From Idiomarina sp. (lineage in GTDB: Bacteria; Pseudomonadota; Gammaproteobacteria; Enterobacterales; Alteromonadaceae), in contig JAIUMU010000002.1 of assembly GCA_022565355.1 (NCBI GenBank), positions 1 to 64,000 of the forward strand: a stretch of 64,000 bases of DNA, read 5' to 3'. How positions within the stretch are numbered: the first letter of the stretch is position 1; every line of letters starts with the position of its first letter. Positions 1 through 64,000 of this stretch are shown one piece after another. The notes below the pieces were generated by a model. That model did no database searches. It was given only the letters and a program-made list of their open reading frames with translations, and was not told the origin of the DNA. The position numbers were made by a program, and so were the translations under genes.

Positions 1-3
1 ATT

Positions 4-79
4 TGGTGGATGGTACTGGGCTCGAACCAGTGACCCCCGCCTTGTAAGGGCGGTGCTCTCCCAGCTGAGCTAACCATCC
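4..79 (-). tRNA. tRNA-Val (anticodon UAC), distal copy
   Basis: The reverse complement folds into a full 76-nt cloverleaf: acceptor stem GGATGGT/ACCATCC, discriminator A, encoded CCA (4-6), GTTCGA T-loop, and a 7-nt anticodon loop CTTACAA giving UAC. It is identical to the copy at 147-222 and lies 67 bp downstream of it in the same transcript. Further tRNA genes may follow beyond the left edge. Confidence 0.96.
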
Positions 80-146
80 TGGGATACTACTTTTATACTA
101 TGCTGCAACCTTATACTGTAACCTTGCGCTAAAACCAGTAACGAAT

Positions 147-222
147 TGGTGGATGGTACTGGGCTCGAACCAGTGACCCCCGCCTTGTAAGGGCGGTGCT
201 CTCCCAGCTGAGCTAACCATCC
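147..222 (-). tRNA. tRNA-Val (anticodon UAC), promoter-proximal copy
   Basis: This has the same 76-nt cloverleaf as the distal copy, with encoded CCA at 147-149 and 5' end at 222. It is the first gene after a consensus sigma-70 promoter (248-275), so the two genes almost certainly form one operon. Confidence 0.96.
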
Positions 223-247
223 ACATTTCGCTGGGTTGCAGGCGGGT

Positions 248-275
248 ATTATAGGGATGCGGCTAAAGCTGTCAA
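248..275 (-). promoter_or_regulatory. Sigma-70 promoter of the tRNA-Val operon
   Basis: On the minus strand there is a perfect -35 TTGACA (270-275), a 16-bp spacer and a perfect -10 TATAAT (248-253), followed by a GC-rich discriminator. Strong -35/-10 boxes with a GC-rich start region are typical of stringently controlled stable-RNA promoters. The first tRNA begins about 25 bp downstream. Confidence 0.85.
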
Positions 276-380
276 CCGCAAATTTAAGCAATTTGTGCCA
301 ACTGCTGAAATTTAGCGCATTTTGTTTGCCAAATAACCGCGTTTAACACGCCACGCAGTTACTTTTTCCAGTATTACCCA

Positions 381-2408
381 TTACACATTCACTTTCAATT
401 GCTCACGCAAGGCATGAATCTCATCGCGAATCTTACCAGCTTTTTCGAACTCCAAGTCTTTCGCAGCTTGATACATGGCTTTTTCACGTACACTAATTTC
501 TTGCACAATCTCTTTCGGGTCACGGTATTCCGGTAAGCGAATACCAGCACCGGCAGCCGCAACACGCTCTTTATCACGTTTCCGTTTTTCTGCTGCCTTA
601 CCACCACCCAAATCCATTACATCGGTGATTTTCTTATTCAGGCCTTGCGGGGTAATACCGTGCTCTAGATTATAGGCTACCTGCTTGGCTCGGCGGCGAT
701 CGGTTTCATCCATCGCTCGCTGCATAGAGCCGGTAATGCGATCTGCATATAGAATTGCTTTACCATTCACGTTCCGTGCTGCTCGGCCTATCGTTTGAAT
801 CAAGGAACGCTCAGCACGCAAAAAGCCCTCTTTATCCGCATCAAGGATCGCCACTAACGATACCTCTGGCATATCTAAGCCTTCTCGCAATAAGTTGATA
901 CCAATCAGGGCATCAAACTCACCTAAACGTAAATCACGAATAATTTCCATGCGCTCTACGGTATCAATATCGGAATGCAAATAGCGCACACGAATGCCGT
1001 GCTCATCTAGGTAATCAGCCAAATCTTCGGCCATTCGTTTGGTAAGTGTAGTAACCAGAACGCGTTCATTACGGCTTGCGCGGTCACGGATCTCCGACAT
1101 CACGTCGTCCACTTGCGTGCCAACGGGGCGAATCTCAATTTCCGGATCAATCAAGCCGGTTGGCCGCACAACCTGCTCTACAAAATCATCACCACACTTC
1201 TCAATCTCATACTTACCAGGAGTTGCCGATACATAAATGGTTTGCGGCGATATCGCCTCAAACTCGTTGAACTTAAGCGGCCGATTATCCAGCGCCGAAG
1301 GCAAGCGGAAGCCATACCCTACGAGATTCTCTTTGCGAGAACGATCACCTTTGTACATGGCCCCTACTTGCGAAACCGTTACATGTGATTCATCAATAAT
1401 CAGCAAGGCATTATCGGGTAAGTAATCCATTAGCGTTGGCGGTGGCTCGCCAGGAGCACGGCCAGATAAATACCGTGAGTAATTCTCAATACCAGAGCAA
1501 TAACCCAACTCCAGCATCATTTCGATATCAAATTGGGTGCGCTCACGAATACGTTGTTCTTCAATCAGTTTATTTTCGCCCAAAAACTGCTCGCGCCGCT
1601 CTTTCAGCTCTTCTTTAATGTGCTCAATTGCTTCTACAATTTTTTCGCGAGGGGTTACATAGTGAGTTTTCGGATATACCGTATACCGTGCCAAATCGGC
1701 TTGTGTTACTTGGCCGGTAAGGGGTTCAAATAAGCTAATGCGTTCAACTTCATCATCAAACAGCTCAAGGCGCACCGCAACATCATCTGATTCTGCTGGG
1801 AATATATCGATCACTTCGCCGCGCACACGATAGGTGCCGCGGGTAAACGCATCATCGTTGCGCTTGTACTGCAAGGTAGCCAAAGTGCGCAGCACATCAC
1901 GCTGATCAATCATATCGCCACGGCGTAAATGCAGCATCATTTTCATATACGATTCAGGATCACCCAAACCATAGATTGCCGAAACCGATGCAATTAACAC
2001 TACATCACGGCGCTCCATAAGTGCCTTGGTGGCCGATAACCGCATTTGCTCAATGTGTTCGTTTATCGAGGCATCTTTTTCAATAAACGTATCCGTAGTG
2101 GGTACATAAGCTTCCGGCTGATAGTAATCGTAGTAAGAAACGAAATATTCCACCGCATTGTTCGGAAAGAACTCTTTCATTTCACCATACAGCTGGGCAG
2201 CAAGTGTTTTGTTGTGGGCTAAAATCAGTGTGGGCCGATTAGTAGTGGCAATTACATTTGCCATGGTAAAGGTTTTACCGGAACCCGTTACGCCCAACAA
2301 GGTTTGTTGCGCTAAGCCAGCTTCGAGGTTTTCAATCAGTTTCGCGATCGCTTTCGGCTGATCACCGGCTGGTTGATAATCAGAAACAAGCTGGAAATCA
2401 CGCGCCAT
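381..2408 (-). CDS. uvrB: Excinuclease ABC subunit UvrB
   Basis: UvrB is the damage-verifying helicase-like subunit of nucleotide excision repair. It is loaded by UvrA and recruits UvrC. The 675-residue product has the Walker A motif GVTGSGKT, the beta-hairpin motif [11 protein letters not shown] that clamps DNA, the DESH Walker B motif, helicase motifs near QTIGRAARN and a C-terminal UVR domain ([16 protein letters not shown]). E. coli UvrB has 673 residues. The reading frame is open 40 codons further upstream, but the ATG at 2408 is preceded by AAGGAG at ideal spacing and gives the family N-terminus [11 protein letters not shown]. The start lies inside the 3' end of the MATE gene (11-bp overlap), implying translational coupling. 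I found no LexA-like box directly upstream. Confidence 0.98.
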
Positions 2409-3840
2409 GTTGTTCTCCTTCAGGTTTTTGAGCATTCGCTTCGGCATTCTTTTGTAACCGAGCCGCAGTATGTTTATCAATAATGCCGGCTTGGCCATTG
2501 GTTTCTCGCATAAACCAACGATAAGCAATTACCGCAGTAATCACATTCGCGATCACCCCGCCGGCAAATAAGCCAGGTAAACCAAAGAATGTATTGCCTA
2601 ACCAAGAAAGCGGTACAAACATTACAAATAAGCGAATGATGCTCAGCCATAACGCCTGAATTGGCAAGTGCAGTGCATTCAATGACGAGTTGGTAAGAAT
2701 AATCCAACCCTGCAAACCATAGCCAATCGGCATAATCCACACGAACAATGCCAATACCCTAGCTACTTCGGCATCGCGTGCAAACGCTAACTGAATTACC
2801 GGCAGCAACGCTAACATACATAAGTACATTACCGCTTGCATCAGCAATACAAACCGCAACGCAGTTTTGTATGCTTCTTGTACGCGGCGAATTTTTCCGG
2901 CGCCAAAGTTTTGGCTAATGAAAGGTGGCAATGCCATTGAAAGCGCCAATATCACCACCGAAGCAATCGATTCTATGCGCGCCCCAGCACCGAAAGCGGC
3001 TACCGCGGGTGCTCCATGGGTTGCCACGATGGCCGTTAATATCCCCATGGCGATTGGTGTAAGCATATTCGCGCTGGCCGCAGGTAAACCAATCTTCAGT
3101 AACTGGCGCGCATATTTAATGAATTCTTTAACACTGGGCGGAATCGGATCAATTAACTTATTGCGCCACACCAACAAATAGATGATCGCAGCGAAACCAA
3201 TTAACCATGAGCCCACACTGGCATAGGCAGCGCCCTGCATGCCCATGGCTGGAATCGGCCCCCAGCCAAAAATCAAGATAGGATCAAGAATGGCGTTTGT
3301 TAAACCGCCAGCGGCCATTATCAATGAAGGTGTTTTGGTATCACCCGCAGCCCGCAGAATGCTATTACCCACCATGGGTAACACCAAGAAAACGGCGCCC
3401 GCAAACCAAATATTCATGTATTGATTAATCAGTGGCTGTATTTCTGCACTGGCACCGAGCATAGAAAAGATAGGCTGGGAAAATAGATAGCCAAATAGCG
3501 CCAATAAGGCCACCAAGGATGCAGCTAACCACAGTGCAGAGCTACCACAATGGCGCGCTTCTTCATAATCATCAGCACCCAGCTTCCGTGCGATTACCGC
3601 CGAGGTACCAATGCCCAAACCAATAGTTAAACTGATAATGGTAAAGGTAACCGGAAAGGTAAAACCGATCGCGGCGAGCGATTCAGTACCGAGCAAGCTA
3701 ATAAAAAAGGTATCAACAAGGTTAAAGCTGAGCAGCGTAAGCACACCGAATATCATCGGCCAGGTCATCGACCATAGCGTGCTCGGAATTGGCGCGTTGA
3801 GCATTTGTTCAGATTTAATTGATGCTGCAGACGAGCGCAT
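2398..3840 (-). CDS. MATE-family multidrug/Na+ antiporter
   Basis: This 480-residue inner-membrane protein has about 12 hydrophobic segments in two similar halves and belongs to the MATE (MatE/DinF/NorM) superfamily, which exports cationic drugs or metabolites in exchange for Na+ or H+. The N-terminal segment [20 protein letters not shown] matches the family start. A charged, Q/E-rich tail of about 35 residues follows the last helix. The ATG at 3840 has a GGAG-type ribosome site upstream; a second Met at codon 13 is possible. The gene overlaps uvrB by 11 bp and probably carries its promoter. A 20-bp palindrome (3859-3878) just upstream could be an operator. The substrate cannot be told from sequence. 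Confidence 0.9.
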
Positions 3841-3858
3841 TCCTACTCCACTTCATAA

Positions 3859-3878
3859 ATCGAGTAGGGCTACTCGAT
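3859..3878. promoter_or_regulatory. 20-bp perfect palindrome upstream of the MATE gene (operator candidate)
   Basis: ATCGAGTAG-GG-CTACTCGAT has perfect 9-bp arms around a 2-bp centre and lies 19 bp upstream of the MATE start codon. A partial half-site (CCTACTC) recurs at 3842-3848. A 2-nt centre does not suit an RNA hairpin loop, so a dimeric repressor site is the better guess. The regulator is unknown. Confidence 0.45.
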
Positions 3879-4045
3879 GTTTCTTAAAAAAAGAGCGCAC
3901 AGCATACCCTATTTTGCCGTTAAAAGCCATGTAACACGCGCTACCTTACTAGACATTTAGCACCATTCCACATATAGTTGTGGGCGATATTTTAAGCTCA
4001 ATAAACCCTTCAATTTCCTTTTAAATTTACGTTCATAGGTGCCGT

Positions 4046-5236
4046 GTGGATTACAAACTTTCCGAGCGCGTTAACGCAATAAAGCCCTCACCAACTCTCG
4101 CAGTAAGCCAGAAAGCGGCTGAACTAAAAGCAGCCGGTGCCGATGTGATTGGCTTGGGTGTTGGTGAGCCCGATTTCACCACACCTGAATTTATTTGCAC
4201 TGCTGCAAAGGCGGCCATTGATGCTGGCCACACCCGCTACACTGCTGTAGATGGGATTCCGGAATTAAAGCAAGCGGTATGCGATAAGTTTCTGCGCGAT
4301 AATCAACTTTCCTATGAACCGAACCAAATACTGGTATCTGCTGGCGGCAAGCACAGCATTTTCAATCTTCTTACTGCTTGGTTAGATGCGGGTGATGAAG
4401 TAGTAATTCCGGCACCATATTGGGTTTCATATCCGGATATGACCCTCTTAGTAGGCGCTACACCCTTAGTAATTGAAGCGGGGATTGAACAAGCGTACAA
4501 AATTACGGCTGAGCAACTCGATGCCGCCATTACTAGTAAAACAAAATTACTCTTTTTAAATAGCCCTTCCAACCCAACAGGTATGGCGTACACCGCGGAA
4601 GAATTGCAAAGCTTAGCGGCGGTTCTGCGCAAACATCCGCAGGTGCTGATTGCTACAGATGATATGTATGAACATATCTTGTGGACCAAAGAACCCTTTG
4701 TAAACCTACCAATGGTTGCCCCAGACCTCATAGATCGCACTGTGATCCTCTCTGGCGTATCCAAAGCATATGCCATGACAGGATGGCGCATTGGTTACGC
4801 AGCGGGCCCGCAGAAGCTCATTGCGGCAATGAAGAAAGTACAATCACAAAGCACCTCAAATCCGGCATCTATTTCTCAATATGCTGCGCTCGCCGCACTT
4901 ACCGGTGATCAAAGCTTTATTGGGGAAATGGTTACAGAATTCCGTGCTCGCCACGATACTTTGGTTGCTGAATTGAGCAAAATTCCTGGCCTTAAAGTAC
5001 GTGCTGGCGATGGCACCTTCTACACGTTCCCAAATATTGAGGGTTTAATGGCAGCAGTTGGTGTAGACACGGATATCGAACTGTGTGAAAAGCTTCTTAG
5101 CGAAGCCAATGTTGCTTTAGTACCGGGTTCTGCGTTCGGTGCGCCTGGCCATTTCCGCTTATCATTTGCGGCCAGCCGTGAGGTTCTGAGTGAAGCCGTG
5201 CAGCGCATTGCCAAGTTTGCCCAGCACTATGCATAA
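4046..5236 (+). CDS. PLP-dependent aspartate/aromatic aminotransferase (class I, type Ib)
   Basis: This 396-residue cytosolic fold-type I aminotransferase transfers amino groups between aspartate (or related amino acids) and 2-oxoglutarate. The N-terminus with SPTLAVSQKAAELKA and GVGEPDFTTPEF is typical of the Thermus/Rhizobium-type (Ib) aspartate aminotransferases rather than E. coli AspC. The cofactor lysine is in SGVSKAYAMTGWRIGY, and SPSNPTG and the C-terminal RLSFA arginine bind substrate. The start is GTG at 4046; no in-frame ATG gives the conserved N-terminus. It is divergent from the MATE gene, stands alone, and is followed by a strong terminator at 5325-5367. Exact substrate range is not visible. 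Confidence 0.93.
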   Translation: MDYKLSERVNAIKPSPTLAVSQKAAELKAAGADVIGLGVGEPDFTTPEFICTAAKAAIDAGHTRYTAVDGIPELKQAVCDKFLRDNQLSYEPNQILVSAGGKHSIFNLLTAWLDAGDEVVIPAPYWVSYPDMTLLVGATPLVIEAGIEQAYKITAEQLDAAITSKTKLLFLNSPSNPTGMAYTAEELQSLAAVLRKHPQVLIATDDMYEHILWTKEPFVNLPMVAPDLIDRTVILSGVSKAYAMTGWRIGYAAGPQKLIAAMKKVQSQSTSNPASISQYAALAALTGDQSFIGEMVTEFRARHDTLVAELSKIPGLKVRAGDGTFYTFPNIEGLMAAVGVDTDIELCEKLLSEANVALVPGSAFGAPGHFRLSFAASREVLSEAVQRIAKFAQHYA

Positions 5237-5324
5237 CGGCAACAAGCATGGCTAGAGAAACCATATAGGGTTGCTCTCCAAGCTCACTAACAACCCGATT
5301 AAAAGCGACTACAAACTTTGTATT

Positions 5325-5367
5325 AAATACCACGCTCAGTGCAACATTCTGAACGTGGTATTTTTTT
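5325..5367 (+). terminator. Rho-independent terminator after the aminotransferase gene
   Basis: The stem AAATACCACG(C)TCAG pairs with CTGA(A)CGTGGTATTT around a 9-nt loop, with one internal mismatch, and is followed by a run of seven T. It lies about 90 bp past the aminotransferase stop codon. Confidence 0.85.
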
Positions 5368-5502
5368 ATTTTACTAACTTGATTAGATTTGCCTAATGGA
5401 AGCAGTAAAAGTAGTTGTTTCTTTTGTAAAAACAAGTGCTTTTTGCGCTAACAAAAGGTGTCTGAAGTCAAGTTGTAATATTTTACAAATGGTATAGTTT
5501 CT

Positions 5503-5700
5503 GTGCAGGTTTGCGGTTACTACCATCGTAACTCTAGCAAAAACGGGCACTTACCTCGTTACTCTGACGAAAGTAATACACAATTATTTTCACTTACTGC
5601 TGAAATATTGCGCCGTAGCTGTGCAAAAACTCACCCAGATCTAAGCGCTACTTATAAAGCATTGATTTATAAGCAAAATAAAAAACGTGCCAATTTTTAA
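5503..5700 (+). CDS. Possible small hypothetical protein (65 aa)
   Basis: An open frame of 65 codons starts at a GTG and ends just before the DnaA-box cluster. The product is polar and basic at its C-terminus (ALIYKQNKKRANF), with no membrane segment or recognised motif. There is no clear ribosome site. A TATAGT -10-like box lies only a few bases before the GTG, so a leaderless or later start would be needed. I do not recognise a family. It could be chance in an AT-rich gap, but it is the only sizeable frame between 5237 and 6032. Confidence 0.3.
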   Translation: MQVCGYYHRNSSKNGHLPRYSDESNTQLFSLTAEILRRSCAKTHPDLSATYKALIYKQNKKRANF

Positions 5701-5751
5701 TCTAACGATAAAATCAGCTATAGCCCCTATAAAACAAGCTCGCCCACAGAG

Positions 5752-5833
5752 TTAACCACAAGGTTATCCACAGAAATAGTGGATAAGATCCTGTACGCCA
5801 CGAGTATCAAGCGATCATTGCAGTTGTGGATAA
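5752..5833. other. DnaA-box cluster in AT-rich intergenic DNA
   Basis: The 82-bp stretch contains two perfect DnaA boxes: TTATCCACA at 5764-5772 and its complement TGTGGATAA at 5825-5833. Two 8-of-9 matches are at 5752-5760 (TTAACCACA) and 5778-5786 (AGTGGATAA, inverted). Several GATC sites lie between them and AT-rich DNA flanks both sides. This looks like a DnaA-titrating or DnaA-reactivating locus (datA/DARS-like) or a secondary origin-like element. The genes usually next to oriC (dnaA, dnaN, mnmG) are absent here. Confidence 0.6.
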
Positions 5834-5985
5834 AATGTTAACGGGGGGAACCACATATTCTAGCTAAAAACTACTCTTTTCTTTAACTAATTAGTAGTAA
5901 CTGAACGAAGCACGATAAAATATGAACAACACGTTCAAAATCTATGCATTTGGCACAAAAACATGAATTTTATCGCTTTCATATA

Positions 5986-6014
5986 TTGACACTATCGCCC
6001 TAGCGCTTTAACAT
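5986..6014 (+). promoter_or_regulatory. Sigma-70 promoter of tRNA-Asn
   Basis: A perfect -35 TTGACA (5986-5991), a 17-bp spacer and -10 TAACAT (6009-6014) are followed by a GC-rich discriminator (CCGCCCCG) about 19 bp before the tRNA. Confidence 0.75.
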
Positions 6015-6032
6015 TCCGCCCCGTTAAGCGAT

Positions 6033-6109
6033 TCCCCAGTAGCTCAGTTGGTTAGAGCGGTGGACTGTTAATCCATGTGTCGTTGGTTCGAATCCAACCT
6101 GGGGAGCCA
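6033..6109 (+). tRNA. tRNA-Asn (anticodon GUU)
   Basis: The 77-nt cloverleaf has acceptor stem TCCCCAG/CTGGGGA, discriminator G, encoded CCA (6107-6109), anticodon loop CTGTTAA (GUU) and T-loop GTTCGAA. It is a single gene with its own promoter and no integrase or direct-repeat remnant next to it. Confidence 0.97.
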
Positions 6110-6192
6110 TTCTAAAGTTCCACTATCAAGTATACTTTCTTACCGCAGTTTTCTAGCGAATAGCGCTCATATTTTCCAATGAATACATTGCG

Positions 6193-6768
6193 TTACGGTA
6201 ATACAGCTACCACAAAGCCTGCGATCATGGTGCCCAAAATGGCGCCAGCAATCACATCACTCGGATAATGTACCCCAAGCGCAACACGTGAAATTGCCAC
6301 GCATGTAGCCCAACCGTAAAATACCGGTGCCCACACAGGGAAGCTTGCCACAACTAACGCAGCAAATAAGAACGCGGCCGTTGAATGGCCGGAAGGAAAG
6401 GAAAAGCGGTCTGCTGGCTTTAATACTGGCTTATATTTGCGTAATAAGATCGGCCGATCTCGCCGCAACAAATTCTTTAAACCAATAAACAGTGGAATCT
6501 CGATAGCAAATGCGAGTAGCGCTCGTTGAATAAATAAGATACTCCCCTCAATAGCGGCAATACCTGCAAACAGCGCGAACAACGCATAATACGGGCCATC
6601 ACCACTGCGCGATAGCCAGAATGCCAAACGGCTTTTCCGAAGTGCTCGCGTAGATTGAAACAGCCAATGAAACACTGCCTCATCTATTGCTCGCAAGCGT
6701 TTTAAAATCGATAGCAACCGAAGGCTCCTTACTACTAAAATTCGCCCGTGGGCATTTGTTCGAACCAT
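6193..6768 (-). CDS. PAP2-family membrane phosphatase
   Basis: This is a type 2 phosphatidic acid phosphatase-like inner-membrane enzyme of up to 191 residues, with 4-5 hydrophobic segments. The three signature motifs are present: KNLLRRDRP (KX6RP-like), PSGHS, and SRVALGVHYPSD (SRX5HXXXD) with the catalytic histidines. Such enzymes dephosphorylate undecaprenyl pyrophosphate or lipid phosphates on the periplasmic face. The ATG at 6768 has a poor ribosome site. An in-frame TTG at 6717 has AAGGAG seven bases upstream and would give a 174-residue protein starting at LSILKRL, so the true start may be there. Its substrate is not determinable from sequence. Confidence 0.88.
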   Translation of the reverse strand: MVRTNAHGRILVVRSLRLLSILKRLRAIDEAVFHWLFQSTRALRKSRLAFWLSRSGDGPYYALFALFAGIAAIEGSILFIQRALLAFAIEIPLFIGLKNLLRRDRPILLRKYKPVLKPADRFSFPSGHSTAAFLFAALVVASFPVWAPVFYGWATCVAISRVALGVHYPSDVIAGAILGTMIAGFVVAVLP

Positions 6769-6862
6769 GTATATTACTGCAAACCTTGGCTAGTGCCTAC
6801 ACAAGCACTCATGAAAATCGGTAGGTTGCTAGCAATTATCGAAAAAACCTACATTCTGTAAG

Positions 6863-6891
6863 TTGTTTCTGCGGCTTTAAACCCTGATAAT
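6863..6891 (+). promoter_or_regulatory. Putative promoter of the rsx operon
   Basis: TTGTTT (6863-6868), a 17-bp spacer and GATAAT (6886-6891) lie about 50 bp before the rsxA ATG. The -35 is weak and the -10 good. Confidence 0.5.
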
Positions 6892-6940
6892 AGCAGCACT
6901 AATTTCTGCACCACCGTACAGATACGCCTAAAGGTTGTAG

Positions 6941-7525
6941 ATGACTGAAATTCTCTTACTACTCGTAGCTACAGTACTAGTGAACAACTTTGTGTTAGTT
7001 CAGTTCCTTGGCCTATGCCCATTTATGGGCGTATCAAACAGGTTAGAAACTGCAATTGGCATGTCGTTGGCTACTACATTTGTGCTTACCCTTGCATCGG
7101 TGAGCAGCTATCTGGTGAATGAATATATCTTACAGCCCTTCAATTTGATGTCGCTGCGCACTCTTAGCTTTATTTTAGTTATTGCCGTGGTAGTGCAATT
7201 TACCGAAATGGTAGTGCACAAAACCAGCCCTACCCTGTACCGCTTATTGGGCATCTTTCTACCATTAATTACTACTAATTGCGCGGTGTTAGGTGTAGCG
7301 CTACTAAACGTAAACGAGCAGCATGATTTTATGCAATCCATTGTGTATGGTTTTGGCGCTGCGGCAGGTTTTTCCTTGGTATTAGTATTGTTTGCCGCCT
7401 TACGTGAACGTGTGGCCGCCGCTGATGTACCACAGCCCTTTAAAGGTGCCGCTATTGGTATGATTGTTGCGGGCTTAATGTCGCTTGCCTTTATGGGCTT
7501 TTCTGGCTTGGTGAGCGTATCATGA
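6941..7525 (+). CDS. rsxA: Electron transport complex subunit RsxA (RnfA)
   Basis: RsxA is an integral subunit of the Rsx/Rnf complex, which couples electron transfer between NADH and ferredoxin to ion movement. In E. coli it keeps SoxR reduced. The 194-residue protein is almost wholly hydrophobic with about six membrane spans. It has the family motifs [18 protein letters not shown] and the central [16 protein letters not shown], whose cysteines help hold a membrane [2Fe-2S] cluster with RsxE. It is the first gene of a complete, tightly packed operon and its stop overlaps the rsxB start by 4 bp. Confidence 0.97.
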
Positions 7526-8154
7526 GCTGGATAATTGGTATTTCCGCATTAGCACTCATGGCCCTGATTGCCGGCCTTATTCTTGGCTTTGCCGCGATCC
7601 GCTTTCGGGTGGAAAGTGACCCTATCGTTGAGCAAATCGATAGTATTTTACCGCAAACCCAGTGTGGCCAATGCGGCTATCCAGGTTGTCGCCCATACGC
7701 AGAAGCGATAGCCAATGGCGATGAGTTAAATAAATGCCCTCCAGGTGGCCAAGCTACCATTGATAAGTTGGCGGATTTACTGGGGCGCGAAGCAAAACCC
7801 TTAGATGCCGCGCATGGTGAAGAAGATATTAAGAAGGTTGCGATAATCCGCGAAGACGAGTGTATTGGCTGTACCAAATGTATTCAGGCGTGTCCGGTAG
7901 ATGCCATTCTAGGAGCTACCAAGCAAATGCATACGGTAATCGCCGATGAATGCACGGGTTGCGATTTATGCGTAGAACCCTGCCCCGTAGATTGTATCGA
8001 TATGGTTCCAGTAGAGCCTAAGCCTGAACGCTGGAAGTGGCAGTTAGAGCAAATCCCCATTGTAGAAATGAATCACTTAGCTGAGCTTGGGCAAACTCAA
8101 GCTAATGGCAGCAACGAAGCAGAAACAACAAAACAGCAACAGGTGAATGGTTAA
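7522..8154 (+). CDS. rsxB: Electron transport complex subunit RsxB (RnfB), ferredoxin type
   Basis: This 210-residue subunit has one N-terminal membrane anchor (residues 1-25), then a four-cysteine cluster motif CGQCGYPGC plus a later Cys (about residues 50-75). Two 4Fe-4S ferredoxin motifs follow: [12 protein letters not shown] and [12 protein letters not shown]. It passes electrons from the RsxC side to the membrane subunits. The polar Q/N-rich tail after the last cluster is not conserved. ATGA overlaps join it to rsxA and rsxC, so the operon is translationally coupled. Confidence 0.97.
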
Positions 8155-10130
8155 TGGCAATTGAAATTACCGCAACAAGCCGGCTGTGGAATTTCCCAGG
8201 AGGTGTTCAACCTGATGAACGGAAATCTCCAGCCAACTTGCAGCCCATTCAACGGTTTCCATTGGCACCCATGCTATATATTCCGCTGCGCCAACATGCC
8301 GGTGCGGCAGGTGAGCTATGTGTTGCAGTAGGTGATTATGTATTAAAAGGCCAACCGCTCACCATACCTGGGGTTGATAATGGTTTACCTGTTCATGCCT
8401 CTACCTCTGGCACTATTAAAGCAATTACTGAGCACCCACTGAATCATCCTTCTGGGTTAAGTGGCCTCACCGTGCATCTGCAACCCGATGATCAAGATGC
8501 GCCGTATCCACATCAACCTATTGCCGATATTCATGCCATTAGCCAGCGTGAAGTACTCCAGCATTTACAACAAATGGGCATTGCTGGTCTTGGTGGTGCA
8601 GGATTCCCCACCGCGCGTAAGGTTGCCGGGGCGCGCAATATTGATGCCTTAATTATCAATGGCATTGAATGTGAACCTTATATTGTTGCCGACGATCGCT
8701 TAATGCGCGAACACGCGGCAAAAATTCTGCGGGGTTGTGAGCTACTGCAACAACTCACGAGTGCAAAAAGCGTTATTTTCGCGATTGAAGACAATAAGCC
8801 AGAAGCGATTAATGCAGTGGCCACTGCGATAGCCGAAACGAGCAGTACTACAATTGCCAACATCATTCTTAGAGTAATCCCCACCAAGTACCCATCGGGT
8901 GGCGAAAAGCAATTAATTCAAATTCTCACTGGCAAGCAAGTGCCAGCGAATGGCTTGCCCGCTGATATCGGCATTCTTATGCAGAATGTGGCCACAGCAT
9001 ATGCGGTGGCTCATGCCATTGATGTAGGCGAACCACTACTTGAGCGTGTGGTAACCTTAACAGGCGAAGCACTGCACCATCCTGGCACCGCATGGGCTCC
9101 ATTAGGCACACCAGTAGAGTATCTGTTACAACAATCAGGCTTTCAGCCCAGTAAACACCAGCGCGTTATTATTGGCGGCCCAATGATGGGTTACACCATT
9201 GCCAATCTGCAAGTACCGGTTACCAAAACTACCAACTGCATTTTAGCGCCCACAGCTTCTGAACTTACCCCAGCCGATGCTGAAATGGCCTGTATTCGCT
9301 GCGGCGCCTGTGAACAAGCATGCCCAGCATCGTTACTGCCACAGCAATTGTATTGGCACGCCAAGGCGCAGGATTATGATGCGTTAAAGCAACATCATAT
9401 TGTAGATTGTATCGAGTGTGGTATTTGCGCCTATGTATGCCCCAGCCAAATTCCATTAGTGCAGTACTATCGGCAAGCAAAAGCAGAAATCCGCGAGCAA
9501 GCAATTGAGCACCAAAAAGCGGAAATTGCTCGGCAACGATTTGAGGCCAGGCAATTACGCTTGGAGCGCGAGAAAGAAGAACGCCTTGAGAAGCACCGGC
9601 GCGCAGCAGAAGCTCGCAAAGCGGCGCAAGCGGCAAGAGCCGCAGAAGCCCCAACATCGCCATCAGCTGCAGATACCAAGCCTAGCGCTGGTAAAGGCAC
9701 TAACGCCGCTGTGCAGGCTGCGCTAGCGCGAGCAAAAGCAAAGAAAGCTGCCCAGGAACAACCGGATTCGAGCGCCAGTATAGGCCCAAGTGCCGCGGTA
9801 CAAGCCGCCATAGAACGCGCTAAAGCGAAAAAAGCGGCGCAAGCTGCGGCGCCTGAACAAGCTGAGCCCGTTGCAGATAAAGGCCCGAGCGCTGCGGTAC
9901 AAGCCGCCATAGAACGAGCCAAAGCGAAGAAAGCGGCGCAAGCGAATGCTGAATCTAGCCAGAGTGCAGAGCCAGCGCCAGAAAATAACACCCAAAGCGA
10001 TAAACAAGACGCTATCGCCGCTGCAGTAGCGCGCGCCAAGGCACGTAAAGCCGAGCGTGAGCAAGCGAAAGGTAATACCGAAAGCCAAAATAATGCAGCC
10101 GAAAACGAACGTAAAGGTAAGCAAAACTGA
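8154..10130 (+). CDS. rsxC: Electron transport complex subunit RsxC (RnfC)
   Basis: RsxC is the NADH- and FMN-binding peripheral subunit of the complex (658 residues). Residues 1-440 form the conserved part: the glycine-rich GIAGLGGAGFPTARK nucleotide-binding region and two 4Fe-4S motifs, CIRCGACEQACP and CIECGICAYVCP. From about residue 450 there is a long charged helical region, then an Ala/Lys-rich tail with three near copies of the motif AAVQAAIERAKAKKAAQ (DNA 9696-9943) and a diverged fourth. Such tails are common in gammaproteobacterial RsxC and vary in length between strains. The ATG overlaps the rsxB stop and the stop overlaps rsxD. Confidence 0.97.
   Translation: MAIEITATSRLWNFPGGVQPDERKSPANLQPIQRFPLAPMLYIPLRQHAGAAGELCVAVGDYVLKGQPLTIPGVDNGLPVHASTSGTIKAITEHPLNHPSGLSGLTVHLQPDDQDAPYPHQPIADIHAISQREVLQHLQQMGIAGLGGAGFPTARKVAGARNIDALIINGIECEPYIVADDRLMREHAAKILRGCELLQQLTSAKSVIFAIEDNKPEAINAVATAIAETSSTTIANIILRVIPTKYPSGGEKQLIQILTGKQVPANGLPADIGILMQNVATAYAVAHAIDVGEPLLERVVTLTGEALHHPGTAWAPLGTPVEYLLQQSGFQPSKHQRVIIGGPMMGYTIANLQVPVTKTTNCILAPTASELTPADAEMACIRCGACEQACPASLLPQQLYWHAKAQDYDALKQHHIVDCIECGICAYVCPSQIPLVQYYRQAKAEIREQAIEHQKAEIARQRFEARQLRLEREKEERLEKHRRAAEARKAAQAARAAEAPTSPSAADTKPSAGKGTNAAVQAALARAKAKKAAQEQPDSSASIGPSAAVQAAIERAKAKKAAQAAAPEQAEPVADKGPSAAVQAAIERAKAKKAAQANAESSQSAEPAPENNTQSDKQDAIAAAVARAKARKAEREQAKGNTESQNNAAENERKGKQN
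9696..9943 (+). repeat. Tandem repeat in the RsxC C-terminal tail
   Basis: Three copies of a unit coding for (S/N)AAVQAA(I/L)(E/A)RAKAKKAAQ begin near 9696, 9783 and 9882 (periods 87 and 99 bp). The second and third copies are nearly identical over about 62 bp at DNA level, pointing to recent duplication or gene conversion. A more diverged fourth copy follows near 10010. Confidence 0.8.
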
Positions 10131-11206
10131 TGAGTTTTTATATCGCCTCTTCACCACATAATCATCAACGCCGCACCACGGCTACCCTGATGAACATTGT
10201 GCTGCTCGCTATGATCCCGGGCTTCATAGCGCAGCTGTATTTCTTTGGTTGGGGCGTGTTATTTCAACTCGGAGTGGCGATTGCAGTAGCTTGCGCCTGC
10301 GAAGCGCTTTGTTTAATGGCGCGAGATCGCAGTGCTATGATGGGCTTGCGCGATAATACAGCGATTGTTACCGCTGCATTGCTGGCGGTGAGTATCCCGC
10401 CTCTTGCCCCTTGGTGGGTGATTGTCATTGGTACGCTGTTCTCAATAGGCGTAGTAAAGCACTTATTTGGTGGCGTAGGCCAAAACATTTTTAATCCTGC
10501 CATGGCCGGTTATGTGCTGCTGTTAATTTCGTTTCCCGTGCAAATGACCGCCTGGCTGCCACCGGCTAGCTTGGCTTCCAATGTGCCTAGTTTTCTCGAT
10601 TCCTTGCACTTATTCCTGTTTCAATACACCAGTGAGGGCTATAGCGTAGAGCAAATGCGGCGTATAGATACCGGCACCTTACTCGATGCCGTAGTAATGG
10701 CCACCCCGCTGGACCATATTAAAACCCAACTAAGCCAAGGGTTAACCCTAGGCGAAGCCACCCAACATCAGCAATTCACAGGTATCGCGGGCATGGGTTG
10801 GCAGTGGGTAAATGCGGGCTATCTTCTTGGTGGCTTAGTATTACTACAACAACGGGTAATTCAATGGCACATTCCAGGGGCGTTTCTTGGCGCACTTGCG
10901 GTTTGTGCAATCATTGGCAGTGTATTTGCACCCGATTATTTGCCTGGCTTGAATATTCATTTGTTTAGCGGCGCAACCATGTTGGCAGCATTTTTCATTG
11001 CCACCGATCCGGTATCTGCAGCTACTTCTAATCGCGGCAAGCTAATTTATGCAGCACTCATTGGCGTGCTGGTGTATCTCATTCGTAGCTTCGGCGGTTA
11101 CCCAGATGCAGTAGCCTTTGCCGTATTGCTCGCGAACCTCTGTGTACCGGTAATAGACCAATACACGCGCCCTACCACCTATGGCTACCAACGAGAGGAA
11201 CGTTAA
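10130..11206 (+). CDS. rsxD: Electron transport complex subunit RsxD (RnfD)
   Basis: This 358-residue integral membrane subunit has about nine hydrophobic segments and belongs to the NqrB/RnfD family. It carries a covalently bound FMN: the threonine in DAVVMATPLDH aligns with the flavinylated Thr of the family's GATPL-type motif. The C-terminal FSGATMLAAFFIATDPVSAAT stretch is also conserved. It is a candidate ion-translocating subunit. It overlaps rsxC at the start and rsxG at the stop by one base each. Confidence 0.96.
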   Translation: MSFYIASSPHNHQRRTTATLMNIVLLAMIPGFIAQLYFFGWGVLFQLGVAIAVACACEALCLMARDRSAMMGLRDNTAIVTAALLAVSIPPLAPWWVIVIGTLFSIGVVKHLFGGVGQNIFNPAMAGYVLLLISFPVQMTAWLPPASLASNVPSFLDSLHLFLFQYTSEGYSVEQMRRIDTGTLLDAVVMATPLDHIKTQLSQGLTLGEATQHQQFTGIAGMGWQWVNAGYLLGGLVLLQQRVIQWHIPGAFLGALAVCAIIGSVFAPDYLPGLNIHLFSGATMLAAFFIATDPVSAATSNRGKLIYAALIGVLVYLIRSFGGYPDAVAFAVLLANLCVPVIDQYTRPTTYGYQREER

Positions 11207-11844
11207 TGCTAAAGAACATGCAAAAAAACGGCCTCATTCTTGGTGCCTTTGCTCTTGCCGCAACATCCTTAGTGGTGGGAACACAATTTTTAACCGCCGA
11301 TCGTATTGCCGAGCAACAGCGTAACGAGCTTTTACGTACCTTGAATGAGTTAGTACCGGCGAACCAACATGATAACGATCTATACGCCGATTGCGCCTTA
11401 ATTGAGGCCCCAAGTGCTTTGGGCGCCGCGAAGCAGCCGGTATATCGGGCTCGTATGGCAGGAATGAACAATGCGGTGGTGCTGCGTACTACCGCAACAG
11501 ATGGCTACAGTGGCAATATCCACATGCTGGTGGCAGTGCATCGCAGCGGCACTGTGCAGGGTGTGCGCGTTTTACAGCATCGCGAAACCCCGGGCTTAGG
11601 CGATAAAATTGAACTCGCAAAAAGCCCTTGGATCCTTAGCTTCGATGGCAAACAAGTACGCACAGAAAATGATGCGCGCTGGGCTGTGCGCCGTGATAAT
11701 GGTATGTTTGATCAGTTCACTGGCGCCACCATTACCCCGCGTGCGGTAGTGAATGCGGTGCAAAAAGCGGCTTGGTTTGCTAGTGAAAATACCGACATGC
11801 TGTTTACTGCCCCGGCGAATTGTTATCAGGAGCCAAGCGCATGA
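11206..11844 (+). CDS. rsxG: Electron transport complex subunit RsxG (RnfG), FMN-binding
   Basis: This 212-residue protein has a single N-terminal membrane segment (residues 8-28) and a periplasmic FMN-binding domain. The flavin is attached covalently to the Thr in the motif TGATIT (about residue 172), within [18 protein letters not shown]. The [10 protein letters not shown] segment is characteristic of the family. Its last codons overlap the rsxE start (ATGA). Confidence 0.96.
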
Positions 11845-12539
11845 GCAACGAATACGCAACGCTAAGTAAAGATGGTTTATGGGAAAATAATCCGGCCCTA
11901 GTGCAACTATTGGGCCTGTGCCCACTGCTTGCTGTATCGGGAACCGTTACCAATGCACTCGGCCTTGGTATTGCCACCATGCTGGTACTGGTAGGTTCAA
12001 ATATCACTGTTTCCTTAGTGCGTAATTTTGTGCCGAATGAAATCCGCATACCGGTTTTTGTAATCGTGATTGCTACCTTTGTAACACTGGTAGAGCTCAC
12101 TATGAATGCCTTTACCTACGGCTTATTCATGGCCTTGGGCATCTTTATTCCGTTAATTGTTACCAACTGTGCCATCATTGGCCGAGCGGAAGCTTATGCC
12201 TCTAAGAACGCTTGGCCCAAGGCCGGGTTTGATGGTTTGATGATGGGCTTAGGCTTTGCCGCAGTGCTAGTAGCGCTAGGCGCAATGCGCGAGCTGCTTG
12301 GCCAAGGCACGCTATTCGATGGCGCCGAACTGCTACTTGGCGCATGGGCCAGTGAATTGCGTATCCAACTCATTCAGTTTGATTACCCGCTGCTGTTAGC
12401 CATTCTGCCGCCCGGTGCTTTTATTTGTATGGGCTTTTTAATTGCCGGGAAAAACTGGCTTGATTTGCGGCGCAAAGAGAAGCTCGCTAAACAGCCCATA
12501 GCAAAAGCACAGCGCGCGCGAGTAACAACAGTAAACTAA
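11841..12539 (+). CDS. rsxE: Electron transport complex subunit RsxE (RnfE)
   Basis: This is a 232-residue integral membrane subunit, paralogous to RsxA, with about six spans and the motifs [17 protein letters not shown] and [20 protein letters not shown]. The frame is open seven codons upstream, but the ATG at 11841 overlaps the rsxG stop in the same ATGA arrangement as the other junctions and gives the expected N-terminus [12 protein letters not shown]. The last residues are basic. nth follows after 10 bp, as in E. coli. Confidence 0.96.
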
Positions 12540-12549
12540 TAAGAATATT

Positions 12550-13185
12550 ATGAATCAACAAAAACGAATTGAAATCTTAAAGCGGCTGCGAGCCGAAAAC
12601 CCCAGCCCTACTACGGAACTGAATTTCAGTAACCCATTTGAGCTCCTGATTGCCGTGCTACTTTCTGCGCAAGCAACCGATGTTGGCGTAAACAAAGCCA
12701 CTGGGCCATTGTTTGCCGTTGCCAACAACCCTGCCGATATGTTGGCGCTAGGTGTGGATGGCGTAAAAGATTATATTAAAACCATTGGCCTATTTAATAC
12801 CAAGGCCGAAAACGTGATTAAAACCTGCCGTATGTTAGTAGAATTGCATGGTGGTGACGTGCCCGAAGATCGTGCAGCGCTAGAGGCACTGCCTGGGGTT
12901 GGCCGTAAAACCGCAAACGTGGTGCTTAACACGGCCTTTGGTTGGCCAACTATCGCGGTAGATACGCATATATTTCGGGTAAGCAATCGTACCAAGTTAG
13001 CACCGGGTAAAACGGTAGAAGCTGTAGAGCAGCGGCTGTTAAAAGTAGTACCCGCAGAATTCAAAGTAGATGTTCACCATTGGCTCATCTTGCATGGGCG
13101 CTATACCTGCATTGCCCGCAAGCCGCGATGTGGCTCGTGCTTAATCGAAGATCTCTGTGAATACGCCAATAAAATCGAGCTGTAA
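12550..13185 (+). CDS. nth: Endonuclease III (DNA glycosylase/AP lyase)
   Basis: Nth removes oxidised pyrimidines and cuts at the abasic site in base-excision repair. The 211-residue protein has the expected length. It shows the helix-hairpin-helix LPGVGRKTANVVLN with the catalytic Lys, the catalytic Asp in AVDTHIFRV, and the C-terminal 4Fe-4S motif C-X6-C-X2-C-X5-C (CIARKPRCGSCLIEDLC). It is the last gene of the rsx operon, 10 bp after rsxE. Confidence 0.98.
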   Translation: MNQQKRIEILKRLRAENPSPTTELNFSNPFELLIAVLLSAQATDVGVNKATGPLFAVANNPADMLALGVDGVKDYIKTIGLFNTKAENVIKTCRMLVELHGGDVPEDRAALEALPGVGRKTANVVLNTAFGWPTIAVDTHIFRVSNRTKLAPGKTVEAVEQRLLKVVPAEFKVDVHHWLILHGRYTCIARKPRCGSCLIEDLCEYANKIEL

Positions 13186-13309
13186 GCAGCACCAGTAGTA
13201 CTACCGTTATGGAAAGTGGCTAGAACACTTTATGCGGCCTAGGTGATAGTTGCGCTTCGTGTTACTCACTGTAATACTGAGCTTTACTCACCCATTTGGA
13301 GGAAACGAA

Positions 13310-14620
13310 ATGAAGCTTACAATGATTGGTTTAATCGCGCTTGCTACTCATCTTTTTGTTGGCTCAAGTTATGCCCAACCAGCAGCTGATGTTTCCTCAA
13401 GCAACGCCACTATTAGTAATGAATTAGAGCAACGCGTTATCGAATGGCGCCGCGATATTCACCAGCATCCAGAACTAAGTAATCGAGAGTTTCGCACAGC
13501 CGGCGTTGTAGCCGAGCATTTGCGTGCTTTAGGCCTGGAAGTAACCACTGAAGTTGCCCATACCGGTGTGGTGGGTATCCTTCGTGGCGGCCGCCCTGGG
13601 CCAACCATCGCATTGCGCGCCGATATGGACGCCCTGCCGGTAAAAGAAATGACCGATGTACCCTTCGCCTCTACCGCAACTGGCGAATATCGCGGCCGTG
13701 AGGTGCCAGTAATGCATGCGTGCGGCCATGATCTGCACGTAGCCATGTTAATGGGTGCCGCTGAGTATTTAGCTGGGGTGCAAGAACAACTTGCTGGCAA
13801 CGTTATGTTTATTTTCCAACCCGCCGAAGAAGGCGCTCCTGAAGGCGAAGAAGGCGGTGCTGAGCTCATGCTCAAAGAAGGCCTATTCGATATTGCCAAA
13901 CCCGAAGCTGTGCTCGGAATTCACGTGTGGTCGGCAGGCACTACGGGGCATATTGGCTATCGCAAAGGGCCTTTAATGGCGTCTTCTGATCGCTTTGAAA
14001 TTCGCGTACTTGGCGAACAAACTCACGGCTCACGGCCCTGGGGTGGCGTAGATCCTATCGTTGTTGCCAGCCAAATTATCAACAACGTACAAACCATTGT
14101 AAGCCGCCAAGTAGATATTACTAAAGCACCCGCAGTAGTGAGTTTTGGTATCGTTGAAGGTGGCGTACGCAATAATATTATTCCCGACGAAGTGTATCTT
14201 GAAGGCACCATTCGCAATTTCGATATGGGCATTCGGAGCCAGATTTTTGAGAAATTAACCACTACCGCGGAAATGACAGCAGCTGCAAGTGGCGCCAAAG
14301 CCGAAGTTACCATTCATGAAGGCTACCCCGTTACCGTGAACGATCCGGAACTCGTAGCCCGAATGATGCCCACAACAGAACGAGTTGTTGGCCGTGATAA
14401 GGTATATGAAGCTGATTTGGTAACAGGCGCAGAAGATTTCTCCTTCTACGCTATGGAAGTTCCCGGTATGTTCGTGTTTCTTGGCATTACCCCACCCGAT
14501 CAAAACCCGAGCACAGCACCGAGTAATCACTCGCCCTACTTCTACGCCGATGAAGCCGCGTTACGGGTTGGTACTGAATTGTTTATTAATTGGGTTTTAG
14601 ATTATCCAGCCACGCGTTAA
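13310..14620 (+). CDS. Secreted M20D-family amidohydrolase/peptidase
   Basis: This 436-residue metal-dependent hydrolase belongs to the M20D family (hippurate hydrolase, IAA-amino acid hydrolase, N-acyl amino acid amidohydrolase). Metal ligands are visible in HACGHDLHVAML and in FQPAEEGAPEGEEGG, with the late GAEDFSFY motif and the HSPYF region. Residues 1-23 (MKLTMIGLIALATHLF... ending SSYAQ) look like a signal peptide, so the enzyme probably acts in the periplasm. The ATG at 13310 has GGAGGA upstream; a longer frame to 13250 lacks both a ribosome site and a sensible N-terminus. It is likely a single-gene unit. The exact N-acyl substrate is unknown. Confidence 0.92.
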   Translation: MKLTMIGLIALATHLFVGSSYAQPAADVSSSNATISNELEQRVIEWRRDIHQHPELSNREFRTAGVVAEHLRALGLEVTTEVAHTGVVGILRGGRPGPTIALRADMDALPVKEMTDVPFASTATGEYRGREVPVMHACGHDLHVAMLMGAAEYLAGVQEQLAGNVMFIFQPAEEGAPEGEEGGAELMLKEGLFDIAKPEAVLGIHVWSAGTTGHIGYRKGPLMASSDRFEIRVLGEQTHGSRPWGGVDPIVVASQIINNVQTIVSRQVDITKAPAVVSFGIVEGGVRNNIIPDEVYLEGTIRNFDMGIRSQIFEKLTTTAEMTAAASGAKAEVTIHEGYPVTVNDPELVARMMPTTERVVGRDKVYEADLVTGAEDFSFYAMEVPGMFVFLGITPPDQNPSTAPSNHSPYFYADEAALRVGTELFINWVLDYPATR

Positions 14621-14703
14621 TTCTGTTACTCGAAACACTAATGGAGCCCGCGAATAACAGGGTGATTTTGCGCTAAATTTATCTAAAAAAATAAAGGATT
14701 GTA

Positions 14704-15360
14704 ATGAGTACTGTTGAGCCAGCTTCATCGAACGAACAACGTCGGCCTACCATTAAAGAACGCTTTCGCGGCTATCTACCAGTGGTAATTGATGTTGAAA
14801 CTGCTGGTTTTAATGCCAAAACCGATGCATTACTGGAAATTGCCGCTGTAATTGTAGATTTTAATGATGCTGGTGAACTCGTACCTATCGCTACCCACCA
14901 TGCGCATATCGAACCCTTTGAAGGGGCGAATATCGAACAAGCGGCAATTGATTTTAATGGTATCGAGCCATTTAGCCCATTGCGCGGTGCGGTTCCGGAA
15001 AGCGAGGGGCTGCGAGACATATTCAAAGCAGTGCGCAAAGCGCAAAAAGCGGCTGAATGCCAACGGTGTGTATTGGTAGGCCACAATGCCACCTTCGATC
15101 ACAGCTTTGTAATGGCAGCCGCTGAGCGGGCAAGTTTAAAGCGCAACCCGTTTCACCCGTTCGTTACGTTTGATACCGCCGCTTTAGCCGCCCTCACGAT
15201 TGGCCAAACGGTACTAGTAAAAGCCTGCCATGCCGCTGGCATTACCTTCGATAGCCGCGAGGCACATAGCGCAGTATATGATACCGAGCGCACCGCCGAG
15301 CTATTCTGTTGGATGGTTAATCGTTATAAGAACTTGGGCGGTTGGCCATTAAAAGCCTAG
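14704..15360 (+). CDS. rnt: Ribonuclease T
   Basis: RNase T is a DEDDh 3'-5' exonuclease that trims tRNA and other stable RNA 3' ends, acting as a dimer. The 218-residue product (E. coli 215) carries the acidic motifs in [15 protein letters not shown] (DxE), [10 protein letters not shown] (D) and the Exo III-type [13 protein letters not shown] (H..D). The N-terminal [15 protein letters not shown] matches the family. AAAGGA lies just upstream of the ATG. It stands as a single gene, convergent with the peroxiredoxin gene. Confidence 0.97.
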
Positions 15361-15410
15361 CTCTCTGGGTTCATGAGTGGGGGTTGTAAAAACACCATCT
15401 CCTAGCATAC

Positions 15411-15440
15411 AAAAAGCCCCAATCTCTCGATTGGGGCTTT
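15411..15440 (-). terminator. Terminator between rnt and the peroxiredoxin gene
   Basis: A perfect 12-bp stem AAAGCCCCAATC/GATTGGGGCTTT surrounds a 4-nt loop. The minus strand continues with five T and so best serves the peroxiredoxin gene. The plus-strand T run is shorter but may also stop rnt. Confidence 0.88.
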
Positions 15441-15509
15441 GCATATCTATTACGGCCTAATGCATTACTTAAAAATAATGACTTAGTAATGCTCTACATG
15501 CTCAATCGC

Positions 15510-16115
15510 TTACAGTTTATCGCCGTTTTTGCTCAAGTATGCCGCTACGCCTTTCGCGTCTGCTTTCATACCTTCATCGCCAGCATTCCAACCAGCAGGG
15601 CAAACATCACCATGCTCTTCGTGGAAGTTCAAGGCATCAACCATACGTAACATTTCATCTACGTTACGGCCAAGTGGTAAATCATTAACTACTTGGTGGC
15701 GAACCATACCGGCTTCATCAATTAAGAACGATGCACGGAACGCAACGCCGGCTTCTGGATGCTCAATATCATAAGCCTTCACAATTTCGTGCTTCACATC
15801 AGCAACTAGTGGGTATTTTACTTCCCCAATACCGCCTTTATCTACAGCCGTGTTGCGCCATGCATTATGCGAGAATTGTGAATCGATTGAACAACCAATT
15901 ACCGTTACGCCACGTTTTTCAAATTCAGCTAAACGCTTATCGAAGGCAATTAACTCAGAAGGACAAACAAAAGTAAAATCTAACGGATAGAAGAATAGTA
16001 CCGCTTTCTTGCCTTTAATTTGCTCACTTAAAGTAAAGTTCTCAACAATCTCGCCATTACCCAATACTGCAGCAGCGGTAAAATCTGGGGCCTGACGACC
16101 AACCAATACAGCCAT
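15510..16115 (-). CDS. 2-Cys peroxiredoxin (AhpC/Prx1 type)
   Basis: This 201-residue thiol peroxidase reduces H2O2 and organic peroxides in the cytoplasm. The peroxidatic cysteine is in DFTFVCPSE (about residue 50) and the resolving cysteine in HGDVCPAGW (about residue 170), placing it in the typical 2-Cys AhpC/Prx1 group. The C-terminus AAYLSKNGDKL resembles the YF-type tail of oxidation-sensitive Prx1 enzymes but lacks the canonical YF. GGAGAG precedes the ATG. It sits beside a monothiol glutaredoxin and Fe-SOD, forming an oxidative-stress neighbourhood, though no shared operator was recognised. Confidence 0.95.
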   Translation of the reverse strand: MAVLVGRQAPDFTAAAVLGNGEIVENFTLSEQIKGKKAVLFFYPLDFTFVCPSELIAFDKRLAEFEKRGVTVIGCSIDSQFSHNAWRNTAVDKGGIGEVKYPLVADVKHEIVKAYDIEHPEAGVAFRASFLIDEAGMVRHQVVNDLPLGRNVDEMLRMVDALNFHEEHGDVCPAGWNAGDEGMKADAKGVAAYLSKNGDKL

Positions 16116-16261
16116 TTTATCTCTCCATGTTTTTGGTTAAAAAAATGCCAACACCTAAAAAATTAAGTGCTGAATCAAAAAATACATATGAAAACGGGAA
16201 GCAAGAACTGCTCCCCGGCTTACAAATTTTTATCGTTGGCGTGAACCAAGCAATTGCTTAA

Positions 16262-16621
16262 TTACGCATCACCCTCTTCAACTTCTGGTGCAGCTTCCGC
16301 AACTAACGGTTGTAACTCGCCTTGCTGGAACATTTCCAGAATAATATCGCAACCACCGATCAATTCGCCGTTAATCCACAATTGTGGAAATGTAGGCCAA
16401 TCGGCAATGCGCGGTAATTCAGCGCGAATATCAGGATTTTGCAAAATATCTACATACGCAAACGGCTTACCACATGCCATCAACGCCTGAGATGCTTGCG
16501 CAGAAAAGCCACAGTTTGGCAATTTTGGCGAGCCTTTCATGTACAGCAATACTGGATTCTCAGCGATTTGCTGACGAATACGCGTTTCAGTATCTTGTTG
16601 CTCAGGTTGTATATCTTGCAT
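16262..16621 (-). CDS. grxD: Monothiol glutaredoxin Grx4 (GrxD)
   Basis: This 119-residue Grx4-type protein has the CGFS active site (KLPNCGFSAQA) and the glutathione/Fe-S binding elements WPTFPQLWINGELIGGCDI. Such proteins bind a bridging [2Fe-2S] cluster with glutathione and deliver Fe-S clusters, often with BolA. An acidic tail (PEVEEGDA) follows the fold. AAGGAG lies a few bases before the ATG. It is divergent from sodB across a 377-bp gap and is followed by the peroxiredoxin gene on the same strand. Confidence 0.96.
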   Translation of the reverse strand: MQDIQPEQQDTETRIRQQIAENPVLLYMKGSPKLPNCGFSAQASQALMACGKPFAYVDILQNPDIRAELPRIADWPTFPQLWINGELIGGCDIILEMFQQGELQPLVAEAAPEVEEGDA

Positions 16622-16998
16622 AACAACTCCTTGAAAATTGATAAGTAGCAGCCGCTACATGTGCGTAAAACAATGCCCTGCCTGTAAACCAGCAAAAAGC
16701 ACTATCGTTCAGCTACCGAAGGCGGCAGATTATAACACAAATCCTTACCTCGGATGAAGCCACCCACGTTACAGAATCACAATCATTTACCCTTGAAATC
16801 CAAAATGAGTATCACCATGTATATAAGAAGTAGTAGTAAGTATGGCCAATTACTTCTTTTTGCCATGATTTCACTACAATGATTCGCTATAATGAATAAC
16901 CACCGTAATTACAGCGGCGTGCATATCGTTTTCCTTTACGCCGCAGAGTGCGCATTTTAATAACGAATGCGTTTTGATAATGAATGGAGAAGCACACT
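16622..16998. promoter_or_regulatory. Divergent promoter region between grxD and sodB
   Basis: This gap holds no gene I can support. A TATAAT -10 on the minus strand at 16729-16734 could serve grxD, with a leader of about 110 nt. A TATAAT -10 on the plus strand at 16888-16893 could serve sodB, with a leader of about 100 nt. Neither has a good -35, so activator dependence is possible. I saw no convincing Fur, IscR or OxyR site by eye. Confidence 0.45.
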
Positions 16999-17580
16999 AT
17001 GTCTTTTGAACTACCAGCACTTCCGTACGAAAAAAATGCATTAGAGCCACACATTTCAGCAGAAACATTAGAGTATCACTACGGTAAGCATCACCAAACG
17101 TATGTAGATAAGCTCAATGGCTTAGTAGAAGGTTCTGAATTCGCTGGGAAATCATTAGAAGAAATCGTGAAAACTTCTTCTGGTGGTGTATTTAACAATG
17201 CAGCGCAAATCTGGAACCACACCTTTTACTGGCATTGCTTAAGCCCAAATGGTGGCGGCGAGCCTACTGGTGCATTAGCTGATGCAATTAATGCAAAATG
17301 GGGTTCTTTCGAGAAGTTTAAAGAAGCCTTTACCACCAGTGCCGTAAACAACTTCGGTTCTAGCTGGACATGGCTTGTAAAAACTAAAGATGGCGGTGTT
17401 GATATTGTGAACACCAGCAACGCAGCTACTCCGCTTACCGATGAGAGCAACGTGCCAGTACTCACCGTAGATTTGTGGGAACACGCCTACTACATCGATT
17501 ATCGGAATGCGCGTCCAAACTACATGAAAGCATTCTGGTCTTTAGTAAACTGGGAATTCGCGAGCAAAAACTTCGGTTAA
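16999..17580 (+). CDS. sodB: Superoxide dismutase [Fe] (SodB)
   Basis: SodB dismutates superoxide in the cytoplasm. The 193-residue protein has E. coli SodB length. Metal ligands are in [12 protein letters not shown] (His), IWNHTFYW (His) and [13 protein letters not shown] (Asp, His). The Gln in [11 protein letters not shown] is in the position typical of the Fe-dependent group. The frame begins five codons earlier, but the ATG at 16999 gives the family start [10 protein letters not shown] and has TGGAGA upstream. A bidirectional terminator follows at 17629. Confidence 0.98.
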
Positions 17581-17628
17581 TGCAAGCTGCCACCACGGCA
17601 ATCATTTCTAGTAAGAATGTCTAGCAAT

Positions 17629-17659
17629 AAAAAAGCGATGCCTTAGGCATCGCTTTTTT
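17629..17659 (+). terminator. Bidirectional terminator after sodB
   Basis: The 14-bp perfect stem AAAAAAGCGATGCC / GGCATCGCTTTTTT has a 3-nt loop and T runs on both strands. It can end sodB and the convergent cysteine-peptidase gene. Confidence 0.92.
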
Positions 17660-17720
17660 GTATCTGCCGATCTAATCAACCGCACGAATAAAAGCTTTTA
17701 ATAAAGCTAAGTAGCAATAG

Positions 17721-18734
17721 CTACTGCGCTTGCTGTAACCGCTCTACAGCATCACCATACAACGGATGTTCAGGTGCTAAGCCTTGGGCATATTCAGCGG
17801 CTAAGAGCGCCTCAGCTTGCTTATTTTGGCGCCATAACGCCCAAGCTAAATTGAAAAAGGCTGCCGGCTGCTCCGGTTCCAATTCTGTTGCCCGATAATA
17901 ATGCTCTTCCGCTAATGCAAACTGCTGTTGCTGATAAGCAATATTACCTAAACCCATCGCACTCGTTGCATCATGTGGCCAAGTAATCGCGGCCGCGGTA
18001 TAGCCTTTCTTCGCGGCTTGCCAACGTTCTTGCTGCTCAACTGCGGCTACGGCCGCAAAGTAGCGTAACGGTTCGGCAGTGGCCGGAGTAATCCCCTCTG
18101 GCGCTACCACCATGGCCCAATAATCGCTGAGCCGCCAAGTATATTCAAAATAACGTAACGATAATTCCTCACGCTCATTCGTACCCGAACGTAAAATCAC
18201 CGTGCCTGATTCTGGGTTAAATCCGATTACCACCGCGTAATGCCATTGTGGCCAACGTGCCAGCGCTAAGTTCTGCAGCACCAACACCGGGTTGCCGGCA
18301 TACAGTTCGGTAAGTAAGGCATCAAATTGTGGCTCAAGCACATAAGGAATGCGATCAGCGCGGCGGCTAGCAGCGAGTAATTCAGCTTGCAGGCTGCCGC
18401 GGCGATCAGGAATGTAAATTTGTTCGCGCAAGCCATCAGGATCGGCGGAACTAACGCCACTCACCTGCAGCACGGTGGCTAATGCGGCTGGGCCACACTG
18501 ATATTCGTCTTGCGGGAAAAAGGGCGTATCACGCAGCTCTATGGCCTGATAATCACTCAGCTCAAGCTGTTCGTGTTGCATGGGCATGCTTGTGCAAGCA
18601 CTGAGCAATAAAAATGAGAAAACCGCCACAAAGCCTGCTTTCAGCAGTGGGCGGTTTTTAATAGTATTACTTGTTCTAGTGCAAGTACGAACGAATAACT
18701 TTAAATAACGAATATGGCGCAAGATAATCAGCAA
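17721..18734 (-). CDS. PA2778-family cysteine peptidase lipoprotein with TPR domain
   Basis: This 337-residue protein has a hydrophobic leader ending in a lipobox LLSAC (Cys47), so it is probably an outer-membrane or periplasmic lipoprotein. Residues 65-215 are a C39-like papain-fold domain with Cys80 in DEYQCGPAALATVL and His165 in WPQWHYAVVIGFN. Residues 225-337 form TPR-like helices (AMGLGNIAYQQQQFALAEEHY, AAFFNLAWALW). It matches the PA2778 family, usually encoded beside a PA2779-type protein as here. The N-terminal 30 residues are unusually long and basic for a signal peptide, so the true start may be downstream. Substrate and role are unknown. A hairpin overlaps the leader-coding DNA (18619-18658). 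Confidence 0.85.
   Translation of the reverse strand: MLIILRHIRYLKLFVRTCTRTSNTIKNRPLLKAGFVAVFSFLLLSACTSMPMQHEQLELSDYQAIELRDTPFFPQDEYQCGPAALATVLQVSGVSSADPDGLREQIYIPDRRGSLQAELLAASRRADRIPYVLEPQFDALLTELYAGNPVLVLQNLALARWPQWHYAVVIGFNPESGTVILRSGTNEREELSLRYFEYTWRLSDYWAMVVAPEGITPATAEPLRYFAAVAAVEQQERWQAAKKGYTAAAITWPHDATSAMGLGNIAYQQQQFALAEEHYYRATELEPEQPAAFFNLAWALWRQNKQAEALLAAEYAQGLAPEHPLYGDAVERLQQAQ
18619..18658. other. Stem-loop within the 5' end of the PA2778-type gene
   Basis: Nine-base perfect arms AAAACCGCC (18619-18627) and GGCGGTTTT (18650-18658) enclose a 22-nt segment with an inner 4-bp stem (CTGC/GCAG). Read on the plus strand it is followed by a T run. It codes for the signal-peptide region of the gene, so it may affect expression or be chance. 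Confidence 0.5.
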
Positions 18735-18790
18735 ACCTTTTTAATTAATTTGAGTTAATGAACTTGCCACCATATTTAGCATAGGCTGTA

Positions 18791-19135
18791 TTAACGGAGC
18801 AACAACCAAATTACTAGCACCAATAAAATTACTGTAGCGGCTGAGCCTGCTGGCAGTTCTTCGATACCTGCTGTTAATTGTTGTACTTCTGCATCGGTCA
18901 TCGCATTTACACGCGCGATCGCTTCAACAGGGTTTACGCCATAACGCACAAGTTGTTCTTGTACATCAACGCGTTGTAACTGCTCAGCCAATTGCATTCG
19001 ATCTAGGCCAGATTGCTTTTCCGCAACAATTTGCTGTGTGCTCACGATATCTGCATGAGCCAAAGGCATAACCGCTGGATTCAGAACAAACGTACCCAGT
19101 AATAGGGAAGTACCAATAGCAAGCTTCTTATTCAT
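18791..19135 (-). CDS. PA2779-family protein
   Basis: This 114-residue protein has a signal peptide (residues 1-28, ending AHA), a central helical segment (DRMQLAEQLQRVDVQEQLVRYGV, then VNPVEAIARVNAMTDAEVQQL) and a C-terminal membrane span (ATVILLVLVIWLLLR). The layout and the VDVQEQLVRYGV stretch match the PA2779 family (DUF6627-type), which co-occurs with PA2778 cysteine peptidases. The two genes lie 56 bp apart on the same strand. The function is not established; it could be a membrane partner or substrate of the peptidase. Confidence 0.85.
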   Translation of the reverse strand: MNKKLAIGTSLLLGTFVLNPAVMPLAHADIVSTQQIVAEKQSGLDRMQLAEQLQRVDVQEQLVRYGVNPVEAIARVNAMTDAEVQQLTAGIEELPAGSAATVILLVLVIWLLLR

Positions 19136-19222
19136 AGTTCATCTCCTTGGTTGTTATCCCTTCCAATATAGACTACAAACCTAGTAATTGCTGCATTTAT
19201 TAAATTAAGTTCCTGAAAATAC

Positions 19223-21286
19223 TTAATTATCCTGATTTCGGTACTTTTCGAACCAATAAATAACATACGCTGGTTTTGCCATATGATTGCTCGGGCGTGT
19301 ATGCAGGGCGTGGGAAGCGCCTGGTACGCGCACCATCGCGGTATCTACCCCCAACAACTGCAAGGCTTGATAGTATTGTTCGGTTTCCGAAATCGGCGTG
19401 CGATGATCCGCTTCACCCGTAAATAACAAGGTAGGCGTTTTCACATTCCCTACATAAGAAATTGGTGAATACTTCAGGTAATGCTCTGGGTTTTCCCATG
19501 GCAGTGCTGGGAACCAGTATTGGCTGAAGTAGTTGTACATATCGGCATTCAGAGCAAAACTAAACCAATTAATTACTGGGTTCACCGCTGCTGCAGCACG
19601 AAAACGATCGGTGTGGCCAATCGACCAGGTAGTTAGCACACCACCGCCACTGCCGCCGGTAATAAACAACTCATCTTCGTTTACAAAACCCTTCGCGAGC
19701 AACGCATCTACACCATCCATCAAATCATCGAAATCATGGCTTGGATAGTTATGGTGAATAAGGTTAGCAAAATCTTCACCATAGCTGGTGGAACCGCGCG
19801 GGTTGGTGTAAAGCACCACATAGCCTTGCGCCGCCATTAATTGTAATTCCATGGCAAAATATGGGCCATACGCCGTGTGCGGGCCACCGTGAATTTCCAA
19901 AATCATTGGGTACTGCTCATTCGCATCAAAGCCTGGTGGATACATAATCCAGCCATGAATCGGCCGCTCATCTACCGAAGATGGGTACCAAATTTCCTCT
20001 ACTCGGCCAATTTCACGTTTTGCTAATAAATCTCGGTTCAATTGGGTAATGGTGGTGGCATCTCTACCACTGCGCACTACTGCCAATTCCGCTGGGCGCT
20101 GAGTACTTGCTTGGGTATACACCAACCGGTTGTTCGCCAATACAGCGAATTCACCACCAGAATAAGGCCGGCTATAGCTTAGGCCACCCACGTCAGTAGC
20201 AATCACTTGTAATGCACCGCGGCGGCCTTCACGCAGAGGTTGATAGGCTAAATGCCCATGCCCTTCTTGCACATATGAAACAAATACACCTTGGCTGTTT
20301 GGCGCCCACTCAAAGCTATCAATATGCTGATCAAGTTCTTCGGTAAGCACCCGCACGTTACTGCCATCCGTGCGCATTACATATAAACGCTGGTTTTGCT
20401 GCGCAAGCTTGCGATCATCAACACCGGTATAAGCAATCCACTCACCATTTGGCGAAACTTGCGGGTTGTTATCCGGGCCATAGCGATCGGTAAGTTGGGT
20501 AACTGCGCGCGTTGCAATATTTACGCTGTATATTTCCGTATTAATCGGTTGCTTGTGTTCATCAGCCCGGCGGTTTGCCGAAAAATACAGCTTACTGCCA
20601 TCAGCTGCCCAACTCAGGCTACTGCTGTGATTATAATCACCCGTGGTTAACTGAATAGGTGTGCCACCTTCAGCCGGCATGATATAGATATGGCGGAAAC
20701 CCGCAGGCAAATAACCGGCGCCATCCGCACGATACTGGCGGCTATCAATGTAGATAGGTGCGGCGGCCCACTCTGCGCCCTCAGGCTTGCCCGGTAACGA
20801 TACCGGTGCCGAACGTTGTTCTGGGGTAAACATTGTGAATGCAAGCCACTCACCATTCGGCGACCATGTTAATGAGCCCGGAGCATGCTGTAAGTGAGAA
20901 ATTTGTCCATTGCGGCCAGAATCAGCCCAATGCATATGGATTTGCCCATCGGCAACGTAGGCAAGGCGATCGCCACTCGGTGACCAGGTTGGCTGTTGCG
21001 CGTTTTGATCAGCAGCCGTTAATGGCTGTAGCTGTGAACCATCGGTTTGCACTGTCCATAAGCGCGTGCGGCGACGATCGGTTTGCCGATCCATCCAGGT
21101 ACGCACAAACACAACTTCTTCCGAGCTCGGCCGTGGCGCAGGCGCAGCAGCAAACTCAAGAAGAAAAACATCATCATATTGCAGGGGCGTTTTTACCGAT
21201 TCCGTTTGCAAAGCTGCAACGGAATACGAGAAAAAAGCGAGAAGAGCGGTAGCCGTGGTTATAAAATGCTTCGGTTTAAACATCAT
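19223..21286 (-). CDS. S9-family prolyl oligopeptidase-like peptidase, secreted
   Basis: The 687-residue protein has a signal peptide (residues 1-25), a WD40/TolB-like beta-propeller (about 40-420, with repeated PTWSPSGDRLAYV-like blades) and a C-terminal alpha/beta-hydrolase domain. The catalytic triad is visible: Ser546 in TGGSGGGV, Asp627 in GEADHRTP and His659 in GASHAL. This is the S9C (acylaminoacyl-peptidase/dipeptidyl-peptidase) layout, and the enzyme probably trims oligopeptides in the periplasm. Two consecutive ATG codons (21286, 21283) are possible starts after AGAGAAG. It follows fadR on the same strand after 48 bp, but a functional link is not evident. Confidence 0.93.
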   Translation of the reverse strand: MMFKPKHFITTATALLAFFSYSVAALQTESVKTPLQYDDVFLLEFAAAPAPRPSSEEVVFVRTWMDRQTDRRRTRLWTVQTDGSQLQPLTAADQNAQQPTWSPSGDRLAYVADGQIHMHWADSGRNGQISHLQHAPGSLTWSPNGEWLAFTMFTPEQRSAPVSLPGKPEGAEWAAAPIYIDSRQYRADGAGYLPAGFRHIYIMPAEGGTPIQLTTGDYNHSSSLSWAADGSKLYFSANRRADEHKQPINTEIYSVNIATRAVTQLTDRYGPDNNPQVSPNGEWIAYTGVDDRKLAQQNQRLYVMRTDGSNVRVLTEELDQHIDSFEWAPNSQGVFVSYVQEGHGHLAYQPLREGRRGALQVIATDVGGLSYSRPYSGGEFAVLANNRLVYTQASTQRPAELAVVRSGRDATTITQLNRDLLAKREIGRVEEIWYPSSVDERPIHGWIMYPPGFDANEQYPMILEIHGGPHTAYGPYFAMELQLMAAQGYVVLYTNPRGSTSYGEDFANLIHHNYPSHDFDDLMDGVDALLAKGFVNEDELFITGGSGGGVLTTWSIGHTDRFRAAAAVNPVINWFSFALNADMYNYFSQYWFPALPWENPEHYLKYSPISYVGNVKTPTLLFTGEADHRTPISETEQYYQALQLLGVDTAMVRVPGASHALHTRPSNHMAKPAYVIYWFEKYRNQDN

Positions 21287-21334
21287 GCTTCTCTTTTATT
21301 ATCAGAAGATTAGCATGATGTTTTTACCAACATA

Positions 21335-22045
21335 CTAATCCACTAGGTTTTCAGGAATAGAATCACGCAGGTTTTTCCAGATAGCTGCTGAATCATAGCC
21401 GTATTGACGCACTAAATTCATTGCTCCTGCATGGTCACCGGCTTCTACTAATGCCAACATTTCTGCATAGTACTTTCGTGCGAGTTCACGACCCACTGGC
21501 TCCGAGAAATAGAATTGGCCAATGCGCGCATACAATCCTTTGAAGCCATTCAATACTAATACATAAATAGGATTACCAGAAGCAAAGGCTAACTCATGAT
21601 TCAATTGATAATCAAAGTCAGCGAACGCTTTTGGTGTGTCTTCCAACGTTTGTGCACCGCGTAACACTTCTGCAGCACGCTCTTTATTCTGCCGAATCGC
21701 CTGGCGAATGTAGATAGCACTAATATTGGTGCGCGCCGAGAGCAGTTGGTCTACCAAATCTGGCATCCCATCTTCATCCAGCCGGGCTAATGTTTCTAGG
21801 ATATTCAACCCCGAGGTTTCCCAAAAGTTATTCACTTTAGTGGGCTTACCATGTTGAATCGTTAACCAGCCATCACGCGCCAAACGTTGCAGCACTTCCC
21901 GTAACGTAGTTCGGGTAACGCCAATCAACTCAGACAACTCACGTTCTGCAGGCAAGATCGAGCCCGGCGCAAAATCGCCTTTCCAGATCGATTTCACAAT
22001 AAATTCTTCTGCAAACCCTGCTGGGCTTTTTGCTTTTATAAACAT
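21335..22045 (-). CDS. fadR: Fatty acid metabolism regulator FadR
   Basis: FadR is a GntR-family repressor of fatty-acid degradation and activator of unsaturated fatty-acid synthesis, released from DNA by long-chain acyl-CoA. The 236-residue product (E. coli 239) has an N-terminal winged helix ([23 protein letters not shown]) and the alpha-helical acyl-CoA binding domain. The N-terminus [16 protein letters not shown] is the FadR-specific start. A FadR-like operator overlaps its promoter, suggesting autorepression. fadD is in the same window at 26590-28248. Confidence 0.96.
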
Positions 22046-22089
22046 AAGTGCCTTTCTTCGCTAAATCATTCAGAATAGGAGATCATTGA

Positions 22090-22118
22090 ATTGTAACGTG
22101 CCGATAATGGTCGGACAA
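22090..22118 (-). promoter_or_regulatory. Promoter of fadR
   Basis: On the minus strand, -35 TTGTCC (22113-22118), a 17-bp spacer and -10 TACAAT (22090-22095) lie about 45 bp upstream of the fadR ATG. The -35 lies inside the putative FadR operator. Confidence 0.65.
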
Positions 22119-22122
22119 GTTT
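22106..22122. promoter_or_regulatory. Putative FadR operator
   Basis: The plus strand reads AATGGTCGGACAAGTTT, matching the FadR consensus core TGGTCNGAC with the flanking AGTT half. It covers the fadR -35 box and is also 60 bp upstream of dsbB. Repression of fadR by its own product is the simplest reading. Confidence 0.6.
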
Positions 22123-22182
22123 TATGATAACATCAAAATATGTATACCTATTTTGTAACTATACCTTGGTACTGGAACAACG

Positions 22183-22743
22183 ATGAAACTATATAAAAAT
22201 AAAATGTCTGCAGGTGCCACTCCGCTGCATAAAATTGCCAGCTGGCCAGAGTTCCGTTGGCCTTGGTTACTGCTCGCTTTAGCAGCTACTGGGCTAGTTA
22301 TTGCCGCTTTATTTATGCAGCATGTACAAGAATTGAACCCATGTGAGCAGTGTATTTACCAACGTACAGCCATGATTGGCATTGCCCTGTTCGCGTGGCT
22401 CGGCTTTCTCATGCCACAGTTGATGCTGGCACGAATCGTGGCGTATGCAGGTTGGTTATATAGTGCTTGGGCGGGTTATAGTGCTGCAGCATACCATTTA
22501 TGGTTACAACGCGATGCCAACCCACTGTTTCATAGCTGCGCAGCTATTCCCAGCTTTCCAAATTGGGCGCCGCTGCATGAATGGCTGCCAAGTGTGTTTG
22601 CAATAACCGGGGTGTGTGGTGATGATGGTTGGCGTTTTCTGAGCTTGAATATGCCCGAGTGGATGCGCATTATTTTTGCTATATTTTTGGCGATTGGGGT
22701 GATTACATTGCTGATTCGTATCGTGTATGCACGGAGAATCTAG
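22183..22743 (+). CDS. dsbB: Disulfide bond formation protein DsbB
   Basis: DsbB reoxidises periplasmic DsbA and passes electrons to quinones. The 186-residue protein has four membrane spans. The first redox pair is in ELNPCEQCIYQR (CxxC), and the second pair is the Cys in FHSCAAIPSF and the Cys in GVCGDDGWRFL. A Trp-rich second periplasmic loop is typical. Its N-terminus is about ten residues longer than E. coli DsbB; an internal Met at codon 8 is an alternative start but has no better ribosome site. It is divergent from fadR. Confidence 0.95.
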   Translation: MKLYKNKMSAGATPLHKIASWPEFRWPWLLLALAATGLVIAALFMQHVQELNPCEQCIYQRTAMIGIALFAWLGFLMPQLMLARIVAYAGWLYSAWAGYSAAAYHLWLQRDANPLFHSCAAIPSFPNWAPLHEWLPSVFAITGVCGDDGWRFLSLNMPEWMRIIFAIFLAIGVITLLIRIVYARRI

Positions 22744-22784
22744 CCGCACTTCACTTGCTGGTTCAATAACTATTCGCTAGAACG

Positions 22785-23318
22785 CTATTCACCAGAAAAA
22801 AGAGGCCAGCGCACAATGAGCCCATCCTCTGGCGCTAGCTGCGTATCATGCACACAGGAATGGCTCGTAACCGCCATTCCTGCTGTTTCCATCGGCACCC
22901 GCGAGCCATTGTGTAGCAGTGGATGCCAATTCGGTAATCCTTTCCCTTCATACAAACGCCGATACGCGCAACTTGGTGGCATAAAGTGAATGGCCCCTAA
23001 ATCGCCCACACTTAACTGCACACAATCGGGCACATACTGGTGGCGATTCGCATAATTGCTGCAACCACCATTCTTGAGGTCGAGTAACTGGCAGGCTACG
23101 TTGGTGTAATGTAAATCTTCACCAAGTTCCATGGGCGCATCTGCGGGTAAATCATCGCGCTCATCGAGCAGCTTATGCAAACAACATTTGCCACAACCAT
23201 CACATAGGGCTTCCCATTGCTCAGCATTCATCTCGGTAAGTGCTAAGCGCTGCCAAAACGGCTCTTGTGTAGCCAACCCTTGGTGCTGCTGTTGCGGCGA
23301 GTTGCTGGCCTTACGCAT
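22785..23318 (-). CDS. ycgN: YcgN family Cys-rich protein (UPF0260)
   Basis: The 177-residue cytosolic protein belongs to the YcgN/CxxCxxCC family. The cluster CDGCGKCC (about residues 39-46) and later cysteines (CQLLD, GGCSNY, PDCVQL, PPSCAYR) are conserved and likely bind iron or zinc. The biochemical role is not established. It is the last gene of the run fadD-rnd-ycgL-mltB-ycgM-ycgN and overlaps the 3' end of ycgM by 8 bp. Confidence 0.93.
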   Translation of the reverse strand: MRKASNSPQQQHQGLATQEPFWQRLALTEMNAEQWEALCDGCGKCCLHKLLDERDDLPADAPMELGEDLHYTNVACQLLDLKNGGCSNYANRHQYVPDCVQLSVGDLGAIHFMPPSCAYRRLYEGKGLPNWHPLLHNGSRVPMETAGMAVTSHSCVHDTQLAPEDGLIVRWPLFSGE

Positions 23319-24084
23319 TGCTGCGGCCTTTATGTTCCGCCTCGTCAGCCACCGCAGTGTGCCAATCCCATTGCTGCTGATTACCGCTGGTAAGTTGCAT
23401 TTTTAAGTTATCACCGGGTTGCAACGGGCCAACACCGGCAGGTGTGCCAGTAAGCACTACATCACCGGGATCTAAAGTGAAAACGGAAGATATCTCCGCC
23501 AGCAATTCAGCCACCGGGAAAATCATATCGCTCACCTTGCCATCTTGTTGCAGCTGATCATTTCTATACAGCTGAAAGCTCGCTTTCTGCAGATCACCAA
23601 ATACGGTAGCCGCTACAAATGGCCCCAGCGGAGCGCTGCCATCAAATGCCTTGGCACGCTCCCATGGCGCTCCCTCTGCTTTTAATTCATTTTGCACATC
23701 GCGTAGGGTTAAATCGAGCGCTAAACCATAGCCAGCAACATAATCCAGCGCTTTGGCAGCACTCACATTACGCATCGGCGCGGAAATCAGTACCGCCAAC
23801 TCGAGCTCGTGGTGGCAGGCGCCAAACTGGGTAGGGATATAAATACGTTCATGTTGTAACGGTTGCACTGCGTGCGCAGGCTTCATAAACAGCAATGGTT
23901 TGCTTGGCACGCTGTTGCCAAGCTCTTTGGCATGGTCGGCATAATTGCGGCCTACACATACCAGCTTGCCAAGTTGCAAATGCAATAGCTTGCCACTTAC
24001 CGAATACAGGCCCCGTTCCACCGCAGTGGTTACATCCGGAGCCCCTACCCCCACTTTTCGATACAACCAATTATCACTTGCCAT
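23311..24084 (-). CDS. ycgM: Fumarylacetoacetate hydrolase-family protein (YcgM-like)
   Basis: This 257-residue protein of the FAH/acylpyruvate hydrolase superfamily has the metal- and substrate-binding motifs VCVGRNYADHAKELGN, HHELELAVLI, the central GYGLALDLTLRD and the late DVVLTGTPAGVGPL. Family members hydrolyse acylpyruvates or decarboxylate oxaloacetate; the specific substrate is not visible. The frame extends 13 codons upstream into mltB, but the ATG at 24084 sits two bases after the mltB stop and gives the usual family length. It overlaps ycgN by 8 bp. Confidence 0.9.
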   Translation of the reverse strand: MASDNWLYRKVGVGAPDVTTAVERGLYSVSGKLLHLQLGKLVCVGRNYADHAKELGNSVPSKPLLFMKPAHAVQPLQHERIYIPTQFGACHHELELAVLISAPMRNVSAAKALDYVAGYGLALDLTLRDVQNELKAEGAPWERAKAFDGSAPLGPFVAATVFGDLQKASFQLYRNDQLQQDGKVSDMIFPVAELLAEISSVFTLDPGDVVLTGTPAGVGPLQPGDNLKMQLTSGNQQQWDWHTAVADEAEHKGRSNA

Positions 24085-24085
24085 C

Positions 24086-25123
24086 TTAACGGCCCATTTG
24101 GATGCGATCTGCCAAATGGCCAACGGCCACTACAAAATAGTTAGAACGATTCCAACGCATCAATACATCCCAATTGTGATAGGCCAAGTAAGCGCGCCCA
24201 TCAACTCCGTCAGGAATAATCACCGAAGCGGGAATATCGCGGCTTGGCAAATCACTACCATCAAAACGGCGAATACCTAATTGTTGCCACTCACTCAGCT
24301 GCTTTTTCGTGCCCAAGCCCACTAAATCAGTATCAAAGTTTTCTGGCAAACGAACTTGTCTGCCCCAGGTTTTGCTCTCATCCCAGCCTACCGAGGCAAG
24401 ATAGTTTGCTGCCGAGGAAAACACATCTGCATAGCTATTCCAGATATCAATTTTGCCATCACCATCGCCATCTACGGCATAGGATAAAAACGAGCTCGGC
24501 ATAAACTGGGTTTGCCCCATTGCACCGGCCCATGAACCCCGCATTTGTTCCGGCTCAATATGGCCCGCATCAATAATCTCTAATGCCTGCATTAATTGGC
24601 GCTTAAAGAATTCTTCCCGGCGCCCTTCATAAGCCAAGGTAGCTAGTGCCGAAATTACCCGAAAGTTACCGGTATAACCGCCATAGTTTGTTTCAATACC
24701 CCACAACGCCACAATAAAGCGCGGCTGCACGCCATACTCAGCACCAATCCGATCCAGTAATTCTTTATGCTCTTCGTACTTCTGAATACCCTGCTGCACC
24801 TTCCAATCTGGCACGGCTCGTGGCAAGTAGGTATCAAGGGTAATGGTAAATTCTGGTTGGTTGCGATCTGCCGATACCGCGCGCTCATAAAAACGCACAT
24901 CTTCAAAGGCGCGTTCAATTGCAGAAGCAGAAATACCATGCTCCAAGGCCTCTACCTTTAACTGCTCCACATAAGCTGGGTAGCCTGCTACATCCACATC
25001 ATTTGCGTGCACCGAAGGCATCCACAACAGCATCATGGTAAATACAGCTAACGTGAGTATGGTGGTTAATTTACAAGCGATAAGCCCAACAACCTGCTTA
25101 CTTTTAAGATACAACTGGCGCAT
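24086..25123 (-). CDS. mltB: Lytic murein transglycosylase B (MltB-like)
   Basis: The 345-residue enzyme cleaves peptidoglycan glycan strands with formation of 1,6-anhydro-muramic acid. The catalytic Glu is in VALWGIETNYGGYTG, followed by the family motifs SWAGAMGQTQFMPSS, DGDGDGKIDIW and a conserved C-terminal HLADRI. Residues 15-41 form a hydrophobic leader ending at VHAND. No lipobox cysteine is seen, so it looks periplasmic and soluble rather than membrane-anchored like E. coli MltB. It lies between ycgL and ycgM on the same strand. Confidence 0.93.
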   Translation of the reverse strand: MRQLYLKSKQVVGLIACKLTTILTLAVFTMMLLWMPSVHANDVDVAGYPAYVEQLKVEALEHGISASAIERAFEDVRFYERAVSADRNQPEFTITLDTYLPRAVPDWKVQQGIQKYEEHKELLDRIGAEYGVQPRFIVALWGIETNYGGYTGNFRVISALATLAYEGRREEFFKRQLMQALEIIDAGHIEPEQMRGSWAGAMGQTQFMPSSFLSYAVDGDGDGKIDIWNSYADVFSSAANYLASVGWDESKTWGRQVRLPENFDTDLVGLGTKKQLSEWQQLGIRRFDGSDLPSRDIPASVIIPDGVDGRAYLAYHNWDVLMRWNRSNYFVVAVGHLADRIQMGR

Positions 25124-25180
25124 AGTTCTTCCTCGGTAATCACAACGATAGGATAACGGTTCAAGCTACTGTTGTTATTG

Positions 25181-25438
25181 TTAATCTATCCGTTTCAACA
25201 AGCTTTCTACCGGTGGCGGTATCTGTAGATAGTACCCCTCTGTTTCCAGGTGTTCCAGCAGCTTTACACCACTTATACTCGCGAGGTTGCGTTCTGGGGT
25301 TATATTTAGCTTAGTTACCAGTATTTCTGGTGAAAATAGTGGCTGCAGTGGCTCGGGAAGGTCACTAACCACAGCCGTAAGGGGCATATAAAGATAGGTG
25401 TCCGCTTTTTTCGGCGAACGTAATACGCGTACTAACAT
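25181..25438 (-). CDS. ycgL: YcgL family protein
   Basis: This small 85-residue cytosolic protein has the YcgL domain signature: KKADTYLYM near the N-terminus and the C-terminal KLLEHLETEGYYLQIPPP. The family is confined to gammaproteobacteria and the function is unknown. It lies 18 bp after rnd, as is common in Alteromonadales and Vibrio, so co-transcription is likely. Confidence 0.93.
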   Translation of the reverse strand: MLVRVLRSPKKADTYLYMPLTAVVSDLPEPLQPLFSPEILVTKLNITPERNLASISGVKLLEHLETEGYYLQIPPPVESLLKRID

Positions 25439-25456
25439 AATTTCCTCAGCTGGCAG

Positions 25457-26587
25457 TTATCCTGCTACTAACGTATTCAATTTATCGCGCAACAAGGCAC
25501 CGCGCCAACCACATAATAAATCCGGCTGTGGTAACAATTGCTTGGTACTTTCAGCGGTAAAGTGGTGCCACACATACACTTCGTTAATTTGCTTACGAGA
25601 TCCCATCAGTGGTGCTGGAATCTTTTCCTGTTCAGCTACATCTTTCATGAGCGCTTTCGCAGCTTTGAAGAAGCGCTTATAAGCACCATCTTGATCATAC
25701 CGTGGAATGGCTTCTGGGTGTTGTTCAACGGGCTCATCTAGGCCTCGCTGCACGCACGCCAAAATCGCATCACCATATAAACGCAATGATTTTGGATGCA
25801 ACTCATCAATCTGGCTTAGTTGATTGCGGCTCGCCGGTTGGCTGCGCGCAATATCCGTAAGCACATGATCTCGCGCAATAAACGGCAGGGCAATATTCTG
25901 CTCCCGTGCCAAGCGTAATCGCCAAGCGGCCAACTCGCGCAATACTGCGCGGCCAGCGCCATCTAATAGGCTCACTCCGCCCACATCACGCCATGCTAAA
26001 GCAGGATTCGTTTCCCGCGCCCGCTTGGCTACTTGTTCCTCACATTCAGCTCGCACCAGTGCTTCCATACCAGTATCTTGCACACGCTTTTGCAGCTCTG
26101 GGTAAAGCTCGGCTAAATGCTCAACATCTGCCGCAGCGTAAGCTAACTGTTCCGCACTAAGCGGCCGTTGCAGCCAATCTGTGCGGCTTTGAGTTTTATC
26201 TACCGCTACCGAAAGCATCTGCTCCACTAACCCTGCATAGCCGATTTGCGAGCCATCAGTAACAAAGGCGTAGGCGATTTGCGTATCAAACATATCCTGC
26301 AACGAGGCACTATAACGATGGAAGATCTCTAAATCTTCGCCAGCCGCATGCAGTACAGTACGAATATCCGTGTTCAACAAATCCCACAGGGGTTGCAAAT
26401 CCACACCATTGAGTGGATCTACTAAAATCACATCGTTGCCGCTGCGTGCTTGCACTAAGCCTAAATCAGCATACAGGGTGCGCGTACGCACAAATTCTGT
26501 ATCTAACGCTAGCCAACCATTTTTTTGCGCCGCAACGCAAAACGCCACCAGTTCCCCGGTGGCGTTAATCATCCGAAATTTACTCAA
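25457..26587 (-). CDS. rnd: Ribonuclease D
   Basis: RNase D is a 3'-5' exonuclease for tRNA 3' maturation. The 376-residue protein (E. coli 375) has the DEDDy motifs LALDTEFVRTRT, HAAGEDLEIFHRY and YAAADVEHLAELY, followed by HRDC-type helical domains (ELAAWRLRLAREQNIALPFI). Its ATG is two bases beyond the fadD stop, so the ribosome site lies inside fadD and translation is likely coupled. The fadD-rnd order is conserved in enteric bacteria. Confidence 0.96.
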   Translation of the reverse strand: MSKFRMINATGELVAFCVAAQKNGWLALDTEFVRTRTLYADLGLVQARSGNDVILVDPLNGVDLQPLWDLLNTDIRTVLHAAGEDLEIFHRYSASLQDMFDTQIAYAFVTDGSQIGYAGLVEQMLSVAVDKTQSRTDWLQRPLSAEQLAYAAADVEHLAELYPELQKRVQDTGMEALVRAECEEQVAKRARETNPALAWRDVGGVSLLDGAGRAVLRELAAWRLRLAREQNIALPFIARDHVLTDIARSQPASRNQLSQIDELHPKSLRLYGDAILACVQRGLDEPVEQHPEAIPRYDQDGAYKRFFKAAKALMKDVAEQEKIPAPLMGSRKQINEVYVWHHFTAESTKQLLPQPDLLCGWRGALLRDKLNTLVAG

Positions 26588-26589
26588 AT

Positions 26590-28248
26590 TTACTCATCCC
26601 GTAATTCCCGACGAAGAATTTTACCAACATTTGTTTTCGGTAATTCATCGCGGAATTCTACTAATTTCGGCACTTTATAGGCAGTTAAGTTTTCGCGGCA
26701 ATAATCAATCAGCTCTTTTTCAGTAAGCGATTGATCTTTCTTCACCACCACAACTTTCACTACTTCACCCGATGCATCATGTGGTACACCAACGGCTGCA
26801 ACTTCTAGCACTTTTTCATGGCTTGCCACTACATCTTCAATTTCATTCGGGTATACGTTAAAGCCAGATACAAGAATCATATCTTTCTTACGATCAACGA
26901 TACGGAAGAAACCATGCTCATCTACTGTGGCCATATCGCCGGTAGCAAACCAGCCATCTTTAATCGATTTATCGGTATCTTCTGGGCGCCCTAAATAACC
27001 CGCCATTACCTGCGGGCCCTTTACGAGTAACTCGCCTGGTTCACCCATAGGCACTTCATTACCATCTTCATCAACAATTTTACAATCGGTTGATGGCAAT
27101 GGAATACCGATACTGCCGGTATAATGCTCAATATCAAATGGGTTCGCGGTAACTACTGGCGAACACTCGGTTAAACCGTACCCTTCCAATAATGGCGAGC
27201 CAGTAGTTTTCTCCCAATTCTCTGCAACTGCGCGTTGCACTGCCATGCCGCCGCCAAGGGCGATATTTAGGTGTGAGAAATCAAGATCTTTAAACCCAGG
27301 AGTGTGTAATAAGCCATTAAACAAGGTATTCACACCAGAAATCATGGTGAACTTGTGCTTACCCAATTCTTTGATAAAAGCAGGCATATCACGTGGGTTG
27401 GTAATCAAAATGTTTTTGCCACCAAACTTCAAGAATGCCAAACAGTTCGTGGTTAGAGCGAAGATATGATAAAGCGGAAGCGCCGTAATCACTACTTCTT
27501 TGCCATCGCTCAAACGCGGCAAGATAAAGGCAGAAATTTGGTCAAGATTCGCCACCATGTTGCGGTGCGTAAGCATTGCGCCCTTCGATACACCCGTTGT
27601 ACCACCAGTGTATTGCAAGAATGCCAAATCATCGCCTTTCACTTCAGGCCGCGAATAAGTTTTCTTGCTGCCAATAGCTAATACTTCGTTGAATTCAATG
27701 GTATTACTCAAGCTATACGCTGGTACCATCTTCTTCACATATTTCACCACGAAGTTCACAATCTGACGCTTCGGCGTTGGCATCATGTCGCCAATAGCGG
27801 TAACGATAACTTTTTCTAGATTTACGTCTTTTTCAACTTTAGCCAAGGTATGGGCAAAGTTCTTCAGTATTACAATAGCTTTCGTTTTCGAATCGGTTAG
27901 TTGGTGCTTTAACTCACGTGCGGTATACAGTGGGTTTACGTTTACCACTGTCATGCCAGCCCGCAAAATACCAAACAAGGCTACTGGATACTGCAGCAAG
28001 TTCGGCATCATCACCGCAACTGGATCGCCTTTCTTCAAGCCTAAATCTTCTTGTAAATAAGCAGCGAACTGCTCACTTAACTGATCAAGCTCGCCATAGG
28101 TAATGTCTTTGTCCATATTATGGAACGCAACATTATCGGTATATTTTTTTACGCTCTCTTCGAAGATTTCAACAAGCGAGGCATAATGGTCCGGGTCAAT
28201 TTCTTTTGGAACCCCGTTTGGATAACGCTCTAGCCAAATCTTTTCCAC
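26590..28248 (-). CDS. fadD: Long-chain fatty acid-CoA ligase FadD
   Basis: FadD activates imported long-chain fatty acids to acyl-CoA at the inner membrane, feeding beta-oxidation and producing the ligand that inactivates FadR. The 552-residue protein has the AMP-binding P-loop [12 protein letters not shown], the YGLTECSP motif, GWFATGD and the FACS signature [21 protein letters not shown]. The start is GTG at 28248 with AGGAG upstream, giving [14 protein letters not shown] as in other FadD proteins. I saw no clear FadR box upstream, although fadR itself is in the window. Confidence 0.96.
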
Positions 28249-28384
28249 CGTGAATGCTCCTGATTAGCTGTTATTCTTAAAATTAGTTAACACGTAATAT
28301 TCGCATATCAGCAAGGTATATCCTAGAGCCAGTTGGCTATTTATCGGCATTTTCTGCGGCATTTCACCGAAATACCTTACCTTT

Positions 28385-29287
28385 TCACCGCAAGTTGGCG
28401 ATTAATTCAACAACTTGCTCAGGTTGCTGCATATGCACATGATGGCCACCTTCAAGATGGTGCACCTGCAATTGTGGAACATATTTCTGCCACATCGCTA
28501 CGGCTTGTGCTAACGCTTTTGTACCTTCGGTACCCATAATAAGCTGCACCTTGCACTGTATACGCTTCAACATATCGATTGCATTCGCTTCTGTAAAGCG
28601 AAACGCCGATGCTACTCGCACACGCGGATCTATCCGCCAAGTAACACCATTTTCTACGTGCTGAATATTGCGTTCAATAATTAAACGCGCCAGCGGCTCG
28701 CTCAGTTCACTTTTCTCTGCTCGTAACTTTACTAATCGTTCAGTATCGGGATAAATAGGAGCCCGCTTTTCTGCAAGGCGTTTGCGGTCTTTCAGGGCTT
28801 GCGCTAAATGATCAACTACATCACCTTCCGTGCTTACCCAAAGCCCAAACGCCTCTATTAACGTTAGCTTTTCTATTCGCTCAGGGCAAACTGCAGCTAC
28901 TAATTGGGCCACATAACCACCCATACTGTGGCCAACTAAATGCACATTAGATAAGTTTTCCTGTTCTAGAAATGCCACAACATCAGCAACATATTCAAGA
29001 AAATAATACCACGTGCCCGGCGCGCGATGGCCAGATAGGCCATGGCCGGCAAAATCCAGCGTACGCCAATGGGTAGGCGGCAAATGCTGCCCTAAAAACG
29101 GCTGTAGCGGCAAAAAGCTATTAGCATTATCAAGCCAACCGTGTAACGCCACTACAGTACTGATGTCTTCGCTAGTTGCGCTCGGCGGCAAAGTTTTGGA
29201 GCTGCCAAAAGAATGCGGGCCGCCACTCGTAAAAGTATGCAGGCCCGCAAGTTGAATATGGTCTAAATCAACTACAAATTCATTCAA
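28385..29287 (-). CDS. Alpha/beta-fold hydrolase
   Basis: The 300-residue protein has a nucleophile elbow GHSMGG (VHLVGHSMGGYVAQL), an oxyanion-region motif ALHGWLDNANSF and a late catalytic His in EGGHHVHMQQPEQV. These place it among alpha/beta hydrolases of the MhpC/esterase group. No signal peptide is visible. Its start overlaps the 3' end of the slp gene by 8 bp, and it lies between slp and fadD, a position where marine gammaproteobacteria often have such a hydrolase. A lipid or ester substrate would fit its neighbours but is only a guess. Confidence 0.88.
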   Translation of the reverse strand: MNEFVVDLDHIQLAGLHTFTSGGPHSFGSSKTLPPSATSEDISTVVALHGWLDNANSFLPLQPFLGQHLPPTHWRTLDFAGHGLSGHRAPGTWYYFLEYVADVVAFLEQENLSNVHLVGHSMGGYVAQLVAAVCPERIEKLTLIEAFGLWVSTEGDVVDHLAQALKDRKRLAEKRAPIYPDTERLVKLRAEKSELSEPLARLIIERNIQHVENGVTWRIDPRVRVASAFRFTEANAIDMLKRIQCKVQLIMGTEGTKALAQAVAMWQKYVPQLQVHHLEGGHHVHMQQPEQVVELIANLR

Positions 29288-29987
29288 TCTCTACTCTCTC
29301 CGGTCTAGTTGCCTCTCTTGGAGGCCGCGATTGACGATCGTTGCGTTGTTGCTGAGTGGGTTGTTGCTGAGTAGGTTGTGGCTCAGAACGTTGCGTAGCA
29401 CGACGACGCGGCGCAGGCTGCATCACCGGCGTGTAGGGATAGTAATACGGGTGTACTCGATATGGCCCAGCTCCGTACATGTACCAACGATAGCGTGGTG
29501 AATAAACATCATAGCGCCAATCATTCGCACTCGGCTGAGGTTCTCGCCATAATTCAGTACCAGTGGCGCGAATTACTGGAAAATCAAAATTGTATTCGCC
29601 AATCGTGCCACTTTCCATGCCCGTATATGTACCTAACACGGTAATTATACGGCCTTTAGAATACACTTCTGGATCTACAAACCCACTGATGATCACACGG
29701 AAACGACCATAGGAATTATCATTCACTTCTGGCCGACCAAAACTACGGGTTCTGAAACCAACAATCTCTAACTCTGAAGCATTTTCGCGATTGCGTACTT
29801 CTGCAATTACACCACCCCAACGCACCTGCTCGCCAATTTTTTCTTCACTGGCGGCTTGCACCTGATCATAGGTAGTAAGTGTACTGCCATCACCACGAAT
29901 AGATTCCGGTAATTGCGAGGCACAGCCCGAGAGTGCAAGGGTAACTGCACCAAGCAAACAGGCTTTATACAACAATTGAATCTTCAT
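29280..29987 (-). CDS. Slp/YeaY-family outer-membrane lipoprotein
   Basis: The 235-residue protein has a lipoprotein signal peptide with lipobox LSGCAS (about residue 22). The Slp-domain motifs are GEQVRWGGVIAEVRN, LEIVGFRTRSFGRP, GRFRVIISGFVDPEVYSKGR and ITVLGTYTGMESGTIGEY. In E. coli Slp is starvation/stationary-phase induced and YeaY lies beside fadD and tsaB, the same position as here. The C-terminal 80 residues are unusual: a Tyr/Pro-rich patch (YYYPYTPVMQP), then a Q/R/P-rich disordered tail with a QPTQQQPTQQQ repeat. Confidence 0.92.
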   Translation of the reverse strand: MKIQLLYKACLLGAVTLALSGCASQLPESIRGDGSTLTTYDQVQAASEEKIGEQVRWGGVIAEVRNRENASELEIVGFRTRSFGRPEVNDNSYGRFRVIISGFVDPEVYSKGRIITVLGTYTGMESGTIGEYNFDFPVIRATGTELWREPQPSANDWRYDVYSPRYRWYMYGAGPYRVHPYYYPYTPVMQPAPRRRATQRSEPQPTQQQPTQQQRNDRQSRPPREATRPERVEIE

Positions 29988-30047
29988 GTTTAGTACCTCC
30001 GGTTAGCGGTTCGCCTAGTAGTGATGTTACTCCATCCCCTACTATCG

Positions 30048-30782
30048 CTACTCCCGCCCTGGCAATTTTTGCCATGTTACTTCATTGCGCACATAGCGCA
30101 CATCAAATTCTTCTGCCATCACGCCTTGGCCGTGCAAGAATGCATGCAAGCCCAAGGTTAACATATCTTCAGCATGGGGGAAGCGCACGTCGCTCGCCAC
30201 TAGCTTTACATTATTCTCACCATTTTCAGCGCCAATTAAGCGCTCCGGCAAGGCTTCTGCGTAGGTTACGAAACCCGTTCCAGCCGTGTGCCATTCATGC
30301 TCTGCTGATAACTGCGGCACCATGTTTGGCGTACATACAATTTCGTTCTCTTGCTCAGAACTCTTCTGTAACATCAGACCATTTTCCGCCACATAGGTTC
30401 CAAAATATACTTCACCCATGCGCGCATCAATTGCCACTGCAGCGGCTTTTGCGCCGTGTAAACGCAAGGTTTGTTGCGCCATCGCCGCTAAGCTAGAAAT
30501 GCCAATTACTGGAATCTGTTGGCTAAACGCTAGCCCTTGCGCGATACCTGCTGCAATCCGCACACCAGTGAAGCTTCCTGGTCCATGGCCAACCACAATG
30601 GCATCAATATCCGCCAGCGTTACGCCAGCGTCTTGCAGCACTTCTTGCACATAGGGCAAGAGCAAATCGGCGTGTTTTCGCGGTGCTTCCTGGCCACGAG
30701 AAATTAATCGTGTGCCATCTGTATACGCAACAGAACAGTATTCGGTTGCACTATCAATTGCCAACAGGCGGGTGTTTTTCAT
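30048..30782 (-). CDS. tsaB: tRNA threonylcarbamoyladenosine biosynthesis protein TsaB
   Basis: TsaB (YeaZ) is the non-catalytic ASKHA-fold partner of TsaD and TsaE in making the t6A modification at position 37 of ANN-decoding tRNAs. The 244-residue product begins LLAIDSATEYCSVAY and has the GHGPGSFTGVRIAAGIAQGLAF motif, both diagnostic. It is essential in many bacteria. It lies 18 bp after yoaA and about 60 bp before slp, the same order as E. coli yoaA-tsaB-yeaY. Confidence 0.96.
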   Translation of the reverse strand: MKNTRLLAIDSATEYCSVAYTDGTRLISRGQEAPRKHADLLLPYVQEVLQDAGVTLADIDAIVVGHGPGSFTGVRIAAGIAQGLAFSQQIPVIGISSLAAMAQQTLRLHGAKAAAVAIDARMGEVYFGTYVAENGLMLQKSSEQENEIVCTPNMVPQLSAEHEWHTAGTGFVTYAEALPERLIGAENGENNVKLVASDVRFPHAEDMLTLGLHAFLHGQGVMAEEFDVRYVRNEVTWQKLPGRE

Positions 30783-30800
30783 GAGTTACTCTTGCCTAAG

Positions 30801-32840
30801 TTAATTATTTTCACAGGTAATTGGCGGCGCTTTAGTTACAGCTGAAGGCTCTTTATCATGCGCTGAGGGCTCTTTGTTCTTCGCTGAAGGCTCTTTACCT
30901 AAAGCTGCAGGCTCTGGCACCGCGGCCAAAAAATCGAGTGCTTTTTGCAGCGAGCGAGTGCGGGCCATATCCGGTAAGCTGGCTAAAAAAGTAGTGCCAT
31001 AACCTTTGGTTACTAAGCGGTTATCACCCACAATAAGCACGCCGCGATCCGTAACATCTCGCACCAAGCGTCCAGCCCCCTGCTTCATTGCAATTACGGC
31101 CTGGGGAATCTGAATACTGGCAAACGGATTACCGCCCTTCATTTTACAATCTTCTACCCGCGCTTGCAGCAATGGTTCGTCTGGCGATGTAAAGGGTAGC
31201 TTATCAATAATCACGCAGCTAAGGGCATCACCGCGCACATCCACCCCTTCCCAGAATGAACTGGTACCCAGCAGTACGGCATTACCCGCTTCCACAAACT
31301 GGTTTAATAGTTCACGTTTACTACTTTGCCCTTGCACCAGCAGCGGCCTATCAATTACACCCAATAAATTCGTAGCCAGTTTCTGCAGCATACGGTGGCT
31401 CGTAAACAACACAAAGGTGCCGCCACGGTTCACTGCTACTACTTGCTTCACAATATCAGCCAATGCATCCGCCATGGCCGGTGAATTCGGTTCTGGTAGA
31501 TAACGTGGCAAACACAGCATGGCCTGCTTTTGGAAATCGAACGGGCTATCTAAAATCAAGGTTTTAGCGTTTTGTAAGCCCAGCCGTTCATTAAAATAAT
31601 CGAACGAGCCCTCTACCGTAAGCGTTGCCGAGGTAAACACCCAGCGCGCGTCTTGCTCTGCGAGTTGGCGACCAAAAGGCTCGGCTACTGAAAGCGGTGT
31701 GCGATGTACAGTTAAGTGCCGCTGCGAGGTTTCGTACCAATAGCTGTAACCGGTAACGTGCGTATTCAGCAGCAAATCCCAGCGCTTACGAATCAACTCC
31801 AAACGCTCTAAGCACTGATCAAGGTCTTTATCACGCCCTACTAAGCCCTTACAAATGGCCTGTGCACGGCTAATTAACTCAGCTAAATGGGTGCTCGCTT
31901 TGGCAGTTTCATCATGGTGGAGCGCATCGCGCCAATTACTGCGTTCTGGATCCAGCGGAAAATTCAGCCGCAAATCTCGCGCCGCACGATCCAGCTGGTC
32001 AGCAATTTGTGAAAGGGCTTTGGCATCCCGCACCACTGTTTTGTAGAGAAACTGCAAATCTTTGCATAGTTCCACAATGGCGCGCGTAGATACCGTATCG
32101 CTAAAGTATTGGCTGGCAATATCAGGAAGTTGGTGGGCTTCATCAAATACCACAATATCGGCTGCCGGAATTAGCTCGCCAAAACCGGTATCTTTCAGCA
32201 CTAAATCGGCGCAAAACAAATGATGATTTACCACCACAATATCGGCTTCTAAGGCTTCTTTGCGAGCCTGAACCAAATAACAATCTTCATACTGAGGGCA
32301 TTCACGCCCTAAACAGTTATCAATGGTACTGGTAACCCGAGGCAACACTTGTGCATCTTCTGGCAAAGTTGCAAGTTCACCTAAATCACCTGTTCTAGTT
32401 TTATTCGCCCAATCACGCACTTCTTGCAGTTGCGCCAGCACCTTGCTATCCGCATCTGCAGGATGGCGAATGGATTGCTCTAAACGGTTTAAACATAAAT
32501 AATTGGAGCGCCCTTTCAACAAAGCGGCAACTGCTTGTGGCGCCAGAGCATCACGCAGCTGAGGTAAATCTCGGTGAAACAACTGTTCTTGTAAGTTACG
32601 CGTGCCCGTGGAAAGAATCACTTTCGCTCCACTGCCAGCTCGGCAACGTAATAAAGCCGGGGCTAAGTAAGCGAAGGTTTTACCCGTGCCGGTTTCAGCT
32701 TCCACCACCAGTTGATCGCCTGCTTTATCAAGCGCAGCAATAGCTGCAGCCATTTCTTGCTGGGCTGGGCGGGGTTGAAATCCGGGTAACGCTTTGCTGA
32801 GTGCCCCACCCGAGCGAAAAACTGCGGTAACCTCTGACAT
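30801..32840 (-). CDS. yoaA: ATP-dependent DNA helicase YoaA (DinG/XPD family)
   Basis: The 679-residue XPD-like 5'-3' helicase has Walker A AETGTGKTFAYLAPALL, a four-cysteine Fe-S cluster region around NCLGRECPQYEDCYLV, the DEAH box in VFDEAHQLPD and late motif VI QGAGRLVRD. In E. coli YoaA works with HolC in replication-fork repair. The C-terminal 35 residues are atypical: a tandem KEPSA-type heptapeptide encoded by a 21-bp DNA repeat that also occurs in dnaX. It is the first gene of the yoaA-tsaB-slp cluster, divergent from a histidine kinase gene. Confidence 0.95.
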   Translation of the reverse strand: MSEVTAVFRSGGALSKALPGFQPRPAQQEMAAAIAALDKAGDQLVVEAETGTGKTFAYLAPALLRCRAGSGAKVILSTGTRNLQEQLFHRDLPQLRDALAPQAVAALLKGRSNYLCLNRLEQSIRHPADADSKVLAQLQEVRDWANKTRTGDLGELATLPEDAQVLPRVTSTIDNCLGRECPQYEDCYLVQARKEALEADIVVVNHHLFCADLVLKDTGFGELIPAADIVVFDEAHQLPDIASQYFSDTVSTRAIVELCKDLQFLYKTVVRDAKALSQIADQLDRAARDLRLNFPLDPERSNWRDALHHDETAKASTHLAELISRAQAICKGLVGRDKDLDQCLERLELIRKRWDLLLNTHVTGYSYWYETSQRHLTVHRTPLSVAEPFGRQLAEQDARWVFTSATLTVEGSFDYFNERLGLQNAKTLILDSPFDFQKQAMLCLPRYLPEPNSPAMADALADIVKQVVAVNRGGTFVLFTSHRMLQKLATNLLGVIDRPLLVQGQSSKRELLNQFVEAGNAVLLGTSSFWEGVDVRGDALSCVIIDKLPFTSPDEPLLQARVEDCKMKGGNPFASIQIPQAVIAMKQGAGRLVRDVTDRGVLIVGDNRLVTKGYGTTFLASLPDMARTRSLQKALDFLAAVPEPAALGKEPSAKNKEPSAHDKEPSAVTKAPPITCENN
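30841..30917. repeat. 21-bp tandem repeat in the 3' end of yoaA
   Basis: Three 21-bp units begin at 30841, 30862 and 30883, each starting GCTGARGGCTCTT followed by 8 variable bases. A diverged last unit GCTGCAGGCTCTGG begins at 30904. On the coding strand they give EPAA then EPSA heptapeptides. The same unit, including the same diverged end copy, occurs in dnaX at 50039-50157. Confidence 0.9.
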
Positions 32841-32903
32841 CCTAACGTCCTTTGCGATATGCTATAGCCATTATTCCATAAGTTGCTAAGGATGCCGAAT
32901 GTT

Positions 32904-34913
32904 ATGATGCGTCGGTTATTGCTGATTTGTTCACTATTGCTTACTTATTTGCTGTTCAGCACGCTGATCAATGGCTCGTTTAGCTATGCCCATGCCGCGC
33001 AACAAACGCCTGTGGCGGCAAACCTGCAGCATGATGATACCGCCGCCCCCATTACTGGCACCGAACTGCGCGCAGCCTATCTGGCTAACGTAGCAAACTA
33101 TGTTACCTGGCCTAACGAATCGGTTCGTGAGCAACTAACCATTGGGGTACTTGGCAATGAATCCGTGTATCAGCAATTACGGGCAGCACCTTTACTACCG
33201 GTACGAGGTTTACGCGTAGATGTGCGGTTACTTACGCGGCCCAATATGGCCAGTGAAGTAGACATTCTTTATATCGCCCCGGGCGCATCACATCAGCTGA
33301 ACAGTGCTTTTAATGCCACTCGCTCACGGCCAATTCTGATTATTAGCGAACATTCCCCTGTGCGCGATGAAATGATGATTAACCTCATCAGCGGCAATCA
33401 AAATCGCCTAGCCTTTCAAGTAAATAACGAGCGTATCCAAGATAGCGGCTTGCGCACCAATACCGATTTGCTCACCTTGCGCGGTACCGAGCTGGAACTC
33501 ACGGTGTATGCGCGCAGAGCCTACCAACGCCTGGCGCTTTTGGAAAATGAGCTTACTGCCACAGCGGAGGAACTCGCCACGGCTGAAACCGAAAATCAAC
33601 AGCTGTTGAGCCGCATTGATATTCTCGAACAAACCATCCGCGAACGCGATAATGTGCTGCGTGCACAACAAGGTACGCTGGAAGATAAAGAACAAGTATT
33701 GGATTCGCAGCAACAAGCACTGCGCGATTTGCTTGGCGAGTTGGATTTACAGCGGCAATTACTAGTGCAGCGCGAAGAACAATTGCGGCAGATTCAGCAA
33801 ACCTTACGGCAAAGCGAGCTTGCCCTGGCAGCACAGGAACGCGAGCTAAATGAGAAAGAGCTGCAATTGCAAGAAAAGCAATTGGAATCCGATGAACTTG
33901 CCAATCGCATTGCCGCTAATCGCAGCGTGCTATCAGTGCAACAACAGCAGCTGCGTGATCAACGTAACGCCCTTGCAGAACAACTTGCTTTGCTTGAATC
34001 CCGTGAACGCACCATTGATCGCCAACGCCTGTATTTATGGGCCATTGGCTTAGCATTTTTGGTAGCGCTGGTGCTGGCCTTTACCACAGTGGGCATGTTC
34101 TTGAATAAACGGAAAACTGCAGCGCAACTGATGGTTACCCTCGATGATCTGCACGAAGCCCAAGATAAACTGGTGGAATCAGAAAAAATGGCCGCCCTTG
34201 GTAATTTAGTTGCCGGTGTTGCTCACGAAGTAAATACACCGCTTGGTGTTGCCATCACCGGTACCAGCATGGTGAACGATCGTATTGTGGTACTGAAAGA
34301 AAGCTTAGAAAAAGGCACTCTTACCCGCGAACAGCTCACCAGTTTTGTTGAGCGTGGTGCCGATTCCTTACGCCTTACTCAGAAAAATTTACAACGTGTG
34401 GGTGCACTCATTAGTAACTTTAAACAGATCGCCGTAGATCAAATGGTGGCTGAGAAGCGCGAAATTGATTTACGCGGTTACTTAGAAGAAGTGATGTCTA
34501 CCTTATCAATTGAAATGCGCCGCGCCGGCGTAGCCTATCGTATCGATATACCGAGTGATATTCGTATGGTTACCATTCCGGGTGCCATGGCACAAATCAT
34601 TACCAATTTAGTAACCAATGCGATTCGTCACGCCTTTAACGCACCCGGTGGGGAAATAACCCTCTCAGCCGAAACCATTGCCGGCAATCAGGTGCGAATC
34701 ACCTTCAGCGATAATGGCGCGGGTATGGATGAACAGGTTCTGGCAAAAATCTTCGATCCCTTCTTCACTACTAAGCGTAATGAAGGGGGTACAGGATTAG
34801 GGATGCCTATTGTTTACAATTTAGTACGCCAGAAGTTGCATGGCGATATTACCGTGAAAAGCAAGCCTGGTGAAGGTACAAGTTTCTTCTTGGCATTGCC
34901 GCGTAGCTTGTAA
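32904..34913 (+). CDS. Membrane histidine kinase with YfiR-like periplasmic sensor and long coiled coil
   Basis: The protein is about 669 residues. A signal/anchor helix (about 4-25) is followed by a YfiR/DUF4154-type periplasmic domain (about 50-200; TELRAAYLANVANYVTWPN, IGVLGNESVYQQL). A roughly 175-residue Q/E/L-rich coiled coil and a transmembrane helix (LWAIGLAFLVALVLAFTTVG) come next. The kinase part has the H-box GNLVAGVAHEVNTPLG and HATPase motifs NLVTNAIRHAF, DNGAGM and GGTGLGMPIVYNLV. There is no receiver domain and no adjacent response regulator. The frame opens at a TTG (32883); I prefer the ATG at 32904, after TAAGGA. The signal and target are unknown. Confidence 0.88.
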   Translation: MMRRLLLICSLLLTYLLFSTLINGSFSYAHAAQQTPVAANLQHDDTAAPITGTELRAAYLANVANYVTWPNESVREQLTIGVLGNESVYQQLRAAPLLPVRGLRVDVRLLTRPNMASEVDILYIAPGASHQLNSAFNATRSRPILIISEHSPVRDEMMINLISGNQNRLAFQVNNERIQDSGLRTNTDLLTLRGTELELTVYARRAYQRLALLENELTATAEELATAETENQQLLSRIDILEQTIRERDNVLRAQQGTLEDKEQVLDSQQQALRDLLGELDLQRQLLVQREEQLRQIQQTLRQSELALAAQERELNEKELQLQEKQLESDELANRIAANRSVLSVQQQQLRDQRNALAEQLALLESRERTIDRQRLYLWAIGLAFLVALVLAFTTVGMFLNKRKTAAQLMVTLDDLHEAQDKLVESEKMAALGNLVAGVAHEVNTPLGVAITGTSMVNDRIVVLKESLEKGTLTREQLTSFVERGADSLRLTQKNLQRVGALISNFKQIAVDQMVAEKREIDLRGYLEEVMSTLSIEMRRAGVAYRIDIPSDIRMVTIPGAMAQIITNLVTNAIRHAFNAPGGEITLSAETIAGNQVRITFSDNGAGMDEQVLAKIFDPFFTTKRNEGGTGLGMPIVYNLVRQKLHGDITVKSKPGEGTSFFLALPRSL

Positions 34914-34965
34914 ATACACGCTAAAACGAACCTTTAAGCAGCATGATTGAAGCTGAAGTTTCTAC

Positions 34966-34994
34966 TTGCACTTTCTTTTTCAGCGGCGTAGAAT
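34966..34994 (+). promoter_or_regulatory. Promoter of the his operon
   Basis: -35 TTGCAC (34966-34971), a 17-bp spacer and -10 TAGAAT (34989-34994) lie about 40 bp before the leader-peptide ATG, placing the leader near the transcript 5' end as attenuation needs. Confidence 0.75.
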
Positions 34995-35039
34995 TCATAC
35001 AACTTCAACAAACTGTAACGTAAATAAAAGGCCAAGATA

Positions 35040-35138
35040 ATGTTTTCTCTATACAACTTCAGCATGCAGAACAATGGTGGCACCAATGCACCGTGGTTTG
35101 CTGTGGTTGTAAAACATCATCACCATCATCCCCATTAA
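35040..35138 (+). CDS. hisL: His operon leader peptide (HisL)
   Basis: A 32-codon frame starts at the ATG at 35040 and ends at TAA 35136-35138. Its C-terminal part reads VVVKHHHHHPH, with six His codons in the last seven residues. Stacked His codons just before an alternative-hairpin region and terminator are the hallmark of ribosome-mediated attenuation: lack of His-tRNA stalls the ribosome and favours the antiterminator. The sequence of the first 20 residues resembles other leaders only in being short and uncharged. It is too short for standard gene callers. Confidence 0.93.
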   Translation: MFSLYNFSMQNNGGTNAPWFAVVVKHHHHHPH

Positions 35139-35154
35139 CGGCCTTCTGCTGCAA

Positions 35155-35184
35155 TGGGAGGTACGTGTTTACGGTACCTTCCCA
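35155..35184 (+). promoter_or_regulatory. His attenuator: upstream/antiterminator stem
   Basis: TGGGAGGTAC pairs with GTACCTTCCCA (one bulged base) around a loop of about 9 nt, starting 16 nt after the leader stop codon. GGTACG within it can instead pair with CGTACC in the terminator loop (35212-35217), giving alternative folds. Confidence 0.65.
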
Positions 35185-35199
35185 GTTAAAGCACTAAGC

Positions 35200-35236
35200 A
35201 AGCCCCGGAAGCGTACCTTACCGGGGCTTTTTATTT
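35200..35236 (+). terminator. His operon attenuator terminator
   Basis: The perfect 9-bp GC-rich stem AAGCCCCGG/CCGGGGCTT has a 12-nt loop and is followed by a T-rich tract. It lies between hisL and hisG (start 35304), so it must be read through for operon expression. Confidence 0.88.
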
Positions 35237-35303
35237 GCCTTATTTTAGTTGCTTTACAAACCATCGATAACACACGAATTCACAAAACGTAGGAATAAAG
35301 AAT

Positions 35304-36200
35304 ATGAGTAACCAACGCTTAACCATCGCGGTACAGAAATCAGGCCGCTTGAGTAAAGAATCGCTTAAGCTTCTCGAAGCCTGTGGTGTGAAATTCAATT
35401 TACATGAAGCACGGTTAATGGCGCACAGCACCAGCCACCCAGTAGATTTACTGCGGGTGCGCGATGACGATATTCCTGGTTTAGTAATGGACGGCGTGGT
35501 TGATTTAGGCCTTGTGGGTGAAAACGTACTCGAAGAAGAGCGCTTAGAGCGTGTTATCAAAAAGCAACCAAGTGCATTCAACCCGCTACGCCGTTTAGAT
35601 TATGGCTATTGCCGTTTAAGTGTAGCGGTACCAAAAGAAGATAATTACCAAGGGATTACCGAGTTAGCGGGCAAGAAAATTGCTACTACATATCCGCGAA
35701 TTCTCGAAAATTACCTAGCCAATCAGGGCATTAATGCACGCACCGTAATGCTCACCGGCTCTGTTGAAGTGGCGCCACGCGCTGGCTTGGCTGATGCAAT
35801 TTGTGATTTGGTGTCTACTGGCGCCACGTTAGAAGCGAATGGCCTGGTAGAGAAAGATGTAATTTTCCGCTCACAAGTGCAGCTCATTCAACGTGATGAA
35901 GCCCTTAGCACTGAAAAACAAGAGTTAATTGATAAGCTGTTAGCCCGTTTAGATGGCGTGCAGCTTGCCAAAGAAAGTAAATACATTATGCTGCACGCAC
36001 CGAAAGATAAGCTTGCTGAAGTAGAAGCGATTTTGCCAGGCGCCGAGCGGCCAACCGTGTTAGCACTTGCCCACAGCGATAGCCAAGTAGCGGTACACGT
36101 AGTAAGTACCGAGAATCTATTTTGGGAAACCATGGAGCAATTGAAAGCTCTTGGGTGTAGTTCTATCTTGGTTATGCCAATCGAAAAAATGATGGGTTAA
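35304..36200 (+). CDS. hisG: ATP phosphoribosyltransferase HisG (long form)
   Basis: HisG joins ATP and PRPP in the first step of histidine synthesis and is feedback-inhibited by histidine. The 298-residue length (E. coli 299) shows the long form with a C-terminal regulatory ACT-like domain, which needs no HisZ. Visible motifs are [11 protein letters not shown], the early [11 protein letters not shown], the PRPP-binding region [25 protein letters not shown] and the tail [15 protein letters not shown]. It is the first structural gene of the operon, about 65 bp after the attenuator; hisD follows after 4 bp. Confidence 0.98.
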
Positions 36201-36204
36201 GTGT

Positions 36205-37575
36205 ATGCCACAGTTAAATACAGCAATTCCACAGCCAGTAGTTTGGCAGCAAGCCACGGCTGAGCAGCAACAAAAGCTGTTAGATCGCCCAGTGCAAGCT
36301 GTTTCAGAACAGCTGCAACAGCAAGTGCGCGATATTATTGGCCAAGTAGCACAGCAAGGTGATAGCGCCTTGCTTGCCCTTACCAAGCGCTTTGATGGAG
36401 TAGATCTTACTAGCCCTGAGTTACCGTTAGAACGCGTAGCAGCAATAGCGGCGCAAACACCGGCCAACGTGAAAGCGGCTATCGATCAAGCATACAATAA
36501 CATCCGTATGTTTCACCTAGCACAACAGCCGGAAGATATTGCGGTAGAAACCATGCCAGGTGTACTTTGCCAACAGAAATTTGCGCCGATGGCACGGGTG
36601 GGTTTATACATTCCCGGTGGCAGCGCAAGCTTACCCAGCACCGTATTAATGCTGGGAATTCCGGCACAAATCGCTAATTGCGCCGAGCGCGTGTTGATAA
36701 GCCCTCCCGCTAAAGCCGGTGTTCATGCAGGCGAACTCACTCCAGCCATCTGTTATGCCGCTATTAAATGTGGTGTTACCGGTGTATATCTGGGTGGTGG
36801 CGCGCAAGCCATTGCCGCACTTGCATTAGGTACCGAGAGTATCCCTGCGGTAGATAAAATTTTTGGCCCTGGTAATAGTTATGTTACTGAAGCCAAACAG
36901 CAAGTAAGCCAACGCGCCGGTGGCCCTGCTATTGATTTACCAGCGGGCCCTTCAGAGTTATTAATTATTGCCGATGATAGCGCCGAGCCGGCATTCGTGG
37001 CCGCAGATCTCCTTTCCCAAGCAGAGCATGGCCCCGATTCCCAAGTAATTTTATTAAGCCCATCCGCAGCTTTAGTAGATGCTGTACGCGTAGAGCTTGC
37101 AAGACAACTGGCCGCCTTACCGCGCGTAGAAATAGCTACCCAAGCGTTGGCAGCCAGCGCCCTGATCATTACCGCAGATTTAGCCGAAGCGGTGGCTATC
37201 AGCGAAACCTACGCACCAGAGCACTTAAGTGTGCAGCTTAGCGATGCGAATACTTGGTTACCAAAGTTAACCCGCGCGGGGTCCATTTTTGTTGGCCACT
37301 ACACGCCAGAATCAGGGGGCGATTACGCCACGGGTACGAATCACGTGCTACCAACCTATGGTTTTGCGCGCAATTACAGCAGCCTAGGTTTGCTCGATTT
37401 CTATCGCCGCTATACCGTGCAAGAAGTAACGCCGCGTGGGCTCGCAAATCTTGGCACTAGTATTATTGATTTAGCGGCTGAAGAAAGCCTAGATGCGCAC
37501 TTACGTGCCGTTTCATTGCGTTTAGATAGCCAACGTTTTCTGCAGGATATTGCACTAGTAGAGGGCAAACCATGA
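36205..37575 (+). CDS. hisD: Histidinol dehydrogenase HisD
   Basis: HisD is a zinc-dependent NAD+ enzyme that oxidises L-histidinol to histidine in two steps, the end of the pathway. The 456-residue product (E. coli 434) has the signature region [31 protein letters not shown], the zinc/active-site segment [11 protein letters not shown] and [12 protein letters not shown] with the catalytic Glu-His. The N-terminus is a little longer and Gln-rich compared with E. coli. Its stop overlaps the hisC start by 4 bp (ATGA). Confidence 0.97.
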
Positions 37576-38762
37576 GCACCACATTCGTGCAAGATTTGCT
37601 TCGTGAGCACTTAAAAACATTTACGCCCTATGCATCAGCGCGGCGTTCTATGAGCGGCGGTAATCTTTGGCTAAATGCCAATGAATCGCCCTATGGCCGC
37701 AACTATCAAGTGGCTACCGAAGAGCTGAATCGGTATCCCGATTTTCAGAATAAACCACTCAATCAAGCCTATGCGGAATACGCAGGCGTTACCGCGAGCC
37801 AAGTTATTAGCCACCGCGGTAGTGATGAAAGTATTGAGCTGATGATCCGCAGCTTTTGTGAGCCGGGCCGGGATAAAATTCTGATTTGTCCCCCTACTTA
37901 CGGGATGTATGCGATTTCTGCATCAATCAACCACAACGAAACCGTTGCGGTGCCGTTGCGCGCCAATGATTGGCAACTCGATTTAGCAGGCATAGAGCAA
38001 GCACTGGATGCCGCTAATGGCGCTATTAAAGTAGTGTTCTTGTGTAATCCCTCGAACCCACTTGGCAACCCACTGCGGGAAGCCGATATGCTTGCCGTAA
38101 TCGAAATGTGCCAAGGCCGCGCGCTCGTAGTAGTGGATGAAGCCTATTTCGAGTTCTACCAAGAAACCGCGCAGAGATCGGGGTCAGTGAGCACGGTGTC
38201 TGACACCGTCGTCTCTGACACCGCCCTCACTGACCCCAATCTTCAAGCCAGTGTAAGTATGCTGCGCTACTTACCGAAGTTCGAGAACTTGGTGGTAATG
38301 CGCACGCTTTCGAAAGCCTTTGGTTTAGCGGGTATTCGTGTGGGCTTCACGATTGGTTCTGAAGCGTTGGTACAGGCATTGCTGCCGGTATTGGCGCCAT
38401 ATCCATTGCCGGATATGAGTGTGCAAATCGCGCAGCAGGCGCTGCGCCTCGATGATCGGCTGAAAACCCGGCAAGATACGATAGAAATTGTCGCTGAGCG
38501 TAACTTACTGGCCGCAGAACTGGTAAAATTCCCTTGGGTAGAACAAGTGCATGCAAGTGTTACCAACTTTATCCTCATTCAGGTACGCAACGCAGATGCG
38601 CTGATGCAGCATTGTATTGCCCAAGGCGTACTGATTCGCAATCAATCGAGCCAACTTGGCCTTAGCCAAGCAATTCGCATTACCGTAGGTAGCCCCGAAG
38701 AAAATATTGAGCTACTACGTGTACTTGCCAGCTTTCAACCCGCAACAGAGGAGCTCGCCTAA
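37572..38762 (+). CDS. hisC: Histidinol-phosphate aminotransferase HisC with in-frame repeat insertion
   Basis: HisC is a PLP enzyme converting imidazole-acetol phosphate to histidinol phosphate. Family motifs are [45 protein letters not shown] and the PLP-lysine motif [16 protein letters not shown]. The product has 396 residues against 356 in E. coli. Most of the excess is about 27 residues after [12 protein letters not shown], where residues 202-223 ([20 protein letters not shown]) are encoded by a 66-bp REP-like palindrome. The insert falls between the PLP-binding Asp/Tyr motif and the lysine motif, evidently in a loop that tolerates it. Overlaps with hisD and hisB show the gene is in normal operon register. 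Confidence 0.96.
38176..38241. repeat. REP-like palindrome inserted in hisC
   Basis: Outer arms are GATCGGGGTCAGTGAG (38176-38191) and CTCACTGACCCCAATC (38226-38241), pairing over 16 bp with one mismatch. Inside lies a 15-nt palindrome CGGTGTCTGACACCG and a second TCTGACACCG copy. Length is 66 bp (22 codons), so the frame is kept. GGGGTCAG-type palindromes are known as REP/RAYT-associated repeats in many proteobacteria. Confidence 0.8.
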
Positions 38763-39835
38763 TGGCCGCTGAAAAGATTTTATTTATCGACCGTGATGGC
38801 ACTCTTGTTGAAGAGCCTGCAATCGATAAACAACTCGATAGCTTAGCAAAATTGGTGTACGAGCCTGGCGTGATTAACGCCCTGCAAGATTTGCAAGCCG
38901 CCGGTTACACGCTTGTTATGGTAAGCAACCAAGATGGGCTTGGCACCGATAGTTTTCCACAAGCCGATTTCGATGCGCCACATCAAGCCATGATGGATTT
39001 ATTCAGCGCCCATAGTATTCGCTTTGCCGATGTGCTGATTTGCCCGCACTTTGATCACGAGAACTGCAGCTGCCGCAAGCCCAAACTTGGTTTGGTAAAA
39101 GATTATTTGCAGCAAGGCCGTGTGGATTTTACTACCTCTGCGGTAATTGGCGATCGCGATACCGATCTGCAACTGGCAGAAGCTATGGGCATTGCCGGCA
39201 TTCGGTACGAACGCAACGCGCTTGGCTGGCCTGCCATTGTAAAGCAGCTTACCCAACAGCAGCGCACCGCCAACGTAACTCGCACCACTAAAGAAACCGA
39301 TATTAATATTCAGGTGAACTTGGATGAGCGTGGGCCAATAAAAATTCACACTGGCCTGGGCTTTTTTGATCACATGCTCGAACAAATCGCCACCCACGGT
39401 GGCTTTTCGTTACAAGTTAATGTGCAAGGTGATTTGCACATTGATGATCACCACACGGTTGAAGATACCGCGTTGGCTCTAGGCGAAGCATTACACAAAG
39501 CAATGGGCGATAAGCGTGGTATTGGCCGCTTTGGCTTTGTACTGCCAATGGATGAGTGCCGCGCTGAGTGTATTCTCGATATTTCCGGCCGGCCGTTCTT
39601 GGTGTTTAGCGCCGATTTTACTGCCGAAACCGTAGGCCAACTAGGTACGCAAATGGTAGAGCATTTCTTTCGCTCGCTTTGCGATACCATGAAAGTGTCA
39701 CTACACCTCAGCACCACGGAAGGCAACGCCCATCACCAGGTAGAAAGTTTATTTAAAGTGTTCGGCCGTGGCCTGCGCCAAGCTATTCAAAAAAGTGGTA
39801 GCGAAATGCCATCGAGCAAAGGGGTTTTGGCATGA
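38762..39835 (+). CDS. hisB: Bifunctional histidinol-phosphatase / imidazoleglycerol-phosphate dehydratase HisB
   Basis: The 357-residue fusion enzyme is typical of gammaproteobacteria. Residues 1-165 form the HAD-type histidinol-phosphatase domain (nucleophile motif FIDRDGTL, zinc-binding [27 protein letters not shown]). Residues 170-357 form the dehydratase domain with the metal-binding motifs [24 protein letters not shown] and [10 protein letters not shown]. The ATG overlaps the hisC stop by one base and the stop overlaps hisH by 4 bp. Confidence 0.98.
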
Positions 39836-40596
39836 GTTTCGAACACGTGAACTTGGTGATCGTGAATACCCGCGTGGCGAACTTGGCATCCGTTGATTTT
39901 GCCTTTCGGCGTTTGGGTATTACCCCAACCATTAGCGCCGATCCGGCAGTAATCAAGGCCGCTAGCCACGTAGTTTTACCCGGCGTAGGTACCGCGGGTG
40001 CAGCAATGCGCTCGCTCGAAAGCCTAGGCTTAGTGCCCGTGTTACAAGCCTTAACGCAGCCCGTGTTAGGTATCTGTTTAGGTATGCAAATGCTTACCGA
40101 ACGCTCCGCAGAAGTAGGTAAAGGCTCGTTAATTGCCGCCCAAACCGCGGAAATTACTGCAGCTGCGGAAGCCCAGAGCGCTGCGGCTATAACAAAGGCC
40201 GCTGCGGCTACAACAACCAGTGATGGCGAAGTAATCACCAGTACCCCTACTTCACTCAGCTATGTGAACTGCATCGGCGTAATCCCTGGCAGTATCGAGC
40301 GCATGCAAGCCGCGGCAAATATGCCACTGCCGCACATGGGTTGGAACGAAACCAGCACCGTGAACGAACAGGGTGAACAGCATCCAATCTTTAAAGGTTT
40401 AGCGCAACCATGGTTCTATTATGTGCATAGCTTTGCCGCGCCAATTGGCTCGAGCACTATAGCCACATGCGAATACAGCATGCCGTTCTCTGCCGCTATT
40501 GCCCATAACAACTTTATTGGCGTGCAGTTTCACCCTGAACGCTCTGGTGTAGATGGCGCCCGTGTTTTACAGAATTTCTTGGAGTTTTCATGTTAA
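39832..40596 (+). CDS. hisH: Imidazole glycerol phosphate synthase subunit HisH with Ala/Thr-rich insertion
   Basis: HisH is the class I glutamine amidotransferase that feeds ammonia to HisF. The catalytic Cys is in [12 protein letters not shown], with FYYVHSF and the His-Glu pair in [10 protein letters not shown]. The protein has 254 residues against 196 in E. coli. The excess is a block of about 45-50 residues after [11 protein letters not shown] ([29 protein letters not shown] and so on) before [10 protein letters not shown], i.e. Ala/Thr-rich low-complexity sequence with GCTGCGGCT DNA repeats. Active-site residues are intact, so the enzyme should work. It overlaps hisB by 4 bp and hisA by 7 bp. 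Confidence 0.95.
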
Positions 40597-41327
40597 TTCC
40601 AGCATTAGATTTAATTGATGGCCAAGTAGTACGGTTGGTAAAAGGCGATTTCGCCCAGCAAACCACTTACTCCAGCGATCCCGTGGCAGTTGCTTGTCAG
40701 TATCGCGATAGCGGCGCCGAATTTATTCACTTAGTTGATCTCGATGGCGCTCGCAATCCAGCCAAGCGGCAACTCGCTTTACTGGCCGAAATCACCAAGC
40801 AAACAGGCCTGCCAGTGCAAACGGGCGGTGGTATTCGCAGCAAAGATGATGTGCAGCAATTACTTGCCGCCGGCGTACAACGCGCAGTAATTGGCTCAAA
40901 AGCAGTAAAAGATCCAGCCGAAGTATTAGCCTGGCTGCAGGAATTTGGTCCCGAAGCCATTGTTTTGGCACTCGATATACACATCGATGCCGATGGCCAA
41001 CGTTGGCTCGCCACTGAAGGCTGGCAAGAACAAAGCAATGTTACTCTCGATGCCGTGCTGCAAGCCTATATCGCAGCCGGGTTGCGCCATGTGCTATGCA
41101 CCGATATTAGCCGCGATGGCACACTTACCGGCGCCAATGTGGCCTTATATAGCGAACTAAAGAAGCAATACCCAAGCATTGCTTGGCAAGCGTCTGGCGG
41201 TGTTGCGGGGTTGAACGATTTAACCGAACTGAAAGCACAGCATTGCGATAGCGTGATTCTTGGGAAAGCCTTGCTTACTGGGAAATTCACCCTCGAGGAG
41301 GCACTCGCATGCTGGCAAAACGCATAA
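40590..41327 (+). CDS. hisA: Phosphoribosylformimino-AICAR ribotide isomerase HisA
   Basis: HisA is a TIM-barrel isomerase catalysing the Amadori rearrangement of ProFAR to PRFAR. The 245-residue product (E. coli 245) has the catalytic Asp in [19 protein letters not shown], phosphate-binding [11 protein letters not shown] and GSKAVKDP, and the second Asp in [11 protein letters not shown]. It overlaps hisH by 7 bp and hisF by 19 bp. Confidence 0.98.
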
Positions 41328-42082
41328 TTCCCTGTTTAGATGTTCGCGATGGCCAAGTGGTGAAAGGCGTACAATTTCGCAATCATGAAATTGTTGGTGA
41401 TATCGTGCCCTTAGCCACTCGCTACGCCGCCGAAGGCGCTGATGAATTGGTATTTTATGATATTACCGCCAGCGCTGATAACCGCGTGGTGGATAAATCA
41501 TGGGTAAGCCGGGTAGCGGAAGTAATTAATATTCCCTTCGCGGTAGCCGGCGGCATTCAAAGCGTAGAGCAAGCGCGGGAAATTTTAGCCATGGGCGCCG
41601 ATAAAATTTCGGTGAACTCACCTGCCCTGCGCCGCCCAGATTTAATTAACGAACTGGTGGATGAATTCGGCCAACAGTGTGTGGTGATTGGCGTAGATAG
41701 CTTCTACAACGCCGAAACCGGTGAATATGAAGTATATAAATTCACTGGCGATGAAAGCCGCACCCAGAAAACCACCTGGCAAACCGCTGAGTGGGTGAGC
41801 GAAGTAATCCACCGCGGCGCTGGCGAAATTGTGCTGAACTGTATGAACCAAGATGGTGTGCGCCAAGGTTACGATATCCAGCAGCTCACCGCGATTCGGC
41901 AAATTTGTAATGTACCTTTGATTGCCAGCGGTGGTGCCGGCGCGATAGAACATTTCACTCAGGTATTCCAGCAAGCCAATGTTGATGGTGCGCTTGCGGC
42001 ATCGGTATTTCACAAAGGCGTGATTGCCATCAACACACTAAAAGAAAATTTGCGCGATAGCGGTGTACCTATTCGCTACTAA
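41309..42082 (+). CDS. hisF: Imidazole glycerol phosphate synthase subunit HisF
   Basis: HisF is the cyclase subunit that closes the imidazole ring using ammonia channelled from HisH, releasing AICAR. The 257-residue TIM barrel starts [22 protein letters not shown] (catalytic Asp), has [21 protein letters not shown] and the catalytic Asp in [14 protein letters not shown]. The ATG at 41309 follows a GAGGAG site and lies inside the end of hisA. Confidence 0.98.
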
Positions 42083-42091
42083 GGAAAACGC

Positions 42092-42721
42092 ATGATCATT
42101 ACCAACGAAAATATCACTGAACTTGCGTGGGCAAAAATGGATGGTTTGTTGCCAGCCATGGTGCAAGATAGCGAAAGTGGCCGTTTGCTCATGCAGGGTT
42201 ACATGAATCAAGAAGCGCTTGCGCAAACTCTCAGCACTGGCAAAGTTACCTTCTTTAGCCGTAGCAAGCAGCGCTTATGGATGAAAGGCGAAAGTTCAGG
42301 CCATGAACTACTACTCGATTCAGTTACCGGTGATTGCGATGCCGATGCCTTGCTAGTGCAAGCGCGCCCTCAAGGGCCAACCTGCCACCTTGGCAATGAA
42401 ACCTGTTGGCTGCCGGCCGCACAACCTGTTGCCAGCGAGCTCATTGAATTGGAACGCACGATTGCTGCGCGCAAAGCAGATTTGGCGGCGGGCAACCCGG
42501 GTTCCAGTTACACTGCAAAACTGCTCAATGATGGTATTCGCCGCTGTGCCCAAAAAGTAGGCGAAGAAGGCGTTGAAGTGGCACTGGCCGCCGTTGTACA
42601 GAACGATGAAGCCTTACTTAACGAAAGTGCCGATTTACTTTATCACTTGTTGGTGGTGTTGCAAGCGCGTGATTTATCACTTGCCGATGTGGTGCAAGTG
42701 TTGCGCGAGCGCAAGCGTTAA
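42092..42721 (+). CDS. hisI: Bifunctional phosphoribosyl-AMP cyclohydrolase / phosphoribosyl-ATP pyrophosphatase HisI (HisIE)
   Basis: The 209-residue fusion performs steps 2 and 3 of the pathway. The N-terminal cyclohydrolase part has zinc-site motifs SVTGDCDADALLVQ and GPTCHLGNETCW. The C-terminal pyrophosphohydrolase part has SSYTAKLLNDGIRRCAQKVGEE with the metal-binding Glu residues in GEEGVEVALAA. It is the last gene of the operon. Its stop overlaps by 4 bp the stop of the convergent MATE gene, and no terminator is visible between them. Confidence 0.97.
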   Translation: MIITNENITELAWAKMDGLLPAMVQDSESGRLLMQGYMNQEALAQTLSTGKVTFFSRSKQRLWMKGESSGHELLLDSVTGDCDADALLVQARPQGPTCHLGNETCWLPAAQPVASELIELERTIAARKADLAAGNPGSSYTAKLLNDGIRRCAQKVGEEGVEVALAAVVQNDEALLNESADLLYHLLVVLQARDLSLADVVQVLRERKR

Positions 42722-44085
42722 TCCGCCTGCGCTCTACCCTGAGTTTCCCAGCTGTGATGCACGCGGTACAACCGTATCGTAAGCATTACCGCTGCAACGC
42801 TTAAGCCAGAAATAAACCCAATCCAGAATCCAGCAGCGCCCATTCGCGGCACAATCAGATCCGTAAGCCCCAACACTACGCCCACGGTTAAACCGAACGG
42901 CCAGTAGGCAATTAAGGTAACAATCATGGAAGCACGGGTATCTTTATAACCCCGTAACGCGCCAATAGAAATCGCTTGGAACGTATCGGATATAGTGAAA
43001 ATAGCGGCCAAGCCTAATAACGTGCTGGCCAGCGCAATGATCTCGGCGTCGGTAGTGTACAGCGAAGCCAACCAACGGCCCCCTAACCACATCCCTAAGC
43101 CATTTACCGTGGCAAAGCTTACCCCAAGCAGCAACGCCACTTTAAACGCATTCATGGCGTCTTCCGTGCGTTGAGCACCCAACGCAAAACCAATCCGTAA
43201 GGTTACCGCCATACTCAAACTCAATGGGAACATATACACCAATGAGGAAACATTCAGCGCAATTTGGTGGCCCGAAACCACGATAGCGCCCAATGGCGCA
43301 ATAAGTATCGCCACCGCCGCAAATAAGCTGGTTTCAAAGAATAACGCCATCGAGATAGGGAAACCCAAGCGCACGAAGTGAGTAATATCATCCCAGTTCG
43401 GCGGATAAAACTTCGCAAATGGCGCTACCTTCTTGTAGCGTTTGGCCAACATTACATAGCCCAATAAGCTTAACGCCATCCCCCAAAGTACAATGGCTGA
43501 AGCCACACCAGCACCAGCGCCACCAAGCGCAGGCATACCTAATTTGCCGTAAATAAAGATGTAGTTCACGGGAATATTGATCAACAAACCAATAATACCA
43601 ATCACCAAAGATGGCATGGTATGCGATAAGCCTTCACACAGGTTACGCAGCACTACATACAGTACAAACGCTGGCAAACCCCACATGATATAACGCAAAT
43701 AGGCGATGGTTTTATCGCGGAAATCCGCTTCCACATCCAACACCCCTAAAAAGTACGGCGCTAAGTACAGCAAAATACCGGTAAGCACTGCACCAATAAT
43801 GCAGGTGTATAATGATTGTTGGAAATGCCGTGCCACCTGGCTGCGTTCATTGGCACCATCACAATGAGAAATAACTGGCGCTAAGGCGAGGCCAAGGCCA
43901 AAAACCAGCAAGGTAAGTGGCACCCACACTGAGCCGCCCACAGAAACAGCAGCCAAATCAGTGGCGCCTACGCGCCCAGCCATCAGAGTGTCTACCACCC
44001 CCATCAGCATCTGCGTAAGTTGTGCTATTAAAATTGGGCCGGTTAATAAACCAAGCTTTTTCGTTTCAGGCCATAAGTGGCGCAT
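42718..44085 (-). CDS. MATE-family efflux transporter (NorM-like)
   Basis: This 455-residue integral membrane protein has 12 predicted spans. The N-terminal GPILIAQLTQMLMGVVDTLMAGRVG is characteristic of the NorM branch, which exports drugs in exchange for Na+ or H+. SLVYMFPLSLSMAVTLRIG in the second half also matches. It differs clearly from the DinF-like MATE protein at 2398-3840, so the window codes for two separate MATE exporters. It is convergent with hisI, overlapping it by 4 bp. Confidence 0.94.
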   Translation of the reverse strand: MRHLWPETKKLGLLTGPILIAQLTQMLMGVVDTLMAGRVGATDLAAVSVGGSVWVPLTLLVFGLGLALAPVISHCDGANERSQVARHFQQSLYTCIIGAVLTGILLYLAPYFLGVLDVEADFRDKTIAYLRYIMWGLPAFVLYVVLRNLCEGLSHTMPSLVIGIIGLLINIPVNYIFIYGKLGMPALGGAGAGVASAIVLWGMALSLLGYVMLAKRYKKVAPFAKFYPPNWDDITHFVRLGFPISMALFFETSLFAAVAILIAPLGAIVVSGHQIALNVSSLVYMFPLSLSMAVTLRIGFALGAQRTEDAMNAFKVALLLGVSFATVNGLGMWLGGRWLASLYTTDAEIIALASTLLGLAAIFTISDTFQAISIGALRGYKDTRASMIVTLIAYWPFGLTVGVVLGLTDLIVPRMGAAGFWIGFISGLSVAAVMLTIRLYRVHHSWETQGRAQAD

Positions 44086-44170
44086 ATCGGTTTCTCACAT
44101 CTGGCGCGGTAAGATCATTAGGTGGCAAATCGCCAACATAAAGCTTAGCACCGGGTTCCTACTACGAGCA

Positions 44171-45034
44171 TCAATACTCAGGAATTGCTTGCATGGAGCG
44201 CAAGGCGTTAATCAATAAAGGTGTAATCTTATCGGCGGCAACCAGCGGCGCCATATGCCCTGCATCCACATCTAAGTGAATACAATTAGGCAATGTATTG
44301 GCTAAATTCTCCGCCACAGTGCGGCTCGAAAGTGGTGATTGCACACCGTGAAATAGCACTACCGGGCACTGGATAGCCGCATATTCTGCCAACGCTGTGG
44401 GTTCATCAATCAACGCATGGAAATCCGCCTGCACTTTCGTTTGCTGCGCGATCATCATAGTGCGTGCAGCCTCAGGCAGTTTGGCGAAATAACCGGGTTG
44501 ATTCCAGTAATCAACAAAAGCAGCTGCTGCTTCGGCGTTCGAACGCTCATCCATTTGCCGTGCTATATCTACAATCTCTTGGCGTGCAGGAGTATTTTTT
44601 GCCAACACATGAAAGCTTACCGGCTCATATAACACCAACCCCTGTACTTGTTCAGGGTAAGTTAATGCCCAGCGTAACGCCGCCGCACCACCATACGAGT
44701 GCCCTATCAGAAATACGGGCTCAGCGCCTCCCGGAGCGCAGCTTGTATGCGCAGCAAAAGGGTTCTCAGGGAACTGGTGCGCATTCTGTAACATCGCCAG
44801 TTCATCAGCCAAGCGGAACTCAGCAACAGGCTTTGTTAATGGTGCGCCTTTGCCATAGCCAACTAAATCAGCCGCCACAAACTCAGGCACCGGAAAAGCA
44901 ACGCCCGCCGATGAAGGGCGGGCGTTGGTGCTATCGTTTTCGCTACCGGCGCGCAGTGTGCGTAGCGCTTTCGCTAGAAACCGCCACTGCCCGCTATGGC
45001 TTTGCGAGCTATGCAGCGCAACAATCTTGGTCAT
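44171..45034 (-). CDS. Alpha/beta-fold hydrolase with palindrome-containing N-terminal insertion
   Basis: The 287-residue hydrolase has the nucleophile elbow GHSYGG (PVFLIGHSYGGAAALRWAL) and a late catalytic His in DVDAGHMAPLV. The typical N-terminal motif ALHSSQSHSGQWRFLAKAL is followed, before VAADLVGYGKG, by about 25 extra residues (RTLRAGSENDSTNARPSS and following) that contain an 11-bp-arm DNA palindrome. A further short insert (HTSCAPGGAEP) precedes the nucleophile strand. No signal peptide is visible. The substrate is unknown. Confidence 0.86.
   Translation of the reverse strand: MTKIVALHSSQSHSGQWRFLAKALRTLRAGSENDSTNARPSSAGVAFPVPEFVAADLVGYGKGAPLTKPVAEFRLADELAMLQNAHQFPENPFAAHTSCAPGGAEPVFLIGHSYGGAAALRWALTYPEQVQGLVLYEPVSFHVLAKNTPARQEIVDIARQMDERSNAEAAAAFVDYWNQPGYFAKLPEAARTMMIAQQTKVQADFHALIDEPTALAEYAAIQCPVVLFHGVQSPLSSRTVAENLANTLPNCIHLDVDAGHMAPLVAADKITPLLINALRSMQAIPEY
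44899..44927. repeat. GC-rich palindrome inside the hydrolase gene
   Basis: Perfect 11-bp arms CAACGCCCGCC (44899-44909) and GGCGGGCGTTG (44917-44927) flank a 7-nt loop. They code for part of an N-terminal insertion in the hydrolase, so this looks like an in-frame inserted element rather than a terminator. Confidence 0.75.
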
Positions 45035-45114
45035 GCACTTAAATCTCTACACAGATTAAAACGTTATCAGCGCCTAACAAGGCAAGTATTCCCTGCCCCG
45101 CTAGGCGCGTTATA

Positions 45115-45507
45115 TTAGCTACCTAAAACAAAGCCAATTAAGTAACCCGCCGCGAGCAATAACATCGCGAACGTACCTAATACGCCAATCGAGCGATAAG
45201 GGCTCACACCGATGGTTTTAGTAAGGCCAATCGCATGGTTAATACGCGCTACAAATAACAGCCCGCCCAAGCCATATAACCATAATGGGCTTGCACCGTT
45301 CAACTCCATTAAACCGAGCAGAATTAATGCCAATGGCACGTATTCGGCAAAGTTACCATGCACGCGAACAGCGGCTTTTAAATCAAGGCTTTCGCCAGTA
45401 CCGATGCCTACTTTGTCGCGCCAACGTAAGCGAATAATACGGAACGCCAACACCATGTACAGCAAGGTTAAAATTGCTGCGAATAAACTCGTAATCGGTA
45501 ATAGCAT
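45115..45507 (-). CDS. MAPEG-family membrane protein
   Basis: The 130-residue protein has four hydrophobic spans and the MAPEG signature region LKAAVRVHGNFAEYVPLALILL, like E. coli YecN. Family members include microsomal glutathione transferases and eicosanoid enzymes; bacterial members are mostly uncharacterised and may conjugate glutathione to lipophilic electrophiles. It is 5 bp from adk on the same strand and is probably co-transcribed with it. Confidence 0.92.
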   Translation of the reverse strand: MLLPITSLFAAILTLLYMVLAFRIIRLRWRDKVGIGTGESLDLKAAVRVHGNFAEYVPLALILLGLMELNGASPLWLYGLGGLLFVARINHAIGLTKTIGVSPYRSIGVLGTFAMLLLAAGYLIGFVLGS

Positions 45508-45512
45508 AATAA

Positions 45513-46288
<776 letters not shown>

Positions 46289-46403
46289 AAATAATAGCGA
46301 ATGCGCTTGCTTGCGCAGGTTACAAAGCGGCCACCCGATACGGTAAATATCATGTTATCAACCGCCCTGGGCACCAACTTTTCCTGCCGCTAGCGTGCCA
46401 ACA

Positions 46404-48320
46404 TCACAGAGCTAGCATGAGCTTGTTCAAGCGGCGAACAAAGGTACTTGGGTCTTTCAAGCTGCCGCGCTCCGCTAACGTAGCCTGTTCAAGCAACAAT
46501 TCCGCCCACTCACCAAAGCGTTCTTCATCTTGCTCATCAGCCACGCGCTGCACCAATGGATGCTCAGGGTTCAGCTCAAAAATGTACTTCGTTTCTGGTA
46601 CTTTTTGCCCTGCTGCTTCCATCAACTTCGCCATTTGCGTGCTCATATCGTTATCATCGGTAACAATACACGCAGGTGAATCGGTTAACCGGTGTGTTAC
46701 CCGAACCTTCTTCACTTTATCGCCTAAGGTTTTCTCAAAGCGCTGCACGGTTCCTTCAAAATCCTTCTCCAGCTTCTCGTGCTCAGCCTTGTCTTGCTCA
46801 TCATCCAGATCGCCTAAATCTAAATCGCCACGGGTAACCGATTGGAATTTCTTCTCTTTGTACTCGGTTAAGTGGCTCATTAGCCATTCATCAATACGAT
46901 CTGAAAGTAGCAACACTTCCACGCCTTTCTTGCGGAAGATTTCCAGTGCTGGGTTGTTTTTCGCCGCTTCATAACTATCAGCAACAATATAGTAAATCGC
47001 CTCTTGGCCTTCCTTCATGCGCTCAATGTAGGCATCTAAAGAAACGCGCTGCTCAGCGCTATCTTCATGAGAAGAAGTAAAGCGTAACAGTTCGCAAATG
47101 CGCTCGATGTTCGCTTGGTCTTCCGCTGGGCCTTCTTTCAATACGTTACCAAAGTTATCCCAGAAGCTGTTGTATGCTTCCACATCATCTTTGGCTAACT
47201 TCACTAGGCTTTGCAGCACTTTTTTCGTGCTCGCACTGCGCATAGCCCGGGTTACTTTATTATCCTGCAAAATCTCCCGCGAAACATTCAGCGGTAAATC
47301 ATTAGAATCAATTAAACCACGCACAAAGCGCAGGTAAGTAGGCATAAATTGTTCCGCATCGTCCATAATGAACACGCGTTGCACATAAAGCTTAATACCT
47401 TTCTGGTTCTCTCGGTTCCACAAATCCCAAGGCGCCCGCTTTGGAATGAACAACAAGCTGGTGTACTCGTGTTTACCTTCAACTTTGTTGTGGCTCCACA
47501 GCAACGGATCATCAAAATCATGTGCTACCGATTTATAAAACTCTTGGTACTCTTCCTTGCTAATGTCTGCTTTTTCACGCAACCACAAGGCTTTACCGGC
47601 ATTTACGGTTTCCCATTCACCCGGCTGCGCAGGAATTTTCTCGCCATCAGGGCCATCGCGCTCAGGCTGCTCATCCTTCCACATCTGCACAGGAATACTC
47701 AGATGATCAGAGTACGTTGTTACAATCTCGCGCAACTTCCAATTATCTAAAAATTCATCTTCACCCTCACGCAAATGCAGGGTGATTTCCGTGCCACGGC
47801 CTTCTTTGCTAATCGGTGCAATGGTAAATTCGCCATCGCCTGCAGATTGCCATTCTACCGCTTCATCTTTACCTAGCCCGGCTGCGCGAGTGCGCACCGT
47901 TACTTGATCAGCAACAATAAAGGCCGAGTAAAAACCCACCCCAAATTGGCCAATCATCTGTGAATCTTTGCTTTGGTCGCCAGAAAGCTGGCTAAAGAAT
48001 TCTTTGGTACCCGATTTAGCAATGGTGCCCAAGTGGCTCATTACATCCTCTCGGCTCATACCAATGCCATTATCACTAATGGTAATGCTGCGCGCGTCTT
48101 TGTTAATGCTAATCCGCACCCGTAACTCAGCATCATTATCGAACAGTGCATTATTTTCTAACGCTTTAAAGCGCAGCTTATCGGCTGCATCCGAAGCGTT
48201 GGAAATAAGCTCACGAAGAAAGATATCCTTATTCGAGTACAGCGAATGGATCATCAAGTGCAGAAGCTGCTTTACCTCTGTTTGAAAACCGTGTTTTTCA
48301 GCATGCTGATGGTCAGCCAT
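46404..48320 (-). CDS. htpG: Molecular chaperone HtpG (Hsp90)
   Basis: HtpG is the cytosolic bacterial Hsp90, an ATP-driven homodimeric chaperone. The 638-residue protein (E. coli 624) has the GHKL ATP-binding motifs [24 protein letters not shown] and [15 protein letters not shown], the middle-domain [16 protein letters not shown] signature, an acidic stretch near [15 protein letters not shown] and the C-terminal dimerisation domain. A sigma-32 promoter is visible 45-75 bp upstream and AGGAGAG precedes the ATG, so heat-shock induction is expected. Confidence 0.98.
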
Positions 48321-48366
48321 GGTGATTACTCTCCTGAAGTATCGTGTTAATAACCTGGTTTAAGGT

Positions 48367-48393
48367 ATGGGGATACGGGATCAGAAATTCAAG
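48367..48393 (-). promoter_or_regulatory. Sigma-32 heat-shock promoter of htpG
   Basis: On the minus strand CTTGAA (48388-48393), a 15-bp spacer and CCCCAT (48367-48372) match both sigma-32 boxes exactly. The position fits a leader of about 40 nt before the htpG ATG at 48320. Confidence 0.88.
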
Positions 48394-48421
48394 GGTAAAC
48401 AGAGAAATTTGTGGGGTTTTG

Positions 48422-48480
48422 TGGCTTACTTTGCGGGTTAACTTAGGGGCTTAACTCAGCGGCTTAACTTGGGGCTTACA
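48422..48480. repeat. Short imperfect tandem repeat between recR and htpG
   Basis: Four to five copies of a 12-14-bp unit resembling GGCTTAACTYRG follow each other between the recR stop and the htpG promoter. The copies vary and no gene is present. It could be a slippage product with no function. Confidence 0.55.
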
Positions 48481-48521
48481 GATAAGGCGGAGCTTGATTT
48501 AGCGGCTCGCAGCGCTGTGGG

Positions 48522-49127
48522 TTACAAGAAGTTCTTGCGGCCAGAGAAAGCATGGCCAAGGGTAGTATGGTCTACATATTCAAGCTCACCGCCCACCGGC
48601 ACGCCGTGGGCAATTCGGCTCGCGCGAATTTGATAGCGGGCAGCTAAATCAGCAATGAAATGCGCGGTAGTATCCCCTTCCATGGTTGGATTCGTGGCTA
48701 AAATCACTTCTTGAATAGCATCGTTTTGAAAACGTTGCTCGAGTAAATCAAGGCCGATATCCGCAGGGCCAATGCCATCCAGCGGCGATAACCTGCCCAT
48801 CAATACAAAGTATTGCCCTTTGTATTGGCCGGTTTGTTCAACCGCTAATACATCCGCTGGCGATTCAACAATACATAACGAGCCTTCAGCCACTCGGCTT
48901 TCATCAGCACAAATACCGCAAATATCATCTTCGCTCAGAGTTCGGCATTTACTACAGCGCCCCACAACCTCCAAGGCATGCGCTAAAGCATGCTGAAGTT
49001 TACCGGCACCATCACGATGGCGTTCCAATAACTGGAACGCCATGCGTTGTGCGGTTTTTTGGCCTACTCCAGGAAGCACTCGTAGTGCTTCGATTAGAGC
49101 AGCAATCGCGGGGCTAAACGCTTTCAT
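48522..49127 (-). CDS. recR: Recombination mediator protein RecR
   Basis: RecR works with RecF and RecO to load RecA on SSB-coated gaps. The 201-residue protein (E. coli 201) has the helix-hairpin-helix [14 protein letters not shown], a four-cysteine zinc motif [16 protein letters not shown] and a Toprim domain ([14 protein letters not shown]). The ATG overlaps the ybaB stop by one base (TAATG), the usual ybaB-recR arrangement. Confidence 0.98.
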
Positions 49128-49459
49128 TAAAAGGGTAGTTTCATTCCTGGAGGAAGGCCCATGCCACCGGCAATCGAAGACATTTTCTCTTTGCTTGATT
49201 CTTCCACGCGGCGCACCGCGTCATTAGTTGCCGCAGCAACTAAATCTTCCAGCATTTCACGATCATCTTCATCACCGAACAAGCTGGCATCAATCGCAAC
49301 ACGCTTCACGTTATGGTTTCCGTACATGGTAACTTTTACCAAGCCTGCACCCGCTTCACCGGTTACTTCCATGCTGGCAATTTCTTCTTGCGCCTTCTGC
49401 ATTTTTTCCTGCATCTGTTGCGCCTGCTTCATCATGTTACCCATTCCGCCTTTGAACAT
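49127..49459 (-). CDS. ybaB: Nucleoid-associated protein YbaB/EbfC
   Basis: The 110-residue DNA-binding protein forms dimers. The N-terminal [20 protein letters not shown] helix and the [17 protein letters not shown] and [18 protein letters not shown] segments are conserved. The family affects nucleoid structure and gene expression. It lies between dnaX and recR as in most gammaproteobacteria, with AGAGAA before the ATG. Confidence 0.97.
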
Positions 49460-49545
49460 CGCTTTTCTCTCTTAAGTTAAATTTGGCTCTTAAATTAAAA
49501 ATGGTTTGTATGCGTTAATTTTATCACAGCACAAGGGCAGCAGCA

Positions 49546-51954
49546 CTAGTGCAACACCGTTACTTGCTTCACTTCAGCTGCTAAAGACGATTGCAGTTGT
49601 TGAATACCCGGATGCTCGGCAACCCGTTTTTCTGCATCTGCTTGCAGTGCTGCATTAATTTCTTGCTGAATTTGAAATGGTGTCCGCTGCGGATTACCGA
49701 GCTTGATTTCCAGCTCTTTGTTGGCAATCACGGTCGCCAATTCATTTTTAATACTCGCGTTCATGTGCCCCGATAACAGCGCCTGCATGTCTGCAGATAC
49801 CTCTAGTACGTAGCCTTGCGGTTGCTCATGCAACTGCGAGTGCAACAATACTTGCCGCGTACGCCCCACAACTGCTAGCTTTTCAATCTGCGCTGCCCAA
49901 GCATCTACTTGCGCCGCTGCAATAACTTTACCGCTAGTTGTTTGTTGCACATCGGCGGCTGTTTCGGTTGCGGGTTCTTGCTCGTTAGCTGGTTTAGATG
50001 CCAACACTGGCTCGTGAGTTTCGCCCGTTTGTTGCGGCGCTGAAGGCTCTTGTTTCACAGCTGAGAGCTCTTGTTTCACGGCTGAGGGCTCTTGCTCTAC
50101 CGCTGAAGGCTCTTGTTCTCCCGCTGAAGGCTCTTGTTTCACAGCTGCGGGCTCTGCAGAAGCTTGCGGCGCATTCAGCGGCGCTTTATTCGTATTTGGT
50201 TTGCTTACTACGGCATCGGTTGCTGTAGCAGGTTTACTCGCCACAGAAGCTGATTCAGAGCCTTTCTTGGCCGCTAAACGCTTGCGGGTTGCCATCAATG
50301 AGGTTAAATCAGCGCTCTCTAACGATGGCGCAGCGCTGCTTTCTGGTGCAGCTCCTGCAGATACTGATGCTGAGGATACTGCGGTTGTTGCTTCAGGCTC
50401 AGCCGCTGGGCGTACCGCAGAAGCTTGCTGCTCAATACCCGCTTGTTCTGCAAACAATGCCGCCGAATCATCATCGTCTTCATCATCATCTAAATATGCA
50501 GGTACTTCGTGTTCTTCCACTGCAGAGTTCACGAATGGCTGGGCGCTTGCAGGTTGTTCCGCTTCAGCCTCTTTGCTCGCCGCTACCGGCGCGTCCGGTT
50601 CTGCTGCGGCTTGTTGCTCGGCTTCAGGTTGCATGGCTTCCGGCTTCTCGGCTGGCTGCTGCACTGCTTCTGCCTGTGCCCTTTCCTGCTGCACGATCGC
50701 GGATTCTACCTGGGCCGTGCTTTCAGCAGGCTCTGCCTTTACTTCGGCTTCAGCCTCGGCCATGCCTTCAGCAACACTAACTGTCTCCGCCGCTTTTACC
50801 GGCGAACTGGTTACCGCTTCAGGCTTTCCCGCAGTGGGTGCTCCCGAGCTACTTGTTGCATCAGCTACCGCCGGCCGAAACGCCAACATCCGCAGCAGGG
50901 TCATCTCAACGCCGCTGAAGGCATCCGGTGCATAAGGCAACTCACGACGGCCATCGAGCACGGTGCGGTAATACACTTGCACCGTAGCTGGGTCAATTTT
51001 CTGAGCTAATGCCGCCAATTGTTCGCTTCTTGCCAACAGTTCAGAATCCAACAACGCTGGAGCAACCTGGGCCAGCGCCAACTGGTGTAGCATGGTTTGC
51101 AATTCAGTAAGCACGCCCGCGATATCCGGAATCTTATCCACTAACTCACGCAGCGATTGCAGTGTCGCATTCACGTTACCATCGGCTACCGATGCCAGTA
51201 AATCGAGCAAATTGGCATGATCGATTCTACCCAGCATACGAGCAACCGAGGCTTCGAGTACTTCATTATTACCTTGGGCGATAGCCTGATCCGTAAGGCT
51301 TAACGCATCGCGCATACTGCCATTGGCAGAACGTGCTAAAAGCGCTAGAGCTGATTCATCAAAACGGATTTTTTCGGCGGTTAAAATATGCTGCAGTTGC
51401 GTACTAATTTCCTCACGGGTAAGTGCCCGCAGATTAAATTGCAAACAACGGGAAAGCACAGTAACCGGAAGCTTTTCTGGATCAGTAGTGGCCAGCAGGA
51501 AAATAACATGGGGAGGTGGCTCTTCTAGCGTTTTTAATAACGCATTAAAACTATGCCGCGAGAGCATATGCACTTCATCGATAAGGTAAACTTTATAGCG
51601 CCCAGCGGTTGGCCGATACTGTACGTTCTCGAGAATTTCCCGGGTGTCTTCTACTTTGGTGCGAGAAGCGGCATCGATTTCCATTAAATCAACAAAACGG
51701 CCAGCTTCGATATCAACACAGGCAGAACACTCACCACAAGGTGTGGCGGTAATACCTTTATCACAGTTCAAGCTACGCGACAAAATTCGAGCGATCGTAG
51801 TTTTACCAACACCACGGGTGCCGGTAAGTAGGTAGGCATGATGCAAACGCTGATGCGTTAATGCGTTGGTAAGTGCTTGCAACACATGTTGCTGGCCAAC
51901 AACTTCAGAAAAGTTACGCGGCCGCCATTTCCTTGCTAGCACTTGATAGCTCAT
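49546..51954 (-). CDS. dnaX: DNA polymerase III subunit tau/gamma with expanded linker
   Basis: DnaX is the clamp-loader ATPase and replisome organiser. Residues 1-370 are the clamp-loader AAA+ core: Walker A TGTRGVGKTTIAR, a zinc module CDKGITATPCGECSAC, DEVHMLSRHSFNALLKTLEEPP and sensor-1/SRC CLQFNL. The protein has 802 residues against 643 in E. coli. The excess is a low-complexity Ala/Glu/Pro linker (about 380-690) that contains the 21-bp EPSA repeat also found in yoaA. The last 110 residues match tau domain V (alpha-subunit binding). I found no A AAA AAG slippery site like the E. coli one, so a gamma form by frameshifting is not evident. Confidence 0.97.
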   Translation of the reverse strand: MSYQVLARKWRPRNFSEVVGQQHVLQALTNALTHQRLHHAYLLTGTRGVGKTTIARILSRSLNCDKGITATPCGECSACVDIEAGRFVDLMEIDAASRTKVEDTREILENVQYRPTAGRYKVYLIDEVHMLSRHSFNALLKTLEEPPPHVIFLLATTDPEKLPVTVLSRCLQFNLRALTREEISTQLQHILTAEKIRFDESALALLARSANGSMRDALSLTDQAIAQGNNEVLEASVARMLGRIDHANLLDLLASVADGNVNATLQSLRELVDKIPDIAGVLTELQTMLHQLALAQVAPALLDSELLARSEQLAALAQKIDPATVQVYYRTVLDGRRELPYAPDAFSGVEMTLLRMLAFRPAVADATSSSGAPTAGKPEAVTSSPVKAAETVSVAEGMAEAEAEVKAEPAESTAQVESAIVQQERAQAEAVQQPAEKPEAMQPEAEQQAAAEPDAPVAASKEAEAEQPASAQPFVNSAVEEHEVPAYLDDDEDDDDSAALFAEQAGIEQQASAVRPAAEPEATTAVSSASVSAGAAPESSAAPSLESADLTSLMATRKRLAAKKGSESASVASKPATATDAVVSKPNTNKAPLNAPQASAEPAAVKQEPSAGEQEPSAVEQEPSAVKQELSAVKQEPSAPQQTGETHEPVLASKPANEQEPATETAADVQQTTSGKVIAAAQVDAWAAQIEKLAVVGRTRQVLLHSQLHEQPQGYVLEVSADMQALLSGHMNASIKNELATVIANKELEIKLGNPQRTPFQIQQEINAALQADAEKRVAEHPGIQQLQSSLAAEVKQVTVLH
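50039..50157. repeat. 21-bp tandem repeat in the dnaX linker
   Basis: Five 21-bp units start at 50039, 50060, 50081, 50102 and 50123, each GCTGARGGCTCTTGYT plus variable bases (one has GAGAGC). A diverged end unit GCTGCGGGCTCTG begins at 50144. The coding strand gives EPAA then EPSA/ELSA heptapeptides. Unit, period and terminal copy match those in yoaA. Confidence 0.9.
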
Positions 51955-52003
51955 GCCACCTCCAATAATTATTATTAAAATTCTTTAGTAATTAGGCCTA
52001 CGC

Positions 52004-52561
52004 TCACTCATCAAACGCACAGATGGCGTAGCTATTCACACCTAATTTATCCATCGCCTTGCGGCCATTTAAATACAGTAATTCACACACAAACGCTGCT
52101 TCTACCACTGTGGCAGGCGTACGCTGCAGAAGATGCACCGCCGCGGTCATGGTGCCGCCAGTGGCTAGCATATCATCCATCACCACCACTTTATCACGTG
52201 GCTTTAAAGCATCTTTATGTAACTCAAGAATATCATCACCATACTCAAGAGTGTAACTAGTTGAAAATACTTCTCGCGGTAACTTACCTGCTTTGCGCAT
52301 TAACGTAAGGCCAATGCCGAGGCGATCAGCTAACGCCGCAGCAAATATAAAGCCACGGGCTTCTACTGCAACAATTTGCGTTAATCCTGAGTTTGCATAA
52401 CGCTCAGCAAACAAATCAATACTATTACGCAGTGCCTTAGGATCTTGCAGCGCTGGGGTAATGTCGCGGAATGTGAGGCCAGGCTTTGGGAAATCTGCAA
52501 CCGGTTTAATTAACCGAGAAATATAATTGCCGCGCATATCCGCAGCTACATAATGGGTCAT
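52004..52561 (-). CDS. apt: Adenine phosphoribosyltransferase
   Basis: Apt salvages adenine to AMP using PRPP. The 185-residue product has the family motifs DFPKPGLTFRDITPAL, AVEARGFIFAAALADRLG, RKAGKLPRE and the PRPP loop VVVMDDMLATGGTMTAA. The length matches E. coli Apt (183). It lies about 50 bp upstream of dnaX on the same strand, the conserved apt-dnaX order, and 10 bp after a receiver-domain gene. Confidence 0.97.
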   Translation of the reverse strand: MTHYVAADMRGNYISRLIKPVADFPKPGLTFRDITPALQDPKALRNSIDLFAERYANSGLTQIVAVEARGFIFAAALADRLGIGLTLMRKAGKLPREVFSTSYTLEYGDDILELHKDALKPRDKVVVMDDMLATGGTMTAAVHLLQRTPATVVEAAFVCELLYLNGRKAMDKLGVNSYAICAFDE

Positions 52562-52571
52562 TCGTATTCAC

Positions 52572-52952
52572 TCAAGCCACTACACGATCGCGTGCAAAGT
52601 GGCGTAATTTAGTCAGTAAAAGATCCGCATCAAGCGGTTTGCCTAGCACTACATTAGCACCTAAACGTTCAGCTTTCTTGCTGATTTGCTTTGGTTCATC
52701 TGTGGTCATAAACAACAAAGGCGTTTTTGCGTACAATGGTTCATCACGCAAGTTCTTCAATAGCGTTAAACCATCCATCAGCGGCATCTTATGGTCTAGT
52801 AATACCACATCGAAGCAACGCATTCTTGCTTGGTTAAGTGCGTCTAATCCATCAATCGCAACAGTTATGTGAAATTCGCTTTTTTGCAGAATATTCAATA
52901 TCTGTGTTCGTGTCCGTTCGTTATCTTCTACCAAAAGCAAAGATAATGCCAT
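52572..52952 (-). CDS. Single-domain response regulator (CheY-like)
   Basis: The 126-residue protein is a lone receiver domain: acidic pair in LLVEDNERTR, phospho-acceptor Asp in VVLLDHKMPLMDG, switch Thr in LLFMTTDEP and conserved Lys in NVVLGKPLDADLL. There is no output domain, so it must act by protein-protein contact, and no kinase gene is adjacent. It ends 10 bp before apt, so the two could be co-transcribed. The only kinase in the window is the YfiR-type protein at 32904-34913, whose partner is unknown. Confidence 0.93.
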   Translation of the reverse strand: MALSLLLVEDNERTRTQILNILQKSEFHITVAIDGLDALNQARMRCFDVVLLDHKMPLMDGLTLLKNLRDEPLYAKTPLLFMTTDEPKQISKKAERLGANVVLGKPLDADLLLTKLRHFARDRVVA

Positions 52953-53015
52953 GATAACTACCTCAAAAGAGCAACTTGAATGCTGATGCGCGTGCTTACG
53001 TATAAGCGTTGCGCG

Positions 53016-53141
53016 TTAGCCCGTGAACAATTTAATCAACTGCAAAACCGGCATCAGCAAAGCAATACCAACAAACGCAAGTACAGCTAAAACTAAATGA
53101 ATTACTGATGATTGGTCTTTAAATGATTCGTTATTCGCCAT
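53016..53141 (-). CDS. Small single-span membrane protein (41 aa)
   Basis: A 41-codon frame starts at the ATG at 53141 with a strong GAGGAG ribosome site and stops at TAA (53016-53018). The product has a polar N-terminus (MANNESFKDQSS), one membrane helix (VLAVLAFVGIALLMPVLQLI) and a short KLFTG tail. I do not recognise a family. It lies 63 bp upstream of the receiver gene on the same strand and may share its transcript. The ribosome site and clean hydrophobic profile support translation. Confidence 0.7.
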   Translation of the reverse strand: MANNESFKDQSSVIHLVLAVLAFVGIALLMPVLQLIKLFTG

Positions 53142-53328
53142 GCGAGCTCCTCAGTACAACAAATAAAGGGGTGCAGATCATATATGATCCCTAAACGTTT
53201 AGAAAGTTCCATTCATGAGAAACGGATTAAACCGACCCTATTTACGCTAAAGTTACCTGATTAGTTTACTGGCCATAGCGCTTTAATAAGCACAGCCTTT
53301 CACAGCCATGTACAAGCATGCAGGTAAC

Positions 53329-53357
53329 AAAAAGCCCCACTCGAGAGCAGGGCTTTG
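53329..53357 (-). terminator. Terminator of the TonB2-type operon
   Basis: On the minus strand AAAGCCC-TGCTC pairs with GTG-GGGCTTT around a short loop (imperfect middle), followed by TTTTTG. It lies 20 bp after the TPR-protein stop. Confidence 0.75.
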
Positions 53358-53378
53358 TTTATTAAAACACGTTATGTT

Positions 53379-54689
53379 TTAAATGCTTGAACCGCGGCGC
53401 TCAGCTGTATCTCTAATGAATCGTGACCAGCCTTCTGCATTACGTCGCGTGCTATCAAAGCGTGTTGCGCTTTGTGCAGCTTGGTAAGCTTGGCGGTACT
53501 GATTACTATAAAAATAAGCTTCAGCTAAAGACATATACAAACGTCCTGCATCATCGCCACTAGCAACTAAATCAATAGCTGCTCGGAAAGGCGCCACAGC
53601 ATTACGATATTGCTGTGCTAGAAGCAGAGCTTCACCTTGACGACGATAGTAGTCACGACGGTCAGAATCGGTAGCTGCAAACTCAACCGCTTTACCATAC
53701 ATTTCTGCAGATCTAGCGAACTCACGCGCAGAGTTGTAGCTGCGTGCGGCAGTAGCTAAGTTGCGATCGGTTCTCTCGATGTTGCCTGCTTCGATATTGG
53801 TTGCCATGATATCAGCCGCATAATACGGAATTGAGTTATTCGCGTATAGCTGCACTAATGCACGGTAATCATTCGAAGAACGCAAGTAACCTGCATCGTA
53901 GGCGATACGAAGTGTAGACAAAGCTTCTTCGTACTGCTCGTTAAGCATATAAATCATGCCCAACTGCACCCACCATCCACGCTCTCCAGGTAACGCTTCC
54001 AAACCACGCTCTAACACACGCAACGTTTCTGGAATCTTACCCGCTTCGTAGTTTGCCGCAATCATTAACACATACGGATTACGATGTGGTTGACGCATAT
54101 TCTGCAAAGCTTTTTCAGCAAATGGAATCACGCGATCATACTGGCGAAGTTCCATGTGTGCTGAAGCCATACGAACAAGTACATCCGCATCCCACTCACC
54201 GGTAAACTGCAAATAGCGGCGCAGGGTAACCAATGCTTCCTCGAAATTCTCTTGAATAAGATAGAGATTCCCAAGTAATTGCAATGATTGTGCGTGATCG
54301 TTAAAGCTTAGCAAGTTTGCATCCACTGCCTGAGAAAGGTAGCGAATCGCTTGTCCTGGTGCTGCATCATCATCTTCTAAAGACGCATACATTGAACCTA
54401 AAAAGCGAGCAACATAAGCGCGGTCGTAATCAGTACGAGCTGGGGCTTCGTTCAGCTCGCGGATTGCTCCGGCTATATCGTTCTCTTCATACAATTCAAA
54501 CGCAGACATAACTCGACGGGCAACTCGCTCAGCTAAAGCTTGCGAGCGACGATTATCCTTCGCTCGCTGAAGCTCATCTGCTGTTGGAATAGTGAATCCA
54601 ACATCAGTGTTTTGCTGTGCATTAGCTGGAGCAAAAGCTACACCCATGGCTACAACCACAGCACAAACTATAGATGTGATAGCTTTCAT
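53379..54689 (-). CDS. Periplasmic TPR protein of the TonB2-type operon
   Basis: The 436-residue protein has a cleavable signal peptide (residues 1-24, ending ANA) and tetratricopeptide repeats over nearly its whole length (for example QLLGNLYLIQENFEEALVTL, WVQLGMIYMLNEQYEEALST, AAPFRAAIDL). It is the last gene of the DUF3450-TtpC-ExbB-ExbD-TonB operon, 3 bp after tonB, a place where Shewanella, Pseudoalteromonas and relatives have the same TPR protein. A role in stabilising or coupling the TonB complex in the periplasm is likely but not proven. Confidence 0.9.
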   Translation of the reverse strand: MKAITSIVCAVVVAMGVAFAPANAQQNTDVGFTIPTADELQRAKDNRRSQALAERVARRVMSAFELYEENDIAGAIRELNEAPARTDYDRAYVARFLGSMYASLEDDDAAPGQAIRYLSQAVDANLLSFNDHAQSLQLLGNLYLIQENFEEALVTLRRYLQFTGEWDADVLVRMASAHMELRQYDRVIPFAEKALQNMRQPHRNPYVLMIAANYEAGKIPETLRVLERGLEALPGERGWWVQLGMIYMLNEQYEEALSTLRIAYDAGYLRSSNDYRALVQLYANNSIPYYAADIMATNIEAGNIERTDRNLATAARSYNSAREFARSAEMYGKAVEFAATDSDRRDYYRRQGEALLLAQQYRNAVAPFRAAIDLVASGDDAGRLYMSLAEAYFYSNQYRQAYQAAQSATRFDSTRRNAEGWSRFIRDTAERRGSSI

Positions 54690-54692
54690 GAA

Positions 54693-55307
54693 TTAACTCC
54701 CGTCCATTGTAAAGTCGAGTTGAACCGTAAGGCCTTCTTGACGCTGTGGGCGACCATCAACGATCTTCGGAGCATAACGCCACCGGGCTAAAGCACGTCG
54801 TGCTTCTTGGTCAAACACCCGACGAGGTTGAGCTTCGATTACTTCGATATCAGTAACGCCACCAGTTTCGTCAATTGTAAAGCGTAACCGCACCCAGCCT
54901 TCAATACCGTCTCGTGCCGCAGCAGGTGGATAACGTGGCTCTACCCGAACTATCGGTTGAGCATCGCCATCCCGACCTAAACCAGCACTAGGATCGCCTA
55001 GTCCAGTATCGGCCCCGCCAAGATCTACACCGCCAATATCCAAGTTAAAGGACACTGCGTCGTCAGAGGCATCTGGTTCGCTTTGCGGCGATTCAGGTGG
55101 TTGCTCTGGCGGCTCCGGAGGAGGCGGCGGCGTTCTTCTGCGCGTCGCTTCATCTGATTCCGGTGGTGTTGACACTATATCAATAGTGGTTGGAGGCGGA
55201 GGTGGTTCATTCCGCCCCTCACCGCCACTGATTAAGAATGCCATGAAGACAAACAGTAAGAAGGTGACCGCAGCGCCTAGTAATATCGATACTATTAAGC
55301 GCACCAT
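54693..55307 (-). CDS. tonB: Energy transducer TonB (TonB2 type)
   Basis: The 204-residue protein has one N-terminal membrane helix (LIVSILLGAAVTFLLFVFMAFL), a Pro-rich periplasmic spacer (PPPPPTTID, RRTPPPPPEPPEQPPESP) and the C-terminal TonB domain (EPRYPPAAARDGIEGWVRL, ARRALARWRYAPKIVDGRP). It transmits the energised state of ExbB/ExbD to outer-membrane receptors such as the one at 59937-62723. It is shorter than E. coli TonB (239), as is usual for TonB2. Stop and start codons of neighbours lie within 1-3 bp. Confidence 0.95.
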   Translation of the reverse strand: MVRLIVSILLGAAVTFLLFVFMAFLISGGEGRNEPPPPPTTIDIVSTPPESDEATRRRTPPPPPEPPEQPPESPQSEPDASDDAVSFNLDIGGVDLGGADTGLGDPSAGLGRDGDAQPIVRVEPRYPPAAARDGIEGWVRLRFTIDETGGVTDIEVIEAQPRRVFDQEARRALARWRYAPKIVDGRPQRQEGLTVQLDFTMDGS

Positions 55308-55308
55308 A

Positions 55309-55710
55309 TCAGTCGTTCTCCGCTGCTATTGAAATCTGGGCAATGCCGGCTTCTTTAATTTGGTCCATCACTCTAACAACAACGCCGTGACGGGCGCCCT
55401 CGTCTGCTTGAATAACCACCATATCGGTAGGCTGTTCAGCAAGGAGACGTTCCAAGTTCGCGGCAACCCGCTCTACATCAACCTGGCGACGGTCCATCCA
55501 TACTTCACCGTTTTCACGGATAGCAATAAAGATGTTGGCCGAAGGCTTCTGAGTCGCTTGTGATGCTTCTGGACGATTTACATCGATACCAGCCTCTTTC
55601 ACAAACGATGTTGTAACGATGAAGAAGATCAACATGATGAATACGATGTCGAGCATCGGAGTCATGTCTAGTGTTGCTTCTTCTTCTTCGCGTAAACGTT
55701 TACGTGCCAT
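55309..55710 (-). CDS. exbD: Biopolymer transport protein ExbD
   Basis: The 133-residue protein has a single N-terminal membrane helix with the conserved proton-carrying Asp in DMTPMLDIVFIMLIFFIV (Asp21) and a periplasmic domain ending GIAQISIAAEND. ExbD forms the proton channel with ExbB. It is one base upstream of tonB and 12 bp after exbB. Confidence 0.95.
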   Translation of the reverse strand: MARKRLREEEEATLDMTPMLDIVFIMLIFFIVTTSFVKEAGIDVNRPEASQATQKPSANIFIAIRENGEVWMDRRQVDVERVAANLERLLAEQPTDMVVIQADEGARHGVVVRVMDQIKEAGIAQISIAAEND

Positions 55711-55722
55711 AATTCTTCTCTC

Positions 55723-56250
55723 TTAATGATGTGGCAGACTGTCAATAAGGCGTTCTTTTGCAGCTTTAGCACGTGCGTCTAAACGCTGCGCAAAGAACAT
55801 ACCTGACAGAGCTGCAACCATTCCCGCCATAGTCGGAATCGTAGCCATCGAGATACCGCCTGCCATCAGACGAGGGTTACCGGTTCCTTGCACTGCCATA
55901 ATTTCAAAAACAGTGATCATCCCCGTAACCGTACCAAGTAATCCGATTAACGGACAAATGGCTATCATCGTCTTCAGCACGAGCATCCGCGCTGTCAATT
56001 TATCGGACGCTTCGGAAATCCATGCATCACGGATTCTATGTGCGTACCAGGAGGTGGTGTCCTTACGGGCGTTCCACTCGGCAACTATCTTATCCCGTTC
56101 TTTTGGGAATACGCCGAGTAGATACCACCAACGCTCAATCATAACTATCCACATGATTAAAAGCGCGGCGAACACCATGTATAAAACGTCACCACCTGTG
56201 CCAATAAAATCCCTGACAGATTCCCATAGTCCCATCAGGTACAATTGCAT
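55723..56250 (-). CDS. exbB: MotA/TolQ/ExbB proton channel protein (ExbB2)
   Basis: The 175-residue protein has three membrane helices and the ExbB/TolQ signature in MIAICPLIGLLGTVTGMITVF and MAGGISMATIPTMAGMVAALSG. It forms the pentameric channel around ExbD. It lies 3 bp after ttpC, which codes for a larger protein of the same superfamily, as in Vibrio TonB2 loci where both are needed. Confidence 0.95.
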   Translation of the reverse strand: MQLYLMGLWESVRDFIGTGGDVLYMVFAALLIMWIVMIERWWYLLGVFPKERDKIVAEWNARKDTTSWYAHRIRDAWISEASDKLTARMLVLKTMIAICPLIGLLGTVTGMITVFEIMAVQGTGNPRLMAGGISMATIPTMAGMVAALSGMFFAQRLDARAKAAKERLIDSLPHH

Positions 56251-56253
56251 GGC

Positions 56254-57627
56254 TTACGCTCCTTTCTTCTCTGCATGAGTAGCTACGATACCGGCAGACT
56301 GCTCATCGAGAATGTGGAGAATTGATTTGCTTTTCGAAGCCACAATTGAGTGGATAACGATAAGCGGTAGTGCTGCAATCAGACCCAAGGCAGTAGTTAC
56401 AAGTGCCATTGAAATGTCGCCAGCCATGATACGTGGATCACCAGTACCGAATAGTGTGATTGATTGGAAGGTACCAATCATACCAACTACCGTACCTAAT
56501 AGACCCATTAGCGGCGCAATAGCTGCCAAGATCTTGATGATATTCACACCAGAATCAATTGACGGTGTTTCGCGAAGTATCGCTTCATCAAGTTTCAGCT
56601 CAAGGTTCGCAATGTCCGTATTTGGATTCTCATGATACACCTTCAAGATACGGCCCAATGGGTTCTTGTCTGAAGGGTTCTGAGGATCTTTCAACTGACG
56701 ACGAATTGCTCCACCTACAGCAGTAAGAGTTACCAGCTTGTAAATCGCGATAGCGAAACCAAGGAATAATACAAAGGTAATCGCGTAACCAACGGTTTGA
56801 CCTTGATGATAACGCTCAGAAAGAGTTGCTTTCTGGGTTAACAAGCTCAAGATTTGGCCGCGTGACGGATCGATGAACAATCCAGCATACCCTGAAGTTG
56901 TATTTTCAAAGTTAGCAGCTGCACGCAAGATGTGGCCAGAAGGCTGACGAGCGATAGGCTGAATTTGCTGAGTTGAATCATTGTAGATTAAGTATTCACC
57001 ATCAGAAATCAGGTTGAATGCACCGATACGGATTACGTCACGAACTTCAGAACCACCATCTAATAAGGTTACTTCGCCTTGATAGCGCGCAACTTTACCT
57101 GATTCAGTCATTTCGGTAAGAAGCGCTAACCAAAGCTCTTCTAATTCACCGATATTTGGAAGTTCACGTGCTTCCGCAAGGCTGCCCAATATTTTTTCAC
57201 GATCTGGATATTGTGCACTTACGATCGACGTAGAAATACGGCCGATAGTATCTGATGCTGCACCACGAATTACACCGAAGATCTCACCCAAAGTACCAAC
57301 CATGTTATCAAGTTCGGTTTCTTTGTTAGCGATGTTAATTTCGTTTTGCGAGTACTCTTCTTGTAAACGAGTACTACGTGCTTGCTCATCACGCAATTCT
57401 TGCTGCGCTTGGCGTAACAGTTGTTGCTTGTCAGCACGATCATCGAGGAAACGACGTTCACGAGCTTGGTCAATGCGCTGCGCAGATGCGCGCTGCTGTT
57501 GAACTTGCTGTAAAAGTTCGTCAAGAGTTCTAGCTTCAGTTTCCTGTGCGTTCACAGAAAACGCAGCTGTTGCCGCAAGGGTAATACCTGCCGCGGCTAC
57601 CATGAGGTTTTTCACTACTTGTTTCAT
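56254..57627 (-). CDS. ttpC: TtpC-like MotA/TolQ/ExbB protein with periplasmic N-terminal domain
   Basis: The 457-residue protein starts with a signal peptide (residues 1-27, ending VNAQ) and a long coiled-coil periplasmic region (about 30-125; QQQRASAQRIDQARERRF). A soluble segment follows, then three membrane helices with the ExbB signature ILAAIAPLMGLLGTVVGMIGTF and MAGDISMALVTTALGLIAALPL. This is the layout of Vibrio TtpC, the extra TonB2 component. Its start overlaps the stop of the DUF3450 gene by 4 bp (ATGA). Confidence 0.93.
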   Translation of the reverse strand: MKQVVKNLMVAAAGITLAATAAFSVNAQETEARTLDELLQQVQQQRASAQRIDQARERRFLDDRADKQQLLRQAQQELRDEQARSTRLQEEYSQNEINIANKETELDNMVGTLGEIFGVIRGAASDTIGRISTSIVSAQYPDREKILGSLAEARELPNIGELEELWLALLTEMTESGKVARYQGEVTLLDGGSEVRDVIRIGAFNLISDGEYLIYNDSTQQIQPIARQPSGHILRAAANFENTTSGYAGLFIDPSRGQILSLLTQKATLSERYHQGQTVGYAITFVLFLGFAIAIYKLVTLTAVGGAIRRQLKDPQNPSDKNPLGRILKVYHENPNTDIANLELKLDEAILRETPSIDSGVNIIKILAAIAPLMGLLGTVVGMIGTFQSITLFGTGDPRIMAGDISMALVTTALGLIAALPLIVIHSIVASKSKSILHILDEQSAGIVATHAEKKGA

Positions 57628-58412
57628 TCTGCACTCTCCGCGGCAAAGATTGGCAGACGCACAACATCAAATGCGGTCTGACGGCGAGACATACGGATTG
57701 CTTGAGTAAGCGGGCTTAAGAAGTTGTCTTCTATACGACCCCAAGAACGGGTTTCGTTATCCCATACCCATGCATTACGCATATCCAACGATTGTGCCAA
57801 GAAAGCGATACGACCTACATGCAAGTAATCTACTGCAATGTCTTGGCCTTCGAAGTTCAACGTACCTTGATAAGAAATAAGGCCTACGCCGTAATCCATT
57901 TCAATTTGGTATGCTTCGATGATCTGACGGAACTTCTCAGAATCAGTAACTTCTGAGCGAACCATCAACTCACGTAAACGCTCAACTCGACGTTCCCGTT
58001 GTTCACGGTGAATTGGAATGTCCAGCTGAACGAACTCACCAAGTGAATCGATCATTTTGTACATAAGTGGCACAACACCTTGGCGCGTTTCTTCGATACC
58101 ATCAATTTGAGTTTGTAACGAATCAAGCGTCGCGTTCTGATCGTCTACAAGACGCTGAACGTGGTTGTTGTATAGTCTAAGCGCTTCGAACTCGGCAACT
58201 ACCGAACGGTATTCACCTAGAAGATCGCTGCTCTGTTCGAACAACGAATCGATACGCTCTTGAGAGGCGGCATTAGCGCGATTGGTTTGCGTTTGCTCAG
58301 CCTGTAACTGTGACAAGGACGTATCTTGAGCTGAGGCCAAGCTTACTCCTGTCAGCGCCATCACACCTACCACGGCGGCAGCGATTTTGCTTCGTTTAAT
58401 TACTGTGGTCAT
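57624..58412 (-). CDS. DUF3450 family protein, TonB2-operon partner
   Basis: The 262-residue protein has a signal peptide (residues 1-29, ending LASAQD), a coiled coil of about 85 residues (LQAEQTQTNRANAASQERI to QTQIDGIEE) and a C-terminal soluble domain ending MSRRQTAFDVVRLPIFAAES. It matches DUF3450, found as the first gene of TonB2-type operons in marine gammaproteobacteria. The coiled coil parallels that of TtpC and may pair with it. A TTG at 58421 extends the frame by three codons; the ATG at 58412 is the more natural start. Exact function unknown. Confidence 0.92.
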   Translation of the reverse strand: MTTVIKRSKIAAAVVGVMALTGVSLASAQDTSLSQLQAEQTQTNRANAASQERIDSLFEQSSDLLGEYRSVVAEFEALRLYNNHVQRLVDDQNATLDSLQTQIDGIEETRQGVVPLMYKMIDSLGEFVQLDIPIHREQRERRVERLRELMVRSEVTDSEKFRQIIEAYQIEMDYGVGLISYQGTLNFEGQDIAVDYLHVGRIAFLAQSLDMRNAWVWDNETRSWGRIEDNFLSPLTQAIRMSRRQTAFDVVRLPIFAAESAE

Positions 58413-58774
58413 AGTTCCCAACCAATTTGACTTAACTTTATCCTTCGCTTACGAGGCGTGAACAGAAGTGCGAACGTCACCTGGTAATGCTCGGGACCCA
58501 GTTGTGTGAGTGATGAAAAAGTTTTCTACACCAAAATAGCTATCTCGCAGAAATAGCATTCCTTGAATACTCCCACGAACACAGCGAGCCTGTCAACCGA
58601 CCAAATCGAGGTTTCTTGTTAGAATGTACGAACAGGTAAAAAGTTCATATACAAAAGGCACATGAGAGCAAATCATCCGACCAGATCATGCGCCATGCCT
58701 CGATAGCGGCAAATTTACGGCATAATTTTTTAGCAAGAAAAAAAAGGCTTCGAAAACTAATTAGTTAGCTCAAG
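58413..58774. other. Intergenic region upstream of the DUF3450-TonB operon
   Basis: This 362-bp gap contains no supported gene. On the minus strand a perfect TTGACA lies at 58591-58596, but the nearest -10-like TATTCA is 21 bp away, so the promoter is uncertain. Near 58755-58766 a 12-bp palindrome AACTAATTAGTT followed (minus strand) by a run of nine T at 58739-58747 may stop the methyltransferase transcript. Confidence 0.4.
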
Positions 58775-59755
58775 CTAGCGCTTTTTTGCAACGAAAGTGT
58801 AAGCAAACAACTCACCTTCAATTGTAAAGTCTGCATACGAAAACTCGCCTTTCATGCCTTCAACCATTCCTTGAAGTGCCATTAGTTTTTCTTTATTTAA
58901 AGCCACAGAAACCTGTTCTTGGATACGCAATCGGTGATTCTGCAACGCATTATAAACCCCGCCCAAGCCTTGTAACGCTTGTTTGGCAGTTTGTGCATTA
59001 TTCACTGATTTAATTAAACCAATGGCTTGGCCAAATACATCATTCACCCACTGCGCATCGCCCTCTTGGTTAAAACGCTCATTGATGATCGTCATGGTCC
59101 ATTGCACTGATTTGGTAACCGCAATACATTCCTGAGTACGATTCCAGCTCGCGTAATCCATGCTATCTAGTGCACCCGAGGCCAAGTTAAAGAGCAAATC
59201 GAGTTGCATAAAGAGTGGCGAGTTATTCAAGATATAATCGAAAATCTGTAAACCACGCTGGGAATCTTGCACTAATGCCGATTCGCTATGATGCGCCATT
59301 ACCACCAGTTCACCGCCTGGTTTTAATACGCGGAAAATTTCTTTCAGCGCCGGTTTTGCATCCGCGTATTCAAAAGCAAACTGGCTCGTTACACGATCGA
59401 TAGAGCCAGCCGCAAACGGCATTTTTTCGATAGGCGTTTCACCGTGAAAGGTAATTCCTTTCAGCTTTTTTTGTAGCTCTGGTTTGCTCTGCAAGCTTGC
59501 TGCTGGGTTAATCGCCGCTGCATCAACTCCGATAACCTCCCAGGCACGCTTATGTTTTCTCCCATACTCGGTAATCAACACTGCAAGAGCACCATTACCG
59601 GTGCCTGCGTCTACCACGCAAGCATCTTTTGCACATTTGCTTAGGTGTTGCTGCCAAAATTCTGCTATTTCACCGGCATAGCCTGAGGCCGCACCTGATT
59701 CGGCAAAACTGTTCAATGCGCCTGAATTGCGCCAATAATCACTCCAATGCTGCAT
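58775..59755 (-). CDS. Class I SAM-dependent methyltransferase
   Basis: The 326-residue protein has a Rossmann-type methyltransferase fold: motif I VVDAGTGNGALAVLI, an acidic motif II VIGVDAAAINP, RVTSQFAFEYADAKPALKEI and post-III FRVLKPGGELVVMAHH, resembling UbiE/Methyltransf_11 proteins. The C-terminal 120 residues are helical with no recognised domain. It has no signal peptide. It lies between the TonB operon and the TonB-dependent receptor, all on the minus strand, but is separated from each by gaps and a terminator, so it is probably its own unit. The substrate is unknown. Confidence 0.88.
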   Translation of the reverse strand: MQHWSDYWRNSGALNSFAESGAASGYAGEIAEFWQQHLSKCAKDACVVDAGTGNGALAVLITEYGRKHKRAWEVIGVDAAAINPAASLQSKPELQKKLKGITFHGETPIEKMPFAAGSIDRVTSQFAFEYADAKPALKEIFRVLKPGGELVVMAHHSESALVQDSQRGLQIFDYILNNSPLFMQLDLLFNLASGALDSMDYASWNRTQECIAVTKSVQWTMTIINERFNQEGDAQWVNDVFGQAIGLIKSVNNAQTAKQALQGLGGVYNALQNHRLRIQEQVSVALNKEKLMALQGMVEGMKGEFSYADFTIEGELFAYTFVAKKR

Positions 59756-59864
59756 AGTTTTTTTATCTCTATTAGTTAATAAAAATAGTTGTTTCGAAAC
59801 GGTTCAAGAAAAGATTACCACAGATATTGGTATCAGAAAGGCTTCCTAAACAACAAAAAATGGA

Positions 59865-59895
59865 TAAAAAAAACCGGCCCTGAGGCCGGTTTTTG
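59865..59895 (-). terminator. Terminator of the TonB-dependent receptor gene
   Basis: A perfect 10-bp stem AAAACCGGCC/GGCCGGTTTT has a CTGA loop. The minus strand runs into eight T. It lies about 40 bp past the receptor stop codon. Confidence 0.93.
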
Positions 59896-59936
59896 TTTTG
59901 GTTATTACAAAACCAAATTTAACTCAACTCAATAGC

Positions 59937-62723
59937 TTAGAAACGTTGAGTGTAACGGAAGTAAGTTACACGGCCAAACGCGTTGTAAAGGTTGAAGTTG
60001 TAGCTACGGCCACCGAAAGCATTCAGTTGCGGTTCTTTAGCGAACGCGTTCTGAGCACCAACAGTTAAGCGACCATCCCACGAAGTGTTGTAAGTTACTT
60101 GGATGTCATGCGTAGTCCAAGTACCAGTACGGTCGTAAGAGAAGCCATCTGTTCTATCAGTTTGGTTGCCGATTACGTTGATGTTCCAAGCGATATCGAA
60201 ATCACCGAGTGAATGAACGTTTTGTAACGTTGCACGATATTTCGGGTCACCGATGTCACCTACGAAGCTCTCACCGCCATCAATCTTGAATGAACGAGTG
60301 TAAGCTACTTGTAAGTTTTGGTTCAAACGACCGTACTGACCGAAATCAAAGTTAGTACGTGCATTGAAATCGAAGCCTTCAATTTCGATTGTGCCGTCGT
60401 TACCGTAACCTGAATCAACATTCACGATTGGGTTCACTGGAGAACCTGCTGGTACTTGGCCAGTGAAATCTACGTTAGGGTTACGGTTAACACCTAAACC
60501 TGCTGGAATCGGCTGACCTTGACGCTCACGGTTAAGAAGTGTAACTGCACCGAAGAACGCGATACGGTTCTTGATTTCAACGTTCCAGTAATCAAGTGAG
60601 AAGTTCAACCAATCAGCTGGCTGATACGCAACACCTAAAGACATTTGCGTTGAATCTTCAGATTCCAAATCAGGGTTCGCACGAGTTTCTTGACGAACCT
60701 GCACAGAACACGTAGCAACGTCTGAGAAGTTCAAACAAGTTGCTGGATCGTTCACCGCTGGGTTACCAGAAGATGGCGCCTGAGTGATGATATCAAGTGA
60801 TGGAGCACGGAAGCCTTGGCCCCATGAACCACGAACCAATAACGTGTCAGTTGGAGTCCAACGGAAGCTCGCTTTAGGTGAGAAATCTGAACCGTAGTCA
60901 GAGTACTCATCGAAACGACCAGCGATGTTCAACTCAAGGTCATACGTTACTGGAATTAGGATTTCCGCGTAAGCAGAGGTTACGTCACGTCCACCACCTG
61001 CAGAGTTACCAGCAGAACCACCTACAACACCAGCTTCAGAAAGTGCATCGTACTGATCCACGTAATCTTCTTCACGATATTCGAAGCCAACTGCGGCTTG
61101 AATCATACCAGCATTGGTATCCATCACGTCGAAGCTTGCTGAACCGAAGATTTCTTTCTGTTGGAACTCAGAAACACGTGAAATCGTTACGTTCATGCTG
61201 TTGATCAATTGCGCATACGCATCTTGGTCAGCTTGATCAGTATAACGGCCACCTAGTGGATCACGTAGATCGTAGTAGATACCTTCAAACGAAGCGTTGT
61301 TTACTAAGTTATCTGCTTGCGAACGTAGCAAGTAGTTGTAACCGATATCGTAAGTTTTAGAACGGCTCGTACGTGCGCCGAAATCTACATCAACTTCACC
61401 GATTCGGCCTTGCGCGCCGAACAACAAATCTGTAGATGTGTTGTCAACGTAGCTATCACGGTCACCGATTGAAGCAAAACGATGCCAGTATTTCATGTCA
61501 CGGTTACCAGTAACACGGCCACCGATCAACTCGTCATCATCGTTGAAACGCGGAACTACTGCGTTGTCACCGTTAAATACAGTGTCACCAGCTAACCAGC
61601 TGTTGTATGCATCAATACCGATGTTACGGCCAGCACCAGCATAATCAGGGTTATAGAATGGGCTGTCTGGGTTCGTTGGGTTGTTCAAGCTGTTGAAGTT
61701 CAACGTTGAACCTGGATCGTTCAATGAAGGTGCGTAACGACCAAACGACTTAGCGCTTGAGTAGCTAGCATTCATGAATACGTTCCAGTCATCATTGATG
61801 TCGTGGTCAGCTTTCAAGAACAAACCACGGTTACCAGTTGATGCTTCGTTCGCATTAGTTGCGTTAAAGTCGTAGTTACAACCAAATCCGCCACCAGTTA
61901 ACGGTACTGAACGGAAGTTAACTGTATCAGTACAAGTGTTTGGATCTGCTGCACGGAAACCGCCAGAGTTATCAGTTTCAGTAACGTTGTTACCGTAAAT
62001 TGAGTTACCTGGTTGTACCCAGCTATATGCGTTTTCGAAAATGATGTCACGGTTGTTCCATGAAACACCACCGATTACACGAGTAGTATCGTTAGAAGAA
62101 CCGAATACAATTGAACCTTCTTCACGGTCGCCGCCATCACTAGGCAAGCTAACCGTAGAACGGCCATAACGTGCTTCAACGCCGTTGAAATCACGACGCG
62201 TTACGATGTTAATTACACCACCGATTGCATCTGAACCGTATACCGCTGATGCACCGTCAGAAAGGATTTCAATCCGTTCTACTGCTGCCATTGGTACGAT
62301 GCTTAAATCTTGGCTAGAACCAGTTGATGGAGACGTTGGTAAACGACGGCCATCTAAAAGAACTAACGTACGAGAAGCACCTAAGCCACGTAAGCTAACA
62401 GTTGAGGTACCTTGCGCCGCGTTACCAGATTGCGGACGGAATGAACCAGAAGTGTTAAAAGTTGTGCCACGAAGTAAATCGGCAACTGAAGTTTCACCAG
62501 AAAGATCGATATCTTCACGGCTGATAGTGGTTACCGGAAGCGCGCCTTCCATCTCTGAACGAGAAATACGCGAACCAGTTACTTGGATACGCTCAACGCG
62601 CTCCGCCTGTTCTTCATCTTGCTCCTGCTCTTGCGCTTGCGCAATTCCAGCGAATGCTGTAGCTGAAGCACCAAACATCAATGCTAAGCGAACTGACTTA
62701 GCTACTTTGCTATTTGTGTACAT
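59937..62723 (-). CDS. TonB-dependent outer-membrane receptor
   Basis: The 928-residue protein has a signal peptide (about 1-28, ending AQAQ), an acidic E/Q-rich stretch, a TonB-box-like RIQVTGSRI and a plug domain (PVTTISREDID, VSLRGLGASRTLVLLDGRRL, SAVYGSDAIGGVINIVTRRDF). A 22-strand-type barrel follows, ending in aromatic TYFRYTQRF for BAM recognition. The barrel features GSWGQGFRAPS and NP-rich loops are seen in the marine peptide/carbohydrate-type receptor group rather than classical siderophore receptors. The frame extends 32 codons upstream, but the ATG at 62723 has GGGAGA before it and starts the signal peptide. The ligand is unknown. It is likely powered by the TonB2-type system nearby. 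Confidence 0.94.
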   Translation of the reverse strand: MYTNSKVAKSVRLALMFGASATAFAGIAQAQEQEQDEEQAERVERIQVTGSRISRSEMEGALPVTTISREDIDLSGETSVADLLRGTTFNTSGSFRPQSGNAAQGTSTVSLRGLGASRTLVLLDGRRLPTSPSTGSSQDLSIVPMAAVERIEILSDGASAVYGSDAIGGVINIVTRRDFNGVEARYGRSTVSLPSDGGDREEGSIVFGSSNDTTRVIGGVSWNNRDIIFENAYSWVQPGNSIYGNNVTETDNSGGFRAADPNTCTDTVNFRSVPLTGGGFGCNYDFNATNANEASTGNRGLFLKADHDINDDWNVFMNASYSSAKSFGRYAPSLNDPGSTLNFNSLNNPTNPDSPFYNPDYAGAGRNIGIDAYNSWLAGDTVFNGDNAVVPRFNDDDELIGGRVTGNRDMKYWHRFASIGDRDSYVDNTSTDLLFGAQGRIGEVDVDFGARTSRSKTYDIGYNYLLRSQADNLVNNASFEGIYYDLRDPLGGRYTDQADQDAYAQLINSMNVTISRVSEFQQKEIFGSASFDVMDTNAGMIQAAVGFEYREEDYVDQYDALSEAGVVGGSAGNSAGGGRDVTSAYAEILIPVTYDLELNIAGRFDEYSDYGSDFSPKASFRWTPTDTLLVRGSWGQGFRAPSLDIITQAPSSGNPAVNDPATCLNFSDVATCSVQVRQETRANPDLESEDSTQMSLGVAYQPADWLNFSLDYWNVEIKNRIAFFGAVTLLNRERQGQPIPAGLGVNRNPNVDFTGQVPAGSPVNPIVNVDSGYGNDGTIEIEGFDFNARTNFDFGQYGRLNQNLQVAYTRSFKIDGGESFVGDIGDPKYRATLQNVHSLGDFDIAWNINVIGNQTDRTDGFSYDRTGTWTTHDIQVTYNTSWDGRLTVGAQNAFAKEPQLNAFGGRSYNFNLYNAFGRVTYFRYTQRF

Positions 62724-62918
62724 GTAGTATCTCCCTGGATCACTCGTGGTGATTTTTAGGTTTATTATGCAGCAGAAAATTGCTGCTTTATCTAAAGTGT
62801 TTTGTTTACAAATCAACAAACTGTTGAGAAATCTTAGTGGTTCGCTCTACACAACCCACTCAACATGTACGGGCAATTTATCCCAAGATGTTGTTAGATT
62901 TTAACGCCCAACAACCTG

Positions 62919-62946
62919 ACTATATCAAAACGTATAAGGGTTGCAA
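62919..62946 (-). promoter_or_regulatory. Promoter of the TonB-dependent receptor gene
   Basis: On the minus strand TTGCAA (62941-62946), a 16-bp spacer and TATAGT (62919-62924) give a leader of about 190 nt before the ATG at 62723. A weak stem ATAAGG/CCTTAT overlaps it (62934-62953) and could also end the upstream PriC-like gene. No Fur-like box was recognised. Confidence 0.6.
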
Positions 62947-63016
62947 GCCTTATGCGGCCATTTTACACAACAAATGTGAACTTTTTGTGCTGGCTGATTA
63001 CTAACGCGCAACATAT

Positions 63017-63313
63017 TCAATCCCGATATAGGGCTTGAACGAGCGCATTAAGCTGTTGTTCTACCACATCGCTAACAAACTGATAGGTAGGTGAAGCTGG
63101 GGACATTTCCGCGAGCATGCGGGCATTCTTCTCGGCCTCATCCAAATACGCCGCAACCTTATCGCTGCGGGTTTTGAACACCGATTGGGCAAACCATTCG
63201 CGGGTTAATTCGGGGCTGCGCCGCTGAGCACGCTCGCGCAAAGCGCGGAACACAGCGGCGGTTTTTGCTTCAGATTCACTGATACTTGCAGCAATCGATT
63301 CCATGTCACTCAT
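63017..63313 (-). CDS. Short PriC-like primosomal replication protein
   Basis: The 98-residue protein resembles the N-terminal half of PriC (primosomal replication N''): WFAQSVFKTRSDKVAAYLDE and AEKNARMLAE align with the PriC pattern of Phe/Leu-F-x-TR followed by a long helix and a late Q-rich helix (VEQQLNALVQAL). E. coli PriC has 175 residues, so this is a short form with only the SSB/DNA-contact helices, or another family with a similar pattern. The ATG lies immediately after the stop of the tryptophan dioxygenase-like gene (TAAATG), so the two are translationally linked. Annotation is by pattern only. Confidence 0.6.
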   Translation of the reverse strand: MSDMESIAASISESEAKTAAVFRALRERAQRRSPELTREWFAQSVFKTRSDKVAAYLDEAEKNARMLAEMSPASPTYQFVSDVVEQQLNALVQALYRD

Positions 63314-64000
63314 TTATAACTCCCGGCGTAAACTTGCCCTTACAGAGGCCGGTAACGGTGGCAAACTCCCTTTTGGCAATAAATACGTGGCCAAATTCAT
63401 GAAATCGGTGAAGATCCGGTTCTTCTCCGTTGTGCGTTTTAGGTATTCATGGCCAGAAGAGCCCCCCGTACCTATCTTCGAACCTAACATACGTTGCACC
63501 ATCATGGCATGCCGATAACGCCAAATGGTGAGGTTTTCATCGATATCGGTAAGCGCACTTAACACCTGGTAGGGTAAGTTAAACACGGGTTCTTCACGGT
63601 ACAAATTAATAAACAACGCGGCCTGCATGGCACGCTGCGATAAGCGCACGCGGCCATCGGCCTGCATCGCGGCATACTTATCCGCTTCAAACAGCGCCGA
63701 GAAGTTATCGCGGGTGGTTTCTAATTCCGCGAGTTCAGTAGCAAGCTCTTCGTCGCTTAACAACGCATTTGCGCGCACAATTTCTTCATCATGCAACAAT
63801 TGCTGATCAATGGCCTGTTGGTAGTGTTGCCAAAAAGTGAACTCGTCCTGTTCTAGAAAAGGCATCCGCGCCAGCCAAGCATCCACGCGAGTAAATAAAT
63901 CAGGTTGTTGTTCAAGCTCTTCTAAATACGCTCTATCGCTGGGATTTATGCGGTTATAAAACGAGGCCTGATCAAAAGCGATACGCTTATCACGGCGCAC
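63314..64000 (-). CDS. Tryptophan 2,3-dioxygenase-like protein (5' end outside window)
   Basis: The 228 residues visible are the C-terminal part of a heme tryptophan 2,3-dioxygenase, which opens the indole ring in the kynurenine pathway. The decisive motif is WRYRHAMMVQRMLGSKIGTGGSSGHEYLKRT-like, with the heme-ligand His in WRYRHAMMVQRML and the substrate-binding GTGGSSGHEYL. The conserved N-terminal region with the substrate-binding His/Tyr/Phe is missing because the gene runs off the right edge; the GTG at the very end is not a convincing start. Other kynurenine genes may lie beyond the edge. Its stop abuts the PriC-like ATG. Confidence 0.85.
   Translation of the reverse strand: MRRDKRIAFDQASFYNRINPSDRAYLEELEQQPDLFTRVDAWLARMPFLEQDEFTFWQHYQQAIDQQLLHDEEIVRANALLSDEELATELAELETTRDNFSALFEADKYAAMQADGRVRLSQRAMQAALFINLYREEPVFNLPYQVLSALTDIDENLTIWRYRHAMMVQRMLGSKIGTGGSSGHEYLKRTTEKNRIFTDFMNLATYLLPKGSLPPLPASVRASLRREL

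Follow-up and report, generated by a model that had tools for sequence, protein, structure and literature searches.

The genes yoaA and dnaX of the window (the whole 64,000-nucleotide stretch of DNA analysed here) each carry an array of short direct repeats, and we consider it probable that the two are members of one dispersed minisatellite family, defined at the level of DNA by a core AGAGCCYTCAGC, then a base that is rarely A, with spacers of mostly 5–14 bp. The family is common in Aliidiomarina and its relatives, where arrays occupy numerous unrelated genes, sense as well as antisense, and use all frames free of stops. The core is kept, the spacers and the Y of the core change fast, and arrays of close species differ from each other by whole units. 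Since the core is found in all stop-free frames of unrelated genes, its spread and persistence appear to be those of a DNA sequence and not of a protein motif.

Two arrays in the window

The yoaA gene for a DNA repair helicase (30801..32840, minus strand) was identified with NCBIfam NF053712 at 888 bits, against a cut-off of 680. Its array lies at the 3′ end (30826..30917, minus strand, trailing spacer included) and has four units in 21-bp steps, three with AGAGCCYTCAGC and one, at the 5′ coding end, with AGAGCCTGCAGC. Exact copies of GCTGARGGCTCTT start at 30841, 30862 and 30883 and GCTGCAGGCTCTG at 30904; on the coding strand the order is AGAGCCTGCAGC, AGAGCCTTCAGC, AGAGCCCTCAGC, AGAGCCTTCAGC. 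The NF053712 match stops at residue 638 of 679 and the array encodes residues 642–672.

The dnaX gene for DNA polymerase III gamma/tau (49546..51954, minus strand; Pfam and NCBIfam) carries its array in the linker that joins domain III to domain V (50038..50157, minus strand; residues 600–639). Six units follow each other in 21-bp steps, four of them with exact cores, one with AGAGCTCTCAGC and the one at the 5′ coding end with AGAGCCCGCAGC. They start at 50039, 50060 (one mismatch), 50081, 50102 and 50123, with GCTGCGGGCTCTG at 50144, and the coding-strand order is AGAGCCCGCAGC, AGAGCCTTCAGC, AGAGCCTTCAGC, AGAGCCCTCAGC, AGAGCTCTCAGC, AGAGCCTTCAGC. TRF detects both arrays. The initial annotation had described three 21-bp units and a diverged end unit in yoaA, and five units with a like end unit in dnaX, all in frame and coding for EPSA-type peptides; coordinates and sequences were confirmed, one mismatch in the unit at 50060 apart, and the translations read EPAALGKEPSAKNKEPSAHDKEPSA and EPAAVKQEPSAGEQEPSAVEQEPSAVKQELSAVKQEPSA.

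At up to two mismatches the window holds 12 matches to the unit, 10 in the arrays and two elsewhere, against a mean of 2.5 and a maximum of 6 in 100 dinucleotide shuffles of the window. A lone near-match with one mismatch (48878..48890, minus strand), within the gene at 48522–49127 and outside any array, is probably a chance occurrence, singles not being enriched.

What the two genes share is a core of 12–13 bp, AGAGCCYTCAGC on the coding strand and GCTGARGGCTCT as its reverse complement. Their 9-bp spacers agree at best at 5 of 9 positions, a score that 90% of 2000 random trials reached or bettered; the spacers are thus no closer than random ones, and copying of whole units between the two genes is unsupported. 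The terminal variant in both genes is a change from TCA to GCA within the core, and the spacers adjoining it differ between them. Of the earlier proposal of a shared mobile or copied element in place of low complexity, the shared DNA element is supported; the copying of whole units between yoaA and dnaX is not.

Distribution, hosts and reading frames

A lack of further copies in the genome had been named as grounds to doubt a shared element. A pattern search of the genome's own assembly (2.72 Mb in 14 contigs, 95% complete) returned such copies. A third array (C2:161933-161966) lies antisense to its gene and encodes the peptide AEGSCHQAEGSS, which ends a short BcsR-like protein whose match to the BcsR profile is weak and under the cut-off. 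This gene directly precedes one that resembles bcsQ by eye. A diverged array in the same genome encodes EPSAQGEQPSAFGKEPVAQSEQPTA at the start of MurJ. The rejection of independent low complexity is borne out by these copies and by pairs of cores with any gap of up to 30 bp, found in 56 of 295 genomes of the family against 1 of 295 for a reversed-pattern control.

Seven of 17 genomes in a genus set that includes Aliidiomarina haloalkalitolerans, A. shirensis, A. soli and A. iranensis match at 21-bp spacing with up to three mismatches, against none for the control. Array hosts vary among the species and comprise an FtsY-type GTPase, LptA, DnaX, BcsQ (antisense), a DnaE-type polymerase (antisense; presumably DnaE2), and two proteins without a Pfam match, one of 890 aa and one that we take to be SatD-like. 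DnaX arrays were found in five genomes (G000, G001, G003, G004 and G010, the genomes whose DnaX was read), and FtsY arrays in G001, G002, G003 and G015, the 13 other genomes having none there. The yoaA-type array is absent from all seven other readable Aliidiomarina YoaA tails, and arrays are likewise absent from the other retrieved orthologues of MurJ (16/16), LptA (16/16) and the DnaE-type gene (14/14). No seed core with two or fewer mismatches was found in the array-free genes for YoaA (7), MurJ (16), LptA (16), FtsY (13) and the DnaE-type polymerase (14); the best match to the core in the orthologous stretches has 3–5 mismatches, the species being divergent, so that a seed may be recent.

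In 371 kb of Aliidiomarina DNA, from regions picked near yoaA and dnaX, TRF found 27 arrays, eight of them with a period of 18, 21 or 42; the core is present in five of these eight, or in three of six once the window is left out. The same 371 kb held 13 cores in arrays and one single core, where 0.5 was expected (reversed control, 1 against 0.1).

With the spacing fixed at 21 bp and up to two mismatches allowed, pairs were found in 19 of 295 family genomes (control, 1/295); class-wide, 7 of 369 genomes have 21-bp pairs, the genome under study among the seven (control, 0/369). The single match among 296 genomes of the phylum of Longitalea, which we take to be Bacteroidota, is the genome used as centre. 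Longitalea luteola carries simple repeats of its own. A scan for exact core pairs at 21 bp, run over 84,980 species genomes, gave at least 118 stretches, mostly from Gammaproteobacteria by title; genera among the matches listed include Halomonas, Marinobacter, Microbulbifer, Alloalcanivorax, Exilibacterium, Shewanella and Alteromonas. Titles place 19 of 118 among the matches listed outside the Gammaproteobacteria (three titled ‘Proteobacteria’ or ‘Pseudomonadota’ are counted inside), and these may be chance matches, an independent-base expectation for the 21-bp pair being too low because tandem copies are not independent. Two further sets, of 20 and 24 genomes, were selected for arrays and their counts are uninformative on frequency. 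Carriage of the arrays by phages was rejected, the viral collection having just two stretches with an exact 21-bp core pair.

The core contains TGA in one of its six frames, and all the other five are used by arrays. Host frames were assigned by the longest stop-free frame; on this basis the first 80 loci among the matches listed read as EPSA (28), AEGS (27), SPQ-type (15), LKAL-type (5) and RALS-type (5). A stricter rule, applied to 126 arrays in the 118 loci listed, left a clear open frame in 86 and an unclear one in 40; 78 of the clear arrays are Gammaproteobacterial (40 EPSA, 22 AEGS, 12 SPQ, 3 LKAL and 1 RALS) and eight are from outside the class. Named hosts include LptA, MurJ, BcsQ, an FtsY-type GTPase, an alpha/beta hydrolase, an amidohydrolase and a PLP enzyme. 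Most named hosts are non-replication proteins.

Unit periods of 21 and 18 bp are common and 24 bp is present, with 16, 17, 20, 22 and 25 bp where no long frame covers the array, so that the matching period noted initially holds at 21 bp for yoaA and dnaX but is not fixed at that length family-wide. Core spacing ranges from 12 to 27 bp without helical phase, spacers being mostly 5–14 bp; helical phasing at 21 bp was ruled out by the common 18-bp and the non-triplet spacings. One Pseudomonadales MAG illustrates the range of contexts. Arrays in its long frames read as EPSA, as GALS and, antisense, as LKAP; the frames that give AEGS and SLQ have just 68 and 89 codons; spacings of its frame-covered arrays are all multiples of three. 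The longest frame does not cover three irregular arrays (16, 17, 18, 22, 24 and 25 bp), which are probably non-coding, so that arrays apparently occur outside genes too. Many loci of this MAG have an almost identical spacer.

Array turnover and a sister core

Comparison of three successive units gave a per-base difference of 1.2% for the middle core and 24% for the spacers in 21-bp arrays (127 triples), 1.0% and 33% in antisense 21-bp arrays (19 triples), and a weaker contrast of 6.0% and 19% in 18-bp arrays (38 triples), where all triples needed exact outer cores and are thereby biased to a conserved core, those from the same array not being independent. A is seldom found at core position 12 (3% of 199 units; 5% in 42 arrays). 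At Y, C and T are about equally frequent, and the base is identical in 62 of 70 adjacent pairs listed. Spacers are alike within arrays and unlike between most arrays, and 18-bp spacers from 42 arrays of many genomes share a weak consensus BRRNAAA.

A close pair of species, Alteromonas genovensis and Alteromonas sp. LOR, allows turnover to be followed at orthologous sites. The comparison covers six of the seven array loci fetched from A. genovensis. Both species have an array at each of these six, and identity in five of the query flanks is 92–97%. The hosts are a SPOR protein, a PLP enzyme, an alpha/beta hydrolase, an amidohydrolase, one protein without a Pfam match and one more. Four sites differ in length, by 42 bp (2 × 21, with a 3-bp indel besides), 36 bp (2 × 18), 75 bp (3 × 18 + 21) and, with five units facing six, a single 18-bp unit (15 bp net); array lengths are equal at two. 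In the equal-length hydrolase arrays, for which 3′ flanks alone were used as an indel spoiled the ungapped 5′ counts, differences number 21/65 in spacers, 7/66 in the core (four at Y; 3/60 at non-Y positions) and 14/200 in the 3′ flank; at the other equal-length pair they number 4/14, 1/33 and 11/200. Array turnover therefore exceeds that of the surroundings, with the core mostly retained. Arrays of Alteromonas sp. LOR include decayed cores, such as TAGCCTTTAGC. None of the six sites offers a clean empty site at high identity; a more distant relative has no array at one site, which lies within a variable region.

A tandem array of NSPERSV heptads in a solute-binding protein of the genome under study led to a second core, CAGCCYTGAGC, which is GAGCCYTCAGC with positions 1 and 8 exchanged. 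Pairs of this swapped core occur in 29 of 196 family genomes (control, 0/196), and four sites are in the genome under study. Among 22 swapped-core arrays examined, 16 have clear frames, 14 of NSPE type and two of TALS type, all 16 in sense orientation; the frame is unclear in the other six, several of which have spacings of 16, 17 or 20 bp.

Core positions 1 and 8 seem to covary. At 21-bp spacing with up to two mismatches, the 295 genomes have 12 exact double arrays with G and C at these positions and none with CC or GG, and the swapped-core search gave eight CG arrays at 21 bp. A CC-type array exists in Pseudomaricurvus alkylphenolicus, and a GG pair adjoins a GC array in Exilibacterium. Other combinations in loci selected for GC or CG number AT 3, GT 5, AC 2, TC 1, GG 2, CC 3, TA 0 and GA 0, where the three CC and one of the GG are simple repeats in Oscillochloris and Longitalea. 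That something recognises the core is suggested above all by this compensating swap.

Hairpin-driven expansion found no support, as folds of the window arrays are less stable than those of dinucleotide shuffles (z of +1.1 to +1.5). One swapped-core array is slightly more stable than its shuffles (z of −1.4 and −1.6). Three array loci gave no match to a known RNA family in Rfam.

Origin of the arrays and related repeat systems

The initial annotation had allowed for selection of a common replisome-binding peptide. Stated broadly, EPSA heptads would be a useful flexible or binding peptide that evolved repeatedly, for example in replisome proteins, and this we hold to be highly improbable. No frame is used more often than EPSA (40 of the 78 clear Gammaproteobacterial arrays among the matches listed), DnaX hosts arrays in five Aliidiomarina genomes and many arrays sit in tails and linkers, yet the same DNA is read elsewhere as AEGS, SPQ, LKAL and RALS, runs antisense in BcsR-like, BcsQ and DnaE-type genes, takes non-triplet spacing where no long frame covers the array, and has diverse hosts, most of those named not being replication proteins. 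With EPSA the commonest reading and the swapped family one-sided (16/16 sense), protein-level tolerance or preference nonetheless plays a part. Clustered binding sites for a DNA-binding protein with a regulatory or chromosomal role, in which covariation of positions 1 and 8 would come from a dimer reading the dyad SAG-CC-YTS, are unlikely. An almost invariant core with Y free to be C or T, and GC and CG versions that are common while single-swap versions are rare, would suit such sites; a spacing of 12–27 bp without helical phase, and a location inside unrelated genes, mostly unconserved between species, would not.

It is possible, but less likely than not, that the arrays expanded purely in place, from a chance core on which a host process acts so that the surrounding stretch is tandemly duplicated, with no copying between sites; spacers alike within arrays and different between most of them are what this predicts, and STAR elements show the same pattern in the part of the source compared (PMC3532100). 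Against it are the near-identical spacers at many loci of the one MAG, the weak BRRNAAA consensus in 18-bp spacers across 42 arrays, and the missing seed cores of array-free orthologues, which lower the odds only slightly in species divergent enough for a recent seed to be possible. Also less likely than not is a small mobile element copied by a dedicated enzyme, akin to a minimal REPIN or an SDR relative. Sites dispersed across genera in both orientations, whole-unit likeness among loci of the MAG and array-free orthologues without a seed core speak for it, but there are almost no single copies, only two stretches of the viral collection have the 21-bp pair, the window arrays fold worse than shuffles, three loci lack an Rfam match, and neither boundaries nor inverted ends were noticed; for the arrays found, no insertion intermediate, target duplication or enzyme came to light. 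The presence of the core in many genera, the near-absence of singles, array-free orthologues without a seed and the swapped sister core together suggest that a shared cellular factor recognises or copies the core. We put forward only tentatively that an element of about 12 bases, in the forms GAGCCYTCAGC and CAGCCYTGAGC, spreads in marine Gammaproteobacteria and forms arrays inside genes, with a factor that reads the dyad SAG-CC-YTS driving tandem duplication or copying; if so, the core would be among the smallest self-propagating sequences known.

For the dispersed DNA-level family that we favour, unit number would change through slippage in replication or through exchange between misaligned copies, in which the 12-bp cores provide the matching sequence, and such core-matched events would both expand arrays and preserve the core. 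Within genes, only frame-keeping spacers would survive, mainly in parts of the protein that tolerate a flexible insert, such as tails, linkers and loops, which would account for the DnaX linker, the FtsY N-region and the YoaA tail as targets. Selection would then act mainly against loss of frame and damage to folded domains.

If this reading is right, the flexible tails and linkers of DnaX, FtsY, YoaA, LptA and MurJ were written by a DNA repeat and not by protein selection. Repeats in disordered regions are often taken for functional motifs; here one DNA gives five unrelated peptides. The family offers many arrays spread over different genes, two sister cores related by a compensating swap, and a pair of close species that differ in unit number; it is in this sense a natural experiment on the seeding, expansion and retention of very short repeats in compact genomes. 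The arrays may also serve as strain-typing markers for Aliidiomarina, Alteromonas and relatives.

A full-text literature search, with most subscription papers outside its scope, found neither the core nor an intragenic repeat family read in all frames. Eukaryotic hypervariable minisatellites likewise have unrelated loci with a common short core in differing units, though they are non-coding and their core is another. Cyanobacterial small dispersed repeats (SDR) are 21–27 nt long, dispersed and possibly mobile, and are known as single structured units rather than arrays of core and spacer; set against this structure, the window arrays have no stable fold, and positions 1 and 8 of the core seem to covary. 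A Chi site or DNA uptake sequence was rejected: the reverse complement of the core resembles GCTGGTGG, but in the 371 kb of Aliidiomarina DNA neither GCTGGTGG nor GCTGARGG is over-represented and singles are not enriched. So was a CRISPR array, since spacers are mostly 5–14 bp, alike within arrays and often in reading frames, not long unique foreign sequences.

Other comparisons rest on the parts of the cited sources that were compared. REP and REPIN sequences are short repeats, some in ordered tandem clusters, and differ in being palindromic, extragenic and linked to RAYTs, where the present arrays are largely intragenic and those of the window fold no better than shuffles (PMC3116915). The TAACTGA repeats of marine Beggiatoaceae are likewise short direct repeats at many sites in patchy lineages with no known transfer mechanism; their unit is 7 nt and mainly intergenic, and a core-plus-spacer build is not described in the text compared (PMC4679880). 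Constant-size tandem repeats of 20–21 nt in Bacillus, mostly non-coding and species-specific, resemble our arrays in their number per genome, their strain variation and their conserved short part beside a variable rest, although our loci were selected by the core; the present family is largely coding, crosses genera and has units of 18, 21 and 24 bp besides non-triplet sizes (PMC8161180). STAR elements of staphylococci, with a 14-bp core T(G/A/T)TGTTG(G/T)GGCCC(C/A), spacers of at least 40 bp and intergenic sites in one genus, share with our arrays a short conserved core in direct repeats with spacers, loci that vary by species, varying unit number, locus-specific spacers and an unexplained spread, and differ from them in that the present core is AGAGCCYTCAGC, its spacers are mostly 5–14 bp, and its arrays are largely intragenic and found in many genera (PMC3532100). 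We class the present family among interspersed core-and-spacer repeats, as neither STAR nor Bacillus-type, and closest to STAR in architecture.

Terminal units of the yoaA and dnaX arrays

A core variant in which TCA is replaced by GCA, so that it reads EPAA, is found at window position 30904 in the array at the 3′ end of yoaA and at 50144 in the dnaX linker array. In both arrays this variant is the terminal unit, on the same side; the spacers adjoining it are unlike between the two.

Other repeats in the window

Short 15-bp repeats lie at 29345-29383, within the gene at 29280-29987, and at 38199-38234, within the gene at 37572-38762. A 26/13-bp tandem repeat with unit TTGGGGCTTACTCAGCGGCTTAAC (48419-48479) lies in the gap that separates the gene at 46404-48320 from the one at 48522-49127, and the family core is absent from this repeat. 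The gene at 8154-10130, whose product we take to be RnfC-like, encodes C-terminal repeats of the kind KGPSAAVQAAIERAKAKKAAQ, judged by eye to be an ordinary coding repeat.

Similar sequences in other genomes

Dispersed simple repeats of the GCCTTCAGCCTTGAG type in the Longitalea luteola genome (loci L199, L106 and L117) are mimics of the family core. A viral contig (L197, 1-9833) encodes GEPSAECGEPSAECG in a frame of 274 codons, and the underlying DNA has the same core.
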